From Bacteroidia bacterium (GTDB taxonomy: Bacteria; Bacteroidota; Bacteroidia; Bacteroidales; Prolixibacteraceae), in NCBI GenBank assembly GCA_026391315.1, contig JAPLDT010000072.1:1-59945 (forward strand): a DNA stretch of 59,945 bases. The letters run 5' to 3'. The position numbers were made by a program, and so were the translations under genes. Below, piece after piece: positions 1 to 59,945 of this stretch (positions are counted from its first letter, which is position 1; the number at the start of each line of letters is the position of its first letter). The notes beneath the pieces were generated by a model. That model saw only the letters and a program-made list of their open reading frames with translations, was not told the origin of the DNA and searched no databases.

Positions 1-40
1 TATCTCCATTTTGATGGCTGTTGAATTTATATTCCTATTT

Positions 41-2059
41 ATGAATAACTTAAACAAATCAACAAAGACCATTTTGCTCTTCATCCTGCTATTTTTGGGC
101 TACAAATTCATTGCCTTTTCGCAGCCACAACTAACCAAAAGCAAACCGGATCTTACCCAATCAAAATTCTATTCCAATTCTCGTCCCTGGACACGCTGGT
201 GGTGGTTTGCTTCGGAAATCCGGAAAAAAGATGTAGCCGATAACCTGGTCTGGCTTCGGAAGAATGGCTTTGGAGGTGTCGAAATAGCCTGGGTCTATCC
301 TTTAAACAGGATGATAAAAGATACAATTCACTACACTCCCCGGCAAAAGTGGCTCAGCCCCGAATGGTCAGAAATGGTTGCCTATGCCAAGAATTGCGCC
401 GACAGTCTGGGAATGGGCTGCGATTTCACGTTTGGCTCTTTATGGCCATTCGGAGATATAATTGTTCCATTTGACGAGGCAACCATGAACATGACCGACC
501 CGAAATGGCGGCAGGAGATTGCTGCTTCCTGGGACTATCCAAAAAAAGGGTACGTACTTGATCACCTCAACAGGGATGCCTTTTACAATTACGCATTCAG
601 AACGGGCAATGCCTTGAAGCCCGCCCTGAAAGGATCCCTTTCGGGTCTTTTCTGTGACTCCTGGGAAGTAGAAACCAAACATTTGACCACCAAAGGCTTC
701 AATGAGAAATTCATGGAACGGTTTCACTACGATCTTGTTCCTTACATCGACAGCCTCTATTCAAAAAGAATGCCTTACGCTGCCGTCCGCTACGATTATA
801 TGAAACTCTTGTCAGAGTATGTAATCAAAAATTTCTACAAATCCTTTACCAAGAAAAGCCACGAATTGGGAGCTTATTCGAGGGTGCAATGTTCAGGTGC
901 ACCTTGCGACATCATCTCCGCTTATGCCACCGTAGATATCCCCGAGAGTGAGGCACTGCTTTACGAACCCTCCTATTCGAACATTGTTGCTTCCGCTGCC
1001 GGACTTTCGGGAAAGCGGGTTGTTACCTCCGAAACATTTACCTGTCTTTACGGCTGGCCTCGAGACCATCACTCCGAAGAGCAAACTGCAGACTTAAAAC
1101 TCTTGGCGGATGCCATTTTTGCCAATGGCGTCAATCAAATTATCTGGCACGGCAAACCGCTTAACCCCGCCGGTGAGGATACTGTAAAATTCTATGCTTC
1201 TGTGCATGTAGGCAAAAGCGGGACACTAGCGGAAGAGCTGCCTGCATTCAACAATTACCTGGAGAAGGTCTCGGAAAATCTGAAAAAAGGAGTTTCCGTC
1301 TCCAAAGTGGCCGTGTACCTGCCTACAGAAGATGCTTGGATGGAAGGGGAACTTCCAATGGAGAAACAGTTTATCTGGGCGTGGGGAGCTTACGAACACC
1401 GGTATAGCTATCTCCCAAAAGAGCTCAAAGCCTGGCGCCCAATGTGGATTAACTCAGAATTCCTTGAGAAAGCTGAATTCAGTAACAACAGGCTGAAAGT
1501 CGGTGATTTCTCTTTCCAGGCTTGTTATGTTGACGTTAAGTACATGGATCTGACAGCTCTTCGCAGACTGACTGAATTAGCCCAAAAGGGTCTTCCGGTC
1601 TGTCTGAAACAAATCCCTGCCGAGCCCGGCTTCCATCCTTCTGTTGCAGAATACAAAATCCTGCTACAGAAATTAACCCAATTGAAGAATGTTAAAACCT
1701 CCTGGCAGGAAATGGGGCAGATTACTCCGTTGGTGACAGGCACAGAGTCGACCGACTTTTGGTGCAGGGAAACAGCAGAAGGACTCACCCTCTTTTTTGC
1801 CAATCCACGATCACAGGGACTTAAATTTCCTCTGGGCTACGGGCAATCATTGAATAATAAAACTGATACAATCAACATCCAAATAAATTTTCAGAATAAA
1901 ATTATCCCATATATCCTTGTATTCCAACCCTATCAATCAATTTTGATAGAGCTTGGCAAGGACAATAAAATTGCGAATGTAGATATCGAATGCCGACCGA
2001 AAACCCCGGTATTTAAACCCCGGGAGAAGGTAGAAAAAGAGAAATGGGAAGTGAAATAG
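41..2059 (+). CDS. Secreted GH106-like glycoside hydrolase
   Basis: The product is about 672 aa. Residues 1-28 form a signal peptide with a long hydrophobic core ending in IAFSQ, so it is probably exported. The mature N-terminus has RPWTRWWWF (48-56) and GFGGVEI (76-82), the opening pattern of alpha-L-rhamnosidase-like GH106 proteins. A further shared-looking segment is WHGKPLNPAG. GH106 enzymes usually run near 1,000 aa with C-terminal beta domains; this one ends at about 670, so it is a short family member or lacks accessory domains. The ATG at 41 is preferred over TTG/ATG at 11-14 because it starts the signal peptide cleanly. The substrate is unknown; rhamnose-containing plant or bacterial glycans are an inference from the family. 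No catalytic Glu was assigned. Confidence 0.7.
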   Translation: MNNLNKSTKTILLFILLFLGYKFIAFSQPQLTKSKPDLTQSKFYSNSRPWTRWWWFASEIRKKDVADNLVWLRKNGFGGVEIAWVYPLNRMIKDTIHYTPRQKWLSPEWSEMVAYAKNCADSLGMGCDFTFGSLWPFGDIIVPFDEATMNMTDPKWRQEIAASWDYPKKGYVLDHLNRDAFYNYAFRTGNALKPALKGSLSGLFCDSWEVETKHLTTKGFNEKFMERFHYDLVPYIDSLYSKRMPYAAVRYDYMKLLSEYVIKNFYKSFTKKSHELGAYSRVQCSGAPCDIISAYATVDIPESEALLYEPSYSNIVASAAGLSGKRVVTSETFTCLYGWPRDHHSEEQTADLKLLADAIFANGVNQIIWHGKPLNPAGEDTVKFYASVHVGKSGTLAEELPAFNNYLEKVSENLKKGVSVSKVAVYLPTEDAWMEGELPMEKQFIWAWGAYEHRYSYLPKELKAWRPMWINSEFLEKAEFSNNRLKVGDFSFQACYVDVKYMDLTALRRLTELAQKGLPVCLKQIPAEPGFHPSVAEYKILLQKLTQLKNVKTSWQEMGQITPLVTGTESTDFWCRETAEGLTLFFANPRSQGLKFPLGYGQSLNNKTDTINIQINFQNKIIPYILVFQPYQSILIELGKDNKIANVDIECRPKTPVFKPREKVEKEKWEVK

Positions 2060-2076
2060 GTAATAGGTAAAATATT

Positions 2077-2214
2077 GAAATAGAGGGATATAAATTGAAA
2101 TAAAGTAGGAAATAGATTGTTGATAAAGCATCCATAATCTCATATTCATCTCAAAACATATGGCCTTGTATTTCAATCAATTACTATGTATTTCAATTTA
2201 TTTCCCTCTATTTC
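2077..2214. repeat. Inverted repeat with 26-nt arms
   Basis: The arm at 2077-2102 and the arm at 2189-2214 are reverse complements with one mismatch (25/26), separated by 86 bp. The surrounding 220 bp between the hydrolase stop and the SRPBCC gene is rich in variants of GAAATA and TATTTCAA on opposite strands. No gene was recognised in it. It could be a long stem acting as a terminator or a non-autonomous repeat; the sequence alone does not decide. Confidence 0.6.
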
Positions 2215-2279
2215 AAACTATTTCATTTCAATAAGTCAATAGATTTCAAACATTTCAAACAAAATAAAACTAAAATATC

Positions 2280-2735
2280 ATGATCTCTGCCATCCTTGAA
2301 ATCAAAGCCGCCATTCAAATACAAAGGCCTATCCACGAAGTATTTGAGGCCATCGTTGATCCGCAAAAAATGTCCAACTATTTCATTTCCAAAGCAAGTG
2401 GAAGAATGGAAGAGGGAAAACAAATTCTCTGGCAATTCCCCGAATTTGACAAGGAATTCCCCATTCGGGTAGGTAAAATTGAAAAAGATCAGTACATTTC
2501 CTATTTCTGGGAAGTCGATCAACTGGAGCTACTGGTCGAAATCACTTTGACTGCTCCAAAACCCGGTAACACCCTGGTTTCAGTAACAGAGAAGAGCAGG
2601 AACAACGACGAAGCCGGCATAAAATGGCTGGGACAAAACACGGAGGGTTGGGCCAACTTTCTGGCCTGCCTCAAATGCTATCTCGAATATGGAATCAACC
2701 TGCGAAAAGGGGCATTTGATTACATGAGAAAATAG
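2280..2735 (+). CDS. SRPBCC/AHSA1-like domain protein
   Basis: A 151-aa single-domain protein of the START/Bet v1-like (SRPBCC, AHSA1) type. Visible hallmarks are the N-terminal IQIQRPIHEVFEAIVDP stretch, a central beta region, and the C-terminal helix starting GWANFLACLKCYLEYG. Family members are small cytoplasmic proteins with a hydrophobic ligand pocket; the ligand here cannot be told from sequence. It has no signal peptide. Its stop at 2735 is followed 2 nt later by the ATG of the queG N-terminal remnant, suggesting co-transcription with queG. The ATG at 2280 follows an A-rich leader typical of SD-poor Bacteroidota starts. Confidence 0.75.
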   Translation: MISAILEIKAAIQIQRPIHEVFEAIVDPQKMSNYFISKASGRMEEGKQILWQFPEFDKEFPIRVGKIEKDQYISYFWEVDQLELLVEITLTAPKPGNTLVSVTEKSRNNDEAGIKWLGQNTEGWANFLACLKCYLEYGINLRKGAFDYMRK

Positions 2736-2737
2736 AA

Positions 2738-2783
2738 ATGGATAACGCCTCCGACAACTTCAGCCAACTTATCAAGGCAAAAG
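2738..2783 (+). pseudogene. queG: N-terminal remnant of queG, out of frame
   Basis: An ATG 2 nt after the SRPBCC stop opens a short reading frame, MDNASDNFSQLIKAK, that looks like the first 15 residues of an epoxyqueuosine reductase. The following codons leave the QueG frame (VGRRG...). From 2781 the QueG protein continues in another frame with KLVEGAISVV, a segment that normally lies about 70 residues from the N-terminus. The simplest reading is a deletion of roughly 55 codons with a net frame change, or an assembly error at this point. Confidence 0.6.
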
Positions 2784-3524
2784 TTGGTAGAAGGGGCAAT
2801 ATCAGTAGTTTCAGTACTCCTCAACTACTATACCGAACAAAAGCAGGAGGATCCTGAAGCGCCTGTCATCTCAAAGTATGCTTTGGGAAAAGATTATCAC
2901 TACGTTTTAAAAGATCGGCTTTCAAAATTGTTATCATACATTCAGAGCGAATTAACTCCATGTGAAGGAAGGATTTTTACAGACTCTGCACCATTGCTGG
3001 AAAAAGCGCTGGCCAGAAATGCCGGACTGGGCTGGATAGGCAAACACACCTTGCTGATCCACCCGAAGATGGGTAGCTTTCTTTTTATTGGCGAACTAGT
3101 CCTGGATATTGAACTGAATTACGATGACCCATTTGGGAACAATCTTTGCGGTTCATGCACACGCTGCATGGATAGTTGTCCGACAGGCGCCATCATTGCC
3201 CCGGCTATTCTTGATGCAAACAGATGCATCTCCTACCTCACCATCGAAACCAAAGAAGCAGTTCCTGAATCTTTGACAGGAAGCCTTTCCAACAGGTTGG
3301 TCGGTTGTGATATCTGCCAGCAGGTATGCCCCTGGAATGGCAAAGCATTGCAAAATAAGGTTTTAGAATTTCAACCAAAATCCGAACTCCTTCAAATGAC
3401 CGCTGAAGAGTGGAAGAAAATTGATAAACCTGGCTACAAAAGGCTTTTTAAAGGTTCAGCAGTTGACCGGGCCGGGTTTAACCGGATAAAAAAAACACTT
3501 GGACATCTGTTTTCTTCGAGCTAA
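2784..3524 (+). CDS. queG: Epoxyqueuosine reductase QueG, N-terminally damaged
   Basis: QueG reduces epoxyqueuosine to queuosine in tRNA using cobalamin and two 4Fe-4S clusters. The readable part (246 aa from a TTG) holds TDSAPLLEKA with the expected catalytic Asp (about residue 67), GLGWIGKHTLL, the ferredoxin motif CGSCTRCMDSCPTGAI, a further cluster Cys in RCISYL, and CDICQQVCPWN. Family members are usually above 300 aa; about 55-60 N-terminal residues are missing, with an out-of-frame remnant directly upstream. The true start is therefore doubtful: either this is a pseudogene or the assembly lost a short segment. queA, the preceding pathway step, is intact at 27.8 kb, and metH (also cobalamin-dependent) lies at 51-55 kb. 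Confidence 0.8.
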   Translation: MVEGAISVVSVLLNYYTEQKQEDPEAPVISKYALGKDYHYVLKDRLSKLLSYIQSELTPCEGRIFTDSAPLLEKALARNAGLGWIGKHTLLIHPKMGSFLFIGELVLDIELNYDDPFGNNLCGSCTRCMDSCPTGAIIAPAILDANRCISYLTIETKEAVPESLTGSLSNRLVGCDICQQVCPWNGKALQNKVLEFQPKSELLQMTAEEWKKIDKPGYKRLFKGSAVDRAGFNRIKKTLGHLFSSS

Positions 3525-3540
3525 ACAACATTGAATGAAG

Positions 3541-3548
3541 TATCTTTG
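3541..3548 (+). promoter_or_regulatory. Putative -7 element TATCTTTG
   Basis: TATCTTTG matches the Bacteroidota -7 consensus TAnnTTTG. It lies just after the queG stop and about 110 nt before the hydrolase ATG. No TTTG was found at the usual -33 distance, so support is partial. The resulting leader would contain the dispersed repeat at 3604. Confidence 0.4.
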
Positions 3549-3603
3549 ACTTTTGAAAGATAAATAATACTCAGGAGTCCCGCATTCCAAATTTCAAAAT
3601 CGA

Positions 3604-3625
3604 CCCTTCGACAGGCTCAGGGACC
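3604..3625. repeat. Dispersed CTTCGACAGGCTCAGGG-type repeat
   Basis: The sequence CCCTTCGACAGGCTCAGGG is recognisable as a short intergenic repeat seen in many unrelated bacterial genomes; its minus-strand translation gives the familiar junk string PEPVEGS. It lies in the 135-bp gap before the alpha/beta hydrolase. Recognition is from memory of the motif, not from a search. Confidence 0.55.
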
Positions 3626-3658
3626 GCAGCCGTCATCAAAATTTTAGTTGCTTTGAAA

Positions 3659-4483
3659 ATGATCGAACAAATCTGGAACGCTTTTGATGGCACCAATCTG
3701 TACGCAGTAATTTGGAGGCCGGTGGGGGCACCAAAAGCTGTCATGGCCTTTGTGCACGGACATGGAACCCACTGCCGCAGGTATGACGAGTGGATCAGCG
3801 CTTTCCTTGCGGCTGGGTTGGCAGTTATAACTTTTGACCTGAGAGGACATGGTCGTTCGGGAGGCAAACAGGGAACCATTCACCGCTATTCTGAATATCT
3901 GCAAGATACGGCGCTTCTTGTTCAAAAGGCAAGGGAAAATTTCCCTCACATTCCGATGGTACTTTATGGCCACAGCATGGGCGCTACCATCGTACTCTCC
4001 CATCTTCAGGCGAAAAAAGATCTTCCGGAGATGGCGATACTTGCTTCAACCTGGCTCGAACTGGTTCAGCCTCCAGGCAAATTCAAGAGCATGGCCGTCT
4101 GGCTGGCCGATTCCCTGATGCCGCAGGTAACCGTCAAAACCGGACTGAAATCCACTGATTTTGCACCTCTTGCCGTCAACGAACCGCCAAAGCCAAAAGA
4201 TCCGTTAATGCACAAAAGAATTTCGGCACGTTGTCTCAGGGAGGTACAGCGTGCCTGCAAAAAAATTGAGCCGGATTCCTTACCTTCAGCTATTCCGATG
4301 CTTTTTATGCATGGCAGCGGTGACATGGTATCCGCTCCGGAAGCCTCCGAAAATCTGGCAAAAGGCATGCACGGCAATGTTACCTACCATGAATGGGAAG
4401 ATGCTCCTCACCAACTGCATGCCTGGGATCAGAATGACCGGGTAACCGCTTTTACGATTGAATGGATAAATAAACTGTTATGA
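3659..4483 (+). CDS. Alpha/beta hydrolase, monoacylglycerol lipase-like
   Basis: A 274-aa cytoplasmic alpha/beta hydrolase of the lysophospholipase/serine aminopeptidase S33 type. It shows the oxyanion-loop HGHG (33-36), FDLRGHGRSGG (59-69), the nucleophile elbow GHSMG with Ser106, HGSGDMVSAPE with the likely acid Asp222, and the C-terminal DAPHQLH with the catalytic His at 251 or 254. Family members hydrolyse monoacylglycerols or lysophospholipids; the substrate here is inferred only. The ATG at 3659 is preferred to TTG at 3653. It overlaps the GSCFA gene by 4 nt (ATGA), indicating translational coupling. Confidence 0.85.
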   Translation: MIEQIWNAFDGTNLYAVIWRPVGAPKAVMAFVHGHGTHCRRYDEWISAFLAAGLAVITFDLRGHGRSGGKQGTIHRYSEYLQDTALLVQKARENFPHIPMVLYGHSMGATIVLSHLQAKKDLPEMAILASTWLELVQPPGKFKSMAVWLADSLMPQVTVKTGLKSTDFAPLAVNEPPKPKDPLMHKRISARCLREVQRACKKIEPDSLPSAIPMLFMHGSGDMVSAPEASENLAKGMHGNVTYHEWEDAPHQLHAWDQNDRVTAFTIEWINKLL

Positions 4484-5475
4484 TAAATTTTCGCACAGAA
4501 GTATCATTGCCCAAGGTAAAAAAGCAACTATCATACAGGAAAAATGCCCTGATGATTGGCTCCTGCTTTACAGAGAACATTGGCAATTACCTGAAAGACC
4601 ACTACTTTCCTGTCCTGACAAACCCTTGCGGAATCCTCTACAATCCGGCCTCTATGGCAAGCTGTATCGACCTCCTGGTAAGGGAGACACAGATAGCTGA
4701 TGCCGACCTTTTTTATGCCAATGGCTTGTGGAACAACTTCAATTTTCACAGCCGCTACTCACATCCCAATCAGCAAGCAGCCCTGAAAGGCATGAATGAA
4801 TCGCTGGCAAATGCTTCCCGTCAGCTTCGATCGGCCTCTCACCTCTTTCTCACTTTCGGCACCTCGTGGATTTACCGCGAAAAAAAGCACAACACCATCG
4901 TTGGAAACTGTCACAAATTGCCTGCAAGCCGCTTTTCTCGTGAGCGTCTTGCAGTGGAGGATATGACCAATTTGTGGATTGAAAAGCTCAACCAACTTTT
5001 TGCCTTTCAACCTGATCTTTGCGTGGTGCTGACTGTAAGTCCGATACGTCACTTCAGAGACGGAAGCTTCGAAAATCAGGTAAGTAAATCCGGACTCTTC
5101 CTGTTAATCGACCTTCTGCTAAGCCATTTCGGAACAGAGAGAATTTTATATTTCCCTTCCTACGAAATCATTATGGACGAACTGCGGGATTACCGCTTCT
5201 ATGCTGCCGATATGTTGCATCTCAGCGAAGTTGCAACTGCATTTGTTCAGGATAAATTCAACGAAATTTTTCTCGACAACGAAAGCAGGGAGATCAGCTT
5301 CACGGTAGATAAAATTGTAAAAAGTTTGGCGCATAAGCCATTTCATGGAGAAAATTCTTCTTACCAGGATTTGCTCTCAAAATTAGAACTGGAGGTTTCT
5401 ATCCTTGCAAAAAATCATCAAGGAGTTGATCTTAACGATTTAATAATTGATATCGTTCAAAAAAGGGGGGTATAA
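4480..5475 (+). CDS. GSCFA domain protein
   Basis: A 331-aa protein with the family signature at residues 27-33 (GSCFTEN) plus the downstream blocks TFGTSWIY, VSPIRH, FPSYEI and LHLSE. GSCFA proteins have an SGNH/GDSL-hydrolase-like arrangement, with the Ser of GSCF and a late D..H pair as likely active-site residues; the activity of the family is not established. It has no signal peptide. Translation is coupled to the upstream hydrolase by an ATGA overlap, so the two probably act together, perhaps on a lipid or acylated glycan (inference). Confidence 0.85.
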   Translation: MINFRTEVSLPKVKKQLSYRKNALMIGSCFTENIGNYLKDHYFPVLTNPCGILYNPASMASCIDLLVRETQIADADLFYANGLWNNFNFHSRYSHPNQQAALKGMNESLANASRQLRSASHLFLTFGTSWIYREKKHNTIVGNCHKLPASRFSRERLAVEDMTNLWIEKLNQLFAFQPDLCVVLTVSPIRHFRDGSFENQVSKSGLFLLIDLLLSHFGTERILYFPSYEIIMDELRDYRFYAADMLHLSEVATAFVQDKFNEIFLDNESREISFTVDKIVKSLAHKPFHGENSSYQDLLSKLELEVSILAKNHQGVDLNDLIIDIVQKRGV

Positions 5476-5489
5476 ATTTTTTTTAATCA

Positions 5490-5497
5490 TACCTTTG
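5490..5497 (+). promoter_or_regulatory. Putative -7 element of the glycogen operon
   Basis: TACCTTTG is a full match to TAnnTTTG, 72 nt before the debranching enzyme ATG and in the only gap (93 bp) ahead of the debranching enzyme-GT4-GH57 run. No TTTG at -33 was seen; a G6 run lies there instead. Confidence 0.45.
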
Positions 5498-5568
5498 TAT
5501 ATTTTTAAGAACTCTACGAGTTAAGGATTTAAGAGCACTCCATTATTCAATTTTAATCGTTCGAACCC

Positions 5569-7527
5569 ATGGGATACCTGAATTTTGATAAAGATAAGCT
5601 GGTTAATTTATCTTATTCACTGGAACGCGAGACATTGCGGACCAATCGGGGAGGTGCCTATTCATCCACGACACTGGCAGGATGTAATACACGAAAATAC
5701 CATGGTCTTTTGGTTGTCAGGCTGGATGAGCTGGATGGAGGAAAACATGTATTGCTTTCAACACTCGATGAAACAGTCATTCAGCACGAAGCGCAGTTTA
5801 ACCTGGGGATTCACAAATTTCCAGGCGATTTCTACGAGCCAAAGGGTCATAAGTACATCCGGAATTTTGAGTTTGATACCATACAAAAGCATACATACAG
5901 GGTAGGAGGGGTGATCCTGACCAGAACCAGGTTACTCGTTGAACATGAAAATACCTTGTTGGTTAAATATACACTGGAGGAGGCCAATAGTCCGACAAAA
6001 CTTCGGTTCAAACCATTTATGGCCTTCAGGAATGTGCATTCTCTCAGTAAGGCAAATCTATATGCCAATTCAAAGTATACACCGGTAACCAATGGGATCA
6101 AGATGAATCTATACGAAGGTTATCCCGACTTCTTCATGCAACTTTCGAAAGAGTGCGATTTTGTTCCGGTTCCCGACTGGTACAAAAATATTGAATACAT
6201 CAGGGAGCAGGAGAGGGGATATGAATTTCAGGAAGATTTGTTTGTCCCCGGTTATTTTGAAGTTACAATTGAAAAGGGGGAATCCATCTTTTTTTCTGCC
6301 TCCACGAATGAACAAAAACCCTCCGCCTTTCTCAAGCGTTATGAAAACGAGAAAAAATTGAGAATACCAAGAGACTCCTTTATCAACTGTCTGCTCAATT
6401 CGGGGAAACAATTTATGTGGGAACGCAAAGATGGTATTGACCTCATTGCTGGTTATCCCTGGTATGAATCCATTACCAGACAAACATTGACCGCTTTGCC
6501 CGGGATCTTCCTCATTTTAGGCGATGTCAAGAATTTTGAAGCAGTTTTGCAAACCAATCTCAAACGGCTTCGCAACGGACTGCTGCCAAAGTATGCGGGG
6601 CAAGAAAGTTTCTTCGATGCTGCCGATGCCCCATTGCTCGTCTTCAATGCGTTGCAGAATCTCATAAAATATAAATCAGCCAAAGAAATCTGGGAAACTT
6701 ATGGTACCTCTCTGAAGGAGATTTTAAACAGCTACCGTGAAGGTACCGACTTCAACATCCATATGCTTGAAAATGGATTGATCCATGCCAAAATGGAAGG
6801 TGTTGCCCTCACCTGGATGGATGATTACAAAGATGGCTTTCCGGTTACCCAGAGAGGTGGATTGGCTGTCGAAATCAACGCTTTGTGGTACAATGCCGTA
6901 AGTTTTGCACTTGAGCTTGCTTTTGCTGCTGGCGATAAATCATTTGTAAAAAAGTGGAAAGAGCTTCCTGCCCTTATCGGCGAATCTTTCTTATCGCTCT
7001 TTTGGTGCGAAGAGCGCTCTCAACTTGCAGATTACATCGACGGAGATTACATGGACTGGTCTATCCGGCCCAACATGCTGATTGCAGCTGCGATGGATTT
7101 ATCGCCTTTGTCGCGTACCCAGAAAAAACTGATCGTCAGTACGGTGAAAAACGAGCTTTTGACCCCGGTCGGAATTCGTACGCTATCGCCTGAAGACTTT
7201 GCTTACAAAGGATTTTCCGGTGAGCATGCTGCTGATTTTCCGGAAGCCGCTCACCAGGGAACCGTCTATCCATACCTCATCTATCTCTTTGTAAAGACCT
7301 ACCTCGAAGTGCACAAAGCCGGCGGACTCTCTTTTGCAAAGAATTGCCTGGAAGGTTTTAAACTTGAGATGTCGGAGAATTGCATCGGTACACTTTCAGA
7401 AGCCTATGAGGGAAATCCTACACATACAGCAAGAGGCTCAATTTCACAGGCTTGCAGTGTTGCCGGTGTACTCATGGCCAATTCGATTGTTGAAAAATTT
7501 GAAGAAGAACTTAAACCAAAAATATGA
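5569..7527 (+). CDS. Glycogen debranching enzyme (amylo-alpha-1,6-glucosidase)
   Basis: A 652-aa cytoplasmic protein of the bacterial GDE type. The N-terminal part (YSLERETLRTNRGGAYSS, NTRKYHGLLV) is the N-terminal domain that wraps substrate. The C-terminal half is the (alpha/alpha)6 amylo-1,6-glucosidase domain, seen in GYPWYESITRQTLTALPG, ALTWMDDYKDGFPVTQRGG, VEINALWYNAV and the late HQGTVYPYLI. Its role would be removal of alpha-1,6 branches during glucan breakdown. It overlaps the following glycosyltransferase by 4 nt and heads a run with GT4 and GH57 genes, an arrangement known from Bacteroides. Full length, nothing missing by eye. Confidence 0.9.
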   Translation: MGYLNFDKDKLVNLSYSLERETLRTNRGGAYSSTTLAGCNTRKYHGLLVVRLDELDGGKHVLLSTLDETVIQHEAQFNLGIHKFPGDFYEPKGHKYIRNFEFDTIQKHTYRVGGVILTRTRLLVEHENTLLVKYTLEEANSPTKLRFKPFMAFRNVHSLSKANLYANSKYTPVTNGIKMNLYEGYPDFFMQLSKECDFVPVPDWYKNIEYIREQERGYEFQEDLFVPGYFEVTIEKGESIFFSASTNEQKPSAFLKRYENEKKLRIPRDSFINCLLNSGKQFMWERKDGIDLIAGYPWYESITRQTLTALPGIFLILGDVKNFEAVLQTNLKRLRNGLLPKYAGQESFFDAADAPLLVFNALQNLIKYKSAKEIWETYGTSLKEILNSYREGTDFNIHMLENGLIHAKMEGVALTWMDDYKDGFPVTQRGGLAVEINALWYNAVSFALELAFAAGDKSFVKKWKELPALIGESFLSLFWCEERSQLADYIDGDYMDWSIRPNMLIAAAMDLSPLSRTQKKLIVSTVKNELLTPVGIRTLSPEDFAYKGFSGEHAADFPEAAHQGTVYPYLIYLFVKTYLEVHKAGGLSFAKNCLEGFKLEMSENCIGTLSEAYEGNPTHTARGSISQACSVAGVLMANSIVEKFEEELKPKI

Positions 7528-8813
7528 AGGTATTGATGTTTGGCTGGGAATTTCCTCCTCATATTAGCGGTGGATTAGGTACAGCAAGTTTTGGCTTGAC
7601 AAAAGGGTTGGCTCAGTTCGACGACATTGAGGTTCTCTTTGTCGTGCCAAAAGCTTATGGAGACGAAGACGATACGGCTGTCGAGAAAATTATTGGCGCC
7701 AACGAAATCTCCATCAAACGTAAGCATGTCAAAATCCACAAGACCGACAAGAAAATTGATGTTTCGGAGGTTCGATCCAATCTGATTCCCTATTCGGACC
7801 CTGAAGAGTTTTGGCAACTGACTCAACAAAGATTGTCGGCTTCCACCAGATTTGTTCAAACTGATGCACAAGGGAAAATTCCATTTACCGGAAAATATGG
7901 CGCCAACCTTCATGAAGAAATTGCCAATTACGCCATTGTTGCAGAATACATTGGTCGTGAATACAACTTTGATGTCATTCATGCCCACGATTGGTTGGCA
8001 TACCCTGCTGGGATAGCGGCCAAGCGTGTAAGCGGAAAACCTCTGGTTATTCATGTCCATGCCACCGATTTCGACCGCAGTGGCGGAAGTGTGAACCCCA
8101 AAGTTTATGCCCTCGAAAGGGAAGGAATGGAGATGGCAGATCAGATTATTACTGTTAGCAACCTCACCAAGAAAATTGTCATTGAGAAATATGGCATAAA
8201 TCCGAATAAAATAACCACCGTCTACAATGCCGTTGAACCGATCGAAAACAAGGAGACAGAGTTGTTTAAAAGGGGTATCAATGACAAAATTGTTACTTTT
8301 CTAGGCCGGATCACCCTGCAAAAAGGTCCAGAATATTTCATCGAAGCAGCCTACCAGGTGCTGAAACGTACTGAAAACGTGCGTTTTGTAATGGCCGGTA
8401 GCGGCGACATGATGGAGAAGATGATTCGCCGGACAGCCAGACTTGGCATATCAGACCGGTTCCATTATACAGGTTTCCTCAAAGGGGATGATGTATTTGA
8501 AATGTTCAGGATGAGCGATGTGTACGTGATGCCCTCCGTTTCTGAACCATTTGGAATTTCTCCGTTGGAGGCGATGATGACGGATGTGCCGGTCATTATC
8601 TCCAAACAATCGGGTGTTGCTGAGATTCTGACCCATGCCATCAAAGTCGATTTTTGGGATATCAATGCCATGGCAGATGCCATCTATGGAATCATCAAAT
8701 ACCCCGCACTATCTGCCATGTTCAGAAAATTTGGCAGGGTTGAGGTCGACAGCCTGCAATGGAAACATTCTGCAGCCCACGTTCGTGAAGTTTACAAAAA
8801 AGCAATCAGATAA
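7524..8813 (+). CDS. GT4 glycosyltransferase of the glycogen cluster
   Basis: A 429-aa GT-B fold enzyme. The N-terminus FGWEFPPHISGGLGTAS has the glycine-rich sugar-nucleotide loop also seen in starch/glycogen synthases. VIHAHDWLAYPAG sits mid-domain, and the C-terminal domain has FLGRITLQKGPEYFIEA and SEPFGISPLEAMM with the retaining GT E-x7-E motif. Sandwiched with 4-nt overlap after the debranching enzyme and 24 bp before the GH57 gene, it is the likely alpha-1,4-glucan chain extender, although a maltose/trehalose-type product cannot be excluded. No separate glgA, glgB or glgC is present in the window. Confidence 0.85.
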   Translation: MKVLMFGWEFPPHISGGLGTASFGLTKGLAQFDDIEVLFVVPKAYGDEDDTAVEKIIGANEISIKRKHVKIHKTDKKIDVSEVRSNLIPYSDPEEFWQLTQQRLSASTRFVQTDAQGKIPFTGKYGANLHEEIANYAIVAEYIGREYNFDVIHAHDWLAYPAGIAAKRVSGKPLVIHVHATDFDRSGGSVNPKVYALEREGMEMADQIITVSNLTKKIVIEKYGINPNKITTVYNAVEPIENKETELFKRGINDKIVTFLGRITLQKGPEYFIEAAYQVLKRTENVRFVMAGSGDMMEKMIRRTARLGISDRFHYTGFLKGDDVFEMFRMSDVYVMPSVSEPFGISPLEAMMTDVPVIISKQSGVAEILTHAIKVDFWDINAMADAIYGIIKYPALSAMFRKFGRVEVDSLQWKHSAAHVREVYKKAIR

Positions 8814-8837
8814 GTTACATCGATAATAGCTCAAACC

Positions 8838-10217
8838 ATGAAGACAATCTGCCTAAATTTTCAGATTCACCAGCCTTTCCGCTACCGCAAGTATCGTTTT
8901 TTCGATATCGGAAATGATTCCTATTATTACGATGACTATGCCAATGAAACGATTATGCGCAAAATTGCAGATAATTGCTATCTGCCGGCCAATCACATTC
9001 TTCTTAAGCAAATCAAAAAAAATAAGGGAAAATTTAAAGTATCGTTCTCCATTTCCGGCGTTGCACTGGACCAATTCAGATTGTATGCACCCGAAGTTAT
9101 CGACTCATTCAAAGAGTTGGCAGCTACCGGGGCAGTAGAATTTCTTTCAGGGACCTACGCCAATTCATTGGTTTCTATGGTCGATGAACAGCTTTTCGCC
9201 AAACAGGTCAAAGCTCATGACGACCTGATCGATGAACTTTTTCAGCAAAGACCCAAAGTATTCAGAAACTCTGAGCTGATCTACTCCGATGAACTGGGCG
9301 ATCTTATCTACAGGATGGGTTTTGAAACCATTCTCACCGAAGGTGCCAAACACATCCTTGGATGGAAGAGCCCCAACTACCTATATTGCAATGCCTTAAA
9401 CCCAAGGCAAAAAATACTGATGCGCAACTACCGGCTCAGCGACGACCTCTCATTCCGCTTCTCCAACTCCTCCTGGAGCGAATATCCACTTTCTGCATCC
9501 AAAATGGCAGCCTGGTTGGTCAATCTTCCAAAAAAAGAGGAAATCGTCAACATCTTCCTCAATTATGAAACCTTCGGAGAAATTCAAAAGAAAAATTCAG
9601 GGATTTTTGATTTCCTCGATGCCCTCCCCGAAATGATTCTAAAGACCAAAGAGCTCACCTTCTCCACCCCAAGCGAAGCAGTTAAAATGCTTCAGCCGGT
9701 GTCTGCGGTACATGTTCTTCACCCAATTTCGTGGGCTGATGAGGAGAGAGACCTTTCTGCCTGGCTAGGCAATGAGCTTCAGAAAGAGGCATTTAATCAT
9801 CTCTATGCGCTGAAAGAGAGAGTTAAACTATGCACCGATCCTCAGATTAACAAAGACTGGATCTACCTTCAGTCCAATGATCACCTCTACTACATGTGTA
9901 CCAAATTCTTCTCCGATGGTGAAGTCCATAAATTTTTCAACCCATTCGGTAGTCCATACGAAGCTTTTATCAACTACATGAATGTATTGAGTGATTTTAC
10001 CCTTCGACTGAACAAATTGGTTCCCTTCTCTGACAACGAAGCGGAGTTGACCAAACTTAAGCTATCAATTGAAGAAAAATCCAGGAAACTGGAAGAGGCA
10101 GAACTGGTAATAAAAAAGCTCAGCAAACCCATCCCAAAAGCAGCTAAACCAAAAGCAAAAGCAGCAACAAAAGTTGAATCAAAGCCAAAATCTCCTAAAA
10201 AAAGCGCCTCTAAATAG
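8838..10217 (+). CDS. GH57 alpha-amylase-like protein with basic tail
   Basis: A 459-aa protein of family GH57, cytoplasmic. The family opening NFQIHQPFRY (7-16) and the nucleophile region RNSELIY (153-159, Glu156) are present. In the fourth conserved block, where active members have the acid/base Asp in a DYETFGE-like motif, this protein reads LNYETFGEIQ: Asn242 replaces the Asp (codon AAT). Such alpha-amylase-like homologues lacking a catalytic residue are known in GH57. Residues about 395-425 are a charged coiled coil, followed by a Lys/Ala/Pro-rich tail (428-459). Its gene neighbours imply a role in intracellular alpha-glucan handling, possibly binding or regulation rather than hydrolysis. 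Confidence 0.85.
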   Translation: MKTICLNFQIHQPFRYRKYRFFDIGNDSYYYDDYANETIMRKIADNCYLPANHILLKQIKKNKGKFKVSFSISGVALDQFRLYAPEVIDSFKELAATGAVEFLSGTYANSLVSMVDEQLFAKQVKAHDDLIDELFQQRPKVFRNSELIYSDELGDLIYRMGFETILTEGAKHILGWKSPNYLYCNALNPRQKILMRNYRLSDDLSFRFSNSSWSEYPLSASKMAAWLVNLPKKEEIVNIFLNYETFGEIQKKNSGIFDFLDALPEMILKTKELTFSTPSEAVKMLQPVSAVHVLHPISWADEERDLSAWLGNELQKEAFNHLYALKERVKLCTDPQINKDWIYLQSNDHLYYMCTKFFSDGEVHKFFNPFGSPYEAFINYMNVLSDFTLRLNKLVPFSDNEAELTKLKLSIEEKSRKLEEAELVIKKLSKPIPKAAKPKAKAATKVESKPKSPKKSASK

Positions 10218-10249
10218 ACGGGCTAATGTAAAGAAAATGTTATAAATAC

Positions 10250-10272
10250 GGAATCATTTCGCAAATGATTCC
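10250..10272. terminator. Hairpin after GH57 gene
   Basis: GGAATCATTT - CGC - AAATGATTCC is a perfect 10-bp stem with a 3-nt loop, 32 nt after the GH57 stop. It is not followed by a clear T-run, so it may be an mRNA 3'-end stabiliser or a weak terminator between the GH57 gene and glgP. Confidence 0.45.
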
Positions 10273-10325
10273 CTGTTTATATAAAAGTGATCACTGAAAA
10301 TGGTATCATTGCAATTCAAAAAATT

Positions 10326-10342
10326 GACACCACCTAGGTGTC
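10326..10342. promoter_or_regulatory. Palindromic hairpin upstream of glgP
   Basis: GACACCACCTAGGTGTC contains the perfect palindrome CACCTAGGTG and can fold with GACACC/GGTGTC arms, followed by TTTCTT. It lies 24 nt before the glgP ATG, so it could be an operator or an attenuator in the leader. No matching second copy was seen elsewhere in the window. Confidence 0.35.
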
Positions 10343-10365
10343 TTTCTTGTTAATATATTCAAAGA

Positions 10366-12960
10366 ATGGAAGAGACGTATTTTAAGAATCTGAGACAACC
10401 CGAAAATAGCAACCCTACCTGGAAAAAAATCATTGTCGAATCTGCCCTGCCGGCCGAACTAGCCTCATTACGAACTATTTCCAGAAACCTTTGGTGGGTC
10501 TGGAATGTAGATGCAAGGGCACTTTTCAACGAGATTGATCCGCTGATTTGGGAAAAATGCGAACACAATCCGATCGTTTTATTGGAACAAACCAGCCACG
10601 ACCGGTTTGTCGAACTAAAGAGTGATGAAGCGTTTGTACTCAGGATGAAATCCGTTGAAATTCAATTCAACAAGTATCTCAAGGAACGAAAGAAATTACG
10701 CGGACCGAAAATTGCCTATTTCAGTATGGAATTTGGACTCCATTCGAGTTTGAAAATATACTCTGGTGGCTTAGGCGTTCTGGCCGGCGATTACCTGAAA
10801 GAGGCAAGCGACTCAAAGGTGGATATGACAGCAATAGGTTTGTTGTACCGTTATGGCTATTTCAAACAGGTGATATCCACAAATGGAGAACAACTTGCCA
10901 CTTACGAACCCGAACATTTTTCAAAAATACCTATTCAACCCGCACTCGATGAAAAGGGCGAGTGGATCATTGTTGAAATAAAATTGCCCGATCGCATCGT
11001 TCTCGTTAGAGTCTGGTATGTGAACGTCGGAAATGTCAAACTTTATCTTCTGGATACGGATACCGAAAACAACCATGAAGAGGACCGCTCTATCACCCAC
11101 CATCTCTATGGAGGGGACAACGAAAACAGGCTGAAACAGGAGATGGTACTCGGTCTGGGTGGAATCAGGGCACTGGAAAGACTTGGAATTCAGTCTGATA
11201 TATACCATTGTAACGAAGGACATGCAGCTTTTATCGGCCTCGAGCGTATCTCCAATATTAAAGACAAATCATCACTCAATTATTCTGAAGCCAAAGAAGT
11301 AGTCAGGGCCTCAACCCTCTTTACGACACATACTCCCGTTCCTGCGGGTCACGATTCATTTCCGGATGATCTCTTTACATCCTACATGAATCCGGTTGCC
11401 GATCAACTGGGAATCACAATGAATGAGCTGATGCTGCTTGGTAAAGCTGGCAGCAACGAGGAAAAGTTCAACATGAGTTATCTGGCTGCCAATCTTTCAC
11501 AATCGATCAACGGCGTTAGTAAACTTCACGGCGATGTCAGCAAACAATTGTTAAGCGAACTCTACAAGGGATTCCTTCCTGAAGAGTTGGATAATATCGG
11601 TTATGTCACCAATGGGGTGCACTACCCAACCTGGGCAGCTCCCGAATGGAAAGCGGTACACGATCAAATCCTCTCTGCAGAGGAGATGGCTGATGATATT
11701 CATGAGTACGAAGAGGGCGGAGAGATGCGTGCCTGGAGAAACATTTACAAAGTTCAGGACAAGTTGATCTGGGATACCAAGTCAAAACTTCGCGAACATC
11801 TGATAGAATACATCAAAAGAAGGTTTACCGACATCAATATCCAACGGAACGAGAATCCGAAATATATTTCTGAAGCCATCTCTAAACTGAATCCAAGAGC
11901 CCTCACCATTGGCTTTGCCAGGCGTTTTGCTACCTATAAAAGGGCACACCTGCTTTTCAGGGATCTGGACCGTTTGGCTAAGATCATCAACAACCCCGAC
12001 CGACCGGTACAATTTCTTTTCGCAGGTAAAGCACATCCTGCCGATAAAGCGGGTCAGGATTTAATTAAATACATCATCGACATCTCAAAACGTCCTGAAT
12101 TTGTGGGCCGTATCCTATTTGTTCAGAACTACGACATGAACATCGCCAAGATGCTTGTTCAGGGTTGCGATGTCTGGATGAATACTCCTACCAGACCACT
12201 CGAAGCATCAGGTACTTCAGGCGAAAAAGGGGTCATGAATGGTACTCTTCACTTTTCAGTCCTTGATGGCTGGTGGGTCGAAGGCTACAAACAAGATGTC
12301 GGCTGGGCATTGCCACTAGAAAATTCCTTCGACAATCCGGAACTCCAGGACGAACTCGATTCTGAAGCTATCTACGGAATTCTCGAAAACGAAGTAGTGC
12401 CTGCATACTATTACCGCAACGACAAAAATATCCCGGTCCTTTGGGTCGACTTCATCAAAAATACTTTCGCCGAAGTAGTGCCACTGTTTACCACCAAGAG
12501 GATGATGAAAGATTACTTTACCCGTTACTATCTTCCTCAGGCACACAGAACAGGTCTTCTCATTGCGGACAATTTCAAACTGGCAAAAGATTTGGCATCC
12601 TGGAAATCAAAAATTCTGGATGTCTGGAACACCATTGAGGTAAAAAACATTCAGGTAGCTGATGGCATCACAAATACCTACGAAATGGGGAAAGCTTATC
12701 CTTCAAGGGTTACCCTCGATTTAAAGGGTCTCTCGTCCGGAGAAATCGGTGTTGAACTGATTGTCGCTACCGGAACAGATCAACCCCGTTTTGTGGCCAA
12801 ATATGATTTTTCTGTCGAGAAACAAACAGATAATCTGGCCCACTACCTGCTCGAACTGACCCTGAAAAAACCAGGCAGTTACAACTATGGATTGAGGATA
12901 TATGCCAAAAACAGTGCGCTACCCAATCGTCAGGATTTTAGGTTACTGAAGTGGCTTTAA
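10366..12960 (+). CDS. glgP: Alpha-glucan phosphorylase (GT35)
   Basis: An 864-aa member of the non-classical alpha-glucan phosphorylase family, which releases glucose-1-phosphate from alpha-1,4-glucans using pyridoxal phosphate. The N-terminal about 110 residues, including SRNLWWVWNVDARALFNEID, are the extra domain of this subfamily. YFSMEFGLHSSLKIYSGGLG opens the catalytic core. RPLEASGTSGEKGVMNG carries the PLP Lys (Lys621), followed by SVLDGWWVEGY. The length is normal for the subfamily. It follows the GH57 gene after a 148-bp gap with two hairpins, so it may have its own expression control. It converges with the LytTR regulator gene, only 9 bp away. Confidence 0.92.
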   Translation: MEETYFKNLRQPENSNPTWKKIIVESALPAELASLRTISRNLWWVWNVDARALFNEIDPLIWEKCEHNPIVLLEQTSHDRFVELKSDEAFVLRMKSVEIQFNKYLKERKKLRGPKIAYFSMEFGLHSSLKIYSGGLGVLAGDYLKEASDSKVDMTAIGLLYRYGYFKQVISTNGEQLATYEPEHFSKIPIQPALDEKGEWIIVEIKLPDRIVLVRVWYVNVGNVKLYLLDTDTENNHEEDRSITHHLYGGDNENRLKQEMVLGLGGIRALERLGIQSDIYHCNEGHAAFIGLERISNIKDKSSLNYSEAKEVVRASTLFTTHTPVPAGHDSFPDDLFTSYMNPVADQLGITMNELMLLGKAGSNEEKFNMSYLAANLSQSINGVSKLHGDVSKQLLSELYKGFLPEELDNIGYVTNGVHYPTWAAPEWKAVHDQILSAEEMADDIHEYEEGGEMRAWRNIYKVQDKLIWDTKSKLREHLIEYIKRRFTDINIQRNENPKYISEAISKLNPRALTIGFARRFATYKRAHLLFRDLDRLAKIINNPDRPVQFLFAGKAHPADKAGQDLIKYIIDISKRPEFVGRILFVQNYDMNIAKMLVQGCDVWMNTPTRPLEASGTSGEKGVMNGTLHFSVLDGWWVEGYKQDVGWALPLENSFDNPELQDELDSEAIYGILENEVVPAYYYRNDKNIPVLWVDFIKNTFAEVVPLFTTKRMMKDYFTRYYLPQAHRTGLLIADNFKLAKDLASWKSKILDVWNTIEVKNIQVADGITNTYEMGKAYPSRVTLDLKGLSSGEIGVELIVATGTDQPRFVAKYDFSVEKQTDNLAHYLLELTLKKPGSYNYGLRIYAKNSALPNRQDFRLLKWL

Positions 12961-12969
12961 TCAACTGAA

Positions 12970-13728
12970 TTACAACTTATTGTACAGGAGTTTGTTGAGG
13001 AGATCATCCTTGTATTTGGGCGATACCTTCAATTGTTCTCCTGTTCTTAGCTCAACCATCCCGCCTTTGGCTTTGATGTAACGAACAACATTGGCCATAT
13101 TTACAAGGTGACTTCTGTGAATTCTAATAAATCCCAAAGGCGTCAGAAGATTTTCAAACTCCAGAAGGGTTCTGCTAACAATTTTTTCATCCCCCTCCCT
13201 GAATAGGATCCTGGTGTAATTACGCAACCCTTCACACCTGATTATTTTGTCTACCGCAATGATGGCAAAGCCATTCAACTCGGGTAGGGCGATGGTCTTG
13301 GCCCCCCCCTGTTCTACATGCGACATTAGATTGGCTTTAAGCGCATTAACAGCAACTTTTGTCTCAATCTTCTTTATTCTCGGAATCCTGCCGATCGTTT
13401 TAACAAGTTCCTCCACATTGATGGGTTTAACCAAATAGTCGAATGCCGAATATTTGAATGCTTTTATGGCGTATTCACTGTATGCCGTTATAAAGATTAT
13501 TTTGAAATCAATTTTCTTTAACCGATCCAACAGATCAAATCCGGTACCATCGGGCATACTGATATCCAAAAAAACCAGATCCGGATTTTCGCGTTCAATA
13601 AGAATAGCACCTTCTTCAACAGAACTGGCCTCTCCCAACATTTCAATATTTCCTACTGTCTTTCTCAGAATCTCTTTTAAAACCATCCTGGAGATTGAAT
13701 CATCATCAACAATAACTGCTTTTACCAT
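12970..13728 (-). CDS. LytTR-family response regulator
   Basis: A two-component regulator of about 252 aa. The receiver domain has the acidic pair at Asp8/Asp9 (VDDD), phospho-acceptor Asp55 (FLDISMP), Thr81 and Lys101 (YLVKPI). The C-terminal LytTR DNA-binding domain (about 145-250) shows RCEGLRNYTRI, SRTLLEFE, FIRIHRSHLVN and KVSPKYKDDLL. The start is placed at the ATG at 13728 because it opens the receiver strand (MVKAVIVDDD); an upstream extension to 13797 would add about 23 residues unlike the family. No histidine kinase is adjacent, so its partner is elsewhere. Confidence 0.88.
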   Translation of the reverse strand: MVKAVIVDDDSISRMVLKEILRKTVGNIEMLGEASSVEEGAILIERENPDLVFLDISMPDGTGFDLLDRLKKIDFKIIFITAYSEYAIKAFKYSAFDYLVKPINVEELVKTIGRIPRIKKIETKVAVNALKANLMSHVEQGGAKTIALPELNGFAIIAVDKIIRCEGLRNYTRILFREGDEKIVSRTLLEFENLLTPLGFIRIHRSHLVNMANVVRYIKAKGGMVELRTGEQLKVSPKYKDDLLNKLLYNKL

Positions 13729-13849
13729 GGTCAAATTTGTATAATAAGGGATCATACAGACATCTTTCCCTAAAAAATGTAAGAGGCCTGACCGCAATTA
13801 CACAATTGCAGTTGCCATATTAACAAAGAAAGTTCAAAAAGGATGTTAA

Positions 13850-13882
13850 GAATTGAATTTTTTTTTCAAAAAAATTCAATTC
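13850..13882. other. Perfect 15-bp hairpin in divergent intergenic region
   Basis: GAATTGAA plus T7, a 3-nt TTC loop, then A7 plus TTCAATTC: arms 13850-13864 and 13868-13882 pair perfectly. It sits between the divergent LytTR regulator and tsaB genes, 32 nt before the tsaB start. It is more likely regulatory or structural than a terminator, because both genes read away from it. Confidence 0.5.
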
Positions 13883-13914
13883 CCTTATAATTTAAGATAT
13901 TTGTAAAAAAAAAG

Positions 13915-14640
13915 ATGGCATCTATTCTCTGTTTGGAAACATCTACTGAGGTTTGTTCAGTGGCATTGGCCATCGATGGAATCATTGTTGAGGAACGGGA
14001 GGATAAAAGTGGTAAGAATCATGCGCTTTTGCTCACCTGCTTTGCTGAAGAGGTGATGAAGGCCCAAAACAGACCTTTTCAACAACTTGATGCCGTTGCG
14101 GTATCAGGTGGCCCCGGTTCCTACACAGGGTTGCGAATAGGAGTCTCAACAGCAAAAGGTCTTTGCTATGCAGCAGGATTGCCCCTGATTGCCATCCCTT
14201 CGCTCGAAGCCATGGCATATCATGTTATTAGCGATACCTATGCTACCGGAATTGGAAACAATGAACCTTTGTTCTATTGTCCGATGATTGATGCCAGAAG
14301 AATGGAGGTATACGCTGCCATCTATAATCAAAAAATGCAGTTAATCAGAAATATACGGGCAGATATCATCGATCACCTATCATTTTCAGAATTCCTGGTC
14401 AACCATAAAATACTTTTTTTTGGTAATGGCGCCGACAAGTGCAAGACCTCCATCCAACATCCCAATGCCCTTTTTCTGGACAACATTACAACATCAGCCA
14501 GCCACATGGCAGAATTGGCCGAAAAAGCCTGCCAAAACCACATTTTTGTGGATGTTGCCTATTATGAACCTTTCTACCTGAAAGATTTTGTTGCAACAAT
14601 TCCGACAAAAAATATCTTTCATTCAAATACAATAGGGTAA
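13915..14640 (+). CDS. tsaB: tRNA t6A biosynthesis protein TsaB
   Basis: A 241-aa protein of the TsaB/YeaZ family, partner of TsaD and TsaE in making N6-threonylcarbamoyladenosine at tRNA position 37. It shows the ASKHA opening ILCLETSTEVCSVAL (4-18), SGKNHALLLT, AVSGGPGSYTGLRIG and STAKGLCYA, plus the later CPMIDARRMEVYAA. Length is typical. It stands alone, followed 4 nt later by glycosyltransferase genes; no tsaD, tsaE or rimI is in the window. Confidence 0.92.
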   Translation: MASILCLETSTEVCSVALAIDGIIVEEREDKSGKNHALLLTCFAEEVMKAQNRPFQQLDAVAVSGGPGSYTGLRIGVSTAKGLCYAAGLPLIAIPSLEAMAYHVISDTYATGIGNNEPLFYCPMIDARRMEVYAAIYNQKMQLIRNIRADIIDHLSFSEFLVNHKILFFGNGADKCKTSIQHPNALFLDNITTSASHMAELAEKACQNHIFVDVAYYEPFYLKDFVATIPTKNIFHSNTIG

Positions 14641-14644
14641 CAGA

Positions 14645-15940
14645 ATGATTATTAGTCAAATTAAAAAGATCCTGATAATTACCTACTATTGGCCACCCAG
14701 CGGCGGTGCGGGGGTTCAGAGATGGTTGAAGTTTTCGAAATACCTTCCAGAATTTGGCTGCACACCGGTAATTTTAACAGTGGATGAAAACCAGGCCTCC
14801 TATGCGCAGCTGGACCATTCGCTGATTGAGGAGATAAATCTTGACCTCAAGGTTCACAAAACCAGAACCTTCGAACCCTATAATCTTTATCGTCGTCTCG
14901 CAGGGAAAAAGGAGATACCTTACGGTGGCTTCTCCAACCAGAAAAAAATTACGCTCTTCGAAAAATTCTCGCGACTGGTTCGCGGAAATCTCTTTGTTCC
15001 CGATCCAAGAAGGGGGTGGAACAAATATGCATTGCGCAAAGCACTAGAATTGATAAAGTATGAAAACATTGAATCTGTTATCACTTCCGGACCACCCCAT
15101 TCGACCCATTTAATCGGACAAAAAATCAAAGATCTAACCGGAATCAGATGGATTGCTGATTTTAGGGATCCCTGGACCGACATCTATTATTACAAAGAAC
15201 TCTACCACTCGCTGCCGGCGAGATTGTACGACCGGTCTCTGGAGAAAATGGTCTTGTCTGGCGCTGATAAAATTATCACGGTAAGTGAAGAGGTAAAAAA
15301 ATTACTGCTCCGGAAGATTCCAGGCTCTGAAGAAAAAATTGCAGTCATACCAAATGGATACGACGAATCTGACTTTGAGAATGTTGCTGTGTTCAAAAAC
15401 GAATTTTTCACCATCACCTATACCGGTACAATTTCGATGAGTTATCGGATTGAACAGTTTATTGGGGCCATCGACCTCCTGCCAGCGGAGGTTAAAACCA
15501 AAATAAAAATCCGATTTGTCGGCAATGTTCCCGATGAGATTCTGAATTTATTCAAAAATAAAAACCTCGGCTCAATGGTCGAAGTGCTTGGTTACATCCC
15601 ACACAAGGAGGCCGTTGTCCAGATGGTGAGCGCCTCCCTGTTGCTGATGGCCATACCGGATTCGCCCGACAACAAAGGAATTGTAACAGGCAAATTCTTC
15701 GAATACCTTGCTGCCAAAAGACCCATCCTGGCCATGGGTCCTGTTGGCGGTGATGTGGACCTGTTGATTCAAAGATGCAATGCCGGCAAGCTGTTTTCTT
15801 ACAATGAAATAGAACCAATGAGCCTTTTCATCCTTAAAATATTTGAGCAGGAACAGAATGGTTCATACAAATGTGAAACAACTGGTGCAGAACAATTCAC
15901 AAGACGAAATCTAACTGAAGAGTTAGCCAACAATCTATGA
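14645..15940 (+). CDS. Glycosyltransferase, GT4-type
   Basis: A 431-aa GT-B glycosyltransferase. The N-terminus KILIITYYWPPSGGAGVQRW is typical of bacterial surface-polysaccharide GT4 enzymes; WIADFRDPWTDIYYY, SGADKIITVSEEVKKLL and AVIPNGYDESDF follow. The C-terminal domain contains TYTGTISM and the KFFEYLAAKRPILAM sugar-nucleotide block. Donor and acceptor sugars cannot be inferred. It lies 4 nt after tsaB and 16 bp before a second GT4, so it probably belongs to a glycan-assembly transcription unit. Confidence 0.85.
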   Translation: MIISQIKKILIITYYWPPSGGAGVQRWLKFSKYLPEFGCTPVILTVDENQASYAQLDHSLIEEINLDLKVHKTRTFEPYNLYRRLAGKKEIPYGGFSNQKKITLFEKFSRLVRGNLFVPDPRRGWNKYALRKALELIKYENIESVITSGPPHSTHLIGQKIKDLTGIRWIADFRDPWTDIYYYKELYHSLPARLYDRSLEKMVLSGADKIITVSEEVKKLLLRKIPGSEEKIAVIPNGYDESDFENVAVFKNEFFTITYTGTISMSYRIEQFIGAIDLLPAEVKTKIKIRFVGNVPDEILNLFKNKNLGSMVEVLGYIPHKEAVVQMVSASLLLMAIPDSPDNKGIVTGKFFEYLAAKRPILAMGPVGGDVDLLIQRCNAGKLFSYNEIEPMSLFILKIFEQEQNGSYKCETTGAEQFTRRNLTEELANNL

Positions 15941-15956
15941 TCCCTATTCAAATCCC

Positions 15957-16982
15957 ATGAGCGGCAAAGAAGTAAAAAGCAAATCTATCCTGTTTGTCTA
16001 TACGGGTTTTTCCTCCTTCGTGAAGAATGATTACCTGCTGCTCTCCGCGGTACACCGGGTGCACAAATACCATTATTCTCCCGTCAGGGGAATTTTAAAA
16101 AACACCCTGGAAATTCTCAGACAATTTTTTTTCCTGCTGATCTTCGGATGGAAATACGATCTTTTTTATTGCTGGTTTGCCGATTATCACTCATTTCTTC
16201 CTGTTCTTTTTGCCAGGATTTTCAGAAAAAAATCGGTAGTGGTCATCGGCGGGTACGATGTTTGCCGTATCCGGAAGCTAAAGTACGGGGCTTTTTGCTC
16301 TTCATTCCGGGGTTGGTTCTGTGCCAAATCCATGAGAATGGCTAGTTACATCCTCACAGTTTCTGCCCATGTAGACAGGAAAGCCAAAGCAATAGCCCCC
16401 TTCACCAAACGCACCATGGTTTACAACTGTGTGACACTGGAAAGTCCGGATGAGACAAGCACTTTCAAAACAGATATGATCCTGACGGTAGGCCTGATCA
16501 ACAATGAGCGGACATTTTACCTGAAAGGAATCGACACTTTTATAGAAACCGCCAGGCTCCTGCCGGGATTCAGGTTCGAAATTGTTGGGATTAACCAATC
16601 CAAATTGGCTCATAAACTTGGAAACCTTCCACTCAATATCACCCTTTACAACAAAGTAAAACCGCATGAATTACCTGCCTTTTATCTGAAAGCAAAAATC
16701 TATTGTCAGCTCTCCCGCTCCGAATCATTCGGCGTTTCTATTGCCGAGGCGATGACTTTTGGAGCCTTTCCGATAGTTACCCGGGAAGGTGGTATGCCCG
16801 AGATCGTAGGTTCCGTTGGAGCAGTGGTGGAAAGAGATCCACAGTCGGTCGCCAATGTGATCAAAGAGAGACTCCTGAGACATGGCGTGCATGATGAAAA
16901 TGAGATTAAAATGCAAATCAAAAAGCACTTTACCCAACAACAACGGTCCGAAGCCATTTTGCATCTTATCGATGCTCTATAA
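15957..16982 (+). CDS. Glycosyltransferase family 4 protein
   Basis: A 341-aa GT-B protein. The N-terminal domain carries a strongly hydrophobic aromatic stretch (RQFFFLLIFGWKYDLFYCWF), suggesting close membrane association. The C-terminal domain has LTVGLINNERTFYLKGIDTF and CQLSRSESFGVSIAEAMTFG with the retaining-GT E-x7-E spacing. It follows the preceding GT4 by 16 bp on the same strand. The sugar specificity is unknown; the context points to envelope or exopolysaccharide synthesis. Confidence 0.85.
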   Translation: MSGKEVKSKSILFVYTGFSSFVKNDYLLLSAVHRVHKYHYSPVRGILKNTLEILRQFFFLLIFGWKYDLFYCWFADYHSFLPVLFARIFRKKSVVVIGGYDVCRIRKLKYGAFCSSFRGWFCAKSMRMASYILTVSAHVDRKAKAIAPFTKRTMVYNCVTLESPDETSTFKTDMILTVGLINNERTFYLKGIDTFIETARLLPGFRFEIVGINQSKLAHKLGNLPLNITLYNKVKPHELPAFYLKAKIYCQLSRSESFGVSIAEAMTFGAFPIVTREGGMPEIVGSVGAVVERDPQSVANVIKERLLRHGVHDENEIKMQIKKHFTQQQRSEAILHLIDAL

Positions 16983-17002
16983 ATTAAAGTACTGCTTTCC
17001 CT

Positions 17003-17041
17003 ATTCGTGTCCTTCGTGTTTTCCTTTGCGACCTTCGTGTT
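17003..17041. repeat. TTCGTGT tandem-like repeat
   Basis: Three copies of TTCGTGT (17004, 17013, 17034) lie within 37 bp in the gap between the GT4 and methyltransferase genes, in the pattern CCTTCGTGTTTTCC..GACCTTCGTGTTT. This looks like a short dispersed intergenic repeat common in Bacteroidota drafts; recognition is from memory. Confidence 0.45.
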
Positions 17042-17072
17042 TAAATTCTCAGCAGACAAACTCTTAAAACTA

Positions 17073-17080
17073 TATCTTTG
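17073..17080 (+). promoter_or_regulatory. Putative -7 element of methyltransferase gene
   Basis: TATCTTTG is a full match to TAnnTTTG, 27 nt before the methyltransferase ATG, which would give a leader of about 20 nt. No TTTG at the -33 position was seen. Confidence 0.45.
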
Positions 17081-17106
17081 CATCTAAGTCATAAACAACT
17101 GCAACA

Positions 17107-18051
17107 ATGATCACCAGCATAGCTTGTAAAATATGTGGAAATGTTCACAACAACCACATCCACCTGGCCAAAGAGAGACTTTTGAACCTGAAGGATGAGT
17201 TTCAATACCTCGAATGTGCAAATTGCGGTTGCCTTCAGATCATCGAAACGCCCAAAGATCTCTCCAGGTTTTATCCCACAGAATATTATTCCTTTCAAAA
17301 GCCAAAGTTTGGCCTGTCGCTCAACCCGGTTGTCTACTTCCTGAAAAGAAGCCTCCTCCGCCATTATCTGCACAAATTTGATCCGGTCGGGGCCCTGCTC
17401 TCCCTCTTTTTACCCCATCCTTTTCACTGGATGAAGCCGGACTTGCTGAATTTCAACTCCTCCATCCTCGATGTTGGCTGCGGTTCCGGAAGGATTATCC
17501 TATCCATGCAGCGCAGCGGTTTCAAAGACCTGACGGGGATCGATCCGTTTCTGGAGAAAGATCTCCAAAACACGGTCAATTTGAAAATCCTGAAAAAGGA
17601 TCTCTTCGAAATGACCGGGCAGTTCGATTTCATCATGTTGCACCATGCCTTCGAACACATGGACCATCCCGAACGGGTTTTTGGTAAAATCAGGGAACTG
17701 CTCAAACCAAACGGCAAACTCCTTATCAGGATTCCAGTTGCCAACTCCCATGCCTGGCGCAAGTACCGCACCCATTGGTTTGCGCTGGATGCCCCGCGAC
17801 ACCTCTACCTGCATACGACAAACAGCATTCACCTGCTGGCTCAAAAGACTGGACTGAAGATTGACAAAATTGAATACGACTCCTCGTTCGTTCAGTTTGC
17901 CTCCAGCGAAAAATACCTGCGGGATATCCCCTATTCCGATGATTTTTCGATGTTTACCAAAAAACAGATGGCCAATTTTTCCAAAGAAGCTGCCAGACTC
18001 AACAGCATTGGAGATGGTGATTGCGCCAGTTTCTATCTATCAATGAAATAA
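17107..18051 (+). CDS. SAM-dependent methyltransferase with N-terminal zinc ribbon
   Basis: A 314-aa protein. Residues 7-40 contain two Cys pairs (CKIC and CANC), a zinc-ribbon arrangement found in methyltransferases of surface-sugar pathways. The Rossmann methyltransferase domain begins near residue 120 with SILDVGCGSGRI, followed by DFIMLHHAFEHMDHPER and LLKPNGKLLIRIPV. The target could be a sugar or lipid intermediate; sequence alone does not decide. It has its own likely promoter and converges with the HEPN gene 28 bp downstream. Confidence 0.85.
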   Translation: MITSIACKICGNVHNNHIHLAKERLLNLKDEFQYLECANCGCLQIIETPKDLSRFYPTEYYSFQKPKFGLSLNPVVYFLKRSLLRHYLHKFDPVGALLSLFLPHPFHWMKPDLLNFNSSILDVGCGSGRIILSMQRSGFKDLTGIDPFLEKDLQNTVNLKILKKDLFEMTGQFDFIMLHHAFEHMDHPERVFGKIRELLKPNGKLLIRIPVANSHAWRKYRTHWFALDAPRHLYLHTTNSIHLLAQKTGLKIDKIEYDSSFVQFASSEKYLRDIPYSDDFSMFTKKQMANFSKEAARLNSIGDGDCASFYLSMK

Positions 18052-18079
18052 AGGGTAATTCTTCTTCACAATCCCATTA

Positions 18080-18475
18080 CTATGTTCGTGCGATTGTATG
18101 AACAATAATCTCGAACAATCTCTTCGCACTTTCATACAATTCTTTGCTTTCGGCAGAGGTTGGTTTTCCTGTTGAAACCATCCCCATATCCCCGGGATAA
18201 CGCGAACTAACGTAGACACTGTCTAACGCGTCAAGTTCTGATAAATCAATTGATTCAATTAAAAATTGTTCGGCAAATGAATGCAGACGAATTAAATTAT
18301 GCACACGTGGAACCTGTATTTCTTTCTCTTCCAACAAAGCTTTAAATGCTTTTTCGACAGCTTGTTGGGAATGAAACGCAACGATATTAGTTACATCCTT
18401 GTCATGCAAATTATTTTCGCAGCTGCGCAAATCGGTCTTTGCGAAATCAAGCCATTGTCGGGTGGATTCCTTCAT
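18080..18475 (-). CDS. HEPN domain protein (HEPN/MNT pair)
   Basis: A 131-aa alpha-helical HEPN protein. It shows WLDFAKTDLRSCEN (8-21), AFHSQQAVEKAFKALL (33-48), the RVHNLIRL segment (57-64) and SRYPGD (91-96), all typical of the HEPN (PF05168) subfamily paired with nucleotidyltransferases. A clear C-terminal RX4-6H ribonuclease motif was not seen. The ATG at 18475 gives the family N-terminus MKESTRQWL and overlaps the MNT gene by 29 nt, a normal arrangement in HEPN/MNT toxin-antitoxin-like pairs. Whether this pair is toxic or a sugar-nucleotide salvage relic is not decided. Confidence 0.82.
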   Translation of the reverse strand: MKESTRQWLDFAKTDLRSCENNLHDKDVTNIVAFHSQQAVEKAFKALLEEKEIQVPRVHNLIRLHSFAEQFLIESIDLSELDALDSVYVSSRYPGDMGMVSTGKPTSAESKELYESAKRLFEIIVHTIART

Positions 18476-18803
18476 ATAGCACGATTCCTTTTTTGAGAAT
18501 TTCATTCGAAAATCCACTGTTTACAATCTTAAACTGCTCGTACATGGGTATTGTAAACACCATTAAATCAATTGGAACCTGTTTCGCGACAGGACGTGTG
18601 TAAGGACTAACTTTCATATACAATGCCTGTTTTTCTTTGAAAGTTGTCGGCATTGAGGTGTCATTAAGAACCACAAATACATCTAAATCACTGTCCTTTT
18701 GTGGCGTACCATAAGCATACGAACCAAAAAGCAAAACAAGATAAGGATCCAATTTGCTCAGGTTTTCTTTAAGTTGCTGTATGTAAATGTTATCGCTTTT
18801 CAA
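18447..18803 (-). CDS. MNT-type nucleotidyltransferase (HEPN partner)
   Basis: A minimal nucleotidyltransferase of about 118 aa when started at the TTG at 18803. The active-site signature GSYAYGTPQKDSDLDV gives GS at 27-28 and metal-binding Asp39/Asp41, with a third acidic residue expected in VPIDLMVFT. MntA-type proteins nucleotidylate their HEPN partner to neutralise it. No ATG lies near the domain start; an open frame continues up to 18986 and into the HNH gene, but those 60 residues do not look like the family. TTG or an ATT start is therefore likely. Same strand as, and 106 bp after, the HNH gene. Confidence 0.78.
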   Translation of the reverse strand: MKSDNIYIQQLKENLSKLDPYLVLLFGSYAYGTPQKDSDLDVFVVLNDTSMPTTFKEKQALYMKVSPYTRPVAKQVPIDLMVFTIPMYEQFKIVNSGFSNEILKKGIVLYEGIHPTMA

Positions 18804-18909
18804 GGTACTATCGTTTATTATGCAGCAAGTTACTAACTTTTTTCGAATTTGGTGAGTACAACCGGATTTTATCAAGTTTGAGATAGGAAAGATCAGAGAT
18901 TCAATCCAG

Positions 18910-20052
18910 CTACCTATTAAATAAAATTCTATCCGAGCTGGTAGTTTTGAAAACCCAATTGTTATTAAATCCCATATTGGCAGCAATTTGAACCATCGGT
19001 TGGATGGTATTGGTTAGTTTTGTACAGAAAATCTGTTTGTTCATTTGGTATATATTCGAAGACATCTCATTAAACAACAGGCAGTAATGCTCCAAAATAT
19101 TGCTTTTCAGTTCGAAATTCGAATCATAAATGCATGTATAAAAGTCATTCTGTAGCGTAACAAAATCCTCTAAATATAGATCCAATGCAGGTAGATTATT
19201 GCTCTTGCTTGAATTGATTTCCTTGCTAACGGGCACAATGTTCCAATTGTAGTCATGGACGGTATAAGACCAGGGGACAAAATGATCAAGTGTAAAACTC
19301 TCAGTCAATTGTTCTTTGGAGTAAATGCACTTCATTCCATTGCTGTGCTTCAAGTAAAAATCCCAGCTTTTAATATTCAATACCAAATTTCGCTTTTCCG
19401 GTTTGAACAACTTGGCAGATATTCCTAAAACATTTGGATTATTCTTCTGAACAAAATTGACAAGCTTCCAATAAATAAACCCTTTGATCAAACCGATATT
19501 GTGCACCAGGTAATCTTTCCATGGCTTATTGATGACAATCTTATCACCTTCAAAATAATAGGGTACCAAATTTGGATTTTGCTTCGAATAATTTGCAGAA
19601 AAATTAATAATCAATGGATTAATCTTATGATCAACCATGCCCGCCAATTCATTTTTGAAAAATGGCCTGATAAACCTGTAAGGAACCCAGCGGGCTAATT
19701 TATTGATTTCCACCTTTATTTGCTTTCTGGTAATTTCATCTGCCTTTTCATTGATCTGCTGAAAAACCGGAGCATTAGAATTCTCCAAATCAACGATTGA
19801 GTTAATGGAATCGGCAATATTTTTAAAATTATCCTGTGAACCAAATGACAGTTTAAAGAAATTTAAAGGATACCACACAGATTCAATCATTTTCTCACAC
19901 AATTCGTCTATCCTTATCTCATTTGTATCCCTTGTTTGTAAGGTATCAAGAATCGCCAGAAACCAATAATATTTGTAAGAGTTGGTGGTATCATTAAATA
20001 CTGATGATAGTATCCCAACAGGAATTTCATTGTTCGGAGGCAAGTCATTCAT
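18910..20052 (-). CDS. HNH endonuclease domain protein
   Basis: A 380-aa protein. Residues 1-225 have no recognised domain and are Asn/Lys/Phe-rich. The C-terminal part holds an HNH nuclease: CIYSKEQL (242-249), FTLDHFVPWSY (253-263, Asp256-His257) and WNIVPVSKEINSSKSNNLP (270-288, Asn271, Asn280, Lys283). Proteins of this layout occur as stand-alone genes in variable or defence regions. The gene is clearly more AT-rich than the glycosyltransferases on either side and lies immediately upstream of the MNT/HEPN pair on the same strand, suggesting a horizontally acquired three-gene unit. Target unknown. Confidence 0.75.
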   Translation of the reverse strand: MNDLPPNNEIPVGILSSVFNDTTNSYKYYWFLAILDTLQTRDTNEIRIDELCEKMIESVWYPLNFFKLSFGSQDNFKNIADSINSIVDLENSNAPVFQQINEKADEITRKQIKVEINKLARWVPYRFIRPFFKNELAGMVDHKINPLIINFSANYSKQNPNLVPYYFEGDKIVINKPWKDYLVHNIGLIKGFIYWKLVNFVQKNNPNVLGISAKLFKPEKRNLVLNIKSWDFYLKHSNGMKCIYSKEQLTESFTLDHFVPWSYTVHDYNWNIVPVSKEINSSKSNNLPALDLYLEDFVTLQNDFYTCIYDSNFELKSNILEHYCLLFNEMSSNIYQMNKQIFCTKLTNTIQPMVQIAANMGFNNNWVFKTTSSDRILFNR

Positions 20053-20387
20053 ATTATGAAATTTGACACTTTTTGGCTTTCATTGTTATCATGTTAACGA
20101 AGCCTTTTTAATATGTTTAGGATTTTATCTGTTTGAAATTGCAAACAGCATAAATTTAAACAATTATTACTAAAAATACACCGGTTCAGATTTGCTCTAG
20201 CGGAATCAAAATTGGAGATTTGTATCTATACGAAAATTAGCAGGAACGAAAATATCCTTACTTAAAACCCAAACTTCTTCCGATGATAACCCAACGATTC
20301 AATGGATGGAAAGTGGCAATTATTGGAAGGAACTCCATGCTTCTCTGTGTATCTCTCCCGAAGAATCGTGACAGGTTGTGCAATTTT
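20053..20387. other. Gene-free stretch upstream of HNH gene
   Basis: About 335 bp between the HNH start and the GT2 stop, both leftward genes. The HNH-proximal two thirds are AT-rich and should hold the HNH promoter, but no TAnnTTTG match was found. A minus-strand open frame near 20258-20473 mostly overlaps the GT2 end in another frame and is not considered a gene. Confidence 0.5.
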
Positions 20388-21410
20388 TTAACGCTTTGAA
20401 TAAGATCTTTTTCCCAAAACTTTGGACAATCCCTCCACATCCAGATGAAACAGACTGAAAACCCATCCGACAACAGCCCTCAATTTCCACACTGGTTCTG
20501 CTATTCCGTAGCCGGAAATTGCCTTGACATAGTCCTTCCGGGCGGAAGAATATTCTTTTCTAATCAGCTTGTATCTTCCCGAACGGGCAAAGGCAATAAC
20601 CATCCTGCCTGCATAATAGCGATCGATCTCCTTCACATCCACAGTTAAGCTGGCAGCAGCAGGATGGCTCTTCAAAAATTGTTTTGCCATCTTGTAAAAA
20701 CCTTCGGTCATTACTGCAGGATAGGTCTTTGTAACCTGGGTTGCATAGTTGCGCCAGTCGCCAAGCGTTTCAGGGATAAAAATAAACCGGCCGGCTACAG
20801 CCAGTTCATAAAGCGTGGGGAGGTCTACCAATGGCAAATTGAACACCTGTTTAAAACCACCAATCTGCAGCAATGCCTCCTTTTTGATCAGAATGGTTAA
20901 TGCCGGAATGCAATTGCGGTATAGAAAGATGTTCATGATCGAACCGGCGGGATCATTGTTGTAGAAACCGGCATCAACAGCATCCAGATCGGGCGCCGTA
21001 TAATAAACCAAACTCTTGTCCGCGTTGACGCACCTGGCCATGCTCCAGCAAAGTACCGCATTTGGATCCTTTTGCATTTCAGCAACCTGTATTTCCAGCT
21101 TTTGAGGGGCCCAGCAATCATCTCCTTCCAAAATAGCGATATAGTTGCCGTCGGCCATTCCCAACGCTTTGTTGTAGGTTTCAGAGAGTCTGAAAATCCC
21201 AATATTTTGCTGGTTAACCACTTTGATCCGACTATCAATATCCTGGTGAGCAGCAGCAATTTCTGCGGTACGGTCAGTACTACCATCGTTGAGAATGATC
21301 ATCTCCCACTCCGAATAACTTTGCTTCAGGACTGAATCAATGCAATCAGCCAGGTATTTTTCGTGGTTGTAGGTGGGGGTGATTATCGAAACAAGTGGTC
21401 TCTTTTCCAT
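20388..21410 (-). CDS. Glycosyltransferase family 2 protein
   Basis: A 340-aa GT-A glycosyltransferase. The N-terminus VSIITPTYNHEKYLADCIDS (7-26) and ILNDGSTDRTAEIA give the nucleotide-sugar site; AILEGDDCWAPQKLE carries the metal-binding acidic motif. The C-terminal 100 residues are basic and end near SLFHLDVEGLSKVL. The acceptor is unknown; the neighbouring flippase, GT4 and methyltransferase genes suggest O-antigen or capsule-type synthesis. It is leftward, downstream of the flippase across a 250-bp gap filled by inverted repeats, so coupling of the two is uncertain. Confidence 0.88.
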   Translation of the reverse strand: MEKRPLVSIITPTYNHEKYLADCIDSVLKQSYSEWEMIILNDGSTDRTAEIAAAHQDIDSRIKVVNQQNIGIFRLSETYNKALGMADGNYIAILEGDDCWAPQKLEIQVAEMQKDPNAVLCWSMARCVNADKSLVYYTAPDLDAVDAGFYNNDPAGSIMNIFLYRNCIPALTILIKKEALLQIGGFKQVFNLPLVDLPTLYELAVAGRFIFIPETLGDWRNYATQVTKTYPAVMTEGFYKMAKQFLKSHPAAASLTVDVKEIDRYYAGRMVIAFARSGRYKLIRKEYSSARKDYVKAISGYGIAEPVWKLRAVVGWVFSLFHLDVEGLSKVLGKRSYSKR

Positions 21411-21452
21411 GACAGAAACTATCTGATTATTTTAAGAAGTTGTTTAAATTTC

Positions 21453-21675
21453 TTACACAGAGAATTTATTACTCCATAATTAAACTAAAAATGGCTTTGA
21501 AATTCTCGCTTTAGTTAAAATACGCTTGAGGAAACAACGAGTTACACAGAGAGAAAAATCGCAAGCGATTTTCCAACTCTGTGTAACTCCGGGGTTTCTC
21601 TCATGAAAACACCCAATTGCAGAAATTTTTATAAACCCGATATTTTAGATTAATAGACAATTATTCTCTGTGTAA
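21453..21675. repeat. Nested inverted repeats built on TTACACAGAG
   Basis: Outer pair: TTACACAGAGAAT at 21453-21465 and its exact complement ATTCTCTGTGTAA at 21663-21675. Inner pair: GAGTTACACAGAG at 21539-21551 and its exact complement CTCTGTGTAACTC at 21577-21589, whose loop itself contains the perfect stem AAATCGC-AA-GCGATTT. The outer right arm runs into the 3' end of the flippase gene and encodes its last residues (ILHRE). The gap between GT2 and flippase otherwise holds no gene. Confidence 0.7.
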
Positions 21676-23163
21676 TATTTTTAAACAGTCTTTTAGCTTC
21701 TTCAAAAAATTATCTGCAGCCTGGTTGAGATCCGCTGAAATCCTGAAAAAATAGATGGGCAGCAAAAACAGAATGGTAAACACGCCGCTACGGATGATCA
21801 GGTCAGGTATGTAATGAAATAGGACCGGGATCTCATGTGCGACAAAATAAGCCATTGCACCAATCACAATCACGGTCACAAAACGCAGATTGTAAGGTTG
21901 AAAGTCGTATTTGAAGTAGAGGAACAGATACCGCAGCAGATTCAGTACCCCCAGTGATGCGGCGCTACTGACAGCAGCCCCGGTCAGGCCATAACGCGGA
22001 ATTAAAAACAGGTTCAGCGAAACAAGCAGAATGACAAGGATCAAAAGCAGGTACGACTGCACTTTGTAGTATTTCGAAGTCCCCATCAGCGAACTATTGG
22101 CTCCGGTTGCCATATCCATCAGACATCCAAATCCGATGAAAAATATGACCCATTTACCGGCAAGGTATTCCGGTCTCAAAATTTGCATGATGTTGTCGAT
22201 GTTGAGCCAAACGCCAAGAAAAAGATAGGATCCAATGATAAAAAGCGTGAGACAACTCTTTTCGTATATGTCGCGAAGGGTTTTCCGGTCATCACTCTTC
22301 CAGGCTTCGGCCGCAGCCACATTGGCAATTTTGTAAATCGAACGGGCCGGCAAACTGACCACTATCCCGAAAAAGAAGCAAATGGCATAGATCCCGGCGG
22401 CATCCAAACCAAGCATTTTGTTGACCATTATCAGATCAACATTCTGAATCATAATAACTGAGAACCCATTCAAAATACTGAACAAAGAGACCGCACCAAT
22501 CGAGCGCAACAGGTTTTTGTCCAGAAATGAAAGCTCAAATTTCAAATTGAACTGTCCTTCCCTGATCAGTGTGTATAAAATATAAAGGGTAGGCACTGAA
22601 ATGGCAGCTATGTAGGTCAGGACAAATTGGTGAAAGGTGAGAAGATTGAAATAATAAAGTGCGATCATCAGAATGATGAGAACACGCTGAAACACCTCCC
22701 TAAGATAGGTTCCGTGTACACTGTTCATCAGAGCCGAATAGTAAATATCGAGGATCGAGAAGAAAAGCTGAAAGAAGACCAAAACTACCAGATAGTTGAT
22801 GTATCCAACCATCAGGCTCGACTTCTCCATACTCATTTCGACCAGCAAAGGCTTAAATATCAGCAACAAAACAGTGGACAACATAAAACCAACCATTCCA
22901 ACTGACAAGGCCAGTGGAAGAAAACCGTGGTGTTTTTTGTCCTCTGTTTTGAAAAAGGGGAACAACCGGATGGTGGCTCCATTGATCCCAAGCGTACCAA
23001 ATTGTGCGATCAAAGTTGAATAGGTTACAATGACCTTCAGCAATCCAACCTCAGAAGTCGAATAGATCCGCGGAAGGAGAATGGCTGTGGTGATAAACCC
23101 CAACAGTACACCCAAATAGACATAGATGGTACCTTTAACGGATTGTTTGACAATGATTCCCAA
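21661..23163 (-). CDS. Polysaccharide flippase (MOP/Wzx-like)
   Basis: An integral membrane protein of about 500 aa with 12-14 predicted hydrophobic segments and the MOP-superfamily opening KQSVKGTIYVYLGVLLGF, then STSEVGLLKVI and QFGTLGINGATIRLFP. It would move a lipid-linked oligosaccharide across the inner membrane. The TTG at 23163 (MGIIVKQS...) is chosen because family members begin there and because a TACTTTTG promoter element covers the alternative TTG at 23190. Its last codons come from an intergenic repeat. Likely partner of the surrounding glycosyltransferases. Confidence 0.85.
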   Translation of the reverse strand: MGIIVKQSVKGTIYVYLGVLLGFITTAILLPRIYSTSEVGLLKVIVTYSTLIAQFGTLGINGATIRLFPFFKTEDKKHHGFLPLALSVGMVGFMLSTVLLLIFKPLLVEMSMEKSSLMVGYINYLVVLVFFQLFFSILDIYYSALMNSVHGTYLREVFQRVLIILMIALYYFNLLTFHQFVLTYIAAISVPTLYILYTLIREGQFNLKFELSFLDKNLLRSIGAVSLFSILNGFSVIMIQNVDLIMVNKMLGLDAAGIYAICFFFGIVVSLPARSIYKIANVAAAEAWKSDDRKTLRDIYEKSCLTLFIIGSYLFLGVWLNIDNIMQILRPEYLAGKWVIFFIGFGCLMDMATGANSSLMGTSKYYKVQSYLLLILVILLVSLNLFLIPRYGLTGAAVSSAASLGVLNLLRYLFLYFKYDFQPYNLRFVTVIVIGAMAYFVAHEIPVLFHYIPDLIIRSGVFTILFLLPIYFFRISADLNQAADNFLKKLKDCLKILHRE

Positions 23164-23187
23164 CAGGATAGAATTTTCAAATAAGGA

Positions 23188-23195
23188 CAAAAGTA
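23188..23195 (-). promoter_or_regulatory. Putative -7 element of flippase gene
   Basis: Read on the minus strand, this is TACTTTTG, a full TAnnTTTG match. Transcription would start near 23181, which excludes the TTG at 23190 as translation start and supports TTG at 23163. No TTTG at -33 was found. Confidence 0.45.
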
Positions 23196-23252
23196 GGAAA
23201 AACCATTGTATAAAAAAATGTACTTTTACGACCGAATATCAACATTGTAGCC

Positions 23253-25718
23253 ATGGATAACGTACTTTTCAAAAAAGCTCTTCCGCACCTTACGGCCGTT
23301 TTACTCTTTTTGATTCTTCCGGCAATTTACTTCTCCCCACAACTCGAAGGGAAGAAACTGAATCAGCACGATACCAATACGGCTACAGGAATGGCCAAGG
23401 AGATTACCGATTACAACAAAAGCCATTCTGATCTGGCTTTGTGGACCAATTCAATGTTTGGCGGAATGCCTGCCTACCTGATTGGCCTTCCCACCTATTC
23501 GGCCATATCCCCCATCTATCAACTTACGACCCTGTTTGATTGGCGACCCATCAGCTTCGTCTTTCTTTATCTGATAGGATTCTACCTTGCCTTGCTCCTC
23601 TTTGGACTAAACCCCTGGATCAGTTTGATTGGGGCCGTCGCCTTCGGATTCTCCTCATACGATTTCATCATCATTGCGGCTGGCCACAATACCAAGGCCG
23701 TGGCGATAGGATACATGGCGCCCATGATCGGAGCCTTGTACCATGCCTGGAAGAAAAATCTCTGGATTGGAAGCGCTTTCTTTGCGCTCTTTTTGGCGCT
23801 TCAGATCTATGCCAACCACCTTCAGATCACCTATTACACCATGCTTACCATCCTGATTTTTGGCATGGCTGAGCTATACTTCGCTTTTAAGGAAAAAGCA
23901 GTATCTGACTTCCTGAAAAGAAGCGGTATCATTGCCTTGTTCGCCCTGGTGGCTATCGCTACCAACGCTGAAAGGCTTTGGACCACTTACGAATATGGAA
24001 AATTCTCGATAAGAGGCGCCTCCGAATTGACTGCGGATAAAGGAAACCAAACATCGGGACTCGACAAGGATTACGCCACAGGCTGGAGCTATGGCGTCGA
24101 CGAGACATTGACCCTGCTGATTCCAAACTTTAAAGGTGGAGCCTCCATGATCAATTTCGGGGAAAATTCTGTAACTGCAGATCTCTTAAGATCCAACAAT
24201 GTACCTAATGCGAACGCCATTGTCAAACAGCTTCCAGGCTACTGGGGAACACAGCCAGGTACTTCTGGGCCTGTCTATGTCGGGGCAATTGTGCTGTTTC
24301 TATTTGTCCTGTCACTGTTTCTGACCAAAGGCGCAGTGAGAACATGGATCATTGCCGCAACAATTTTTTCCATTCTGTTATCGTGGGGACGGAATTTCAT
24401 GCCGCTTACCAATTTTTTCCTCGACTACTTCCCTGGATACAACAAATTCAGAACGGTCTCGATGATCCTTGTCATCGCCGGCTTCACGATCCCACTATTG
24501 GCCTCAATAGGCCTCAATAAAATTTTCTCTGAGGAAATTGACAAGGCCGTTTGGAAAAAGGCCATGATATGGAGTGTCGCCCTGACAGCCGGAATCTCCC
24601 TGGTGTTCTTTCTCATACCTGGATTATCGGGTTCATTTGTATCGGCCAGTGATTCTCAGATGCCAGAATGGATACAAAAGGGGCTGGTATCCGATCGTTC
24701 ATCCTTTCTCAGGTCGGATGCACTTCGGTCTGCCGCACTGATTCTGGCTGTTGCACTCATTTTATGGGTTCATGTGGCAAAGAAAATTCAGCGCAAATAC
24801 GCTTTGCTGATCATCGGAACACTCATTTTGGTGGATATGTGGGGCGTGAACAAAAGATACCTCAACGACAACAATTTCGTCCAGGAGCAAAATGCCAGAA
24901 ACCCCTATCCTGCCACCAAAGCCGACAAGGAAATTCTTAAAGATAAAACTGAATACAGGGTTCTAAATCTTTCAACCGATCCTTTCAATGAGGCAAGCAC
25001 CTCTTATTATCACCAATCTATCGGTGGATACCATGGTGCAAAAATGAGAAGGTACCAGGAGCTGATTAATTTACAAATTGATGGTGAAATCCGTCAGTTG
25101 GGGACAAAACTCAACGCATTGAAATCTGAAAGTGGCGTAGACTCGCTCTTTATCGGATTAAATGCCTTGAACATGCTGAATACAAAGTACATGGTATTCA
25201 ATCCGGAAGCGGCACCAATCACAAATTCAAAAGCCCTCGGAAATGCCTGGATTGTAAATGGTTATCAATTGGTTGACAATGCGGATCAGGAAATTGCTGC
25301 TTTGGGGAAAGCAGACCTGAGAAAAACCGTTGTGGTAGACAAGAAATTTCAATCTTTACTGGGCAATGTTTCTGCGGGAAATGGCGCCACCTCAAAACTT
25401 TCTCTCACCAGTTATTCACCAAACAAATTGGTATACAGTTATTCCGGAAAAGGGAATGAGATTGCTGTCTTCTCTGAAATCTACTATCCGAAAGGATGGA
25501 ATGCCTACATCGGCGATAAACTAGTCCCCTATTTTCAAGCCAATTATGTTCTGAGAGCAATGGTACTGCAGGAAGGAGCTTACGACATCACATTTAAATT
25601 TGAACCTTTGTCTTACCGGTTGGGTAAGCAGGTTTCGATGGTTTCTTCTCTACTTTTACTCTTTTTTATTGGTTTTGTGCTCTTTAAAAATATACCTTTG
25701 AAAAAAAGCGCTAAATAG
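23253..25718 (+). CDS. YfhO-family multi-spanning membrane protein
   Basis: An 821-aa inner-membrane protein. The N-terminal half has about 11-12 hydrophobic segments starting with LTAVLLFLILPAIYFSP and containing FNGAGHNTK-like loop residues (IIAAGHNTKAVAIG). The C-terminal about 250 residues form a soluble domain ending with one more membrane segment (SSLLLLFFIGFVLFK). This matches the YfhO family, thought to be GT-C-like and linked to glycosylation of surface polymers. A TACTTTTA near 23221 resembles a -7 element. It is divergent from the flippase gene, sharing a 90-bp regulatory gap, which fits an envelope-glycan role. Confidence 0.85.
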   Translation: MDNVLFKKALPHLTAVLLFLILPAIYFSPQLEGKKLNQHDTNTATGMAKEITDYNKSHSDLALWTNSMFGGMPAYLIGLPTYSAISPIYQLTTLFDWRPISFVFLYLIGFYLALLLFGLNPWISLIGAVAFGFSSYDFIIIAAGHNTKAVAIGYMAPMIGALYHAWKKNLWIGSAFFALFLALQIYANHLQITYYTMLTILIFGMAELYFAFKEKAVSDFLKRSGIIALFALVAIATNAERLWTTYEYGKFSIRGASELTADKGNQTSGLDKDYATGWSYGVDETLTLLIPNFKGGASMINFGENSVTADLLRSNNVPNANAIVKQLPGYWGTQPGTSGPVYVGAIVLFLFVLSLFLTKGAVRTWIIAATIFSILLSWGRNFMPLTNFFLDYFPGYNKFRTVSMILVIAGFTIPLLASIGLNKIFSEEIDKAVWKKAMIWSVALTAGISLVFFLIPGLSGSFVSASDSQMPEWIQKGLVSDRSSFLRSDALRSAALILAVALILWVHVAKKIQRKYALLIIGTLILVDMWGVNKRYLNDNNFVQEQNARNPYPATKADKEILKDKTEYRVLNLSTDPFNEASTSYYHQSIGGYHGAKMRRYQELINLQIDGEIRQLGTKLNALKSESGVDSLFIGLNALNMLNTKYMVFNPEAAPITNSKALGNAWIVNGYQLVDNADQEIAALGKADLRKTVVVDKKFQSLLGNVSAGNGATSKLSLTSYSPNKLVYSYSGKGNEIAVFSEIYYPKGWNAYIGDKLVPYFQANYVLRAMVLQEGAYDITFKFEPLSYRLGKQVSMVSSLLLLFFIGFVLFKNIPLKKSAK

Positions 25719-25797
25719 AAGAACCGATGGGAAATGGAGGTGAAAATGTTCCAAATTCCCTATTGGTAATTTTTGATGTGGTCCAAACATTTCTCGC

Positions 25798-26673
25798 ATG
25801 GCAAAAGAAAAATTCAAATTGAGAAAATCACTTTTTAGTTCCTATTTCAGCACCACACTTAGCATATCATTGGTGCTATTCCTTTTCGGATTGCTTGGTA
25901 TTTTACTGATAAATACCAAAAGACTATCTGATTATGTCATGGAAAATGTTGGCGTGACACTGATCCTGAAAGAAAATACGAGAGAGGTGGATGTATTGAA
26001 ACTACAGAAAACGCTTGAGGCAACCTCTTTCATTAAATCGACCCGTTTTGTCGACAAAGAGTCCGCAGCACAGGAACTAAAAAAAGATCTGGGTGAAGAC
26101 TTTGTCGATTTTCTGGGTTACAATCCGTTGCTCAGCTCAATGGATGTGAAGCTTCATGCCAACTACGCCAATCCTGATAGCCTGGCACTTTTGGAGGCCC
26201 AATTCATTAAGTATCCTGAAGTTCAGGAGGTATATTACCAGCGGAACCTTGTCAAACAGCTTCATTCTAATGTCAAAAAACTTAGTCTGATCATTTTGGT
26301 GCTCAGTATTTTGATGTTTACCATCTTCATAGCCCTGATCAATAATACCATTCGTCTTTCCATCTATTCGAAGAGATATCTGATCAATTCGATGCAGTTG
26401 GTAGGTGCCACCAGGTCATTTATCAGGTTCCCGTTTATTGCAAAGAGCATATTGCATGGAATTTATGGCGCCTTTATTGCCTGCTTTATTTTGTTGATGA
26501 TCTTCTTTTCTTATCAGTCGGAATTAAAGGATCTTATTGATTTTCAGAATTCTATATCACTAGCTTTACTAGTTTTCGGAATATTTATTTTTGGGATTTT
26601 CATGACTGCCTTGTCTACTTATTTTGCAGTGAATAAATTTTTGCGAATGAAGTTTGATCAGCTCTATTATTGA
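25798..26673 (+). CDS. ftsX: Cell-division ABC permease FtsX
   Basis: A 291-aa permease with the FtsX layout: a first membrane helix (about 20-40: SISLVLFLFGLLGILLI), a periplasmic domain of about 120 residues with SFIKSTRFVDKESAAQELKK, then three membrane helices near the C-terminus. FtsX works with the ATPase FtsE to activate peptidoglycan hydrolases through EnvC-like proteins at the septum. An EnvC-like LytM protein is encoded at 48.7 kb; ftsE is not in the window, which is usual for Bacteroidota where it is unlinked. DUF3098, truB and queA follow. Confidence 0.9.
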   Translation: MAKEKFKLRKSLFSSYFSTTLSISLVLFLFGLLGILLINTKRLSDYVMENVGVTLILKENTREVDVLKLQKTLEATSFIKSTRFVDKESAAQELKKDLGEDFVDFLGYNPLLSSMDVKLHANYANPDSLALLEAQFIKYPEVQEVYYQRNLVKQLHSNVKKLSLIILVLSILMFTIFIALINNTIRLSIYSKRYLINSMQLVGATRSFIRFPFIAKSILHGIYGAFIACFILLMIFFSYQSELKDLIDFQNSISLALLVFGIFIFGIFMTALSTYFAVNKFLRMKFDQLYY

Positions 26674-26683
26674 ACTATCTTTG
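26653..26683 (+). promoter_or_regulatory. Consensus Bacteroidota promoter for DUF3098-truB-queA
   Basis: TTTG at 26653-26656 and TATCTTTG at 26676-26683 are separated by exactly 19 bp, the full TTTG-N19-TAnnTTTG pattern. It overlaps the end of ftsX and lies 26 nt before the DUF3098 ATG, so it would serve DUF3098 and probably truB-queA. It is the best promoter match in the window. Confidence 0.7.
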
Positions 26684-26709
26684 CGGGTTAATAACTAATT
26701 CATTGTTAA

Positions 26710-26979
26710 ATGGTCAAGAATAGTGGACAGAATGATCCGGTAGGCTTCGCCCTTGGTAAGGAGAATCTGAAATTGATGCTGATCGGACTCGGCATCATCA
26801 TCCTGGGATTTGCGCTGATGACCGGTGGTAAAAGCGACGACCCAAACGTTTTCAACAAAGAGATCATCTTCAGCTTCAGAAGGATTACGCTTGCTCCTCT
26901 GGTAGTCATGTTCGGGTTTCTCTTTGAGATTTATGCCATCATGAAAAAACCCAAATCTGAAAATCATAAGAAATCTTAA
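26710..26979 (+). CDS. DUF3098 small membrane protein
   Basis: An 89-aa protein with two membrane helices (about residues 20-38 and 58-78) and the family stretch LGIIILGFALMTGGKSDDPN followed by NKEIIFSFRRITLAPL. This is DUF3098, a short Bacteroidota-specific protein nearly always encoded next to ftsX. Its function is unknown; the neighbourhood suggests the cell-division or undecaprenyl cycle. The ATG at 26710 follows a consensus promoter. The gene uppP, commonly between DUF3098 and truB, is not here. Confidence 0.85.
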   Translation: MVKNSGQNDPVGFALGKENLKLMLIGLGIIILGFALMTGGKSDDPNVFNKEIIFSFRRITLAPLVVMFGFLFEIYAIMKKPKSENHKKS

Positions 26980-27057
26980 CCTGATTGGTTTTATTTCAAA
27001 CGATTTTAATTCCTGCAAACTACTGCAGCTCTATTTTTAAAGTTACCCGTTCATTTA

Positions 27058-27792
27058 ATGAGATATAAGGAGTCAAAAGATTTTGATTTCATTCGGGGCG
27101 AGATCCTGGTTTTAAACAAACCGCTCGATTGGACCTCTTTTGATTTGGTAAACAAGGTTCGGATCATGCTCTGCCGGCTGATGAAGATCAAAAAATTAAA
27201 ACTTGGTCATGCCGGAACGTTAGATCCTAAAGCTACCGGGGTGATGGTACTTTGTTCGGGTAAATTAACGAAGCAAATCGATGAAATTCAGGCCGATGAA
27301 AAAGAGTACATCGCTCTGCTTAAAGTAGGAGCAACGACACCTTCCTTCGATCTTGAAACAGAAGAAGACGGACAATTTGCAACGGCTCACATCACTCGTG
27401 AAACATTAGAAAACATTCTTCCATCCTTTGTTGGTGCTATTGAACAGGTACCGCCTGCCTACTCAGCAATAAAAGTGGATGGTAAAAGGGCCTATAAACT
27501 TGCAAGAAAAGGAAAAGAGGTTGAACTAAAATCGAAGATGCTTGTTGTCAGGGAGATTGAACTTTTGCGGTTTGAGATGCCGGAAATAGAATTGAGAATT
27601 GTATGCAGCAAAGGGACCTACATCCGTGCACTTGCCAGGGATATTGGCAATGCTCTTAACAGTGGAGCCTATTTGATAGGATTAATACGTACCCGGATAG
27701 GAGAATATTCAATTGATCAAAGTTTAGATCTGACAGAGTTAGCAGATATGCTTTCTGCCCATTTTAATACCAGTAATAATACAAATATATAA
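27058..27792 (+). CDS. truB: tRNA pseudouridine(55) synthase TruB
   Basis: A 244-aa enzyme that makes pseudouridine 55 in the T-loop of tRNAs. LVLNKPLDWTSFDLVNKVR opens the domain; LGHAGTLDPKATGVMVL carries the catalytic Asp57; PPAYSAIKVDGKRAYKLAR and VVCSKGTYIR-like (IVCSKGTYIRALARDIG) segments are present. It lacks a PUA extension, as in other Bacteroidota TruB proteins. It is followed 9 bp later by queA, another tRNA-modification gene. Confidence 0.94.
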   Translation: MRYKESKDFDFIRGEILVLNKPLDWTSFDLVNKVRIMLCRLMKIKKLKLGHAGTLDPKATGVMVLCSGKLTKQIDEIQADEKEYIALLKVGATTPSFDLETEEDGQFATAHITRETLENILPSFVGAIEQVPPAYSAIKVDGKRAYKLARKGKEVELKSKMLVVREIELLRFEMPEIELRIVCSKGTYIRALARDIGNALNSGAYLIGLIRTRIGEYSIDQSLDLTELADMLSAHFNTSNNTNI

Positions 27793-27801
27793 ATCGAATA
27801 A

Positions 27802-28863
27802 ATGTCATCAACAATGAAGCTTTCGAAATTTAAGTACAATTTACCTGATGAATTGATCTCCCTTCATCCATCGAAGAATAGGGACGAATCCAGGTTACTT
27901 GTTTTAAACCGTCAAACCGGCGACATTGAACACAAAATTTTCAAGGATGTTATTGACTATTTTAACGACAAAGACGTTATGGTTTTCAATAATACCAAGG
28001 TTTTCCCTGCCCGTCTATACGGAAATAAGGAAAAAACAGGTGCACAAATCGAAGTATTCCTTTTAAGGGAATTGAACCGCGAACTAAGGCTGTGGGATGT
28101 ACTTGTCGATCCTGCCAGAAAAATCAGAATTGGCAACAAGCTTTACTTTGGTGATGATGATCTTTTGGTTGCTGAAGTTATTGACAATACAACCTCAAGA
28201 GGCAGGACTCTTCGTTTCCTCTTCGATGGTACTTACGATGAATTCAAGGATACACTGTTCAAACTTGGAGAAACTCCTCTGCCAAAAATCATTAACCGTC
28301 CTGTAGAAGAGGATGATGCTGCCCGCTATCAGACTGTTTTTGCCAAACACGAAGGTGCAGTGGCAGCGCCGACAGCAGGCCTTCATTTCAGTCGGGAACT
28401 TTTGAAACGTTTGGAAATCAAAGGTATAGATTTTGCTGAAATTACCCTGCATGTTGGTTTGGGAAATTTCAGAAGCGTGGATGTCGAAGATCTTACCAAG
28501 CACAAAATGGATTCCGAACAGATCTGGATCAGAGATGAGGCAGTCAATATTGTCAATTCTGCCAAGGAAGAAAGGCATCGTGTTTGTGCGGTTGGAACCA
28601 CTGTGATGCGGACTTTGGAAACTTCCGTCTCCACCAACGGCATGTTGAAACCTTTTGAGGGATGGACCAACAAGTTCATCTTCCCTCCTTATGATTTCAG
28701 TGTTGCTGACAGCATGATCTCCAATTTTCACCTTCCACTCTCAACGCTCCTGATGATGGTGAGTGCTTTTGCCGGATACGATAACCTGATGAATGCTTAC
28801 AAAGAGGCGATCAAAGAGAAGTATCATTTCGGAGCTTACGGAGATGCGATGCTGATAATCTGA
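27802..28863 (+). CDS. queA: S-adenosylmethionine:tRNA ribosyltransferase-isomerase QueA
   Basis: A 353-aa enzyme that transfers and isomerises the ribose of SAM onto preQ1 in tRNA, giving epoxyqueuosine. Recognised from [47 protein letters not shown]-like ([14 protein letters not shown]), [11 protein letters not shown] and the late [21 protein letters not shown]. The family start is the internal ATG at 27814; ATG 27802 adds four residues. The next enzyme of the pathway, QueG, is damaged at 2.8 kb. A long perfect hairpin lies just after the stop. Confidence 0.94.
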
Positions 28864-28864
28864 C

Positions 28865-28930
28865 AATAACAGATAAAAACAAGAAAGCCGGTTGAATAAT
28901 CAACCGGCTTTCTTGTTTTTATCTGTTATT
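28865..28930. terminator. Perfect 31-bp-stem bidirectional terminator
   Basis: Arms 28865-28895 and 28900-28930 are exact reverse complements around a 4-nt loop (ATAA). The core is AAGAAAGCCGGTTG / CAACCGGCTTTCTT flanked by A-rich and T-rich runs on each side, so it can terminate both the rightward queA and the leftward efp transcripts. It starts 2 nt after the queA stop and overlaps the efp stop codon. Confidence 0.9.
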
Positions 28931-29498
28931 ATTTCTTTACCCTTTCAGAATAAGAACGGTCTCGTGTATCAACTTTGATGACATCACCCTGGTTGATAAA
29001 GAGCGGAACCATGATGGTCGCTCCCGACTCAACTGTCACTGCCTTTAAAGCGGTAGAGGAAGCCGTGTTGCCACGTTCGCTTGGTTCTGCATAGGTTATC
29101 TCCAATTCGATGAATGGTGGCAAATCGACCGTTAATGGCGTTTCCGTTTCTGTATGGTAAGTGATCTCGACAGTCATCCCCTCTTTCATCAAATCTGCAT
29201 TCTCAACCATAACGGCTTCAATGTTCACTTGTTCGAACGTTTCTGCATTCATGAAATTGTAACCTGTCTCATCCTGATACAGGTATTGGTAGGGTCTTCT
29301 CTCAACCCGCACAGTGGTAATTTTTGTGCCTCCGGAGAAAGTGTTATCGATCACCTTTCCGGTTTTCATATTTTTTAGTTTTGTACGAACAAACGCTGGG
29401 CCTTTGCCAGGTTTGACATGCTGAAAACTTACAATCTGAAATATCTGATCATTGAATTCGATACACAGGCCATTACGAAAATCTGCTAAACTTGCCAT
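28929..29498 (-). CDS. efp: Elongation factor P
   Basis: A 189-aa three-domain EF-P, which relieves ribosome stalling at polyproline. The N-terminal KOW-like domain has GLCIEFNDQIFQIV and HVKPGKGPAF with the tip lysine Lys32, the usual site of modification. The following domain has TVDLPPFIELEI, and the C-terminal OB domain ends with ATIMVPLFINQGDVIKVDTR. No EF-P modification enzyme (EpmA, YmfI or earP) is in the window. Downstream it shares a bidirectional terminator with queA. Confidence 0.95.
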   Translation of the reverse strand: MASLADFRNGLCIEFNDQIFQIVSFQHVKPGKGPAFVRTKLKNMKTGKVIDNTFSGGTKITTVRVERRPYQYLYQDETGYNFMNAETFEQVNIEAVMVENADLMKEGMTVEITYHTETETPLTVDLPPFIELEITYAEPSERGNTASSTALKAVTVESGATIMVPLFINQGDVIKVDTRDRSYSERVKK

Positions 29499-29543
29499 TA
29501 TTCTCTTTTTTTGAACGTTAAAAAACTATCTTTAAAATTTTTG

Positions 29544-29551
29544 CAAAAATA
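29544..29551 (-). promoter_or_regulatory. efp: Putative -7 element of efp
   Basis: On the minus strand this reads TATTTTTG, a full TAnnTTTG match, 45 nt before the efp ATG in the 86-bp gap shared with the divergent TauE/SafE gene. A well-spaced -33 TTTG was not found. Confidence 0.38.
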
Positions 29552-29584
29552 GTTAAATCCAACCAAACCAGAAAATTATTAGCA

Positions 29585-30343
29585 ATGTCGGGTTTTATCA
29601 CAGTTTTCTCGCTGTCCAACACCCATTGGGTTCTGATAGCCATGTGTGCCATCCTGATCGGGATGTCAAAAACCGGGGTTCCCGGAGTTTCTATGATCGT
29701 GGTTCCTATCATGGCAATGATCTTTGGAGGGAAAGCCTCTACCGGTGTATTGCTGCCAATCCTGATCACGGCAGATATCTTTGCCGTTATTTATTACCAT
29801 CGTCATGCTGCATGGAATCCGCTTCTTAAAGCACTTCCATGGGCGTTGGCCGGATTAATCCTTGCCCTTTGGATTGGGGCCTGGATCAACGATCATCAAT
29901 TCAAACATCTCATAGCGGCTTCTGTACTCCTTTCCCTGGTACTAATGGTTTGGAACGACTCAAAAAATAAAAAAATTGATCTCCCGGATTATGCCTGGTT
30001 TGCCGCTCTATTTGGAATACTTGGAGGATTCGCGACCATGATCGGCAATGTAGCAGGCCCAGTCTTTGCCATTTATCTTCTCGCGTTGCGTCTACCAAAG
30101 AAGAATTATATCGGTACTACAGCCTGGTTTTTCGCGATTGTTAATATGACAAAACTCCCTCTGCAATATTTTGTCTGGGACAACATTCACCAGGAAGCGC
30201 TTCTAATTGATCTGGCAGTGATTCCTTTTGTCATGCTGGGAGCCTACCTTGGTGTGAAACTAGTACATACCATTGCAGATCAGTATTATAGATGGCTCGT
30301 TGTTGTCATAACATTCATCTCTGCTTTGCTGATTTTTCTCTAA
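29585..30343 (+). CDS. TauE/SafE-family anion exporter
   Basis: A 252-aa inner-membrane protein with about 8 hydrophobic segments and the two-fold repeat of the TauE/SafE family: AILIGMSKTGVPGVSMIVVP near the N-terminus and GGFATMIGNVAGPVFAIYLL in the second half. Family members move sulfite or organosulfonates out of the cell; the actual substrate here is unknown. It is a single-gene unit, divergent from efp. Confidence 0.85.
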   Translation: MSGFITVFSLSNTHWVLIAMCAILIGMSKTGVPGVSMIVVPIMAMIFGGKASTGVLLPILITADIFAVIYYHRHAAWNPLLKALPWALAGLILALWIGAWINDHQFKHLIAASVLLSLVLMVWNDSKNKKIDLPDYAWFAALFGILGGFATMIGNVAGPVFAIYLLALRLPKKNYIGTTAWFFAIVNMTKLPLQYFVWDNIHQEALLIDLAVIPFVMLGAYLGVKLVHTIADQYYRWLVVVITFISALLIFL

Positions 30344-30519
30344 AAATTGTGAGAGATAACAATTCTCGAGAATCACTCAAGTGATTTGAATGGTCTAATG
30401 ATCTGTTAAATTAATAAAAATATAATGTAACGATGACTCTGATTGTTTAACTTTACGCATTGATTTGATTAACATTACTAAGAGTAGAGGCAATTATACT
30501 TCATACAACGCTATTAACT

Positions 30520-31734
30520 ATGAATATTACTAAAAATTCAATACCCAATTTTCTGGGTTTGCTTTTTTCAATCTTGATTCTGTCCTCCTGTTCAGAATCA
30601 CCGAATACGATTGATAAAAATCAGTGTATGATTCTGACGGTCGAGAGAGGAAAAATCATCAATCCTGTTAAAACATCCGGAGTTGTTGAACCCGAGAGTG
30701 AAGTATTGATCCGGTGCAACTATCCAAGCACTATCAAAAAAATTATCAAGGAACCTGGAAGCGGTGTTCAGGCAGGAGATCTCATATTGGTACTGGACGA
30801 CCAGCAGATTAAATCGGATATCGAAAATATCCAGGATCAATTGTCAATCAAGAAAAATAGCCTTGAAAAAAACAATTTGGCTGAAAGCTCAACCAAAATC
30901 GATCTAAAATACAATGAGGACGTTAAAAAGCTGAATATTACCTCTTTAAAATCTCAACTCTCAGATGAAGAGCAACTTGTGGAAGTTGGAGGTATCTCAC
31001 CGGCCAAAATTGAAAAGACCAAACAGGAAATAGCCCTTGCAGAAAAAGAACTACTTACCCTAAAAGAAAAAAACAGTATCAGGATCAAGCAGTTAAGAGC
31101 AGAAGAAGAGGGTCTGCTTCTGGGGATTGAAATTCAGGAAAAGGATTTAAAAGATAAATTCATGGGATTGGAGCAGACGAATGTGAGATCCCAATCTTCA
31201 GGTATCGTACTGGCCATTGGAGGTAAGACTGGCGAAAAAGTAAGCAAGGATCAGGTATTGGTGAGAATTTCTGATCTATCATCATTCAAAATATCCGGAT
31301 CCATTGAAGAAAAGATGGCTGATTTTGTAAAAACCGGTACGCCTATCTACGCGGTCTTTGAGGATACAACATTATACGGTCATATCGGGATCGTCTCGCC
31401 AGTTGTTGAAAATGGCAAAATTCAATTCAATGTCCACCTCGAAGAAAGATCACATCCTAAGCTAATTCCACATCAAAACATAGAATTGTGGGTTGCCAAA
31501 AATTTCAAAGAGAATGCGTTAAGAATCAAGAATATCCCTCAATTTGAAAAGGAAAATCCCGAATTCCTGTACGTTTATAGTGACGGAAAAGCAATAAAGC
31601 ATAGAATTTCTACAGGATACAGAAGTCCGAACTACATTGAAATTTCTGACGGGGTCAAAGAAGGCGACCAGATTATTGTACCATTGGCAGGATACAATCA
31701 ATTAAAAAGTATCAGTGAAATATCTGTTAAATAA
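30520..31734 (+). CDS. HlyD-like periplasmic adaptor lipoprotein
   Basis: A 404-aa membrane-fusion protein. Residues 1-24 are a lipoprotein signal with lipobox LSSC (Cys24). IRCNYPSTIKKIIKEPGSGVQAGDLILVLD is the first half of the biotinyl-lipoyl-like hairpin; about 95-210 is a coiled coil rich in Lys/Glu; NVRSQSSGIVLAIGGKTGEKV closes the lipoyl fold; a beta-barrel and a membrane-proximal domain follow (GYRSPNYIEISDGVKEGDQI). It is followed 6 bp later by a TolC-type protein, so the pair should form an efflux or secretion duct. No ABC, RND or MFS pump gene is next to it. Confidence 0.85.
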   Translation: MNITKNSIPNFLGLLFSILILSSCSESPNTIDKNQCMILTVERGKIINPVKTSGVVEPESEVLIRCNYPSTIKKIIKEPGSGVQAGDLILVLDDQQIKSDIENIQDQLSIKKNSLEKNNLAESSTKIDLKYNEDVKKLNITSLKSQLSDEEQLVEVGGISPAKIEKTKQEIALAEKELLTLKEKNSIRIKQLRAEEEGLLLGIEIQEKDLKDKFMGLEQTNVRSQSSGIVLAIGGKTGEKVSKDQVLVRISDLSSFKISGSIEEKMADFVKTGTPIYAVFEDTTLYGHIGIVSPVVENGKIQFNVHLEERSHPKLIPHQNIELWVAKNFKENALRIKNIPQFEKENPEFLYVYSDGKAIKHRISTGYRSPNYIEISDGVKEGDQIIVPLAGYNQLKSISEISVK

Positions 31735-31740
31735 TGATTT

Positions 31741-33279
31741 ATGGGTAAGAAGGTGAAAATTATATTCAGTATTGCTTTTCTACTGTTGTCATTAAATTAC
31801 ACGATTTTTGCTCAGGAAGGAAAAAGTAACAAAGACTCAGTTAAAATGGGCCTAAGTTTAAAAAACATCGTTGATTTGGCTATTTCTCAATCCTCTTCTC
31901 TTAAATATGCTCAAAATCAACATGTAAGCTTTTATTGGCGCTACAGAAATTTTACAAAGCAATTTCTGCCAAACCTTATTCTAAATGGGACACTGCCTAA
32001 CTACGCGCAATCAACAGTACCCGTAACCCAACCCGATGGAAGCATCGAATTCAAGCAGGTATCTAATCTATCTATTGCCTCTTATCTGTCATTGAATCAG
32101 TATATTCCGCTTACGGGGACACAAATCTATGCTTCCACTTCCTTCGCCAGGGTTCAGGATTATAACAAGAATAGTGTACTATACTCGGGTAGCCCCTTTT
32201 CAATCGGGTTTAATCAGCCAATCTTTGCCTATAACTGGATGAAATGGACGAAAAAGACAGAGCCAATGATATACGACGAATCGCAGAAAAATTTCATTGA
32301 GACCATTGAGAATATCGCTTACACAGCTACATCCTATTTTTTCAATTATTTGAGAATCCAAACGAACTACAACCTTGCCAAAAGTTCTTTTGACAACAGT
32401 TCGGATAACTTAAAAATTGCACAGGTAAAAAAGAAACTTGGGCAAATTTCTGAAAATGACTTTTCCCGCATCCAACTTTCAGTTTTAAACGCCGAAAAAT
32501 CAATGAGTTCTGCAAAAATGGATTTAAAAAATGCAGACTTTTCCTTGAAATCTTACATTGGTTTGGACCAAAAAGTAAATATTGAGCTTCAAATGCCTCT
32601 GTTAATCACACTTTTCGATATTGATCCCCAAAAAGCGCTGAAAGAAGCTCGTGAAAATCGTTCAGAGCAGGTGTATTACCTACGCAGACTCATCTCTGCA
32701 GAAAGTCAGCTTACCCAGGCAAAAAGAAGTAGCGGATTAACTGCTACACTTTCAGGAAATTATGGCTTATCTAACAGCGCCGAAACCTTTCCGGGAATTT
32801 ACAATCAGCCTTTGAATCAGCGGATGCTGCAGCTAACTTTCAGCGTTCCGATTTTGGATTGGGGAAAAGCTGCATCTTCGGTAAAAATGGCAGAATCCAA
32901 CCGCGACCTGGTTAGTTTCGATGTCAAACAAGCCTTTGAAGATTTTGACAGAAGTGTCATTGTACAGGTTGAACAGTTCAGTTTAATGAAGGACCAGCTC
33001 AAAACAGCTGAGGAAGCAGACAAAGTTGCGGCCAATGGATACATCATTGCCTTGAAGAAATTTCAGAACGGAGAAATTACCATAACAGACATGAACATAG
33101 CTTCGTCGGAAAGAGTAACCGGTAAGTTGGATTATATTAATTCTTTGGCTACCTATTGGTTGGCTTATTACCGTCTTAGGATCCTTACGCTATATGATTT
33201 TGAACTTAACCAAAAGATCAACTACGAAAATCCGATGCTTTCCGGGGAAATCAATACGATTAAACCGCAGAAAAAATGA
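31741..33279 (+). CDS. TolC-family outer-membrane efflux protein
   Basis: A 512-aa TolC-like protein with a cleavable signal peptide (residues about 3-25 ending in IFAQ). It shows the two-fold repeat of long helices, with QSSSLKYAQNQHVSFYWRYR in the first and RSGLTATLSGNYGLSNSAET and SVPILDWGKAASSVKMAESN in the second half, the latter being the conserved end of the repeat. It would form the outer-membrane channel for the adaptor encoded just upstream. Its stop codon overlaps the lipoate ligase start by 4 nt, an unusual coupling. Confidence 0.88.
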   Translation: MGKKVKIIFSIAFLLLSLNYTIFAQEGKSNKDSVKMGLSLKNIVDLAISQSSSLKYAQNQHVSFYWRYRNFTKQFLPNLILNGTLPNYAQSTVPVTQPDGSIEFKQVSNLSIASYLSLNQYIPLTGTQIYASTSFARVQDYNKNSVLYSGSPFSIGFNQPIFAYNWMKWTKKTEPMIYDESQKNFIETIENIAYTATSYFFNYLRIQTNYNLAKSSFDNSSDNLKIAQVKKKLGQISENDFSRIQLSVLNAEKSMSSAKMDLKNADFSLKSYIGLDQKVNIELQMPLLITLFDIDPQKALKEARENRSEQVYYLRRLISAESQLTQAKRSSGLTATLSGNYGLSNSAETFPGIYNQPLNQRMLQLTFSVPILDWGKAASSVKMAESNRDLVSFDVKQAFEDFDRSVIVQVEQFSLMKDQLKTAEEADKVAANGYIIALKKFQNGEITITDMNIASSERVTGKLDYINSLATYWLAYYRLRILTLYDFELNQKINYENPMLSGEINTIKPQKK

Positions 33280-34238
33280 ACCTTCTGATATCATCTAGCC
33301 ATGATCCCTATTGGAATCTTGCTACGGAAGAGTACTTGCTTAAGAATAGTTCAGAAGATTTTCTATTCTTTTATATAAACAATCCCTGTGTGGTGGTTGG
33401 AAAACATCAGATCGCTCAAAAAGAGGTCAATGCTCCCTTCATTTTGGCAAATAACATATTAGTAGCCAGGAGATTATCCGGCGGAGGAGCCGTTTACCAT
33501 GATAAGGGAAATCTAAACTTCAGTTACATCCAATCCGTAGCAATTTCTGAAAGCATCTCCTACAAAATCATCACAGAATCTATTTTCAATTTTTTGAAGC
33601 AACTCGTTCCTGAATTGTCATTATCTATAAGAAATGATTTTTTGTTGAAAGGAAAAAAAATTTCTGGCAGTGCCATGCATGTGTACAAAGATAGGGTACT
33701 AGCTCATGGCACCTTACTGATTGATTGCAACTTAAGAAATCTTGCTCTATCTTTAAAGGCAAATCCGGATCGCTATTCTGACAGATCTATCGCTTCAAAA
33801 AGATCTTCAGTAATGAACCTTTCAGAAGTATCAGCAAAAATAAATATTGATTACATTCTTGCCAATCTCCCTAATTTCACTGGCGAGGTAAATAAAAAAA
33901 TTAACGCCTCAAATTTACCCGAATCAGCAATTACTCCGATTCTGGATTTGGTCAAAACCAAATATTCTACTGAAGAGTGGATTTTCGGCTATTCGCCCAA
34001 ATACGTTTATCAGCATCGTGTCAGCTTTAACAATTCTGAAATTTCATACAGACTCGAAGTTGTAAAAGGAATTATTGAAGAAGTCTCAATTGAATCAGAA
34101 AACTTAATAGCAGAAAATATCTTATTGAAAATTAAATTGTTACAGGGTCAAAAACACAACATATATTCATTACAGGACAAATTAACCTCTAAAAAATCAC
34201 CAATTTTTAATCGCAATTTATATGCCTCTCTTTTCTGA
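33276..34238 (+). CDS. lplA: Lipoate-protein ligase A
   Basis: A 320-aa enzyme that activates free lipoate with ATP and attaches it to lipoyl domains. It shows SHDPYWNLATEEYLL, CVVVGKHQIAQKEVN, the substrate loop ARRLSGGGAVYHDKGNLNFS, and KKISGSAMHVYKDRVLAHGT with the adenylate-contacting Lys. The C-terminal accessory domain (from about 230) is present. Translation is coupled to TolC by an ATGA overlap, although no functional link is known. Its 3' end overlaps the convergent uvrC gene by 21 nt. Confidence 0.92.
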   Translation: MNLLISSSHDPYWNLATEEYLLKNSSEDFLFFYINNPCVVVGKHQIAQKEVNAPFILANNILVARRLSGGGAVYHDKGNLNFSYIQSVAISESISYKIITESIFNFLKQLVPELSLSIRNDFLLKGKKISGSAMHVYKDRVLAHGTLLIDCNLRNLALSLKANPDRYSDRSIASKRSSVMNLSEVSAKINIDYILANLPNFTGEVNKKINASNLPESAITPILDLVKTKYSTEEWIFGYSPKYVYQHRVSFNNSEISYRLEVVKGIIEEVSIESENLIAENILLKIKLLQGQKHNIYSLQDKLTSKKSPIFNRNLYASLF

Positions 34239-36047
34239 CGCTTCATTTTTAGCATAATAATCCAGAACCTTCGTTGCTTTGTCCTTTCCCACCACCCTTT
34301 CCAGTTCTGCTAACTCAGCAGTATGTATATTAACAACTGATTTAAAGTGGATTAACAATTTTTCAATCGTTTTACTACCTACTCCAGGAATAGCTGAAAG
34401 TGCTGAAGTAGTAAAATTCTCCGATCTTTTTAACCGATGGAAAGTAATTCCGAACCGATGCGCTTCATCCCTCAAATGCTGTAAAACTTTTAACGTCTCC
34501 GATTTCTTATCGAGGTAAATAGGAATGGGGTCATTTGGAAAATAGAGCTCTTCCAATCTCTTTGCTATACCTATTAACGACACTTTTTGTTCTATTCCTA
34601 ATTTTGAAAGAACGGAGAAGGCAGAAGAAAGTTGTCCTTTCCCCCCATCAATGACTATTAAATCAGGTAGTTGATTACCCTCAGCCAATTGTCTGCTATA
34701 CCGGCGTTCTACAACCTCTTCCATTGAGGCAAAATCATTCGGTCCTTCAACAGATTTGATATTAAAATGCCTGTATTGAGATTTTAACGGTTGTCCATCC
34801 TTGAATATGACACAAGAAGAGACTGGAAAATCTCCGCAAATATTAGAATTGTCGAAACATTCAATCATCCGGGGAAGAACACTCATCTTTAGATCCTTCT
34901 GCATCCTTTCAAGGACCCTTTGCTTTTTGAGAACAGGAGATTTGGCAGATTCATTCTTTGCCCTTTCAAGCATAAATAACCGACCATTTCTTTCGCACAA
35001 TTCAAGTATTTTCTTCTTCTCTCCTATCTGGGGAACGGTAATCTTCAAGTTAGAAAATTCAACATCAATTAAAAATGGAAGAATAATTTCAGTAGAGACT
35101 GAATTACATATTTTACGTATTTCTACGATACAAAACGACAATAATTCATCCTTTGATTCATTCAACTTCTTCTTAACCTCTAATAGATAAGATGTTACTA
35201 TAGATCCATTTACAATTCGGAAATAATTTACAACGGCATTTTTATCATCTTCATGGAATGAGAAGACATCCATATTGGTCATTGATGCACTGCAAACCAA
35301 TGACTTACTTCTATAATTATCAAGAACCTGAATTTTTGATTTGTATTCGTTGGCGCGCTCAAAATCATACTTTTCGGCTGCGGCTTGCATGACACCTTTC
35401 AAATAATTATAAACTGGCGCAATCATTCCACTTAAAATGGCTTTCGCATTTTGTATATCCATGTCATAATTACGCTTCGAATAAAGCAACTCACATGGAG
35501 CCTTGCAATTTCCAATTTGAAATTCAAGACACTTTTTAAATTTCTTGCCAGAAATATTCGCTTCCGACAAAGACAAATTGCAATTCCTAATCTGGAACAA
35601 TTGCTTGATTACCTCAAGAATGGTCCTGGCCATATATACTGAGGTATAGGGTCCATAATATGTGGATCCGTCAATTATTTTTTTGCGGGTATAAAAAATT
35701 CGTGGGAATGGTTCATTCTTAATGCATATCCAGGGAAAAGTTTTATCGTCTTTTAACAGAATATTGTATTTCGGTTGGTATTGTTTAATCAGATTATTTT
35801 CAAGCAACAGTGCATCCTCCTCACTATCTACAACAATATGTCTGATTTTTTCAATCTGCCTGACCAAAACTTCTGTTTTCCTGTTATCATATGTTTTTAG
35901 GAAATAGGAAGAAACTCGCTTTTTTAAATTCTTTGCCTTGCCTACATAAATGATTTTATCGTCCTTATCAAAAAACTGGTAAACTCCTGGATTAGAAGGC
36001 AGTTTTTTAACTTCAGCAAAATGCGATATGTGGTTGTCTCGATACAC
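34218..36047 (-). CDS. uvrC: Excinuclease ABC subunit C
   Basis: A 609-aa nucleotide-excision repair nuclease that makes both incisions. Domains in order: GIY-YIG (LPSNPGVYQFFDKDDKIIYV, about 15-95), a Cys-bearing linker, UVR motif region near 200, the RNase H-like domain with VIDGGKGQLSSAF, and C-terminal helix-hairpin-helix motifs (LSAIPGVGSKTIEKLL). The gene is full length. It lies 8 bp downstream of apt on the same strand, inside a leftward AT-rich housekeeping block. Confidence 0.95.
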   Translation of the reverse strand: MYRDNHISHFAEVKKLPSNPGVYQFFDKDDKIIYVGKAKNLKKRVSSYFLKTYDNRKTEVLVRQIEKIRHIVVDSEEDALLLENNLIKQYQPKYNILLKDDKTFPWICIKNEPFPRIFYTRKKIIDGSTYYGPYTSVYMARTILEVIKQLFQIRNCNLSLSEANISGKKFKKCLEFQIGNCKAPCELLYSKRNYDMDIQNAKAILSGMIAPVYNYLKGVMQAAAEKYDFERANEYKSKIQVLDNYRSKSLVCSASMTNMDVFSFHEDDKNAVVNYFRIVNGSIVTSYLLEVKKKLNESKDELLSFCIVEIRKICNSVSTEIILPFLIDVEFSNLKITVPQIGEKKKILELCERNGRLFMLERAKNESAKSPVLKKQRVLERMQKDLKMSVLPRMIECFDNSNICGDFPVSSCVIFKDGQPLKSQYRHFNIKSVEGPNDFASMEEVVERRYSRQLAEGNQLPDLIVIDGGKGQLSSAFSVLSKLGIEQKVSLIGIAKRLEELYFPNDPIPIYLDKKSETLKVLQHLRDEAHRFGITFHRLKRSENFTTSALSAIPGVGSKTIEKLLIHFKSVVNIHTAELAELERVVGKDKATKVLDYYAKNEASEKRGI

Positions 36048-36055
36048 CTAAATGA

Positions 36056-36595
36056 TTAATAATGGATTAACGACCAAACCTCAATATCTTTAGCAATCCG
36101 CTTTCTCCCACCTAAAAAATCCAATTCCACGAAAAAATTTGCATAAATTTTAGCTACACCAAATTTCCTCACCAAGTCAACTGCTGCATTTACCGTTCCT
36201 CCTGTAGCAAGCAAATCATCATGAATTAGAACAATATCATCCTTATCCAGCGCATCCGTGTGGATTTCCAATGAATCTGAACCGTATTCAAGATCATACG
36301 ACTGAACAAAAGTCTCAGATGGTAATTTCCCAGGTTTTCGAATTGGCACAAAACCAGCATGCAACTCACCTGCCAAAATACTTCCTAGAATAAAACCTCG
36401 CGACTCGATCCCAACTACTTTTGTAATCCCGCACTCTTGATAATTGTTTCTTATCTCAGAAACTATGAATTTAAAAATTCCTTTATCTTTAAAAGCAGTA
36501 GAAACATCCTTGAATTGGATTCCTTCTTTTGGAAAATTTGGTACATTTCTTATTGAGTTCTTTACATCCTCTATTCCAATACTTATTCTATTCAT
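36056..36595 (-). CDS. apt: Adenine phosphoribosyltransferase
   Basis: A 179-aa purine-salvage enzyme that converts adenine and PRPP to AMP. It shows RNVPNFPKEGIQFKDVS (17-33), the GIESRGFILG segment, PIRKPGKLP, YGSDSLEIHTDAL and the PRPP loop VLIHDDLLATGGTVNAAVDL. Length and motifs are complete. It is followed 8 bp later by uvrC and preceded by a 114-bp gap that contains the parS-like site. Confidence 0.94.
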   Translation of the reverse strand: MNRISIGIEDVKNSIRNVPNFPKEGIQFKDVSTAFKDKGIFKFIVSEIRNNYQECGITKVVGIESRGFILGSILAGELHAGFVPIRKPGKLPSETFVQSYDLEYGSDSLEIHTDALDKDDIVLIHDDLLATGGTVNAAVDLVRKFGVAKIYANFFVELDFLGGRKRIAKDIEVWSLIHY

Positions 36596-36693
36596 TTTTA
36601 CTTTATATTAAAAGACTTCAGATTTTTTGGTCAATTAGGCAATGTCTACTGATTGTGGTATTTTTAAATAACTTTTACCCAATATAAATGATT

Positions 36694-36709
36694 TGTTCCA
36701 CGTGGAACA
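36694..36709. other. parS: parS site (ParB-binding centromere)
   Basis: TGTTCCACGTGGAACA is a perfect 16-bp palindrome identical to the parS form known from Pseudomonas and close to the Bacillus TGTTTCACGTGAAACA consensus. It directly touches the mnmG stop codon (36710-36712, leftward) in the gap before apt. It would load ParB, and thereby SMC, for chromosome segregation; parS sites cluster around chromosome origins. No parA or parB gene is in the window. Confidence 0.85.
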
Positions 36710-38590
36710 TTAACGACCCAATAATATAAGCAATACATTTATATCATTTGGAGAAATACCAGGAATCCTATGAGCCTGACCAATTGTTTTAGGATTAATT
36801 TTCGACAACTTTTCCCTGGCCTCCGTTGATAAAGACAAAATACTCTGATAGTCAAAGCGATTCTCAATCTTAATGTTTTCTAATCTTGACAATTTCTCTG
36901 CCGCCGATTTTTCCCTATTAATGTAGCCAGCGTATTTGATTCTTATCTCAACTGATTCAATGACATCATTGATTAGCAAATCAGGGATTTCACCCATCTC
37001 ACTTTTACTTTCAGGGAATCTCTCAAAGAAATCTTTTAATGAAATTTGGGGTCGACTAATGATGTTATACAATTTTGCTTTTTGCTTTATTGGAGCAGAA
37101 GAATTTTCAACCAAAAATTCATTAATAAACTCAGGTTTTACAGAAATAGTTTTCAATTGATCAAGCATCCTCTCAACAAATAATAATTTCTCTTTAAACA
37201 ACTTATAAAAAGACTCGGGTAATAAACCAATACTATAACCCAATGCGGATAAGCGCTCATCAGCATTATCCTGTCTCAGAATCAACCTATGTTCAGCTCT
37301 GCTGGTAAACATTCTATAAGGCTCATCTACTCCTTTTGTTACCAGATCATCAATCAATACACCAATGTAAGCTTGATCTCTGGAAAGAACAATAGGCTGC
37401 AATTTGGACAATTTTCTGTGAGAATTGATACCTGCAATCAAACCTTGAGCACCAGCTTCCTCGTATCCTGTAGTTCCATTAATCTGTCCAGCCAAAAATA
37501 ATCCGTCAACCAACTTAGATTCCAACGAATGATTTAACTGTGAAGGATCGAAAAAATCATACTCAATAGCATATCCTGGCCTGATTATTTTTGCATGCTC
37601 AAGACCAGGGATAAATTTCAAAGCTTGTTCTTGAACTTCAAAAGGCAAGGAAGTAGAAAATCCATTCAAATAATATTCAATAGAATCCACACCTTCAGGT
37701 TCCAAATACAATTGATGAGAACTTTTCTCTGAAAATATTATCAATTTAGTCTCGATACTTGGACAATATCTGGGTCCTAAACTCTTTATCGTGCCATCAA
37801 ACATAGGGGATAATTTGAATCCCTTTTCCAATTCTTTATGAACGATTTCATTGGTGTAAGTTATATGACAATTTATAGGTGCCAATTTCTCATAAGAATG
37901 GTAATAAAAACTAAACTGATTACCCACTTCTCCTTCTTGCTCTTCTAACCGACTAAAATCAATTGTCCGCTTATCAATACGAGGAGGAGTACCTGTCTTC
38001 ATTCTTCCAACCTGCAATCCACACCCCTTCAATTGTTCGGAAATTCCAAAAGAGGCGGGTTCAGAAATTCTCCCTCCTCCCAATTGAGTTTGTCCAAAAT
38101 GCATCAATCCATTAAGAAAAGTACCATTTGTCAAAATAACAGATTCAGAAAAAAATTCAATACCAACGTCTGTCCTAACCCCTTTGGCACTACCCTCTTT
38201 CAAAATCAATTCTATAGCAGTACCCTGCCAAAAACTGACATTTTCATTGGATTGAAGTTCAATTCTCCAATTCTCTGAGAATTTCATTTTATCGCACTGG
38301 GCCCTTGGACTCCACATAGCCGGTCCTTTAGAACGGTTAAGCATTCTAAACTGAAGTGAGCTCAAATCGGTGATTTTTCCCATTATACCACCAAGCGCAT
38401 CAATTTCACGAACGATTTGACCTTTTGCTATTCCTCCTACAGCAGGATTGCAACTCATTTGAGCAACCCTATTAATATCCATCGTTATGAGCAATACTTT
38501 AGAACCCAATTTTGCAGCTGCACTTGCAGCCTCGCAACCTGCATGACCAGCACCCACCACAATTACATCAAAAAATCTGTTCCCTCTCAT
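36710..38590 (-). CDS. mnmG: tRNA uridine-5-carboxymethylaminomethyl modification enzyme MnmG
   Basis: A 626-aa FAD protein (GidA) that, with MnmE, modifies wobble uridine 34 of tRNAs. It shows the dinucleotide-binding [15 protein letters not shown] (11-25), [72 protein letters not shown] and the C-terminal helical domain ending [15 protein letters not shown]. It is full length. In many bacteria gidA lies beside the replication origin; here a parS site abuts its stop codon. The gene is AT-rich relative to flanking regions beyond 33 and 44 kb. Confidence 0.95.
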
Positions 38591-38604
38591 TCAGGTAAAA
38601 AAAA

Positions 38605-39045
38605 TTAGTGGTATTGAAGATCAACCAAAGAATTAAATTTAGACACTAAGTCTGATTCTTTTTTTCTCATCACAATTACTTCTTCAGACTTTTTATCATT
38701 GTATTCCAACAAATGCAGCAAACCGTGTGAAACGACTCGCACCAATTCATCCATATAAAATTGATCAAAAGTAATTGAATTATTCAACACCCTTTCGGTA
38801 CTAATGTATATATCTCCGCTTACAACTCTATTAGTAGTGTAATCAAAAGTAATCACATCAGTAAAAAAATCATGACTCAAAAATTTCACATTGATATCAT
38901 AAAGATACTCATCACTACAAAAAATATAATTGATCTCACCAAGTTTACATTTATTGATTCTTACCTCGCCCTTCAAAACCTTTTGTAATGCAATATAATT
39001 CACTTCAGGCAAAGCCACATCTTCATGATAAAAACAAATACTCAT
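38605..39045 (-). CDS. ybeY: Endoribonuclease YbeY (rRNA maturation factor)
   Basis: A 146-aa metalloprotein needed for 16S rRNA 3'-end processing and ribosome quality control. It shows SHDFFTDVITFDY and SGDIYISTERVLNN, followed by the zinc site RVVSHGLLHLLEYNDKKSEE. Two zinc His residues are present; the third position of the textbook H-G-x-L-H-L-x-G-Y-D-H motif is not a His, as is common in Bacteroidota. It lies 14 bp upstream of mnmG on the same strand and 23 bp after hemW. Confidence 0.9.
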   Translation of the reverse strand: MSICFYHEDVALPEVNYIALQKVLKGEVRINKCKLGEINYIFCSDEYLYDINVKFLSHDFFTDVITFDYTTNRVVSGDIYISTERVLNNSITFDQFYMDELVRVVSHGLLHLLEYNDKKSEEVIVMRKKESDLVSKFNSLVDLQYH

Positions 39046-39068
39046 CTCAATAACGTTTACAAAAAAAA

Positions 39069-40193
39069 TTAAAACATCAAATTCTTTGCCAGATAATCGG
39101 CAAGCAAAAGGTCTGAATTTTTAGAAAATATCATATCTCCAATGAAATCAAAGTGACCTAATCCTTTCATTCTATTAATAGATTCACAAAAATGACTATA
39201 AATCTTACTATCAAAACTTATTTTTACATAATTATTTGAAATTCCATGGAAGGTTCTCAATTTCAATATTACATATTCATTATACTTATCAATATCACTA
39301 AGTGTTTCAATATCAACATCAATAATACCTTTTTCTAAATTACGAATGTATTTTTTAATATTCAAGCTATTCCATTGTCTTGAATGTAAATTATAACTGT
39401 GTGCTGATACCCCTACACCTAAATAGGGTATTTGGTTCCAATAAGCTAAATTATGTCGTGATACAAAACTATCTTTTGCATAATTACTCACCTCATACTG
39501 TATGTAACCTGCAGTAATCAATGCATTATTAATTAACCAATACTGTCTTACAAAATCATTTTCATCATTCTCCACGACTTCTCCACTCCTAATCTTCCAA
39601 AATAGTTTAGAATTTTTTGATATAGTTAAACTATAAGCTGAAAAATGCTTTATATCATAGGTTAGTAACAGTTCCAGGGATGAAACCAAAGATTTATCAG
39701 AAATTGTAGGCACCGAATAAATCAAATCAACTGAAACATTTTGAATAGAAGATGAGCCTAATACATTTAATGAATTCAATATTAATGATTTAGAATGTTG
39801 TCTGTTGAATTTTCTTAAAACCTCGTCATCCAAAAATTGTACACCTAAACTAATTCTATTAATTCCTACTGATGCAACTCGAACCAAATAATCAAAATTG
39901 ATATTTTCTGGATTGCATTCCAGTGTAATCTCTGCATCTGATTTCACCGTAAACCTCAATCTAATCTCTTCCAATATTTTAAAAATTTGAACAAATGATA
40001 ATAAAGATGGAGTACCTCCGCCAAAATATATTGTATTAATCTCTTTATCAGATAAATAACTCTCTCTTAATGCTATTTCATGTACAATAGCATTAACATA
40101 ATCTTCTATAAGATACAACTGATTTCCGGAATAGAAATCACAATAATGACACTTTTCATTACAAAAAGGTATATGGACATACAATCCGGACAT
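39069..40193 (-). CDS. hemW: Radical SAM heme chaperone HemW
   Basis: A 374-aa radical SAM protein. The cluster motif CNEKCHYC (Cys11, Cys15, Cys18) follows the opening GLYVHIPF; TIYFGGGTPSLLS, ECNPENINFD and RISLGVQFLDDEVLRKFNRQH follow, and the C-terminal HemN-like domain has RHNLAYWNQIPYLGVGVSAHS. HemW proteins deliver heme and lack the extra coproporphyrinogen-oxidase N-terminal region of true HemN, as here. Strongly AT-rich codon usage. Confidence 0.92.
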   Translation of the reverse strand: MSGLYVHIPFCNEKCHYCDFYSGNQLYLIEDYVNAIVHEIALRESYLSDKEINTIYFGGGTPSLLSFVQIFKILEEIRLRFTVKSDAEITLECNPENINFDYLVRVASVGINRISLGVQFLDDEVLRKFNRQHSKSLILNSLNVLGSSSIQNVSVDLIYSVPTISDKSLVSSLELLLTYDIKHFSAYSLTISKNSKLFWKIRSGEVVENDENDFVRQYWLINNALITAGYIQYEVSNYAKDSFVSRHNLAYWNQIPYLGVGVSAHSYNLHSRQWNSLNIKKYIRNLEKGIIDVDIETLSDIDKYNEYVILKLRTFHGISNNYVKISFDSKIYSHFCESINRMKGLGHFDFIGDMIFSKNSDLLLADYLAKNLMF

Positions 40194-40207
40194 ATAAATC
40201 TAAAAAA

Positions 40208-40642
40208 TTAAAAAATAGGAATTTTGTTAATACGTATCAAATGACGACCATATTCAAAATCGGTGTGAAGAAAAATATGAATTATCTCCAAAGCCTCCCC
40301 AATCGAAATAAAACGGGCAGGAAGTGAGCATACATTGGCATTGTTATGTGATCTGGCAAGCTCAGCAACCTGGCTGTTCCAACAAATAGCCGATCTAATA
40401 CCCTGATGTTTATTTACAGTCATATTTATGCCATTTCCGGATCCACAACAAACAATTCCAGCCATATTCAAATCTTTTTCGACCGCAAAAGCCAATGGGT
40501 GAGCAAAATCAGGATAATCGCAACTTTTATCAGAAAAACAACCAAAATCTATTGTTTCGTAATTATTTTCTTTAAGATACTTAATTATTGCAGTTTTCAA
40601 TGCAAAACCAGCATGATCAGAAGCTAATGCTATTTTCAACAT
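40208..40642 (-). CDS. rpiB: Ribose-5-phosphate isomerase B
   Basis: A 144-aa RpiB/LacAB-type sugar-phosphate isomerase that interconverts ribose-5-phosphate and ribulose-5-phosphate. It shows IALASDHAGFALK (4-16), DFGCFSDKSCDYPDFAHPLA, GIVCCGSGNGINMTVNKHQGIR with the catalytic Cys, and the late RSHNNANVCSLPARFI. It is the first gene of the leftward block and faces the large AT-rich gap at 40.6-41.1 kb, which must contain its promoter. Confidence 0.93.
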   Translation of the reverse strand: MLKIALASDHAGFALKTAIIKYLKENNYETIDFGCFSDKSCDYPDFAHPLAFAVEKDLNMAGIVCCGSGNGINMTVNKHQGIRSAICWNSQVAELARSHNNANVCSLPARFISIGEALEIIHIFLHTDFEYGRHLIRINKIPIF

Positions 40643-41073
40643 GATATTGAGTTAAATAATTGTACTTTCATAAACATATATTGTTAATAACTGTTAATAA
40701 AACTTGTGAGTTATTCAAAAAAAAACAGTTTAAACAAATATTTACCAAAAAAGAGAGAAGAAATACCTATTTTTAAAAGAAAAATAAATAACAATTAAAC
40801 TTTAAATAGTAATATAAATAAACAACCCCAACTTAATATTTAAAATTAACATCGTGTTAATAAAATTATATTTAGCAGTTTTGCAATTATTTATAAAGTT
40901 AATAAACATTCAGCATCTTTTTAAAAGATGTAAATTATCAAAAACTTAAATAATTATAAACAATATTATTTAAAAGTATTTAAATTATACTATTGACTTG
41001 TTCATAGAATGAAATCCCTGTTTCATTCCATCATTTTAATAGTTTCTAAAAATAAATTTTTTATAAGTTACTG
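40643..41073. other. AT-rich divergent gap, candidate replication origin
   Basis: 431 bp without a gene, more than 80% A+T by eye, between leftward rpiB and the rightward response regulator. It contains TGTTAATAA at 40682, 40692 and 40855 and AGTTAATAA at 40897, all in the same orientation, plus an 8-bp-stem hairpin at 41007-41028. No exact TTATCCACA DnaA box was found. Its position 4 kb from a parS site and mnmG, at a strand-polarity switch, makes it a candidate oriC; promoters for both flanking genes must also lie here. Confidence 0.4.
41007..41028. repeat. Small hairpin GAATGAAA-N6-TTTCATTC
   Basis: A perfect 8-bp stem around the loop TCCCTG, 45 nt upstream of the response-regulator ATG in the AT-rich gap. 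It may be an operator or leader structure. Confidence 0.4.
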
Positions 41074-41481
41074 ATGATGCCTACTAACATAAATATACAA
41101 AAGCTTAGAGTGCTTCTGGTTGAAGATAATGCTTTGAATCAGAAGTTAATGAATATAAATTTATCAAAATTGAATTGCATCGTTACCATTGCCAATAATG
41201 GTTTGGAAGGGTATAATATTTTTAAAGTTCAAAATTTTGATGTGATATTGATGGATTTAATGATGCCGGTTATGGACGGTTTTGAATCATCAATGGAAAT
41301 TAGAAAACTAGAGAACGATGAAAAGGAGAGAGGTTATACGCCTATTATTGCTTTTACTGCAAATACTTTAAACAATGATTTTCAAAAGTGCGTTGAAAAT
41401 GGTATGGATTATCTCATGGAGAAGCCATTTAACGCTTTCAAATTTAAAGAGATCATAGAATCATTAGGAAAACATTTATAA
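41074..41481 (+). CDS. Single-domain response regulator
   Basis: A 135-aa CheY-like receiver with no output domain. The acidic pocket Glu17/Asp18 (LVEDN), phospho-acceptor Asp61 (VILMDLMMPVMDG), Thr95 (AFTANT) and Lys117 (MEKPFN) are all present, so it should be phosphorylatable. The TAFTANT-like block resembles receivers of hybrid histidine kinases and phosphorelays. No kinase is nearby. It is followed 3 nt later by ruvB, suggesting co-transcription, and it borders the candidate origin gap. Confidence 0.88.
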   Translation: MMPTNINIQKLRVLLVEDNALNQKLMNINLSKLNCIVTIANNGLEGYNIFKVQNFDVILMDLMMPVMDGFESSMEIRKLENDEKERGYTPIIAFTANTLNNDFQKCVENGMDYLMEKPFNAFKFKEIIESLGKHL

Positions 41482-41484
41482 CTG

Positions 41485-42510
41485 ATGGGAGAATTTGTTG
41501 ATTTAAGAGATCTCAGTGGTGGTGATGCTGAAAGAGAGTTAGATAATCAGTTAAGACCGTTAAAGTTTGCTGATTTTGCCGGTCAATCCAAAATAACAGA
41601 TAATATACAAGTTTTTGTCCAGGCTGCGATCATGCGGGGTGAATCGCTGGATCACGTATTGTTGCATGGTCCACCAGGATTAGGTAAGACAACTTTGTCA
41701 AATATCATAGCAAATGAACTTGGGGTTAAATTAAAATTGACATCCGGACCTGTGTTGGATAAGCCTGGTGATTTGGCGGGTCTTCTTACTAATCTTGAAA
41801 AAAATGATGTTCTTTTTATTGATGAGATTCATCGTTTGAGTCCAGTTGTTGAAGAATATCTTTATTCTGCAATGGAGGATTTTCGCATTGATATATTGAT
41901 AGATAAAGGTCCAAGCGCGAGATCAATTCAGCTTGAATTAAATCCATTCACATTAATAGGAGCGACAACAAGAAGTGGATTGTTAACCCGGCCTTTGCGT
42001 GCCAGATTTGGCATTACTTGCCACCTTGAATATTATGACATTGATATATTAACAGGTATAGTTAAACGATCTGCCAGAATACTTGATGTTAAAATTGAAA
42101 ATGATGCAGCTTACGAAATTGCGAGAAGGAGCAGAGGAACCCCAAGAATTGTCAACTCATTGTTACGAAGGGTACGGGATTTTGCCATGGTGAAAGGAAA
42201 TGGAATCATTGATATTGAGATCACAAAGTATTCGCTGGAAGCGTTAAATATTGACAGATTTGGTTTGGATGAAATGGATAATAAAATATTGTCTACCATT
42301 ATTGATAAATTCAAAGGCGGTCCGGTTGGAATTTCTACCATAGCGACAGCTGTAGGGGAGGATTCAGGAACCATTGAAGAGGTATATGAACCATTCTTAA
42401 TTAAAGAAGGCTTTATCAAACGAACTCCACGTGGAAGAGAGGTTACTGATTTAGCCTATAGTCATTTAGGAAAAATTTCTAATGAAAATAATTCGATGAC
42501 CTTGTTCTAA
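41485..42510 (+). CDS. ruvB: Holliday junction branch-migration ATPase RuvB
   Basis: A 341-aa AAA+ motor of the RuvABC resolvasome. Walker A is [10 protein letters not shown] (61-70), Walker B and sensor residues lie in [10 protein letters not shown] (111-120), followed by [18 protein letters not shown] with the arginine finger, and a C-terminal winged helix with [12 protein letters not shown]. Length is normal. It converges with the cyclotransferase gene with a 4-nt overlap. ruvA and ruvC are not in the window. Confidence 0.95.
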
Positions 42511-43589
42511 TTGGAACTTTTGATCAATTTTATTTCGAATATTTTTGGCCAAAACTTACCTGTAACATAAATTTTATCTGTAAAGGGATTCCAGGCTATT
42601 CCATTCAATACATCAATTGGTTCTCTCTGACTTTGCATAATTGTTCCTGATAACCCGCTTAAATTGATCTCACCCTTTACTTTTCCGCTCTCAGGATCGA
42701 TGATGATGATTGTATCGGTTTGCCAAATATTAGCCCAAATTTCACCTTTAATATATTCCAGTTCATTTACATTGGGTACAATATTATATTCATTACATAT
42801 CTGAATTCTTTTCTCTTCCTTATAGGTCTCAGGATGAATGTAATAAATATTTTCAGTACCGTCACTCATGATCAGAGAATGACCGTCATTGGTTAAACCC
42901 CACCCTTCGTTTGATTTATAATTCCAGGTATTCAATAATTTGAAGGTATTTAAGTCATAAACGAAACCAATTTTGTTTTTGTAGGTTAGTTGATAAATTT
43001 TATTATTTAGAATGGTGATTCCTTCACCAAAATATTTATTTTCAAGCTTATATTCTTTTAGTACTTTACTGGTTTTAATATCAAGCTGATAGATTGATGA
43101 GGTTCCTTCCTGTCCGGTTCCCTCGTATAACTGGTTATTTTTGAATTCAAGACCTTGCGTAAAATGAGAAGTATTGTGGGGATACTCTGCTACAATCTGA
43201 TAGGAATATTTTATTGGTTTGGTGTCTGAAGTAACCAGTATTTCATCATAATTATCTCCTGATACTCCATCGGATTTCAATGCGGACACTTTAACAATAT
43301 GTTTACCAACACCAAAATTTCTTGTTTTATAAATAAATGAATTTGTTAAATTTTTTGAAGTTTGGACCAACTTTCCATCTATTAAAATCTCAATTTTTTC
43401 AAGGGTACCCTCCTTCAATTTTGTTTGCAGGTTTAATTGAATCTCCTCACCTAATTTGAAATTTTTCTTTTTTGGTTGCACCTGTATGGCTGTTACCGGG
43501 CGTCTGGAATGGCTGTTTGACTGGGCACAATTCATGAAACTTGTCACAACAAAAAGAGATGTAATAATATGGAGTGTCAGACGGTTCAT
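42507..43589 (-). CDS. Glutaminyl-peptide cyclotransferase, probable lipoprotein
   Basis: A 360-aa protein. Residues 1-21 form an export signal with a Cys at 21 (SFMNC), an atypical lipobox. Residues about 30-120 look like an Ig-like beta domain ([20 protein letters not shown]). From about 130 the five-bladed propeller of the plant/bacterial glutamine cyclotransferase family follows: [55 protein letters not shown] and [18 protein letters not shown]. It would convert N-terminal Gln to pyroglutamate on exported proteins. Confidence 0.9.
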
Positions 43590-43620
43590 GACGATAAAAT
43601 TAATTAATTGAAATTTTTAT

Positions 43621-43628
43621 CAAAAATA
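43621..43628 (-). promoter_or_regulatory. Putative -7 element of cyclotransferase gene
   Basis: On the minus strand this reads TATTTTTG (TAnnTTTG), about 31 nt before the ATG. A TTG (minus strand, 43651-43653) lies 22 bp upstream, slightly longer than the ideal spacing. Confidence 0.42.
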
Positions 43629-43721
43629 GAATCTTATTTTGTAATGGTTGCAAGGAATGTTAATGTACCAAAAACAAATTCAGTAGTTCTGAGTGTGAAA
43701 TAACAATCCCTACATATCGGG

Positions 43722-43749
43722 ACCAACCGAAAATGATTATGTGGGTATT
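43722..43749. repeat. 28-bp dispersed repeat, copy 1
   Basis: ACCAACCGAAAATGA..GTGGGTATT: this 28-bp stretch is 26/28 identical to 48672-48699. Both copies lie in intergenic leaders on the plus strand, 5 kb apart. Copy 1 lies between the cyclotransferase and flippase genes. Confidence 0.6.
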
Positions 43750-43843
43750 AGCTTCGCTGATCTTCGATTCCATTTGGCCATTAAAAAACAAAACATAAAC
43801 AAATGAAATTCGAAGTTTTTAAATCTCAATTGCTATTCTCAGT

Positions 43844-43851
43844 TATCTTTG
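43844..43851 (+). promoter_or_regulatory. Putative -7 element of flippase-dut cluster
   Basis: TATCTTTG is a full TAnnTTTG match, 26 nt before the TTG start at 43878. It fits a short leader and argues against using the internal ATG 36 nt further on. No -33 TTTG seen. Confidence 0.45.
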
Positions 43852-43877
43852 TGTTTGAATATTAAATATTTTTTGAC

Positions 43878-45383
43878 TTGAGTGCACTTAAAAAATTAGC
43901 TGGAGAGACCATGATTTATGGTGTGCCAAGCATCGTTGGCCGATTCCTTACTTTGTTGCTAACACCTATTTACACCTATACCTTCCCTGCCAGTGAGTAT
44001 GGAATACTAGGTAATTTGTTGGCTTATGTTGCCTTTTTTCAGGTACTTCTCACCTATGGAATGGAAACTTCTTACTTTCGGTTTGCCAGTAAGAGCGACA
44101 AACCGAATGAAGTATTTGGCACTTCTATGGTAGCACTTTCTGTTACCTCTCTCCTATTTGTGTTACTCATCACTATTTTCTCAAGGGAAATTTCAGGATG
44201 GGCCGGTTATCCTGAGCAACATCTCTATATTGTCTGGATGGGTATTACTGTTGCTTTGGACGCTGTTACAGCTATTCCTTTTGCTAGGTTGCGCTTGCAA
44301 CAGAGACCAATCAAGTTTGCTTTCTTTAAGATCATAAATATTGGTATTAATATCCTGCTAAATCTTTTTTGGATTTTACTTTGTCCAAGAATTCTTTCAC
44401 ACAACCCCGATTCATTTGTTCAATATTTGTACAGTCCGAAGATTGGTATCGGATATGCCTTTTTGTCTTACTTGATCGCTTCTGTCATCACCTTGCTGCT
44501 CTTCTTGCCTGATTTGGGGATTAAAAAAATGGTATTTAAAACAGAAATGCTCAGAACCATGTTGAATTATGGATGGCCGATTCTGGTAGTAGGATTGGCG
44601 GGCATGGTTACATTGAATATTGACAAAATATTGATTCCGCAACTCATACAAAATGGACAGGATCCGATGTATGTACTAGGGGTTTATGCAGCATGTGGAA
44701 AACTGGCTATTTTAATGACACTATTTATACAAGCATTCAGATTCTCATTTGAACCATTCTTGTTTTCACATTATAAAAATGAATCCTCTAAAAGCGTTTA
44801 TAGCTTGATTATGAACTATTTTGTAATTTTTGGACTGCTCATCTTTCTTGGAGTCATTTTTTATATTGACATACTGAAATATTTCATCGGACCGTCAAAT
44901 GCAGGTTACCACGAAGCTCTAAAGATCGTACCATGGATGTTAATGGGTAATCTCTTCATGGGCATTTTCTATACCCAGTCTTTGTGGTACAAATTGACTG
45001 ATCAAACAAAATATGGAGCCATATTTTCTGTCATAGGTGGCATTATCACATTGGCTATCAATATTATATTTATTCCTAAAATTGGCTATATGGCATCTGC
45101 CCTTGGATTCTTTTTCTCATCGCTGATCATTACCTTTATCAGTTATTACTATGGACAGAAATATTTTCCTGTCCAGTACGACCTAAAAAAAATAGGATCC
45201 TATTTTTTGTTAGCTATGATTTTGTATACCATTGAAATAAATATAAACCTTCATGGCACCTTCCTCTCTTACATTTTGAAAACTCTGCTATTTTCAATCT
45301 TCCTTCTCTTCATCTGGCGCAATGAAAAATCAGATTTGAAGAGATTGCTGCCAAAGCAGTTAAATGGAGATAGAAGAGGTTGA
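43878..45383 (+). CDS. Polysaccharide/lipid flippase (MATE-like MOP family)
   Basis: A 501-aa membrane protein with about 14 hydrophobic segments. The start is TTG: MSALKKLAGETMIYGVPSIVGRFLT is the normal opening of this Bacteroidota flippase family, and an ATG start would remove the conserved first helix. It differs from the flippase at 21.6 kb in sequence and neighbours. It heads a group with dut, a TPR lipoprotein, a DUF4292 lipoprotein and an EnvC-like LytM protein, a gene order I recognise from other Bacteroidota, implying an envelope-assembly role. Confidence 0.87.
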   Translation: MSALKKLAGETMIYGVPSIVGRFLTLLLTPIYTYTFPASEYGILGNLLAYVAFFQVLLTYGMETSYFRFASKSDKPNEVFGTSMVALSVTSLLFVLLITIFSREISGWAGYPEQHLYIVWMGITVALDAVTAIPFARLRLQQRPIKFAFFKIINIGINILLNLFWILLCPRILSHNPDSFVQYLYSPKIGIGYAFLSYLIASVITLLLFLPDLGIKKMVFKTEMLRTMLNYGWPILVVGLAGMVTLNIDKILIPQLIQNGQDPMYVLGVYAACGKLAILMTLFIQAFRFSFEPFLFSHYKNESSKSVYSLIMNYFVIFGLLIFLGVIFYIDILKYFIGPSNAGYHEALKIVPWMLMGNLFMGIFYTQSLWYKLTDQTKYGAIFSVIGGIITLAINIIFIPKIGYMASALGFFFSSLIITFISYYYGQKYFPVQYDLKKIGSYFLLAMILYTIEININLHGTFLSYILKTLLFSIFLLFIWRNEKSDLKRLLPKQLNGDRRG

Positions 45384-45521
45384 TTAGTTTCTTATCTTAG
45401 CCGATTAATTGTTCATGGAAAATCGATTCATTTCAGTATTGGGATTAAGTAGAAAATTAATAATTAACTATCTATATTTCAATGTGTTTTGGATGGTTGT
45501 ATTTAATCAGGAAAATTCGGG

Positions 45522-45956
45522 ATGAAAGTAAAAATTGTCAACAAATCACAAAATAGTTTACCTCTATACAGTACCACACAATCTGCCGGGATGGATCTTC
45601 GTGCAGATTTGACAGAGCCATTGGTTCTTAGGCCGTTGGAAAGGATGCTGATACCCACCGGACTTTATATTCAATTACCCGACGGATATGAAGCACAGGT
45701 CAGACCCAGAAGTGGTTTGGCCATCAACAAGGGTGTAACGGTACTCAATTCTCCAGGGACTATTGATGCCGACTACAGGGGTGAGATTAAGATTATCCTG
45801 ATCAATTTGTCTCAGGAGGATTTCATCATTAACAATGGTGAAAGAATTGCCCAAATGATCATTTCATCCTACAAACAAGCGGAATGGGATCAGGTAGAAA
45901 TTCTGGATGAAAGTGAGCGGGGTGAAGGTGGATTTGGTCATACCGGAAAGCATTAA
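45522..45956 (+). CDS. dut: dUTP diphosphatase
   Basis: A 144-aa trimeric dUTPase that hydrolyses dUTP to dUMP and keeps uracil out of DNA. The five family motifs are visible: [32 protein letters not shown] with the catalytic Asp, ERIAQMII, and the C-terminal GEGGFGHTG arm. It lies 138 bp after the flippase and 3 nt before the TPR lipoprotein gene. Confidence 0.96.
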
Positions 45957-45959
45957 GGA

Positions 45960-47744
45960 ATGCTCAACACAATTGAAATGATTAGAAAAAACTATATATT
46001 TTGGGTAACCCTACCTCTCTTCGTTCTTGTATTCTCATGCAAGAGCCCTCAGCAAACCGTAAAAATGGTCGTGCCAGACGAGGAGAGTAAGTCCCTTTCC
46101 CTTTTGACTGACGATCAGAAACAGCAATTCCAATATCTGTTTGTAGAAGGTATCAAGCAGCGAACCATTGGTAATGCGGAAGAGGCAATTAAGATATTTT
46201 CCCGATGTCTTGAAATGGATCCCTCCTCCTCCTCTTCCCTGTATGAAATTGCAAATATTCACATTTTAAGGAGTGATTTTCAGAGTGCCATGATGATGCT
46301 TGAGAGAGCTTCTTCCTTGAATCCTAAGAATCAATATTATCTGATTTTGCTGGCTAAAATCTTTCAGCAGAATAAATTGTACGAGAAGGCAGCTGAAACT
46401 TTTGGTACTTTATCTGCGCTTTCGCCTGATAATACTGATTACCCAATTTTTCGCGCGGAGATGTTCGGCATGGCCGGAAAAATGGATGATGCACTTGCCT
46501 GTTATGACGAATTGGAGAAAAAGTGGGGCATTACCGAGCAGGTTTCTTTGGGTAAACAAGGCTTATTTTTAAAGCAGGGGAAAAAACAGGAGGCCTACCT
46601 TGAGATAGAAAAACTGGTAACCAAATTTCAGGGTGATACAAAATATTATGGTTTACTGGCTGATATGTATTTGGCTGATAGCTTGATGGATAAATCTTTG
46701 GAGAATTACAACAAAGTACTACAATACAGGCCGAATGATGGTTTTGTCCATTTTTCGCTTTCAAATTACTACAAAGTAGCAGGAAACTATGCCAAATCAT
46801 TTGAGCATTTGAAGATAGGTTTTGAGAATACTGGTCTGGAATTGGATGCTAAAATACAAATGTACATGTTGCTTTCCCAATCAGAAGATCATCATTTGAC
46901 AGAGCAACAGCAGCTTGAACTCATAAATATTCTGATTGATAAACATGTCGATGATGAGCGACCACGGGCGCTGCTTGCAGAATTTTACCTTGCCAAAAAG
47001 CAAAGCAAAGAAGCGCGTGAACAATTGAGACTGGTATTAGAAATAAACAAGGGAAATTATGCCTATTGGGAAAGGTTACTGTTTATTGACAATGATTTAA
47101 CCGATTGGAAGTCTCTTAGTCAGGATAGTAAGGCCGCCATCAAATATTTCCCTGAACAACCTGTTTTGTACATATTGGATGCCGTGTCCATGTTACAGTT
47201 GGGAAATTACCAGGATATATTTGCCGTTCTTGATTCGGCAGAAGCCAATGCAACCAACAACAATCAGGTACTTTCGCAAATATATACATACCGGGCAGAG
47301 GCTTATTATAAGCAAAAGAAATACAACGAAGCCTATACTTGGTTTGACAAGGTTGTAAAAATTGATCCTCAGAATTACCTGGCCATGAACAATTATGCCT
47401 ACTATTTATCCCTGAGGTCGATAAAGTTGGATGTGGCAGAGAAACTGAGCAGTGCAGTGGTTCAGAGCAATCCCAATAATGCCACTTATCTGGATACTTA
47501 TGCCTGGGTATTGTTCAAAAAGAAGGATTATCAGTTGGCCAAATTTTATATGGAATCTGCTCTTTCCAACAGTACAGAGGAGAATCCTGTGTTGGTTGAG
47601 CATTATGGGGACATACTGTTTTTTCTGAACGAGAAGGAAAAGGCAGTGCAACAATGGAAAAAATCATTGAAAATGGGAAATCCGTCCAAGGTGCTGCCTG
47701 AGAAAATAAAAACAGTAACTTTCTTTGAATCTGTTGAAGATTAA
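45960..47744 (+). CDS. TPR-repeat lipoprotein
   Basis: A 594-aa protein. The N-terminal signal ends in the lipobox VFSC (Cys about 27), so it should be membrane-anchored in the periplasm or outer membrane. The rest is tetratricopeptide repeats, clear in GNAEEAIKIFSRCLEMDPSS, LYEKAAETFGTLSALSPDN and KYNEAYTWFDKVVKIDPQN. TPR proteins act as assembly scaffolds; no enzyme motif is seen. A second possible start is ATG 45978. It is followed 3 nt later by a DUF4292 lipoprotein, and both may act with the EnvC-like protein downstream. Confidence 0.85.
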   Translation: MLNTIEMIRKNYIFWVTLPLFVLVFSCKSPQQTVKMVVPDEESKSLSLLTDDQKQQFQYLFVEGIKQRTIGNAEEAIKIFSRCLEMDPSSSSSLYEIANIHILRSDFQSAMMMLERASSLNPKNQYYLILLAKIFQQNKLYEKAAETFGTLSALSPDNTDYPIFRAEMFGMAGKMDDALACYDELEKKWGITEQVSLGKQGLFLKQGKKQEAYLEIEKLVTKFQGDTKYYGLLADMYLADSLMDKSLENYNKVLQYRPNDGFVHFSLSNYYKVAGNYAKSFEHLKIGFENTGLELDAKIQMYMLLSQSEDHHLTEQQQLELINILIDKHVDDERPRALLAEFYLAKKQSKEAREQLRLVLEINKGNYAYWERLLFIDNDLTDWKSLSQDSKAAIKYFPEQPVLYILDAVSMLQLGNYQDIFAVLDSAEANATNNNQVLSQIYTYRAEAYYKQKKYNEAYTWFDKVVKIDPQNYLAMNNYAYYLSLRSIKLDVAEKLSSAVVQSNPNNATYLDTYAWVLFKKKDYQLAKFYMESALSNSTEENPVLVEHYGDILFFLNEKEKAVQQWKKSLKMGNPSKVLPEKIKTVTFFESVED

Positions 47745-47747
47745 AAA

Positions 47748-48623
47748 ATGAAGATAAAAGCTATAATTTTTTGTTGTTTGTGGATTCTCCTTATCCTTGG
47801 ATCAGGATGTAAGCACACAGAAAAGATTGTTATTGAAAAAAAGGTCAAGGCGGTCAGCGTCAGACGTGTTGTACGTATGGTGACTGAAAATGAGCTCAAA
47901 TACAACACCTTGTCTGTCAAAAAAGTTAGCCTGACAATTGACAACAATGGCAAGGTAAATTCAGTCAGGGGATTTTATAGGATAAAGCGGGACAGTATTA
48001 TACAGGTTTCTGCCCAGACATTGATCATCCCTATAGGCAAACTGGAACTTGGCACGGATTCCTTCAAGGTTGTCAATCATTTAGTCAAACAAGTGATGAA
48101 AGGAACGATTCAAAAGATTGCAGAAACGATAGGTTATGATATTGATTTTCAGACGATACAATCGATTTTAAGTAACCACATGCAATCTTTGAAACAGGAG
48201 TTCAAGGAGAATCAGTTCCGGGATTATGTGTTGGTCGTTGAGAACAATATGTATAAGATTTCTTCGATCAGGGAGCGAAGGTTCAGGAAATTTGCTGCCA
48301 ACGAAGTGAAACTGGAACGATTTAAGCAACGAAAAGATGAACAGCATTTGGTCAAACAGGATATTTTCGTGGATCCAGATATTTTTGTTGTTAGGAAAGA
48401 GATTTACCATGATATTGATACTGATCGGATTATAACCTTAGAATTTTCAGAATTTAAGGCTATTGGTACAAAGTGGTTTCCAGGGATGATACATTTATCC
48501 GTATCCGGGAAAGAAAAATTGGATATTCAAGTGGAATTGTCAAAGGTATCGATTGACGATGAAAAGGATTTTGGTTTCTCTATACCTTCCAAATACAAGC
48601 GGGAAGAGTTGAAAATGAAATGA
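47748..48623 (+). CDS. DUF4292 lipoprotein
   Basis: A 291-aa protein with a lipoprotein signal (IIFCCLWILLILGSGC, Cys about 21). The mature part has the DUF4292 pattern: LSVKKVSLTIDNNGKVNSVR, an IKRDSIIQVSAQTLIIPIGK strand pair, then alternating beta strands to the C-terminus. The beta-rich layout is reminiscent of LolA/LolB-like lipoprotein carriers, but this is inference only. It is tightly coupled (3 nt) to the TPR lipoprotein. Confidence 0.83.
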   Translation: MKIKAIIFCCLWILLILGSGCKHTEKIVIEKKVKAVSVRRVVRMVTENELKYNTLSVKKVSLTIDNNGKVNSVRGFYRIKRDSIIQVSAQTLIIPIGKLELGTDSFKVVNHLVKQVMKGTIQKIAETIGYDIDFQTIQSILSNHMQSLKQEFKENQFRDYVLVVENNMYKISSIRERRFRKFAANEVKLERFKQRKDEQHLVKQDIFVDPDIFVVRKEIYHDIDTDRIITLEFSEFKAIGTKWFPGMIHLSVSGKEKLDIQVELSKVSIDDEKDFGFSIPSKYKREELKMK

Positions 48624-48648
48624 ATTTAGCACCTCTTTGAAGTGATGA

Positions 48649-48699
48649 AATACCCATGAGAATATTTTAGAACCAACCGAAAATGAATAGGTGGGTATT
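48649..48699. repeat. 28-bp dispersed repeat copy 2 with hairpin
   Basis: Positions 48672-48699 repeat 43722-43749 with two mismatches. The exact inverted pair AATACCCA (48649-48656) / TGGGTATT (48692-48699) brackets the unit and could fold. It lies between the DUF4292 and EnvC-like genes, and an ATG inside it (48683) should not be taken as the EnvC start. Confidence 0.55.
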
Positions 48700-48730
48700 C
48701 CATGCGACCTTAAAAGACAAATATATACGC

Positions 48731-49951
48731 ATGAATGAAGGTTTAAAAAAAAGCATTATAGGAATCTTTTTACTGGTACTGTTTTTTTCGTCCTACGGAC
48801 AATCGATCAATGAATTGCGAAAGCAAAAGGAAAAGACGAGTCAGGAAATTGAATACATCAACAATTTATTAAAGGAGACTGATCAGAATACCAAAACTTC
48901 AATCAGTCGGTTGACTATGTTGGAGAAGAAGATCAAACTACAGGAAAGTTTGATTGCCAATATCAGCAATGAATTGACCTATCTGGATTCGACCATCATC
49001 AGAAGTTCACAAAATCTTGATTCCCTCAATGCAGATCTGACTTTGATTAAAAACCGTTATGCCAATATGCTCAGATATGCCAGAAGAAATCAGGATATGA
49101 ACAATCAGTTTTTGTTCTTGCTTTCAGCGGAGGATTTTAACCAGGCATACAAGCGTTTTACCTATTTAAAACAGTATGCCGACTACCGGAAGACACAGGT
49201 GAAGGAAATAACGGAATTGCAGGCAAAATTGGCGAATCTGGTGGAGGAGTTGAACAACAAAAAATTGGATAAGAAGCAGTTGCTCTCTTCAAAGATCAGT
49301 CTGTCGGATAAATATGAAAGACAGAAGGCTGACCAAAAGGAGTATTATGTTCTTCTGCAAAAAAAGGAGAAAGATTTAAGGAAAAAGTTGGAGAATCAGC
49401 AAAAGATAGCTGCAAAGCTCGAGTTGGAAATTGAAAGAAGTATTGCTGAGGAGGCAAGGAAAATCGCAGCAAAATCGGCCACCAAGAGCTCTAAAACTCC
49501 GGGAGTTAAAGCTTCCCCTGAGAGAAAAAATCTTTCTGATGACTTTTCAATGAACAAAGGCAAGTTGCCCTGGCCTTTGTCAAAGGGACTGATTACCGAT
49601 CACTTTGGAGAGCATCCGGATCCAGTTTTGAAACATGTGATCAGAAGGAACTCCGGAATAGATATAACTACCCAGTCGGGGACAAAGGCACGCGCCGTAT
49701 TCAAAGGTGAGGTTACGAAGGTATTGCCCAATATTGGCGGGAATATGGCCATAATAATCAGGCATGGCAGTTATCTCACGGTCTATTCGAATCTTGCAAG
49801 CGTGTCGGTTCAGGTCGGCCAGACTGTTGATACAAAACAGGACATAGGAACGATTTACACTGACAAGGAGGATGACAACAAAACCGTGTTAAAGTTCCAG
49901 CTTTGGTACGAAAATAGCAAGCAGGATCCGGAGAATTGGATCAGCAGGTAA
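48731..49951 (+). CDS. EnvC-like LytM-domain murein hydrolase activator
   Basis: A 406-aa protein with a signal peptide (IIGIFLLVLFFSSYGQ), a long coiled coil (about 25-250) and a C-terminal LytM/peptidase M23 domain (WPLSKGLITDHFGEHPDP, NSGIDITTQSG). The zinc-binding residues of active M23 enzymes are not intact: NSGIDI replaces the HxGxD-type motif, and YSNL replaces the late H-x-H. This is the state of EnvC, which activates amidases instead of cutting murein, under control of FtsEX. The ATG at 48731 is chosen because the upstream ATG at 48683 lies in a dispersed repeat. Confidence 0.87.
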   Translation: MNEGLKKSIIGIFLLVLFFSSYGQSINELRKQKEKTSQEIEYINNLLKETDQNTKTSISRLTMLEKKIKLQESLIANISNELTYLDSTIIRSSQNLDSLNADLTLIKNRYANMLRYARRNQDMNNQFLFLLSAEDFNQAYKRFTYLKQYADYRKTQVKEITELQAKLANLVEELNNKKLDKKQLLSSKISLSDKYERQKADQKEYYVLLQKKEKDLRKKLENQQKIAAKLELEIERSIAEEARKIAAKSATKSSKTPGVKASPERKNLSDDFSMNKGKLPWPLSKGLITDHFGEHPDPVLKHVIRRNSGIDITTQSGTKARAVFKGEVTKVLPNIGGNMAIIIRHGSYLTVYSNLASVSVQVGQTVDTKQDIGTIYTDKEDDNKTVLKFQLWYENSKQDPENWISR

Positions 49952-49954
49952 AGA

Positions 49955-50662
49955 TCAGTATTTCGACAGATTGGCCACTTTGGTCAAAGCCGGAAGGTTG
50001 ATAATCCTTATTTTACGACCTTGAAGATCAATAAGTTTATCCTGCTTAAATTCCGATAGCAATCGTATAATTGACTCAGTAGCAGTTCCGACCATGTTGG
50101 CAAGTTCTTCCCTGGTAAGGGAAATCTGCAGAGTTTTTTCTGAGTCAAGATCAAACTCCTGTTTCAGAAGCAGCAGAACTTCAGCTAGCCGTTCCCTTAC
50201 AGTTTTCTGGGCAATATCTGTGATGTAATCGTTGGCTTCCTTCAATTCTGCACAAACTATCTTTAGCATAGCCAGCGAAAATTTCCAATTTCTTTCGATA
50301 AGACTTAGCAGTGTCTTGTAAGGAATATGGCACAAAGTGGCCTCCTCAATGGTCTTGGCTGAAGTACAGGCAGATTCCTGACTTAACAAGGATCGGTAGG
50401 CAATGATATCTCCCTTTTTCGCGAAGCGGATAATCTGTTCTTTCCCATCGTTTCCGGTCTTGTATATCTTTACAATCCCTCTGGTGATGCAATAAAATCC
50501 CGTTAGGCGACTTCCCTCCTTGTAGAGAATATTCCCCTTTTTGTAGGAGGAACATACCATTTCGTTGTTAAGACTTTTCATCTCGTCTTCTGTCAGCGAC
50601 TGAAAAAAACGAAAACCGGTAAGAGTGACGTCTTCTGTTAAAGTATTGTTGTTCTTGATCAT
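49955..50662 (-). CDS. Crp/Fnr-family transcriptional regulator
   Basis: A 235-aa regulator. Residues about 20-140 form a cyclic-nucleotide-binding-like beta roll (YKKGNILYKEGSRLTGFYCI, GIVKIYKTGNDGKEQIIRFA, KKGDIIAYRSLLS). The C-terminal winged helix (about 170-225) has LTREELANMVGTATESIIRL as the recognition helix region. The effector is unknown; no Fe-S Cys cluster of FNR type is seen. It converges with the EnvC-like gene and is divergent from the YceI gene, which it may regulate. Confidence 0.9.
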   Translation of the reverse strand: MIKNNNTLTEDVTLTGFRFFQSLTEDEMKSLNNEMVCSSYKKGNILYKEGSRLTGFYCITRGIVKIYKTGNDGKEQIIRFAKKGDIIAYRSLLSQESACTSAKTIEEATLCHIPYKTLLSLIERNWKFSLAMLKIVCAELKEANDYITDIAQKTVRERLAEVLLLLKQEFDLDSEKTLQISLTREELANMVGTATESIIRLLSEFKQDKLIDLQGRKIRIINLPALTKVANLSKY

Positions 50663-50745
50663 ATAAAATAATTAAGACAGTTATTTCAGAGTCTAAATAT
50701 ACAATTTTAGCTTGTATCTACCTATCTGCTGTTTCGAAACAAAAA

Positions 50746-50763
50746 TTCTACCCCTACGTAGAA
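50746..50763. promoter_or_regulatory. Inverted repeat TTCTAC-N6-GTAGAA
   Basis: A perfect 6-bp inverted repeat in the 120-bp region between the divergent Crp/Fnr and YceI genes, ending at the A of an ATG. A separate 10-bp perfect palindrome GTTTCGAAAC lies at 50731-50740. Either could be an operator for the adjacent regulator (inference). Confidence 0.4.
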
Positions 50764-50783
50764 TGAATAAAAATAAAATTGAT

Positions 50784-51416
50784 ATGAAATTTTTAATTTT
50801 AAAAAACAAACGAACCGAAGGACGATCGGAATTTGGATCCAAGATTCTTCTCAGTATGGTTCTTCTGGTATTCTCCTATTCCGCTTTTTCCAAGGAATAC
50901 AAAATCAATTCCACATCCAGTACCCTGGAATGGGAAGCAAAAAAGGTTACCGGTCAACACCATGGGATCATCTCTTTCGCAGAGGGAACCCTATCTGTCG
51001 AACATAAAAAGATCACCGGTGGGAAAGTTGCTGTTGATATGAACACGATTGTTGATACTGATTTGACTGATGCCGGATACAATCAAAAATTGATCGGCCA
51101 TTTGAAATCTGATGATTTTTTTGGCGTTGCCAAATTTCCTCAATCCTTTTTGGAAGTGAAGAATGTTGCCCCCAAGTCTGGGAATGTCTATCACTTTACA
51201 GCAGATTTAACCATCAAAGGAATTACCTCACCGGTAGAATTTGATGCTGAAGTGAATGATGCATCCGGTCAAATATCTGCCACCGGAACCATGGTGGTAA
51301 ACCGCACAAAGTATGGCATTAAATATGGATCAGGAAGTTTCTTCCAGGGTCTGGGCGACAAAATGATCTACGATGATTTTACATTAAAGTTTAAGCTGAT
51401 AGCTGCTACTAAATAG
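50784..51416 (+). CDS. YceI-family periplasmic protein
   Basis: About 210 aa from the ATG at 50784 (an alternative ATG at 50763 adds seven residues). A signal peptide ends near SYSAFS. The mature beta-barrel starts EYKINSTSSTLEWEAKKVTG and contains GHLKSDDFFGVAKFPQSFLE, FTADLTIKGITSPVEFDAEV and the C-terminal GDKMIYDDFTLKFKL, the complete YceI/lipocalin-like fold that binds polyisoprenoid or other lipids. The gene is divergent from a Crp/Fnr regulator, its likely controller. Confidence 0.88.
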   Translation: MKFLILKNKRTEGRSEFGSKILLSMVLLVFSYSAFSKEYKINSTSSTLEWEAKKVTGQHHGIISFAEGTLSVEHKKITGGKVAVDMNTIVDTDLTDAGYNQKLIGHLKSDDFFGVAKFPQSFLEVKNVAPKSGNVYHFTADLTIKGITSPVEFDAEVNDASGQISATGTMVVNRTKYGIKYGSGSFFQGLGDKMIYDDFTLKFKLIAATK

Positions 51417-51441
51417 GTATTTTTTTTTCTGGTTTTTGCGT

Positions 51442-51476
51442 AGGGGGTGGGCCAATAGGTTCATCCCCTTTTTTTG
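51442..51476 (+). terminator. Weak terminator after YceI gene
   Basis: AGGGG (51442-51446) and CCCCT (51465-51469) can pair around an 18-nt loop, followed by a T-run, 26 nt after the YceI stop. The right part overlaps the metH stop region. Confidence 0.33.
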
Positions 51477-54400
51477 GGCTCGTAGTTCAGGTTGGAAGGT
51501 AGGTATTTCTCGATAAACGCGGGAGACACCTCTTTGCGACGTGCATAATCATCGACCTGATCTTTGCCGACTTTTTCAATGCCAAAATACCTTGATTCGG
51601 GGTGGGCAAAATAGACCCCGCAAACAGAGGCATTAGGATACATGGAATAGTGCTCGGTGAGCGAAATTCCGCATTGTTCGGTGGCTTGCAACAGATTGAA
51701 TATGGTCTCTTTTTCGGAGTGTTCAGGACAGGCAGGATAGCCCGGAGCCGGACGAATGCCCTGGTATTTGGAAGCGATCAACTCTTCAGGAGTCAAAGAT
51801 TCATATTTGTTATAACCCCAAACATCTGTCCTTACCAATTGGTGTAATTTTTCCGCAAAAGCTTCGGCTAGCCTGTCGGAAAGAGCCTCCAGCATGATGG
51901 CTTTGTAATCGTTGTTCTCCTTTTTGTATTGTGCAACCAGTTCGGCAACACCAATTCCGGCTGTAACGGCAAAAGCACCGCAATAATCAGGAATTCCGGT
52001 CTCTTTCGGAGCGATGAAATCACTCAGACAAAGCAGATTGGTTGCACCCGGTTTTTTCTCCTGCTGACGCAACTGACGGAACGTTCCGATCAGCTCAGAC
52101 CTGGTGTCATCTGTGTACAACTCGGTATCATCCATCACGCTGTTGGCGGGCCAAATACCTACTACCCCATTGGCACGGATCATCTTTTTTGCGATGATCT
52201 CATCCAGAAACTGATTGGCCTCCTTGAAGAGCTGACGAGCGGCTTCCCCTTTGTCGGGATCACTAAGGATGGCCGGATATTTTCCCCTGAATTCCCATAC
52301 CAGAAAGAAAAAGGTCCAGTCGATGTATTTTCGGAGCTCCTCCAGCGGGTAATCATTGAAATATTTAGTGCCAATTACGTTGGGTTTTGAGATAGGATAT
52401 TTAGCGAAATCGGGATGAAATTTTCTCTCCCTGGCCTCTTGCAGCGACCAGTATTCTTTTGGTTTTTTGGCGCTGTGAACCTGCCTTAACACCGCATACT
52501 CATCCAATGTTGATTTTAGAAATTCGGGAGATCCTGACAGCAATTCTGCCACTACCTGAACGGACCTGGAGGCATCTTTGACATAGAGAGTGGTATTGCT
52601 GTATTCGGGAGCAATTTTGACAGCCGTATGGATTTTAGAGGTGGTAGCCCCACCGATCAGCAAGGGTAGTTTTATGCCTCTCTTTTCCATCTCTTTTGCC
52701 ACATAAACCATCTCTTCGAGCGATGGAGTGATCAACCCGCTTAATCCGATGATATCGACCTTTTCATTTTTAGCAGTATCCAGAATGGTTTCGCAAGGCA
52801 CCATTACTCCGAGGTCAATAACTTCGTAATTGTTACAGGCGAGTACCACGCCGACGATATTTTTGCCGATGTCGTGAACATCGCCTTTTACAGTGGCTAG
52901 CAGAATCTTTTTTTGAATGACCACTTTGTTGGGCTGCAATTTCTTCTCTTCCTCGATGTATGGTTGAAGCCAGGCCACAGCTTTTTTCATAACCCGGGCC
53001 GATTTGATCACTTGGGGGAGGAACATTTTCCCCGATCCGAAAAGGTCGCCAACTTTGTTCATTCCATCCATCAGTGGTCCTTCGATGATATTCAGCGGGG
53101 AATCGAATTGAGGAAGCAGGTCGGCTACATCGCTTTCAATGAAGTCTGTGATCCCTTTCACCATGGCATGTTCGATCCTTTCGGCCAGAGGAAGTTCCCT
53201 CCAGGCTTCTACCTTTTCCTGTTTTTCATCCGCTACTTTAATTTTCTCTGAAAATTCAAGCAAACGCTCTGTCGCGTCAGGTCGTCTATTTTGAACGAGA
53301 TCTTCAACAAGTTCAAGTAAGTCAGCCGGAATTTCGTCGTAGATCTGCAACATTCCGGGATTAACGATTCCCATGTCCAGACCTGCTTTGATGGCATGAA
53401 ACAGGAAGACCGAATGGATGGCTTCCCGTAAGATGTTGTTTCCCCGGAAGGAGAAGGAGACATTTGATATCCCGCCGCTTACTTTTGCGTAAGGCAAATG
53501 CTCTTTGATCCAGGTGGTTGTCCTGAAAAAGTCGATCGCATAGTTGTTGTGTTCTTCCAAACCTGTTCCAATCGTGAGAATATTCGGATCGAAGATGATG
53601 TCTTCGGCAGGGAAGTGAACTTTATCCACCAGAAGGTGATAAGCCCTTTCACAAATTTCAATTCTCTTTTCGTAGGTGGTGGCCTGTCCACCTTCGTCGA
53701 AGGCCATCACCACCACTGCGGCGCCGTAATTTCTGATCTTGCGGGCATAATTGAGGAACTGCTCCTCTCCCTCTTTGAGACTGATAGAATTGACGATTGA
53801 CTTACCCTGGATACATTGTAATCCCGCCTCAATCACCTCCCATTTTGATGAGTCAATCATGATTGGCAATCTCGAAATATCCGGTTCCGAAGCGATCAGG
53901 TTGAGGAACCTGACCATCTCCTTTTTGGCATCCAGCATGGCATCGTCAAGGTTAATGTCGATGACCTGTGCTCCACCTTCGACCATTTCCCTGGCTACTG
54001 AGAGGGCCTCATCGTATTTCCCATCGCGGATCAGCCTTGCAAATTTGATCGATCCTGCTACGTTGCATCGTTCTCCGATGTTGATGAAATTGGAGAGTTT
54101 GTCGATGGTGAGCGGCTCCAATCCGCTCAGTCGGGTTACTTTTTCGGGTTGAGCTTTGCGGTGAGGCTTTGCTGTGGCAGCAAGTTTTGCCAATTCCCTG
54201 ATGTGCTCTGGTGTTGTGCCGCAACAGCCTCCTATAATATTGACTGTCAGATTATTTGTGAATTCAGCGACCTGAAGGCCCATCATTTCGGGTGTTTCAT
54301 CGTATTCACCAAACTGGTTGGGTAATCCTGCATTTGGATGAACACTTATCAAAAATGGGGCTTTCCTGCTAAGTTCTTCCAGGTATGGACGAATATCTTT

Positions 54401-55141
54401 TGCGCCAAATGAGCAATTCAGGCCAATTGTAAGCAGATCGATGTGGGAGACTGAGTTGAGAAAAGCCTCGATAGTCTGGCCAGAAAGTGTACGTCCGCTC
54501 TTGTCGGTGATGGTTCCCGAAACCATGACAGGCAACTTGATACCCTTCTCTTCAAGGACCTCGTTGATGGCCACCAATGCAACCTTACAATTTAGGGTAT
54601 CGAAGATGGTTTCGACCAACAACAGATCGATGCCGCCTTCCAGCAATCCTTCAATCTGTTCACGATAGGACTCTTTTAAATTTTGAAACGAAATGGCCCT
54701 GAAGCCTGGATCGTTCACATCAGGCGACATGGAGCATGTTTTGTTGGTAGGACCGATCGATCCTGCCACATAGCGTGGTTTTTCGGGCGTAGAAAATTTC
54801 GTTGCTGCCTCAACGGCAATTCTTGCCGCTTCCCTGTTAATTTCGCGGACAAACGCTTCGGTTCCATAGTCGCTTTGCGAGATGGATGTGGCATTGAAAG
54901 TATTGGTTTCCAGAATATCGGCGCCGGCATTCAGAAAGGCTTCGTGTATTTCAGTAATTGCTTGTGGCCGGGTAAGTGAGAGCAGATCGTTGTTACCTTT
55001 AAGGGAGGAGTTCCAGTCTTTGAAACGTTCGCCCCTGAAGTCTTCTTCAGAAAATTTGTACCGCTGGATCATTGTTCCCATGGCACCGTCAAGGACAAGA
55101 ATCCTTGATTCCAATAGGGAGCGTATATCGGGTTTTATCAT
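51461..55141 (-). CDS. metH: Cobalamin-dependent methionine synthase
   Basis: A 1,226-aa four-module enzyme, full length. Order: homocysteine-binding domain ([13 protein letters not shown] near the start, zinc Cys in GLNCSFGA and [10 protein letters not shown]), pterin domain ([35 protein letters not shown]), cobalamin cap and B12 domain ([20 protein letters not shown] with the Co-ligand His, [13 protein letters not shown]), and the SAM-binding reactivation domain ([15 protein letters not shown]). It overlaps the upstream flavoprotein gene by 4 nt. No metF-like gene and no cobalamin riboswitch was found. Confidence 0.96.
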
Positions 55142-56544
55142 GATTTTGAAGTCAGGTTATTAATGATTTCACGGGCTATCAGCACTCCATTGACGGAGGC
55201 TTGCATCAGTCCGCGTGTAATTCCGGCGCCGTCGCCGCCAAAAAAGAGATTCCTGACGGAGGCACTTTGGAAACTCTTGTCAACTTTGACGATGTTGGAA
55301 TAGAATTTCACTTCGACGCCATAAAGCAGCGTTTCGTCGCTCGCCAATCCCGGACTTACTTTGTCGAGGGATTTGATCATTTCGATGATATCAAAAAGGA
55401 TACGATGCGGCAATACCAGGCTCAAATCACCTGGCACGGCGTCTTTGAGGGTTGGTACGATGTTGTTGCGGTAAAGCCTGTCGGAGGTTGTACGCCGGCC
55501 CCTGACCAGGTCGCCAAACCGCTGAACCATTATTTTATTCCTGGTAAGCATATTGGCCAACCTGGCGATATGCTTTCCGTATTCGATGGGCGCGTTGAAG
55601 GGCTCGGTGAATTTTTGGGAGACCAGCAGGGCAAAGTTGGTATTCTCGCTTTTCAGATCTTTGTAACTGTGACCATTGACCACTGCAAGGTTGTTGTCGT
55701 AGTATTCGGATGATACGAATCCACCCGGATTGGAGCAGAAAGTACGAACCTTGTCATCAAAAGTACGGGTGTAATGGATCAGTTTTGCTTCGTAGAAATT
55801 TTCGTTGATCTCCTGCATCACCTCATTCCGGCACTCCACCCTGACACCGATGTCAACAATACCAACTTCCGTTGGAATGGCCTGTTTGGCACATTGTTTC
55901 ATAAGCCAGTCGGAGCCGTCTCTTCCTACTGCCACCACTACATGTTCTCCAAAATAGCTTTTTACTGCGGATTTTACTCCTAAAATCTGCTGATTCTCTA
56001 TCATAAATTCAGTCACCGGGGAGTTAAACCGAACCTTTACTCCATTGTTTTTCAGATGTACGTAAAGTGAGCGATAAAGTTCCTGCGTTTTCTCAGTACC
56101 CAGATGTCTGACCGGACACTGCACCAGTTTGAGATTGGCTTCGATTGCTTTTCTTCCGATCTCCCTCATCGCCGGGGTTTCGATGAGTCCATGAATTCCT
56201 GTATCCGCACCAAATTTCAGGTAGATGTCGTCGGTATACCGGATCATCTCCCTGGTGGTTGCGATTCCGATGTAATCGGGCAAAGTTCCGCCAACTTCGG
56301 GTGAAAGCGATAGTTTTCCGTCTGAAAATGCTCCTGCTCCAGCCCATCCTGTGGTAATGGAACAAGGTTTGCAATTTATGCAAATATCTCCGTTGGTATT
56401 TTTTGGACAATTTCGTTTGTAGATGTCCCTTCCTTTTTCGAGCATCAAAATGGAAAGACCTGGCTTTTCCTTTATTAATTCGTAAGCGGTGAAAATACCG
56501 GCAGGTCCTGCCCCAACTATGATTACGTCGTATTTATTATCCAT
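55138..56544 (-). CDS. COG2509-type FAD-dependent oxidoreductase
   Basis: A flavoprotein of about 468 aa. The FAD dinucleotide motif is [17 protein letters not shown] (7-23); a four-Cys segment follows ([16 protein letters not shown]) with [16 protein letters not shown], typical of uncharacterised FAD dehydrogenases of COG2509. [19 protein letters not shown] closes the FAD site. The reaction is unknown. The start is set at the ATG at 56544 because it opens directly into the FAD motif. Its stop overlaps metH by 4 nt; a link to cobalamin reduction is possible but only an inference. Confidence 0.85.
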
Positions 56545-56624
56545 TTCCTTGCAATGTGTTTGCCTCAAACCAACCGGAGTTTATTAAAAATCAAAATTTT
56601 CAATCCTTTGGTTGGGAAAGCCAG

Positions 56625-56632
56625 CAAAGTTA
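56625..56632 (-). promoter_or_regulatory. Putative -7 element of flavoprotein-metH unit
   Basis: On the minus strand this reads TAACTTTG (TAnnTTTG), about 80 nt before the flavoprotein ATG, in the 254-bp gap that otherwise shows no feature. No spaced TTTG found. Confidence 0.38.
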
Positions 56633-56798
56633 AGAATTTTATCATGAATATGTTGAATCTTGCGACTGCACAGGCGGTTAAATGCTGAGTATTCAGCATT
56701 TGCAAGTACCAGCAATTGCGTACATACAGAAGAATGAGTATTATATTCACATATCTGTCGTAGAGTGGAATTCCGGGAATAATGGCAGGACCGATAGG

Positions 56799-59444
56799 TT
56801 ATTTTTTTGCACGACTTAATGAGAATGAAATCATGAGCACCAACTCCCGGGGTCGTATGTAATAATGGCTCTCTGTAATTGAAATGTCGCCATAAAAATA
56901 ATCAACTACTTGCTGGGAGTTAAAAAGGTTATTGCACCTTAATCTGTATTCAATCCTGCTATTGGCAGGTTTATAGGTATAACCAAAATTGGCGAACAAT
57001 CCATTGTTGCCAATTTTAAACTGTTGGCCATAGTTATAATATTCAAGGTTAACCCCAAACCAATAGATCGGCGAAGGATAATAATATAATTCCAGTTTGT
57101 GCACCTGACCCAATATGGTAGTGTTCGACTGCTGGTTCCATTGATTGGTGCGGGATAGTTTCACATTGTAATCTATTCCAATATTCTTGATGCCATTAAT
57201 TCCAAAAGTTGGCTGAATGATCCAGGTCTGATTATGATTCCAACCCAGTGTATGGTCCAATAAATATTGGTATCGGGTATCTGTATATTGGCATTTCAGG
57301 GAAAGGCTAATATTTTGATTCGATGAAACATAGCTGTTGGATAAAGTAAAACTATTCGAAATGAGCCGGTTATTTAATTTTACAGCATCCAAAAAGAATA
57401 TTCCATTACCGGTGTAAACATTTCGGTTGATCAAGTTTTGCATGTTTTGATTATGTGACCAGGAAGCTACAGAGAAAAAACCATCCACAGGGTTTTTGTA
57501 TTCCAGATTCAGGCCTCCCGAAAAGGACTGATTCTCATTGAGTTTGTCTGAATATCTTTGCATCAGGTGATAATCTTTTACAATATAGCCCTGTGCCAGT
57601 TGAATGGCATCCCCAAGCCGGGAGTTGTATCCGATTGAACCGTCAACCGACCAGAATTTGAGAAAATCATAGTCAAACCAGAATCTGGGACTGAAAAGAA
57701 ATTGTTTGGTTGGTTCAATTGATTTGTGCTTAAGATCATCCATTCGGTAAGAAATAGCCCTGAAAGGCAAAGCCGCACCAAATCGCATGTTCTCTTTTTT
57801 ATAACTAATCCGCTCGGTCAGGTAGAATTCCAGGTTATTCCATTTGTAATCATTTCTTAAACTATCCGTTTCCAGATTGACCTGGTCTTTTTGAATCAAA
57901 GTGCGGTAATGCTGTGTATCAAAATTTAATCCAGGCTCGGTGTCGAATGACCAGTTCTTGTGTGTAAGGGTAAAACGCAGAAATTGTTTACCGGAGAACT
58001 TATTCATCCTATATTGTTGCACCGTCTCAAAATAGTTACTGCCGTTGTTGAGAAAGTTTGTAAATACTCCTGGCCTTAGAGATAGCTGTTGAGGCGAGTC
58101 ATTGAAATTGAGTGATGAATAAATCCTGAAAAAATGATTTCCTACCGGGAGTAGTAAATCGAAGGTGTTGGAGCCGGTGGTACCCGGAGTTTCTGCATTT
58201 TCCTTCATAATTGCAGGATTTTCAATAGACCCTGTTTCTTTATCCCAGTAACGGTTTACCAAAAGTTGTTCTTTCAGATATCTTTTCAGGACATTTTGAG
58301 TCAGGGTAAAACCTGTATTTAAACTGGTGTTGTAATAGCGGTTCGCGATCCGCTCGTTCAACACATAATCGCTGTTTGACAAATGATAAATACTTCTCAC
58401 CTCCCCGTTTTCTTTTTGGTCATCATGATAAAAAGATGCAATAACTTTAAGCTCGGTCAGATCATTAATCTTTATCAGATGATTGAACGACATTAAATTG
58501 GCATTGTTATTCAAATACCGCTTACGGTCGATCTGAGGGGAAGAAATGCCCTCAATCCCGACCAGATTGGTTTTCCTGTTTCCCAATTCTTCTATTTGGC
58601 CTCCCGTGAATTGCAAAGGTTGGTTCTGCGCGTTCAAATCCTCACCTGTGTTGTTCGATTGCAGGGAGGCAATTGTTTGTTGGTTTTTCGAGAACAACAT
58701 GGGCGTGGCATTCAGATAGTGCAACAGGAATGGAAGCCCTGCCCCAACCTGCATCGTGCCTGTCATTGTAATATTTTTCTTGAGCTTGAGATTGATCGAA
58801 GTGTTGTTCGAAAATACCTTGGATTCGAGAATTTTGATGGGCTGGTGATTTTCGAGCACTTCAACTGCCCCAACATCCCTGTAGGGCAGATTTTTATTAG
58901 CAATGGCATACCTTCCTTCGAGCAGGTCCAACCCTTCTATGTAGTATTTCTGGATCGGTTTGCCCTGGTATGAAACCTGCCCTTCCGAGGAAACTTCGAA
59001 TCCTGGCATATTTCTGATCACGTCCCCAATGGACTGATCTTTTACATGTGCGAATTTCCCCACCAGGTAGGTAATCGTATCTTTCTTCCCGGTAATGGCA
59101 CGTGCATTTACGTTGACTTCCCTTATTTCGTGGACAGACGGAGGCAAAACAAAATAAAACGCCTGGCTATGGTTGGCGATATGAATAGTTGTGTCGCGGT
59201 GAGTTAATGACCTTACGGAAACTCCCAGAGAATCTTCCTTTGAGATAAATTCAAGCCTGAAAGCCCCTTTCTCATCGGTTATGGAATAGGATAGGATGCG
59301 ATTGGCATTATTTTTCTGATGGATTAAAACACTAAGTCCGGAAACCCCGGTTTTGTCCGTGGATACTACCCGCCCATTCACAATCGTTTGGGCTTTGCCA
59401 AATATCGTTGTGAATAACGCGATTAATATTAGAATATATTTCAA
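56799..59444 (-). CDS. Outer-membrane beta-barrel protein, carboxypeptidase-like domain
   Basis: An 881-aa protein. A signal peptide (1-18, ending FGKAQ) is followed by a CarboxypepD_reg-like domain (TIVNGRVVSTDKTGVSGLSV to about 110), a plug-like segment (KDQSIGDVIRNMPGFEVSSE, KYYIEGLDLLEGRYA) and a long beta-barrel ending in LVLMISFSLSRAKK. This is the TonB-dependent-receptor-like class that lacks SusD and often sits beside GLPGLI proteins. No TonB box was identified. It is probably co-transcribed with the GLPGLI gene 11 bp upstream; substrate or export role unknown. Confidence 0.87.
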   Translation of the reverse strand: MKYILILIALFTTIFGKAQTIVNGRVVSTDKTGVSGLSVLIHQKNNANRILSYSITDEKGAFRLEFISKEDSLGVSVRSLTHRDTTIHIANHSQAFYFVLPPSVHEIREVNVNARAITGKKDTITYLVGKFAHVKDQSIGDVIRNMPGFEVSSEGQVSYQGKPIQKYYIEGLDLLEGRYAIANKNLPYRDVGAVEVLENHQPIKILESKVFSNNTSINLKLKKNITMTGTMQVGAGLPFLLHYLNATPMLFSKNQQTIASLQSNNTGEDLNAQNQPLQFTGGQIEELGNRKTNLVGIEGISSPQIDRKRYLNNNANLMSFNHLIKINDLTELKVIASFYHDDQKENGEVRSIYHLSNSDYVLNERIANRYYNTSLNTGFTLTQNVLKRYLKEQLLVNRYWDKETGSIENPAIMKENAETPGTTGSNTFDLLLPVGNHFFRIYSSLNFNDSPQQLSLRPGVFTNFLNNGSNYFETVQQYRMNKFSGKQFLRFTLTHKNWSFDTEPGLNFDTQHYRTLIQKDQVNLETDSLRNDYKWNNLEFYLTERISYKKENMRFGAALPFRAISYRMDDLKHKSIEPTKQFLFSPRFWFDYDFLKFWSVDGSIGYNSRLGDAIQLAQGYIVKDYHLMQRYSDKLNENQSFSGGLNLEYKNPVDGFFSVASWSHNQNMQNLINRNVYTGNGIFFLDAVKLNNRLISNSFTLSNSYVSSNQNISLSLKCQYTDTRYQYLLDHTLGWNHNQTWIIQPTFGINGIKNIGIDYNVKLSRTNQWNQQSNTTILGQVHKLELYYYPSPIYWFGVNLEYYNYGQQFKIGNNGLFANFGYTYKPANSRIEYRLRCNNLFNSQQVVDYFYGDISITESHYYIRPRELVLMISFSLSRAKK

Positions 59445-59455
59445 CTGGTATTGAC

Positions 59456-59945
59456 TTAGAATTTTTCAATAAAATTATTCTTGATCTTCAACCCTTTCAT
59501 TGCCCTTGCCTTGTCTTCTTCGTTACTAAAAATAACCGTTCCGCCGCCTTGCAGTGTGCCTAACAGGCTGATCAATTTATTCTTCATCATTTTATTGTAT
59601 TCCTTTGGGGTGATATCGACATAATCCATCTTCGAGATGAAGATGGGTTGAAAGTACTTAACATGTTTCAGGGAAGTTAGTGTGAAACAATGCTCATTTT
59701 TAGTGTCGCAGATCTTCAAAATCAATCCCGGCAGGCCGTTAAATTTGTAAGGGCCCTCACTGACAGGAATTTGCGGTGCGTACCACGCTGTGTAATTTCT
59801 TCCGCCATAAGTTGTATAGGCCTTTTGGCAGTTAAATCCTAAAATGACAGAATCCTGCTGGTTATCTAGCTCCCAAATCATCTTCATCGGTTGTTCCAAC
59901 TTATAGAAGATGTGGTCACCATAGGCGGTAAAAAACATCGACCCC
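59456..59945 (-). CDS. GLPGLI family protein (5' end outside window)
   Basis: At least 160 aa of the C-terminal part of a GLPGLI protein; the frame stays open to the right window edge, so the signal peptide and N-terminus are missing. The defining motif is present as KFNGLPGLILKI, preceded by AWYAPQIPVSEGPY and the Cys in FNCQKAY. The family is a Bacteroidota secreted protein of unknown function, commonly encoded next to an outer-membrane beta-barrel protein, as here (11 bp gap). Confidence 0.9.
   Translation of the reverse strand, partial: GSMFFTAYGDHIFYKLEQPMKMIWELDNQQDSVILGFNCQKAYTTYGGRNYTAWYAPQIPVSEGPYKFNGLPGLILKICDTKNEHCFTLTSLKHVKYFQPIFISKMDYVDITPKEYNKMMKNKLISLLGTLQGGGTVIFSNEEDKARAMKGLKIKNNFIEKF

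Follow-up and report, generated by a model that had tools for sequence, protein, structure and literature searches.

Chromosomal ParABS systems, as described in Bacillus subtilis, Caulobacter and Pseudomonas, comprise a ParA–ParB pair and a few copies of a 16-bp site, parS (TGTTYCACGTGRAACA), lying near the replication origin. The established features of such systems are that ParB forms a CTP-dependent clamp, that it spreads on the DNA around parS, and that ParA pulls on it; in B. subtilis ParB also loads SMC. The number of parS copies can be small, e.g. a single parS is reportedly sufficient in Pseudomonas aeruginosa (title of PMC4368675). A related palindrome, the Noc-binding site (NBS), is bound by a ParB paralogue.

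In the Bacteroidetes, oriC is commonly distant from dnaA, according to the accessible part of one report (PMC4755523). For two Flavobacteriaceae, Ori-Finder predicts an oriC adjoining mnmG (PMC11278836, PMC12843772); in the available text of the former, dnaA is not aligned with the skew plot, and a figure legend labels mnmG as ter, contradicting the paper's own text. The locus described here is like these two in having an origin beside mnmG and differs from them in that parS is not mentioned in the accessible parts of either paper, both of which concern Flavobacteriaceae only. A Hi-C study of gut bacteria (PMC10197239), in its accessible sections, takes parS clusters together with GC skew as marking an origin that does not always coincide with dnaA, and reports that its two Bacteroidetes have no known condensin; unlike the present case, those sections make no mention of mnmG. 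A statement of parS–mnmG adjacency across the phylum was not found in the literature searched, which largely excludes subscription journals and consists in part of incompletely accessible papers, and such a statement may be in print.

The DNA considered here (hereafter the window) is a stretch of 59,945 nucleotides, equal to the full length of contig C89, one of the 111 contigs that make up a 4.69-Mb draft genome. Its relevant features are as follows.

36694..36709, no strand: parS TGTTCCACGTGGAACA, a perfect palindrome, conserved next to mnmG phylum-wide, and at its stop codon within the genus and the family
36710..38590, minus strand: mnmG (gidA), PF01134 E 3e-154, with a TIGR00136 match
36596..36709: the 114-bp gap between apt and mnmG, containing parS
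36056..36595, minus strand: the next gene downstream of mnmG, which we take to be apt-like
40643..41073: candidate oriC, a 431-bp gap with divergent genes on either side, 82% A+T
40683..40905, plus strand: four copies of GTTAATAA (starts 40683, 40693, 40856, 40898), possible degenerate DnaA boxes, picked out post hoc and weak
41098: minimum of the cumulative G−C count of the window

The first-pass annotation of this DNA described a 16-bp palindrome matching the parS consensus, set directly against the mnmG stop in a 114-bp gap, and both parts of that description are borne out. The sequence at 36694-36709 is a perfect 16-bp palindrome with no mismatches to the consensus, the gap spans 36596-36709, and, because the TAA stop codon of mnmG occupies 36710-36712, parS begins on the very next base. 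Chance occurrences of the exact 16-mer, calculated from either the base or the first-order Markov frequencies of the window, number about 1e-5 for the window and 0.0008 for 4.69 Mb. There is no second match to TGTTCCACGTGGAACA with up to three mismatches elsewhere in the 59,945-nt window, for which shuffling gives a mean of 0.23 matches at this threshold, with at least one match in 21 of 100 shuffles. Scattered copies, which the annotation had named as telling against parS, were not found across the whole draft genome at up to two mismatches: the exact TGTTCCACGTGGAACA occurs once, with none at one or two mismatches and 11 places at exactly three, compared with 13 places at up to three mismatches for a reversed control pattern in the same draft.

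The 16-bp profile of the site is shared by 317 related sites, and a matrix built from these gives 28.7 bits at 36694. With this matrix no degenerate second parS was found in the window, the runner-up place scoring just −2.5. Agreement with parS extends beyond the 12 letters used in searching, in that G is present at position 2 in 311 of the 317 sites and C at position 15 in 315. The palindrome is very probably a true parS of the chromosome, in this genome probably without a second copy, located about 4 kb from the replication origin. In itself this parS is ordinary; the stronger and more notable result is the steady pairing of mnmG with parS across the phylum.

The placement of the site had been called possibly conserved, which turns out to be true far beyond expectation. 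For the phylum, sampling was by mnmG and not by motif: of 128 evenly drawn genomes, 127 gave an mnmG locus, and a second sample was formed by the best 80 GTDB mnmG loci, among which the nearest mnmG is from a Prolixibacteraceae bin (62%). The parS core searched for, TTYCACGTGRAA, covers 12 letters. It is present within 500 bp of mnmG in 116 of the 127 phylum-draw loci and in 71 of the 80 from GTDB, 67 of these 80 having it no more than 100 bp from the stop. Per Mb there are 1743 and 995 cores close to mnmG in the two samples, respectively, versus 27 and 18 elsewhere in the same loci. Control palindromes made of the same letters do not show such enrichment: 175 of 179 are independent of parS, each being found in at most one locus in either set, and the four that match many loci do so because, owing to degeneracy, they share an expansion with parS. 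When the window is excluded and the limit set at 600 bp, a core is present in 118 of 126 genomes and in 27 of 30 families; by kinship label, this corresponds to 28 of 31 genomes of the same class and 90 of 95 from other classes.

The exceptions are varied in type. No core was found within 600 bp of mnmG in families f6, f17 and f31 (five genomes), nor within 500 bp in 11 of the 127 phylum-draw and nine of the 80 GTDB loci. Among these 20 core-less loci, seven have only one-mismatch versions nearby, seven have nothing, and four have an exact core that narrowly misses the limits or falls slightly within the called end of the gene; locus L277 has cores only 3.6–4.6 kb from mnmG, and L316 has them inside mnmG and more than 1 kb off. 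The exact core is missing in three of 18 named genomes searched whole. Where the core is present, its placement is of more than one kind. It is within 40 bases of the stop in 134 loci, in 116 of which it lies at −2 to +12, and within 200 bp before the mnmG start in 81 of 126 genomes; in other families sites cluster before the start, and in family f20 they lie about 0.5 and 1.8 kb past the stop.

Within the family, a motif match with up to two mismatches is present in 127 of 140 genomes, a count that is weak taken alone, because the reversed control also matches many family genomes at this threshold. The site is accompanied by mnmG in 27 of 29 relatives' loci (L014–L042), which were chosen by motif and are not a fair sample for the mnmG–parS link; in L023 and L024 the site is away from mnmG. 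Relative to the mnmG stop in the 27 family loci, the offset is 0 in 24, with a two-base overlap in two and +7 in one; next downstream, 24 of these 27 loci have the apt-like gene. Two loci from other genera of the family (L235 and L236) have extra parS cores with altered ends, 4.5–6.3 kb past the mnmG stop; it may be, in view of these, that the genus of the window has lost secondary sites.

From the motif it had also been predicted that the window lies close to the origin, and this holds, because the cumulative GC-skew minimum of the window, at 41,098, is 4.4 kb from parS; the sampled skew of six closed relatives likewise fits an origin at mnmG. On the plus strand, all seven genes between 33276 and 40642 have a negative third-position skew, and the sign is positive for those at 41074 and 41485. 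The genes measured at greater distance are not uniform: one before 33276 is positive, and three after 43 kb are negative. Conventional origin markers are absent from the window, with dnaA on contig C8 and parAB on contig C17 of the same genome, and parS on C89.

The comparison with closed genomes (n=22, G035 being left out) shows the extent to which these markers have separated. Every one of the 22 has a core no more than about 1 kb from mnmG; of the 63 cores in these genomes, 50 are within about 10 kb of mnmG and 13 are farther away. By contrast, the distance from dnaA to mnmG is less than 5% of the half-chromosome in eight of the 22 and more than 25% in 10, and that from parB to mnmG is less than 5% in none and more than 25% in 19; in closed relatives dnaA and parAB are often hundreds of kilobases to megabases from parS and mnmG. 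The mnmG–parS pairing is kept in most families of the phylum, where dnaA and parAB are not steady. In 20-kb pieces from six of these closed genomes, belonging to four families, the sign of the third-position skew is that predicted for an origin at mnmG in 74 of 80 samples, versus 22 of 80 for an origin at dnaA, the samples in four of the genomes being symmetric about mnmG, so that the origin is bracketed no better than to about one-tenth of the chromosome. The signal is weak for G172, where seven of 10 samples agree with mnmG as the origin, and for G257 mnmG is outperformed by 18 of the 400 origins tried. Averaged skew around mnmG in 49 GTDB loci was not used: whole-base skew turns positive upstream of mnmG, and third-position skew is without a clean flip at mnmG, gene direction being a confounding factor.

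The likeliest position for oriC in the window is the gap at 40643-41073. It is the longest and most A+T-rich of six gaps of more than 100 bp measured between 27 and 59 kb, and it provides an A+T-rich region at the skew switch, as expected of an oriC. A comparably placed A+T-rich gap occurs in two further species of the genus, 2.0–2.6 kb 5' of mnmG. With respect to DnaA boxes, TTATNCACA is absent from the gap, a relaxed form, TTATNNACA, is present four times in it versus 0.4 expected, and canonical boxes are not enriched in the window as a whole (30 matches with up to one mismatch versus 49 in shuffles). Four of the five copies of GTTAATAA in the window fall within 40683..40905. As a conserved origin box GTTAATAA was a weak candidate and was set aside, being present in the window and one congener and absent from a third species of the genus and from two other genera.

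The lack of a parB gene had been named in the first-pass annotation as evidence that would tell against parS, and the gene is in fact present. The genome has one ParB of chromosomal type, given by a single TIGR00180 match (E 7e-58, contig C17), with N-terminal and HTH domains (PF02195, PF17762), and ParA is encoded directly before it (L013 599-1393, PF13614 E 1e-71). On contig C17 (L013 1-3522) parAB comes after an open reading frame, away from dnaA and parS; this frame looks to us like the end of priA. Such an arrangement is unlike that of chromosomal ParABS systems, parAB not being by the origin or parS (within 5% of the half-chromosome in 0 of 22 closed genomes).

Compared by phmmer with solved structures, the ParB matches Noc (E 2e-51), Spo0J (1e-50) and the 6t1f ParB (2e-49), the last of which we take to be from Caulobacter. 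Noc structures are thus its closest solved relatives by score, a likeness to the NBS system; score alone cannot separate ParB from Noc, because Noc leads Spo0J and ParB only slightly. The residues at four specificity positions, presumably positions 173, 179, 184 and 201 of Caulobacter ParB, which we understand to decide between parS and Noc sites, are R, Y, R and G in this ParB, R, T, A and G in the 6t1f ParB, and Q, K, K and R in Noc. By this alignment, two are ParB-like, two are like neither protein and none is Noc-like. Unlike the NBS system, this ParB carries R and G at positions occupied by Q and R in Noc; the centre of the site, CACGTG, also differs from that of NBS, which we take to be CCCGGG.

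A further difference from chromosomal ParABS systems is that SMC–ScpAB was not found in the draft genome. Nothing in it scores above the TIGR02168 cut-off for SMC, and its 18 SMC_N matches are all in open frames of 220–768 amino acids, too short for a full SMC. ScpA was found in none of four family genomes (G000, the present one, G001, G035 and G036) and is present in 15 of 24 genomes searched overall; ParB is present in all four of the family genomes without ScpA. The genome, a draft assembly, is thus apparently without SMC–ScpAB, so that segregation most likely depends on ParA or on some condensin that escaped recognition, and it may be a natural case of ParABS without the usual condensin partner.

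Since the palindrome could form a 6-bp stem with a 4-base loop, it might instead act as the transcription terminator of mnmG. A scan with a consensus finds one terminator-like element on the mnmG strand, versus 0.3 in shuffles, and the predicted fold includes the palindrome hairpin, but the stretch folds no better than shuffles (z 0.04), and the bases of the hairpin loop belong to the conserved motif. Although T is somewhat over-represented in the 10 bases that follow stop-side sites (0.34 versus 0.27), only 16% of 154 such sites have at least six T in the next 10 bases. Sites with C5–A12, which break the RNA pair, are as common on the stop side as those with T5–G12, which allow wobble (36 versus 35), and in 81 of 126 genomes a core is located up to 200 bp ahead of the mnmG start. 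Termination as the main function was rejected on folding, scan, T-content and pair symmetry, and we regard the terminator interpretation as very improbable. Short CACGTG palindromes are bound by other factors, and the site does lie upstream of apt, so enabling it to be read as the operator of another palindrome-binding regulator acting on mnmG or apt. Such a role is scarcely credible given that the full 16-bp parS form is conserved, that the sites in other families are not at one promoter (before the mnmG start, or past its stop in f20), and that the skew switch coincides with the site.

A different matter, arising within the assignment as parS and not in competition with it, is whether contact with mnmG has any meaning, or whether mnmG is merely next to the origin. 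The latter is somewhat the more probable case: some families have parS at the stop and others have it at the start, so no single geometry is required. However, mere proximity sits less well with the finding that 116 of 134 near-stop cores are at −2 to +12, and with a link that is seen in 27 of 30 other families, whereas dnaA and parAB did not stay.

With the palindrome assigned as parS, ParB dimers would recognise it at the mnmG stop, close into CTP-dependent clamps and slide over the flanking DNA; ParA would then pull on the spread ParB, such that freshly copied origins separate first. We infer that the mnmG–parS neighbourhood is a fixed origin landmark of the phylum, since in many relatives parS and mnmG have stayed in place and dnaA and parAB have been relocated; the neighbourhood may be kept because the centromere must stay near the origin. 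A bolder proposal, which is speculative and rather unlikely, is that the origin of the Bacteroidota is anchored by the mnmG–parS unit and not by dnaA, with loading of ParB at the mnmG edges being functionally coupled to origin firing or to mnmG expression. Such coupling would have kept the unit together while dnaA, parAB and, in some lineages, SMC–ScpAB were relocated or lost. The testable question raised is why a tRNA-modification gene and a centromere stay paired while the initiator and partition genes move. In practical terms, mnmG together with parS may serve as an origin marker that is usable in draft genomes and metagenome bins, where dnaA misleads.

Elsewhere in the window, on the minus strand at 18080-18986, Pfam matches identify a gene for a HEPN protein overlapping one for a nucleotidyltransferase-domain protein, an arrangement that, in our view, resembles a HEPN–MNT toxin–antitoxin pair.
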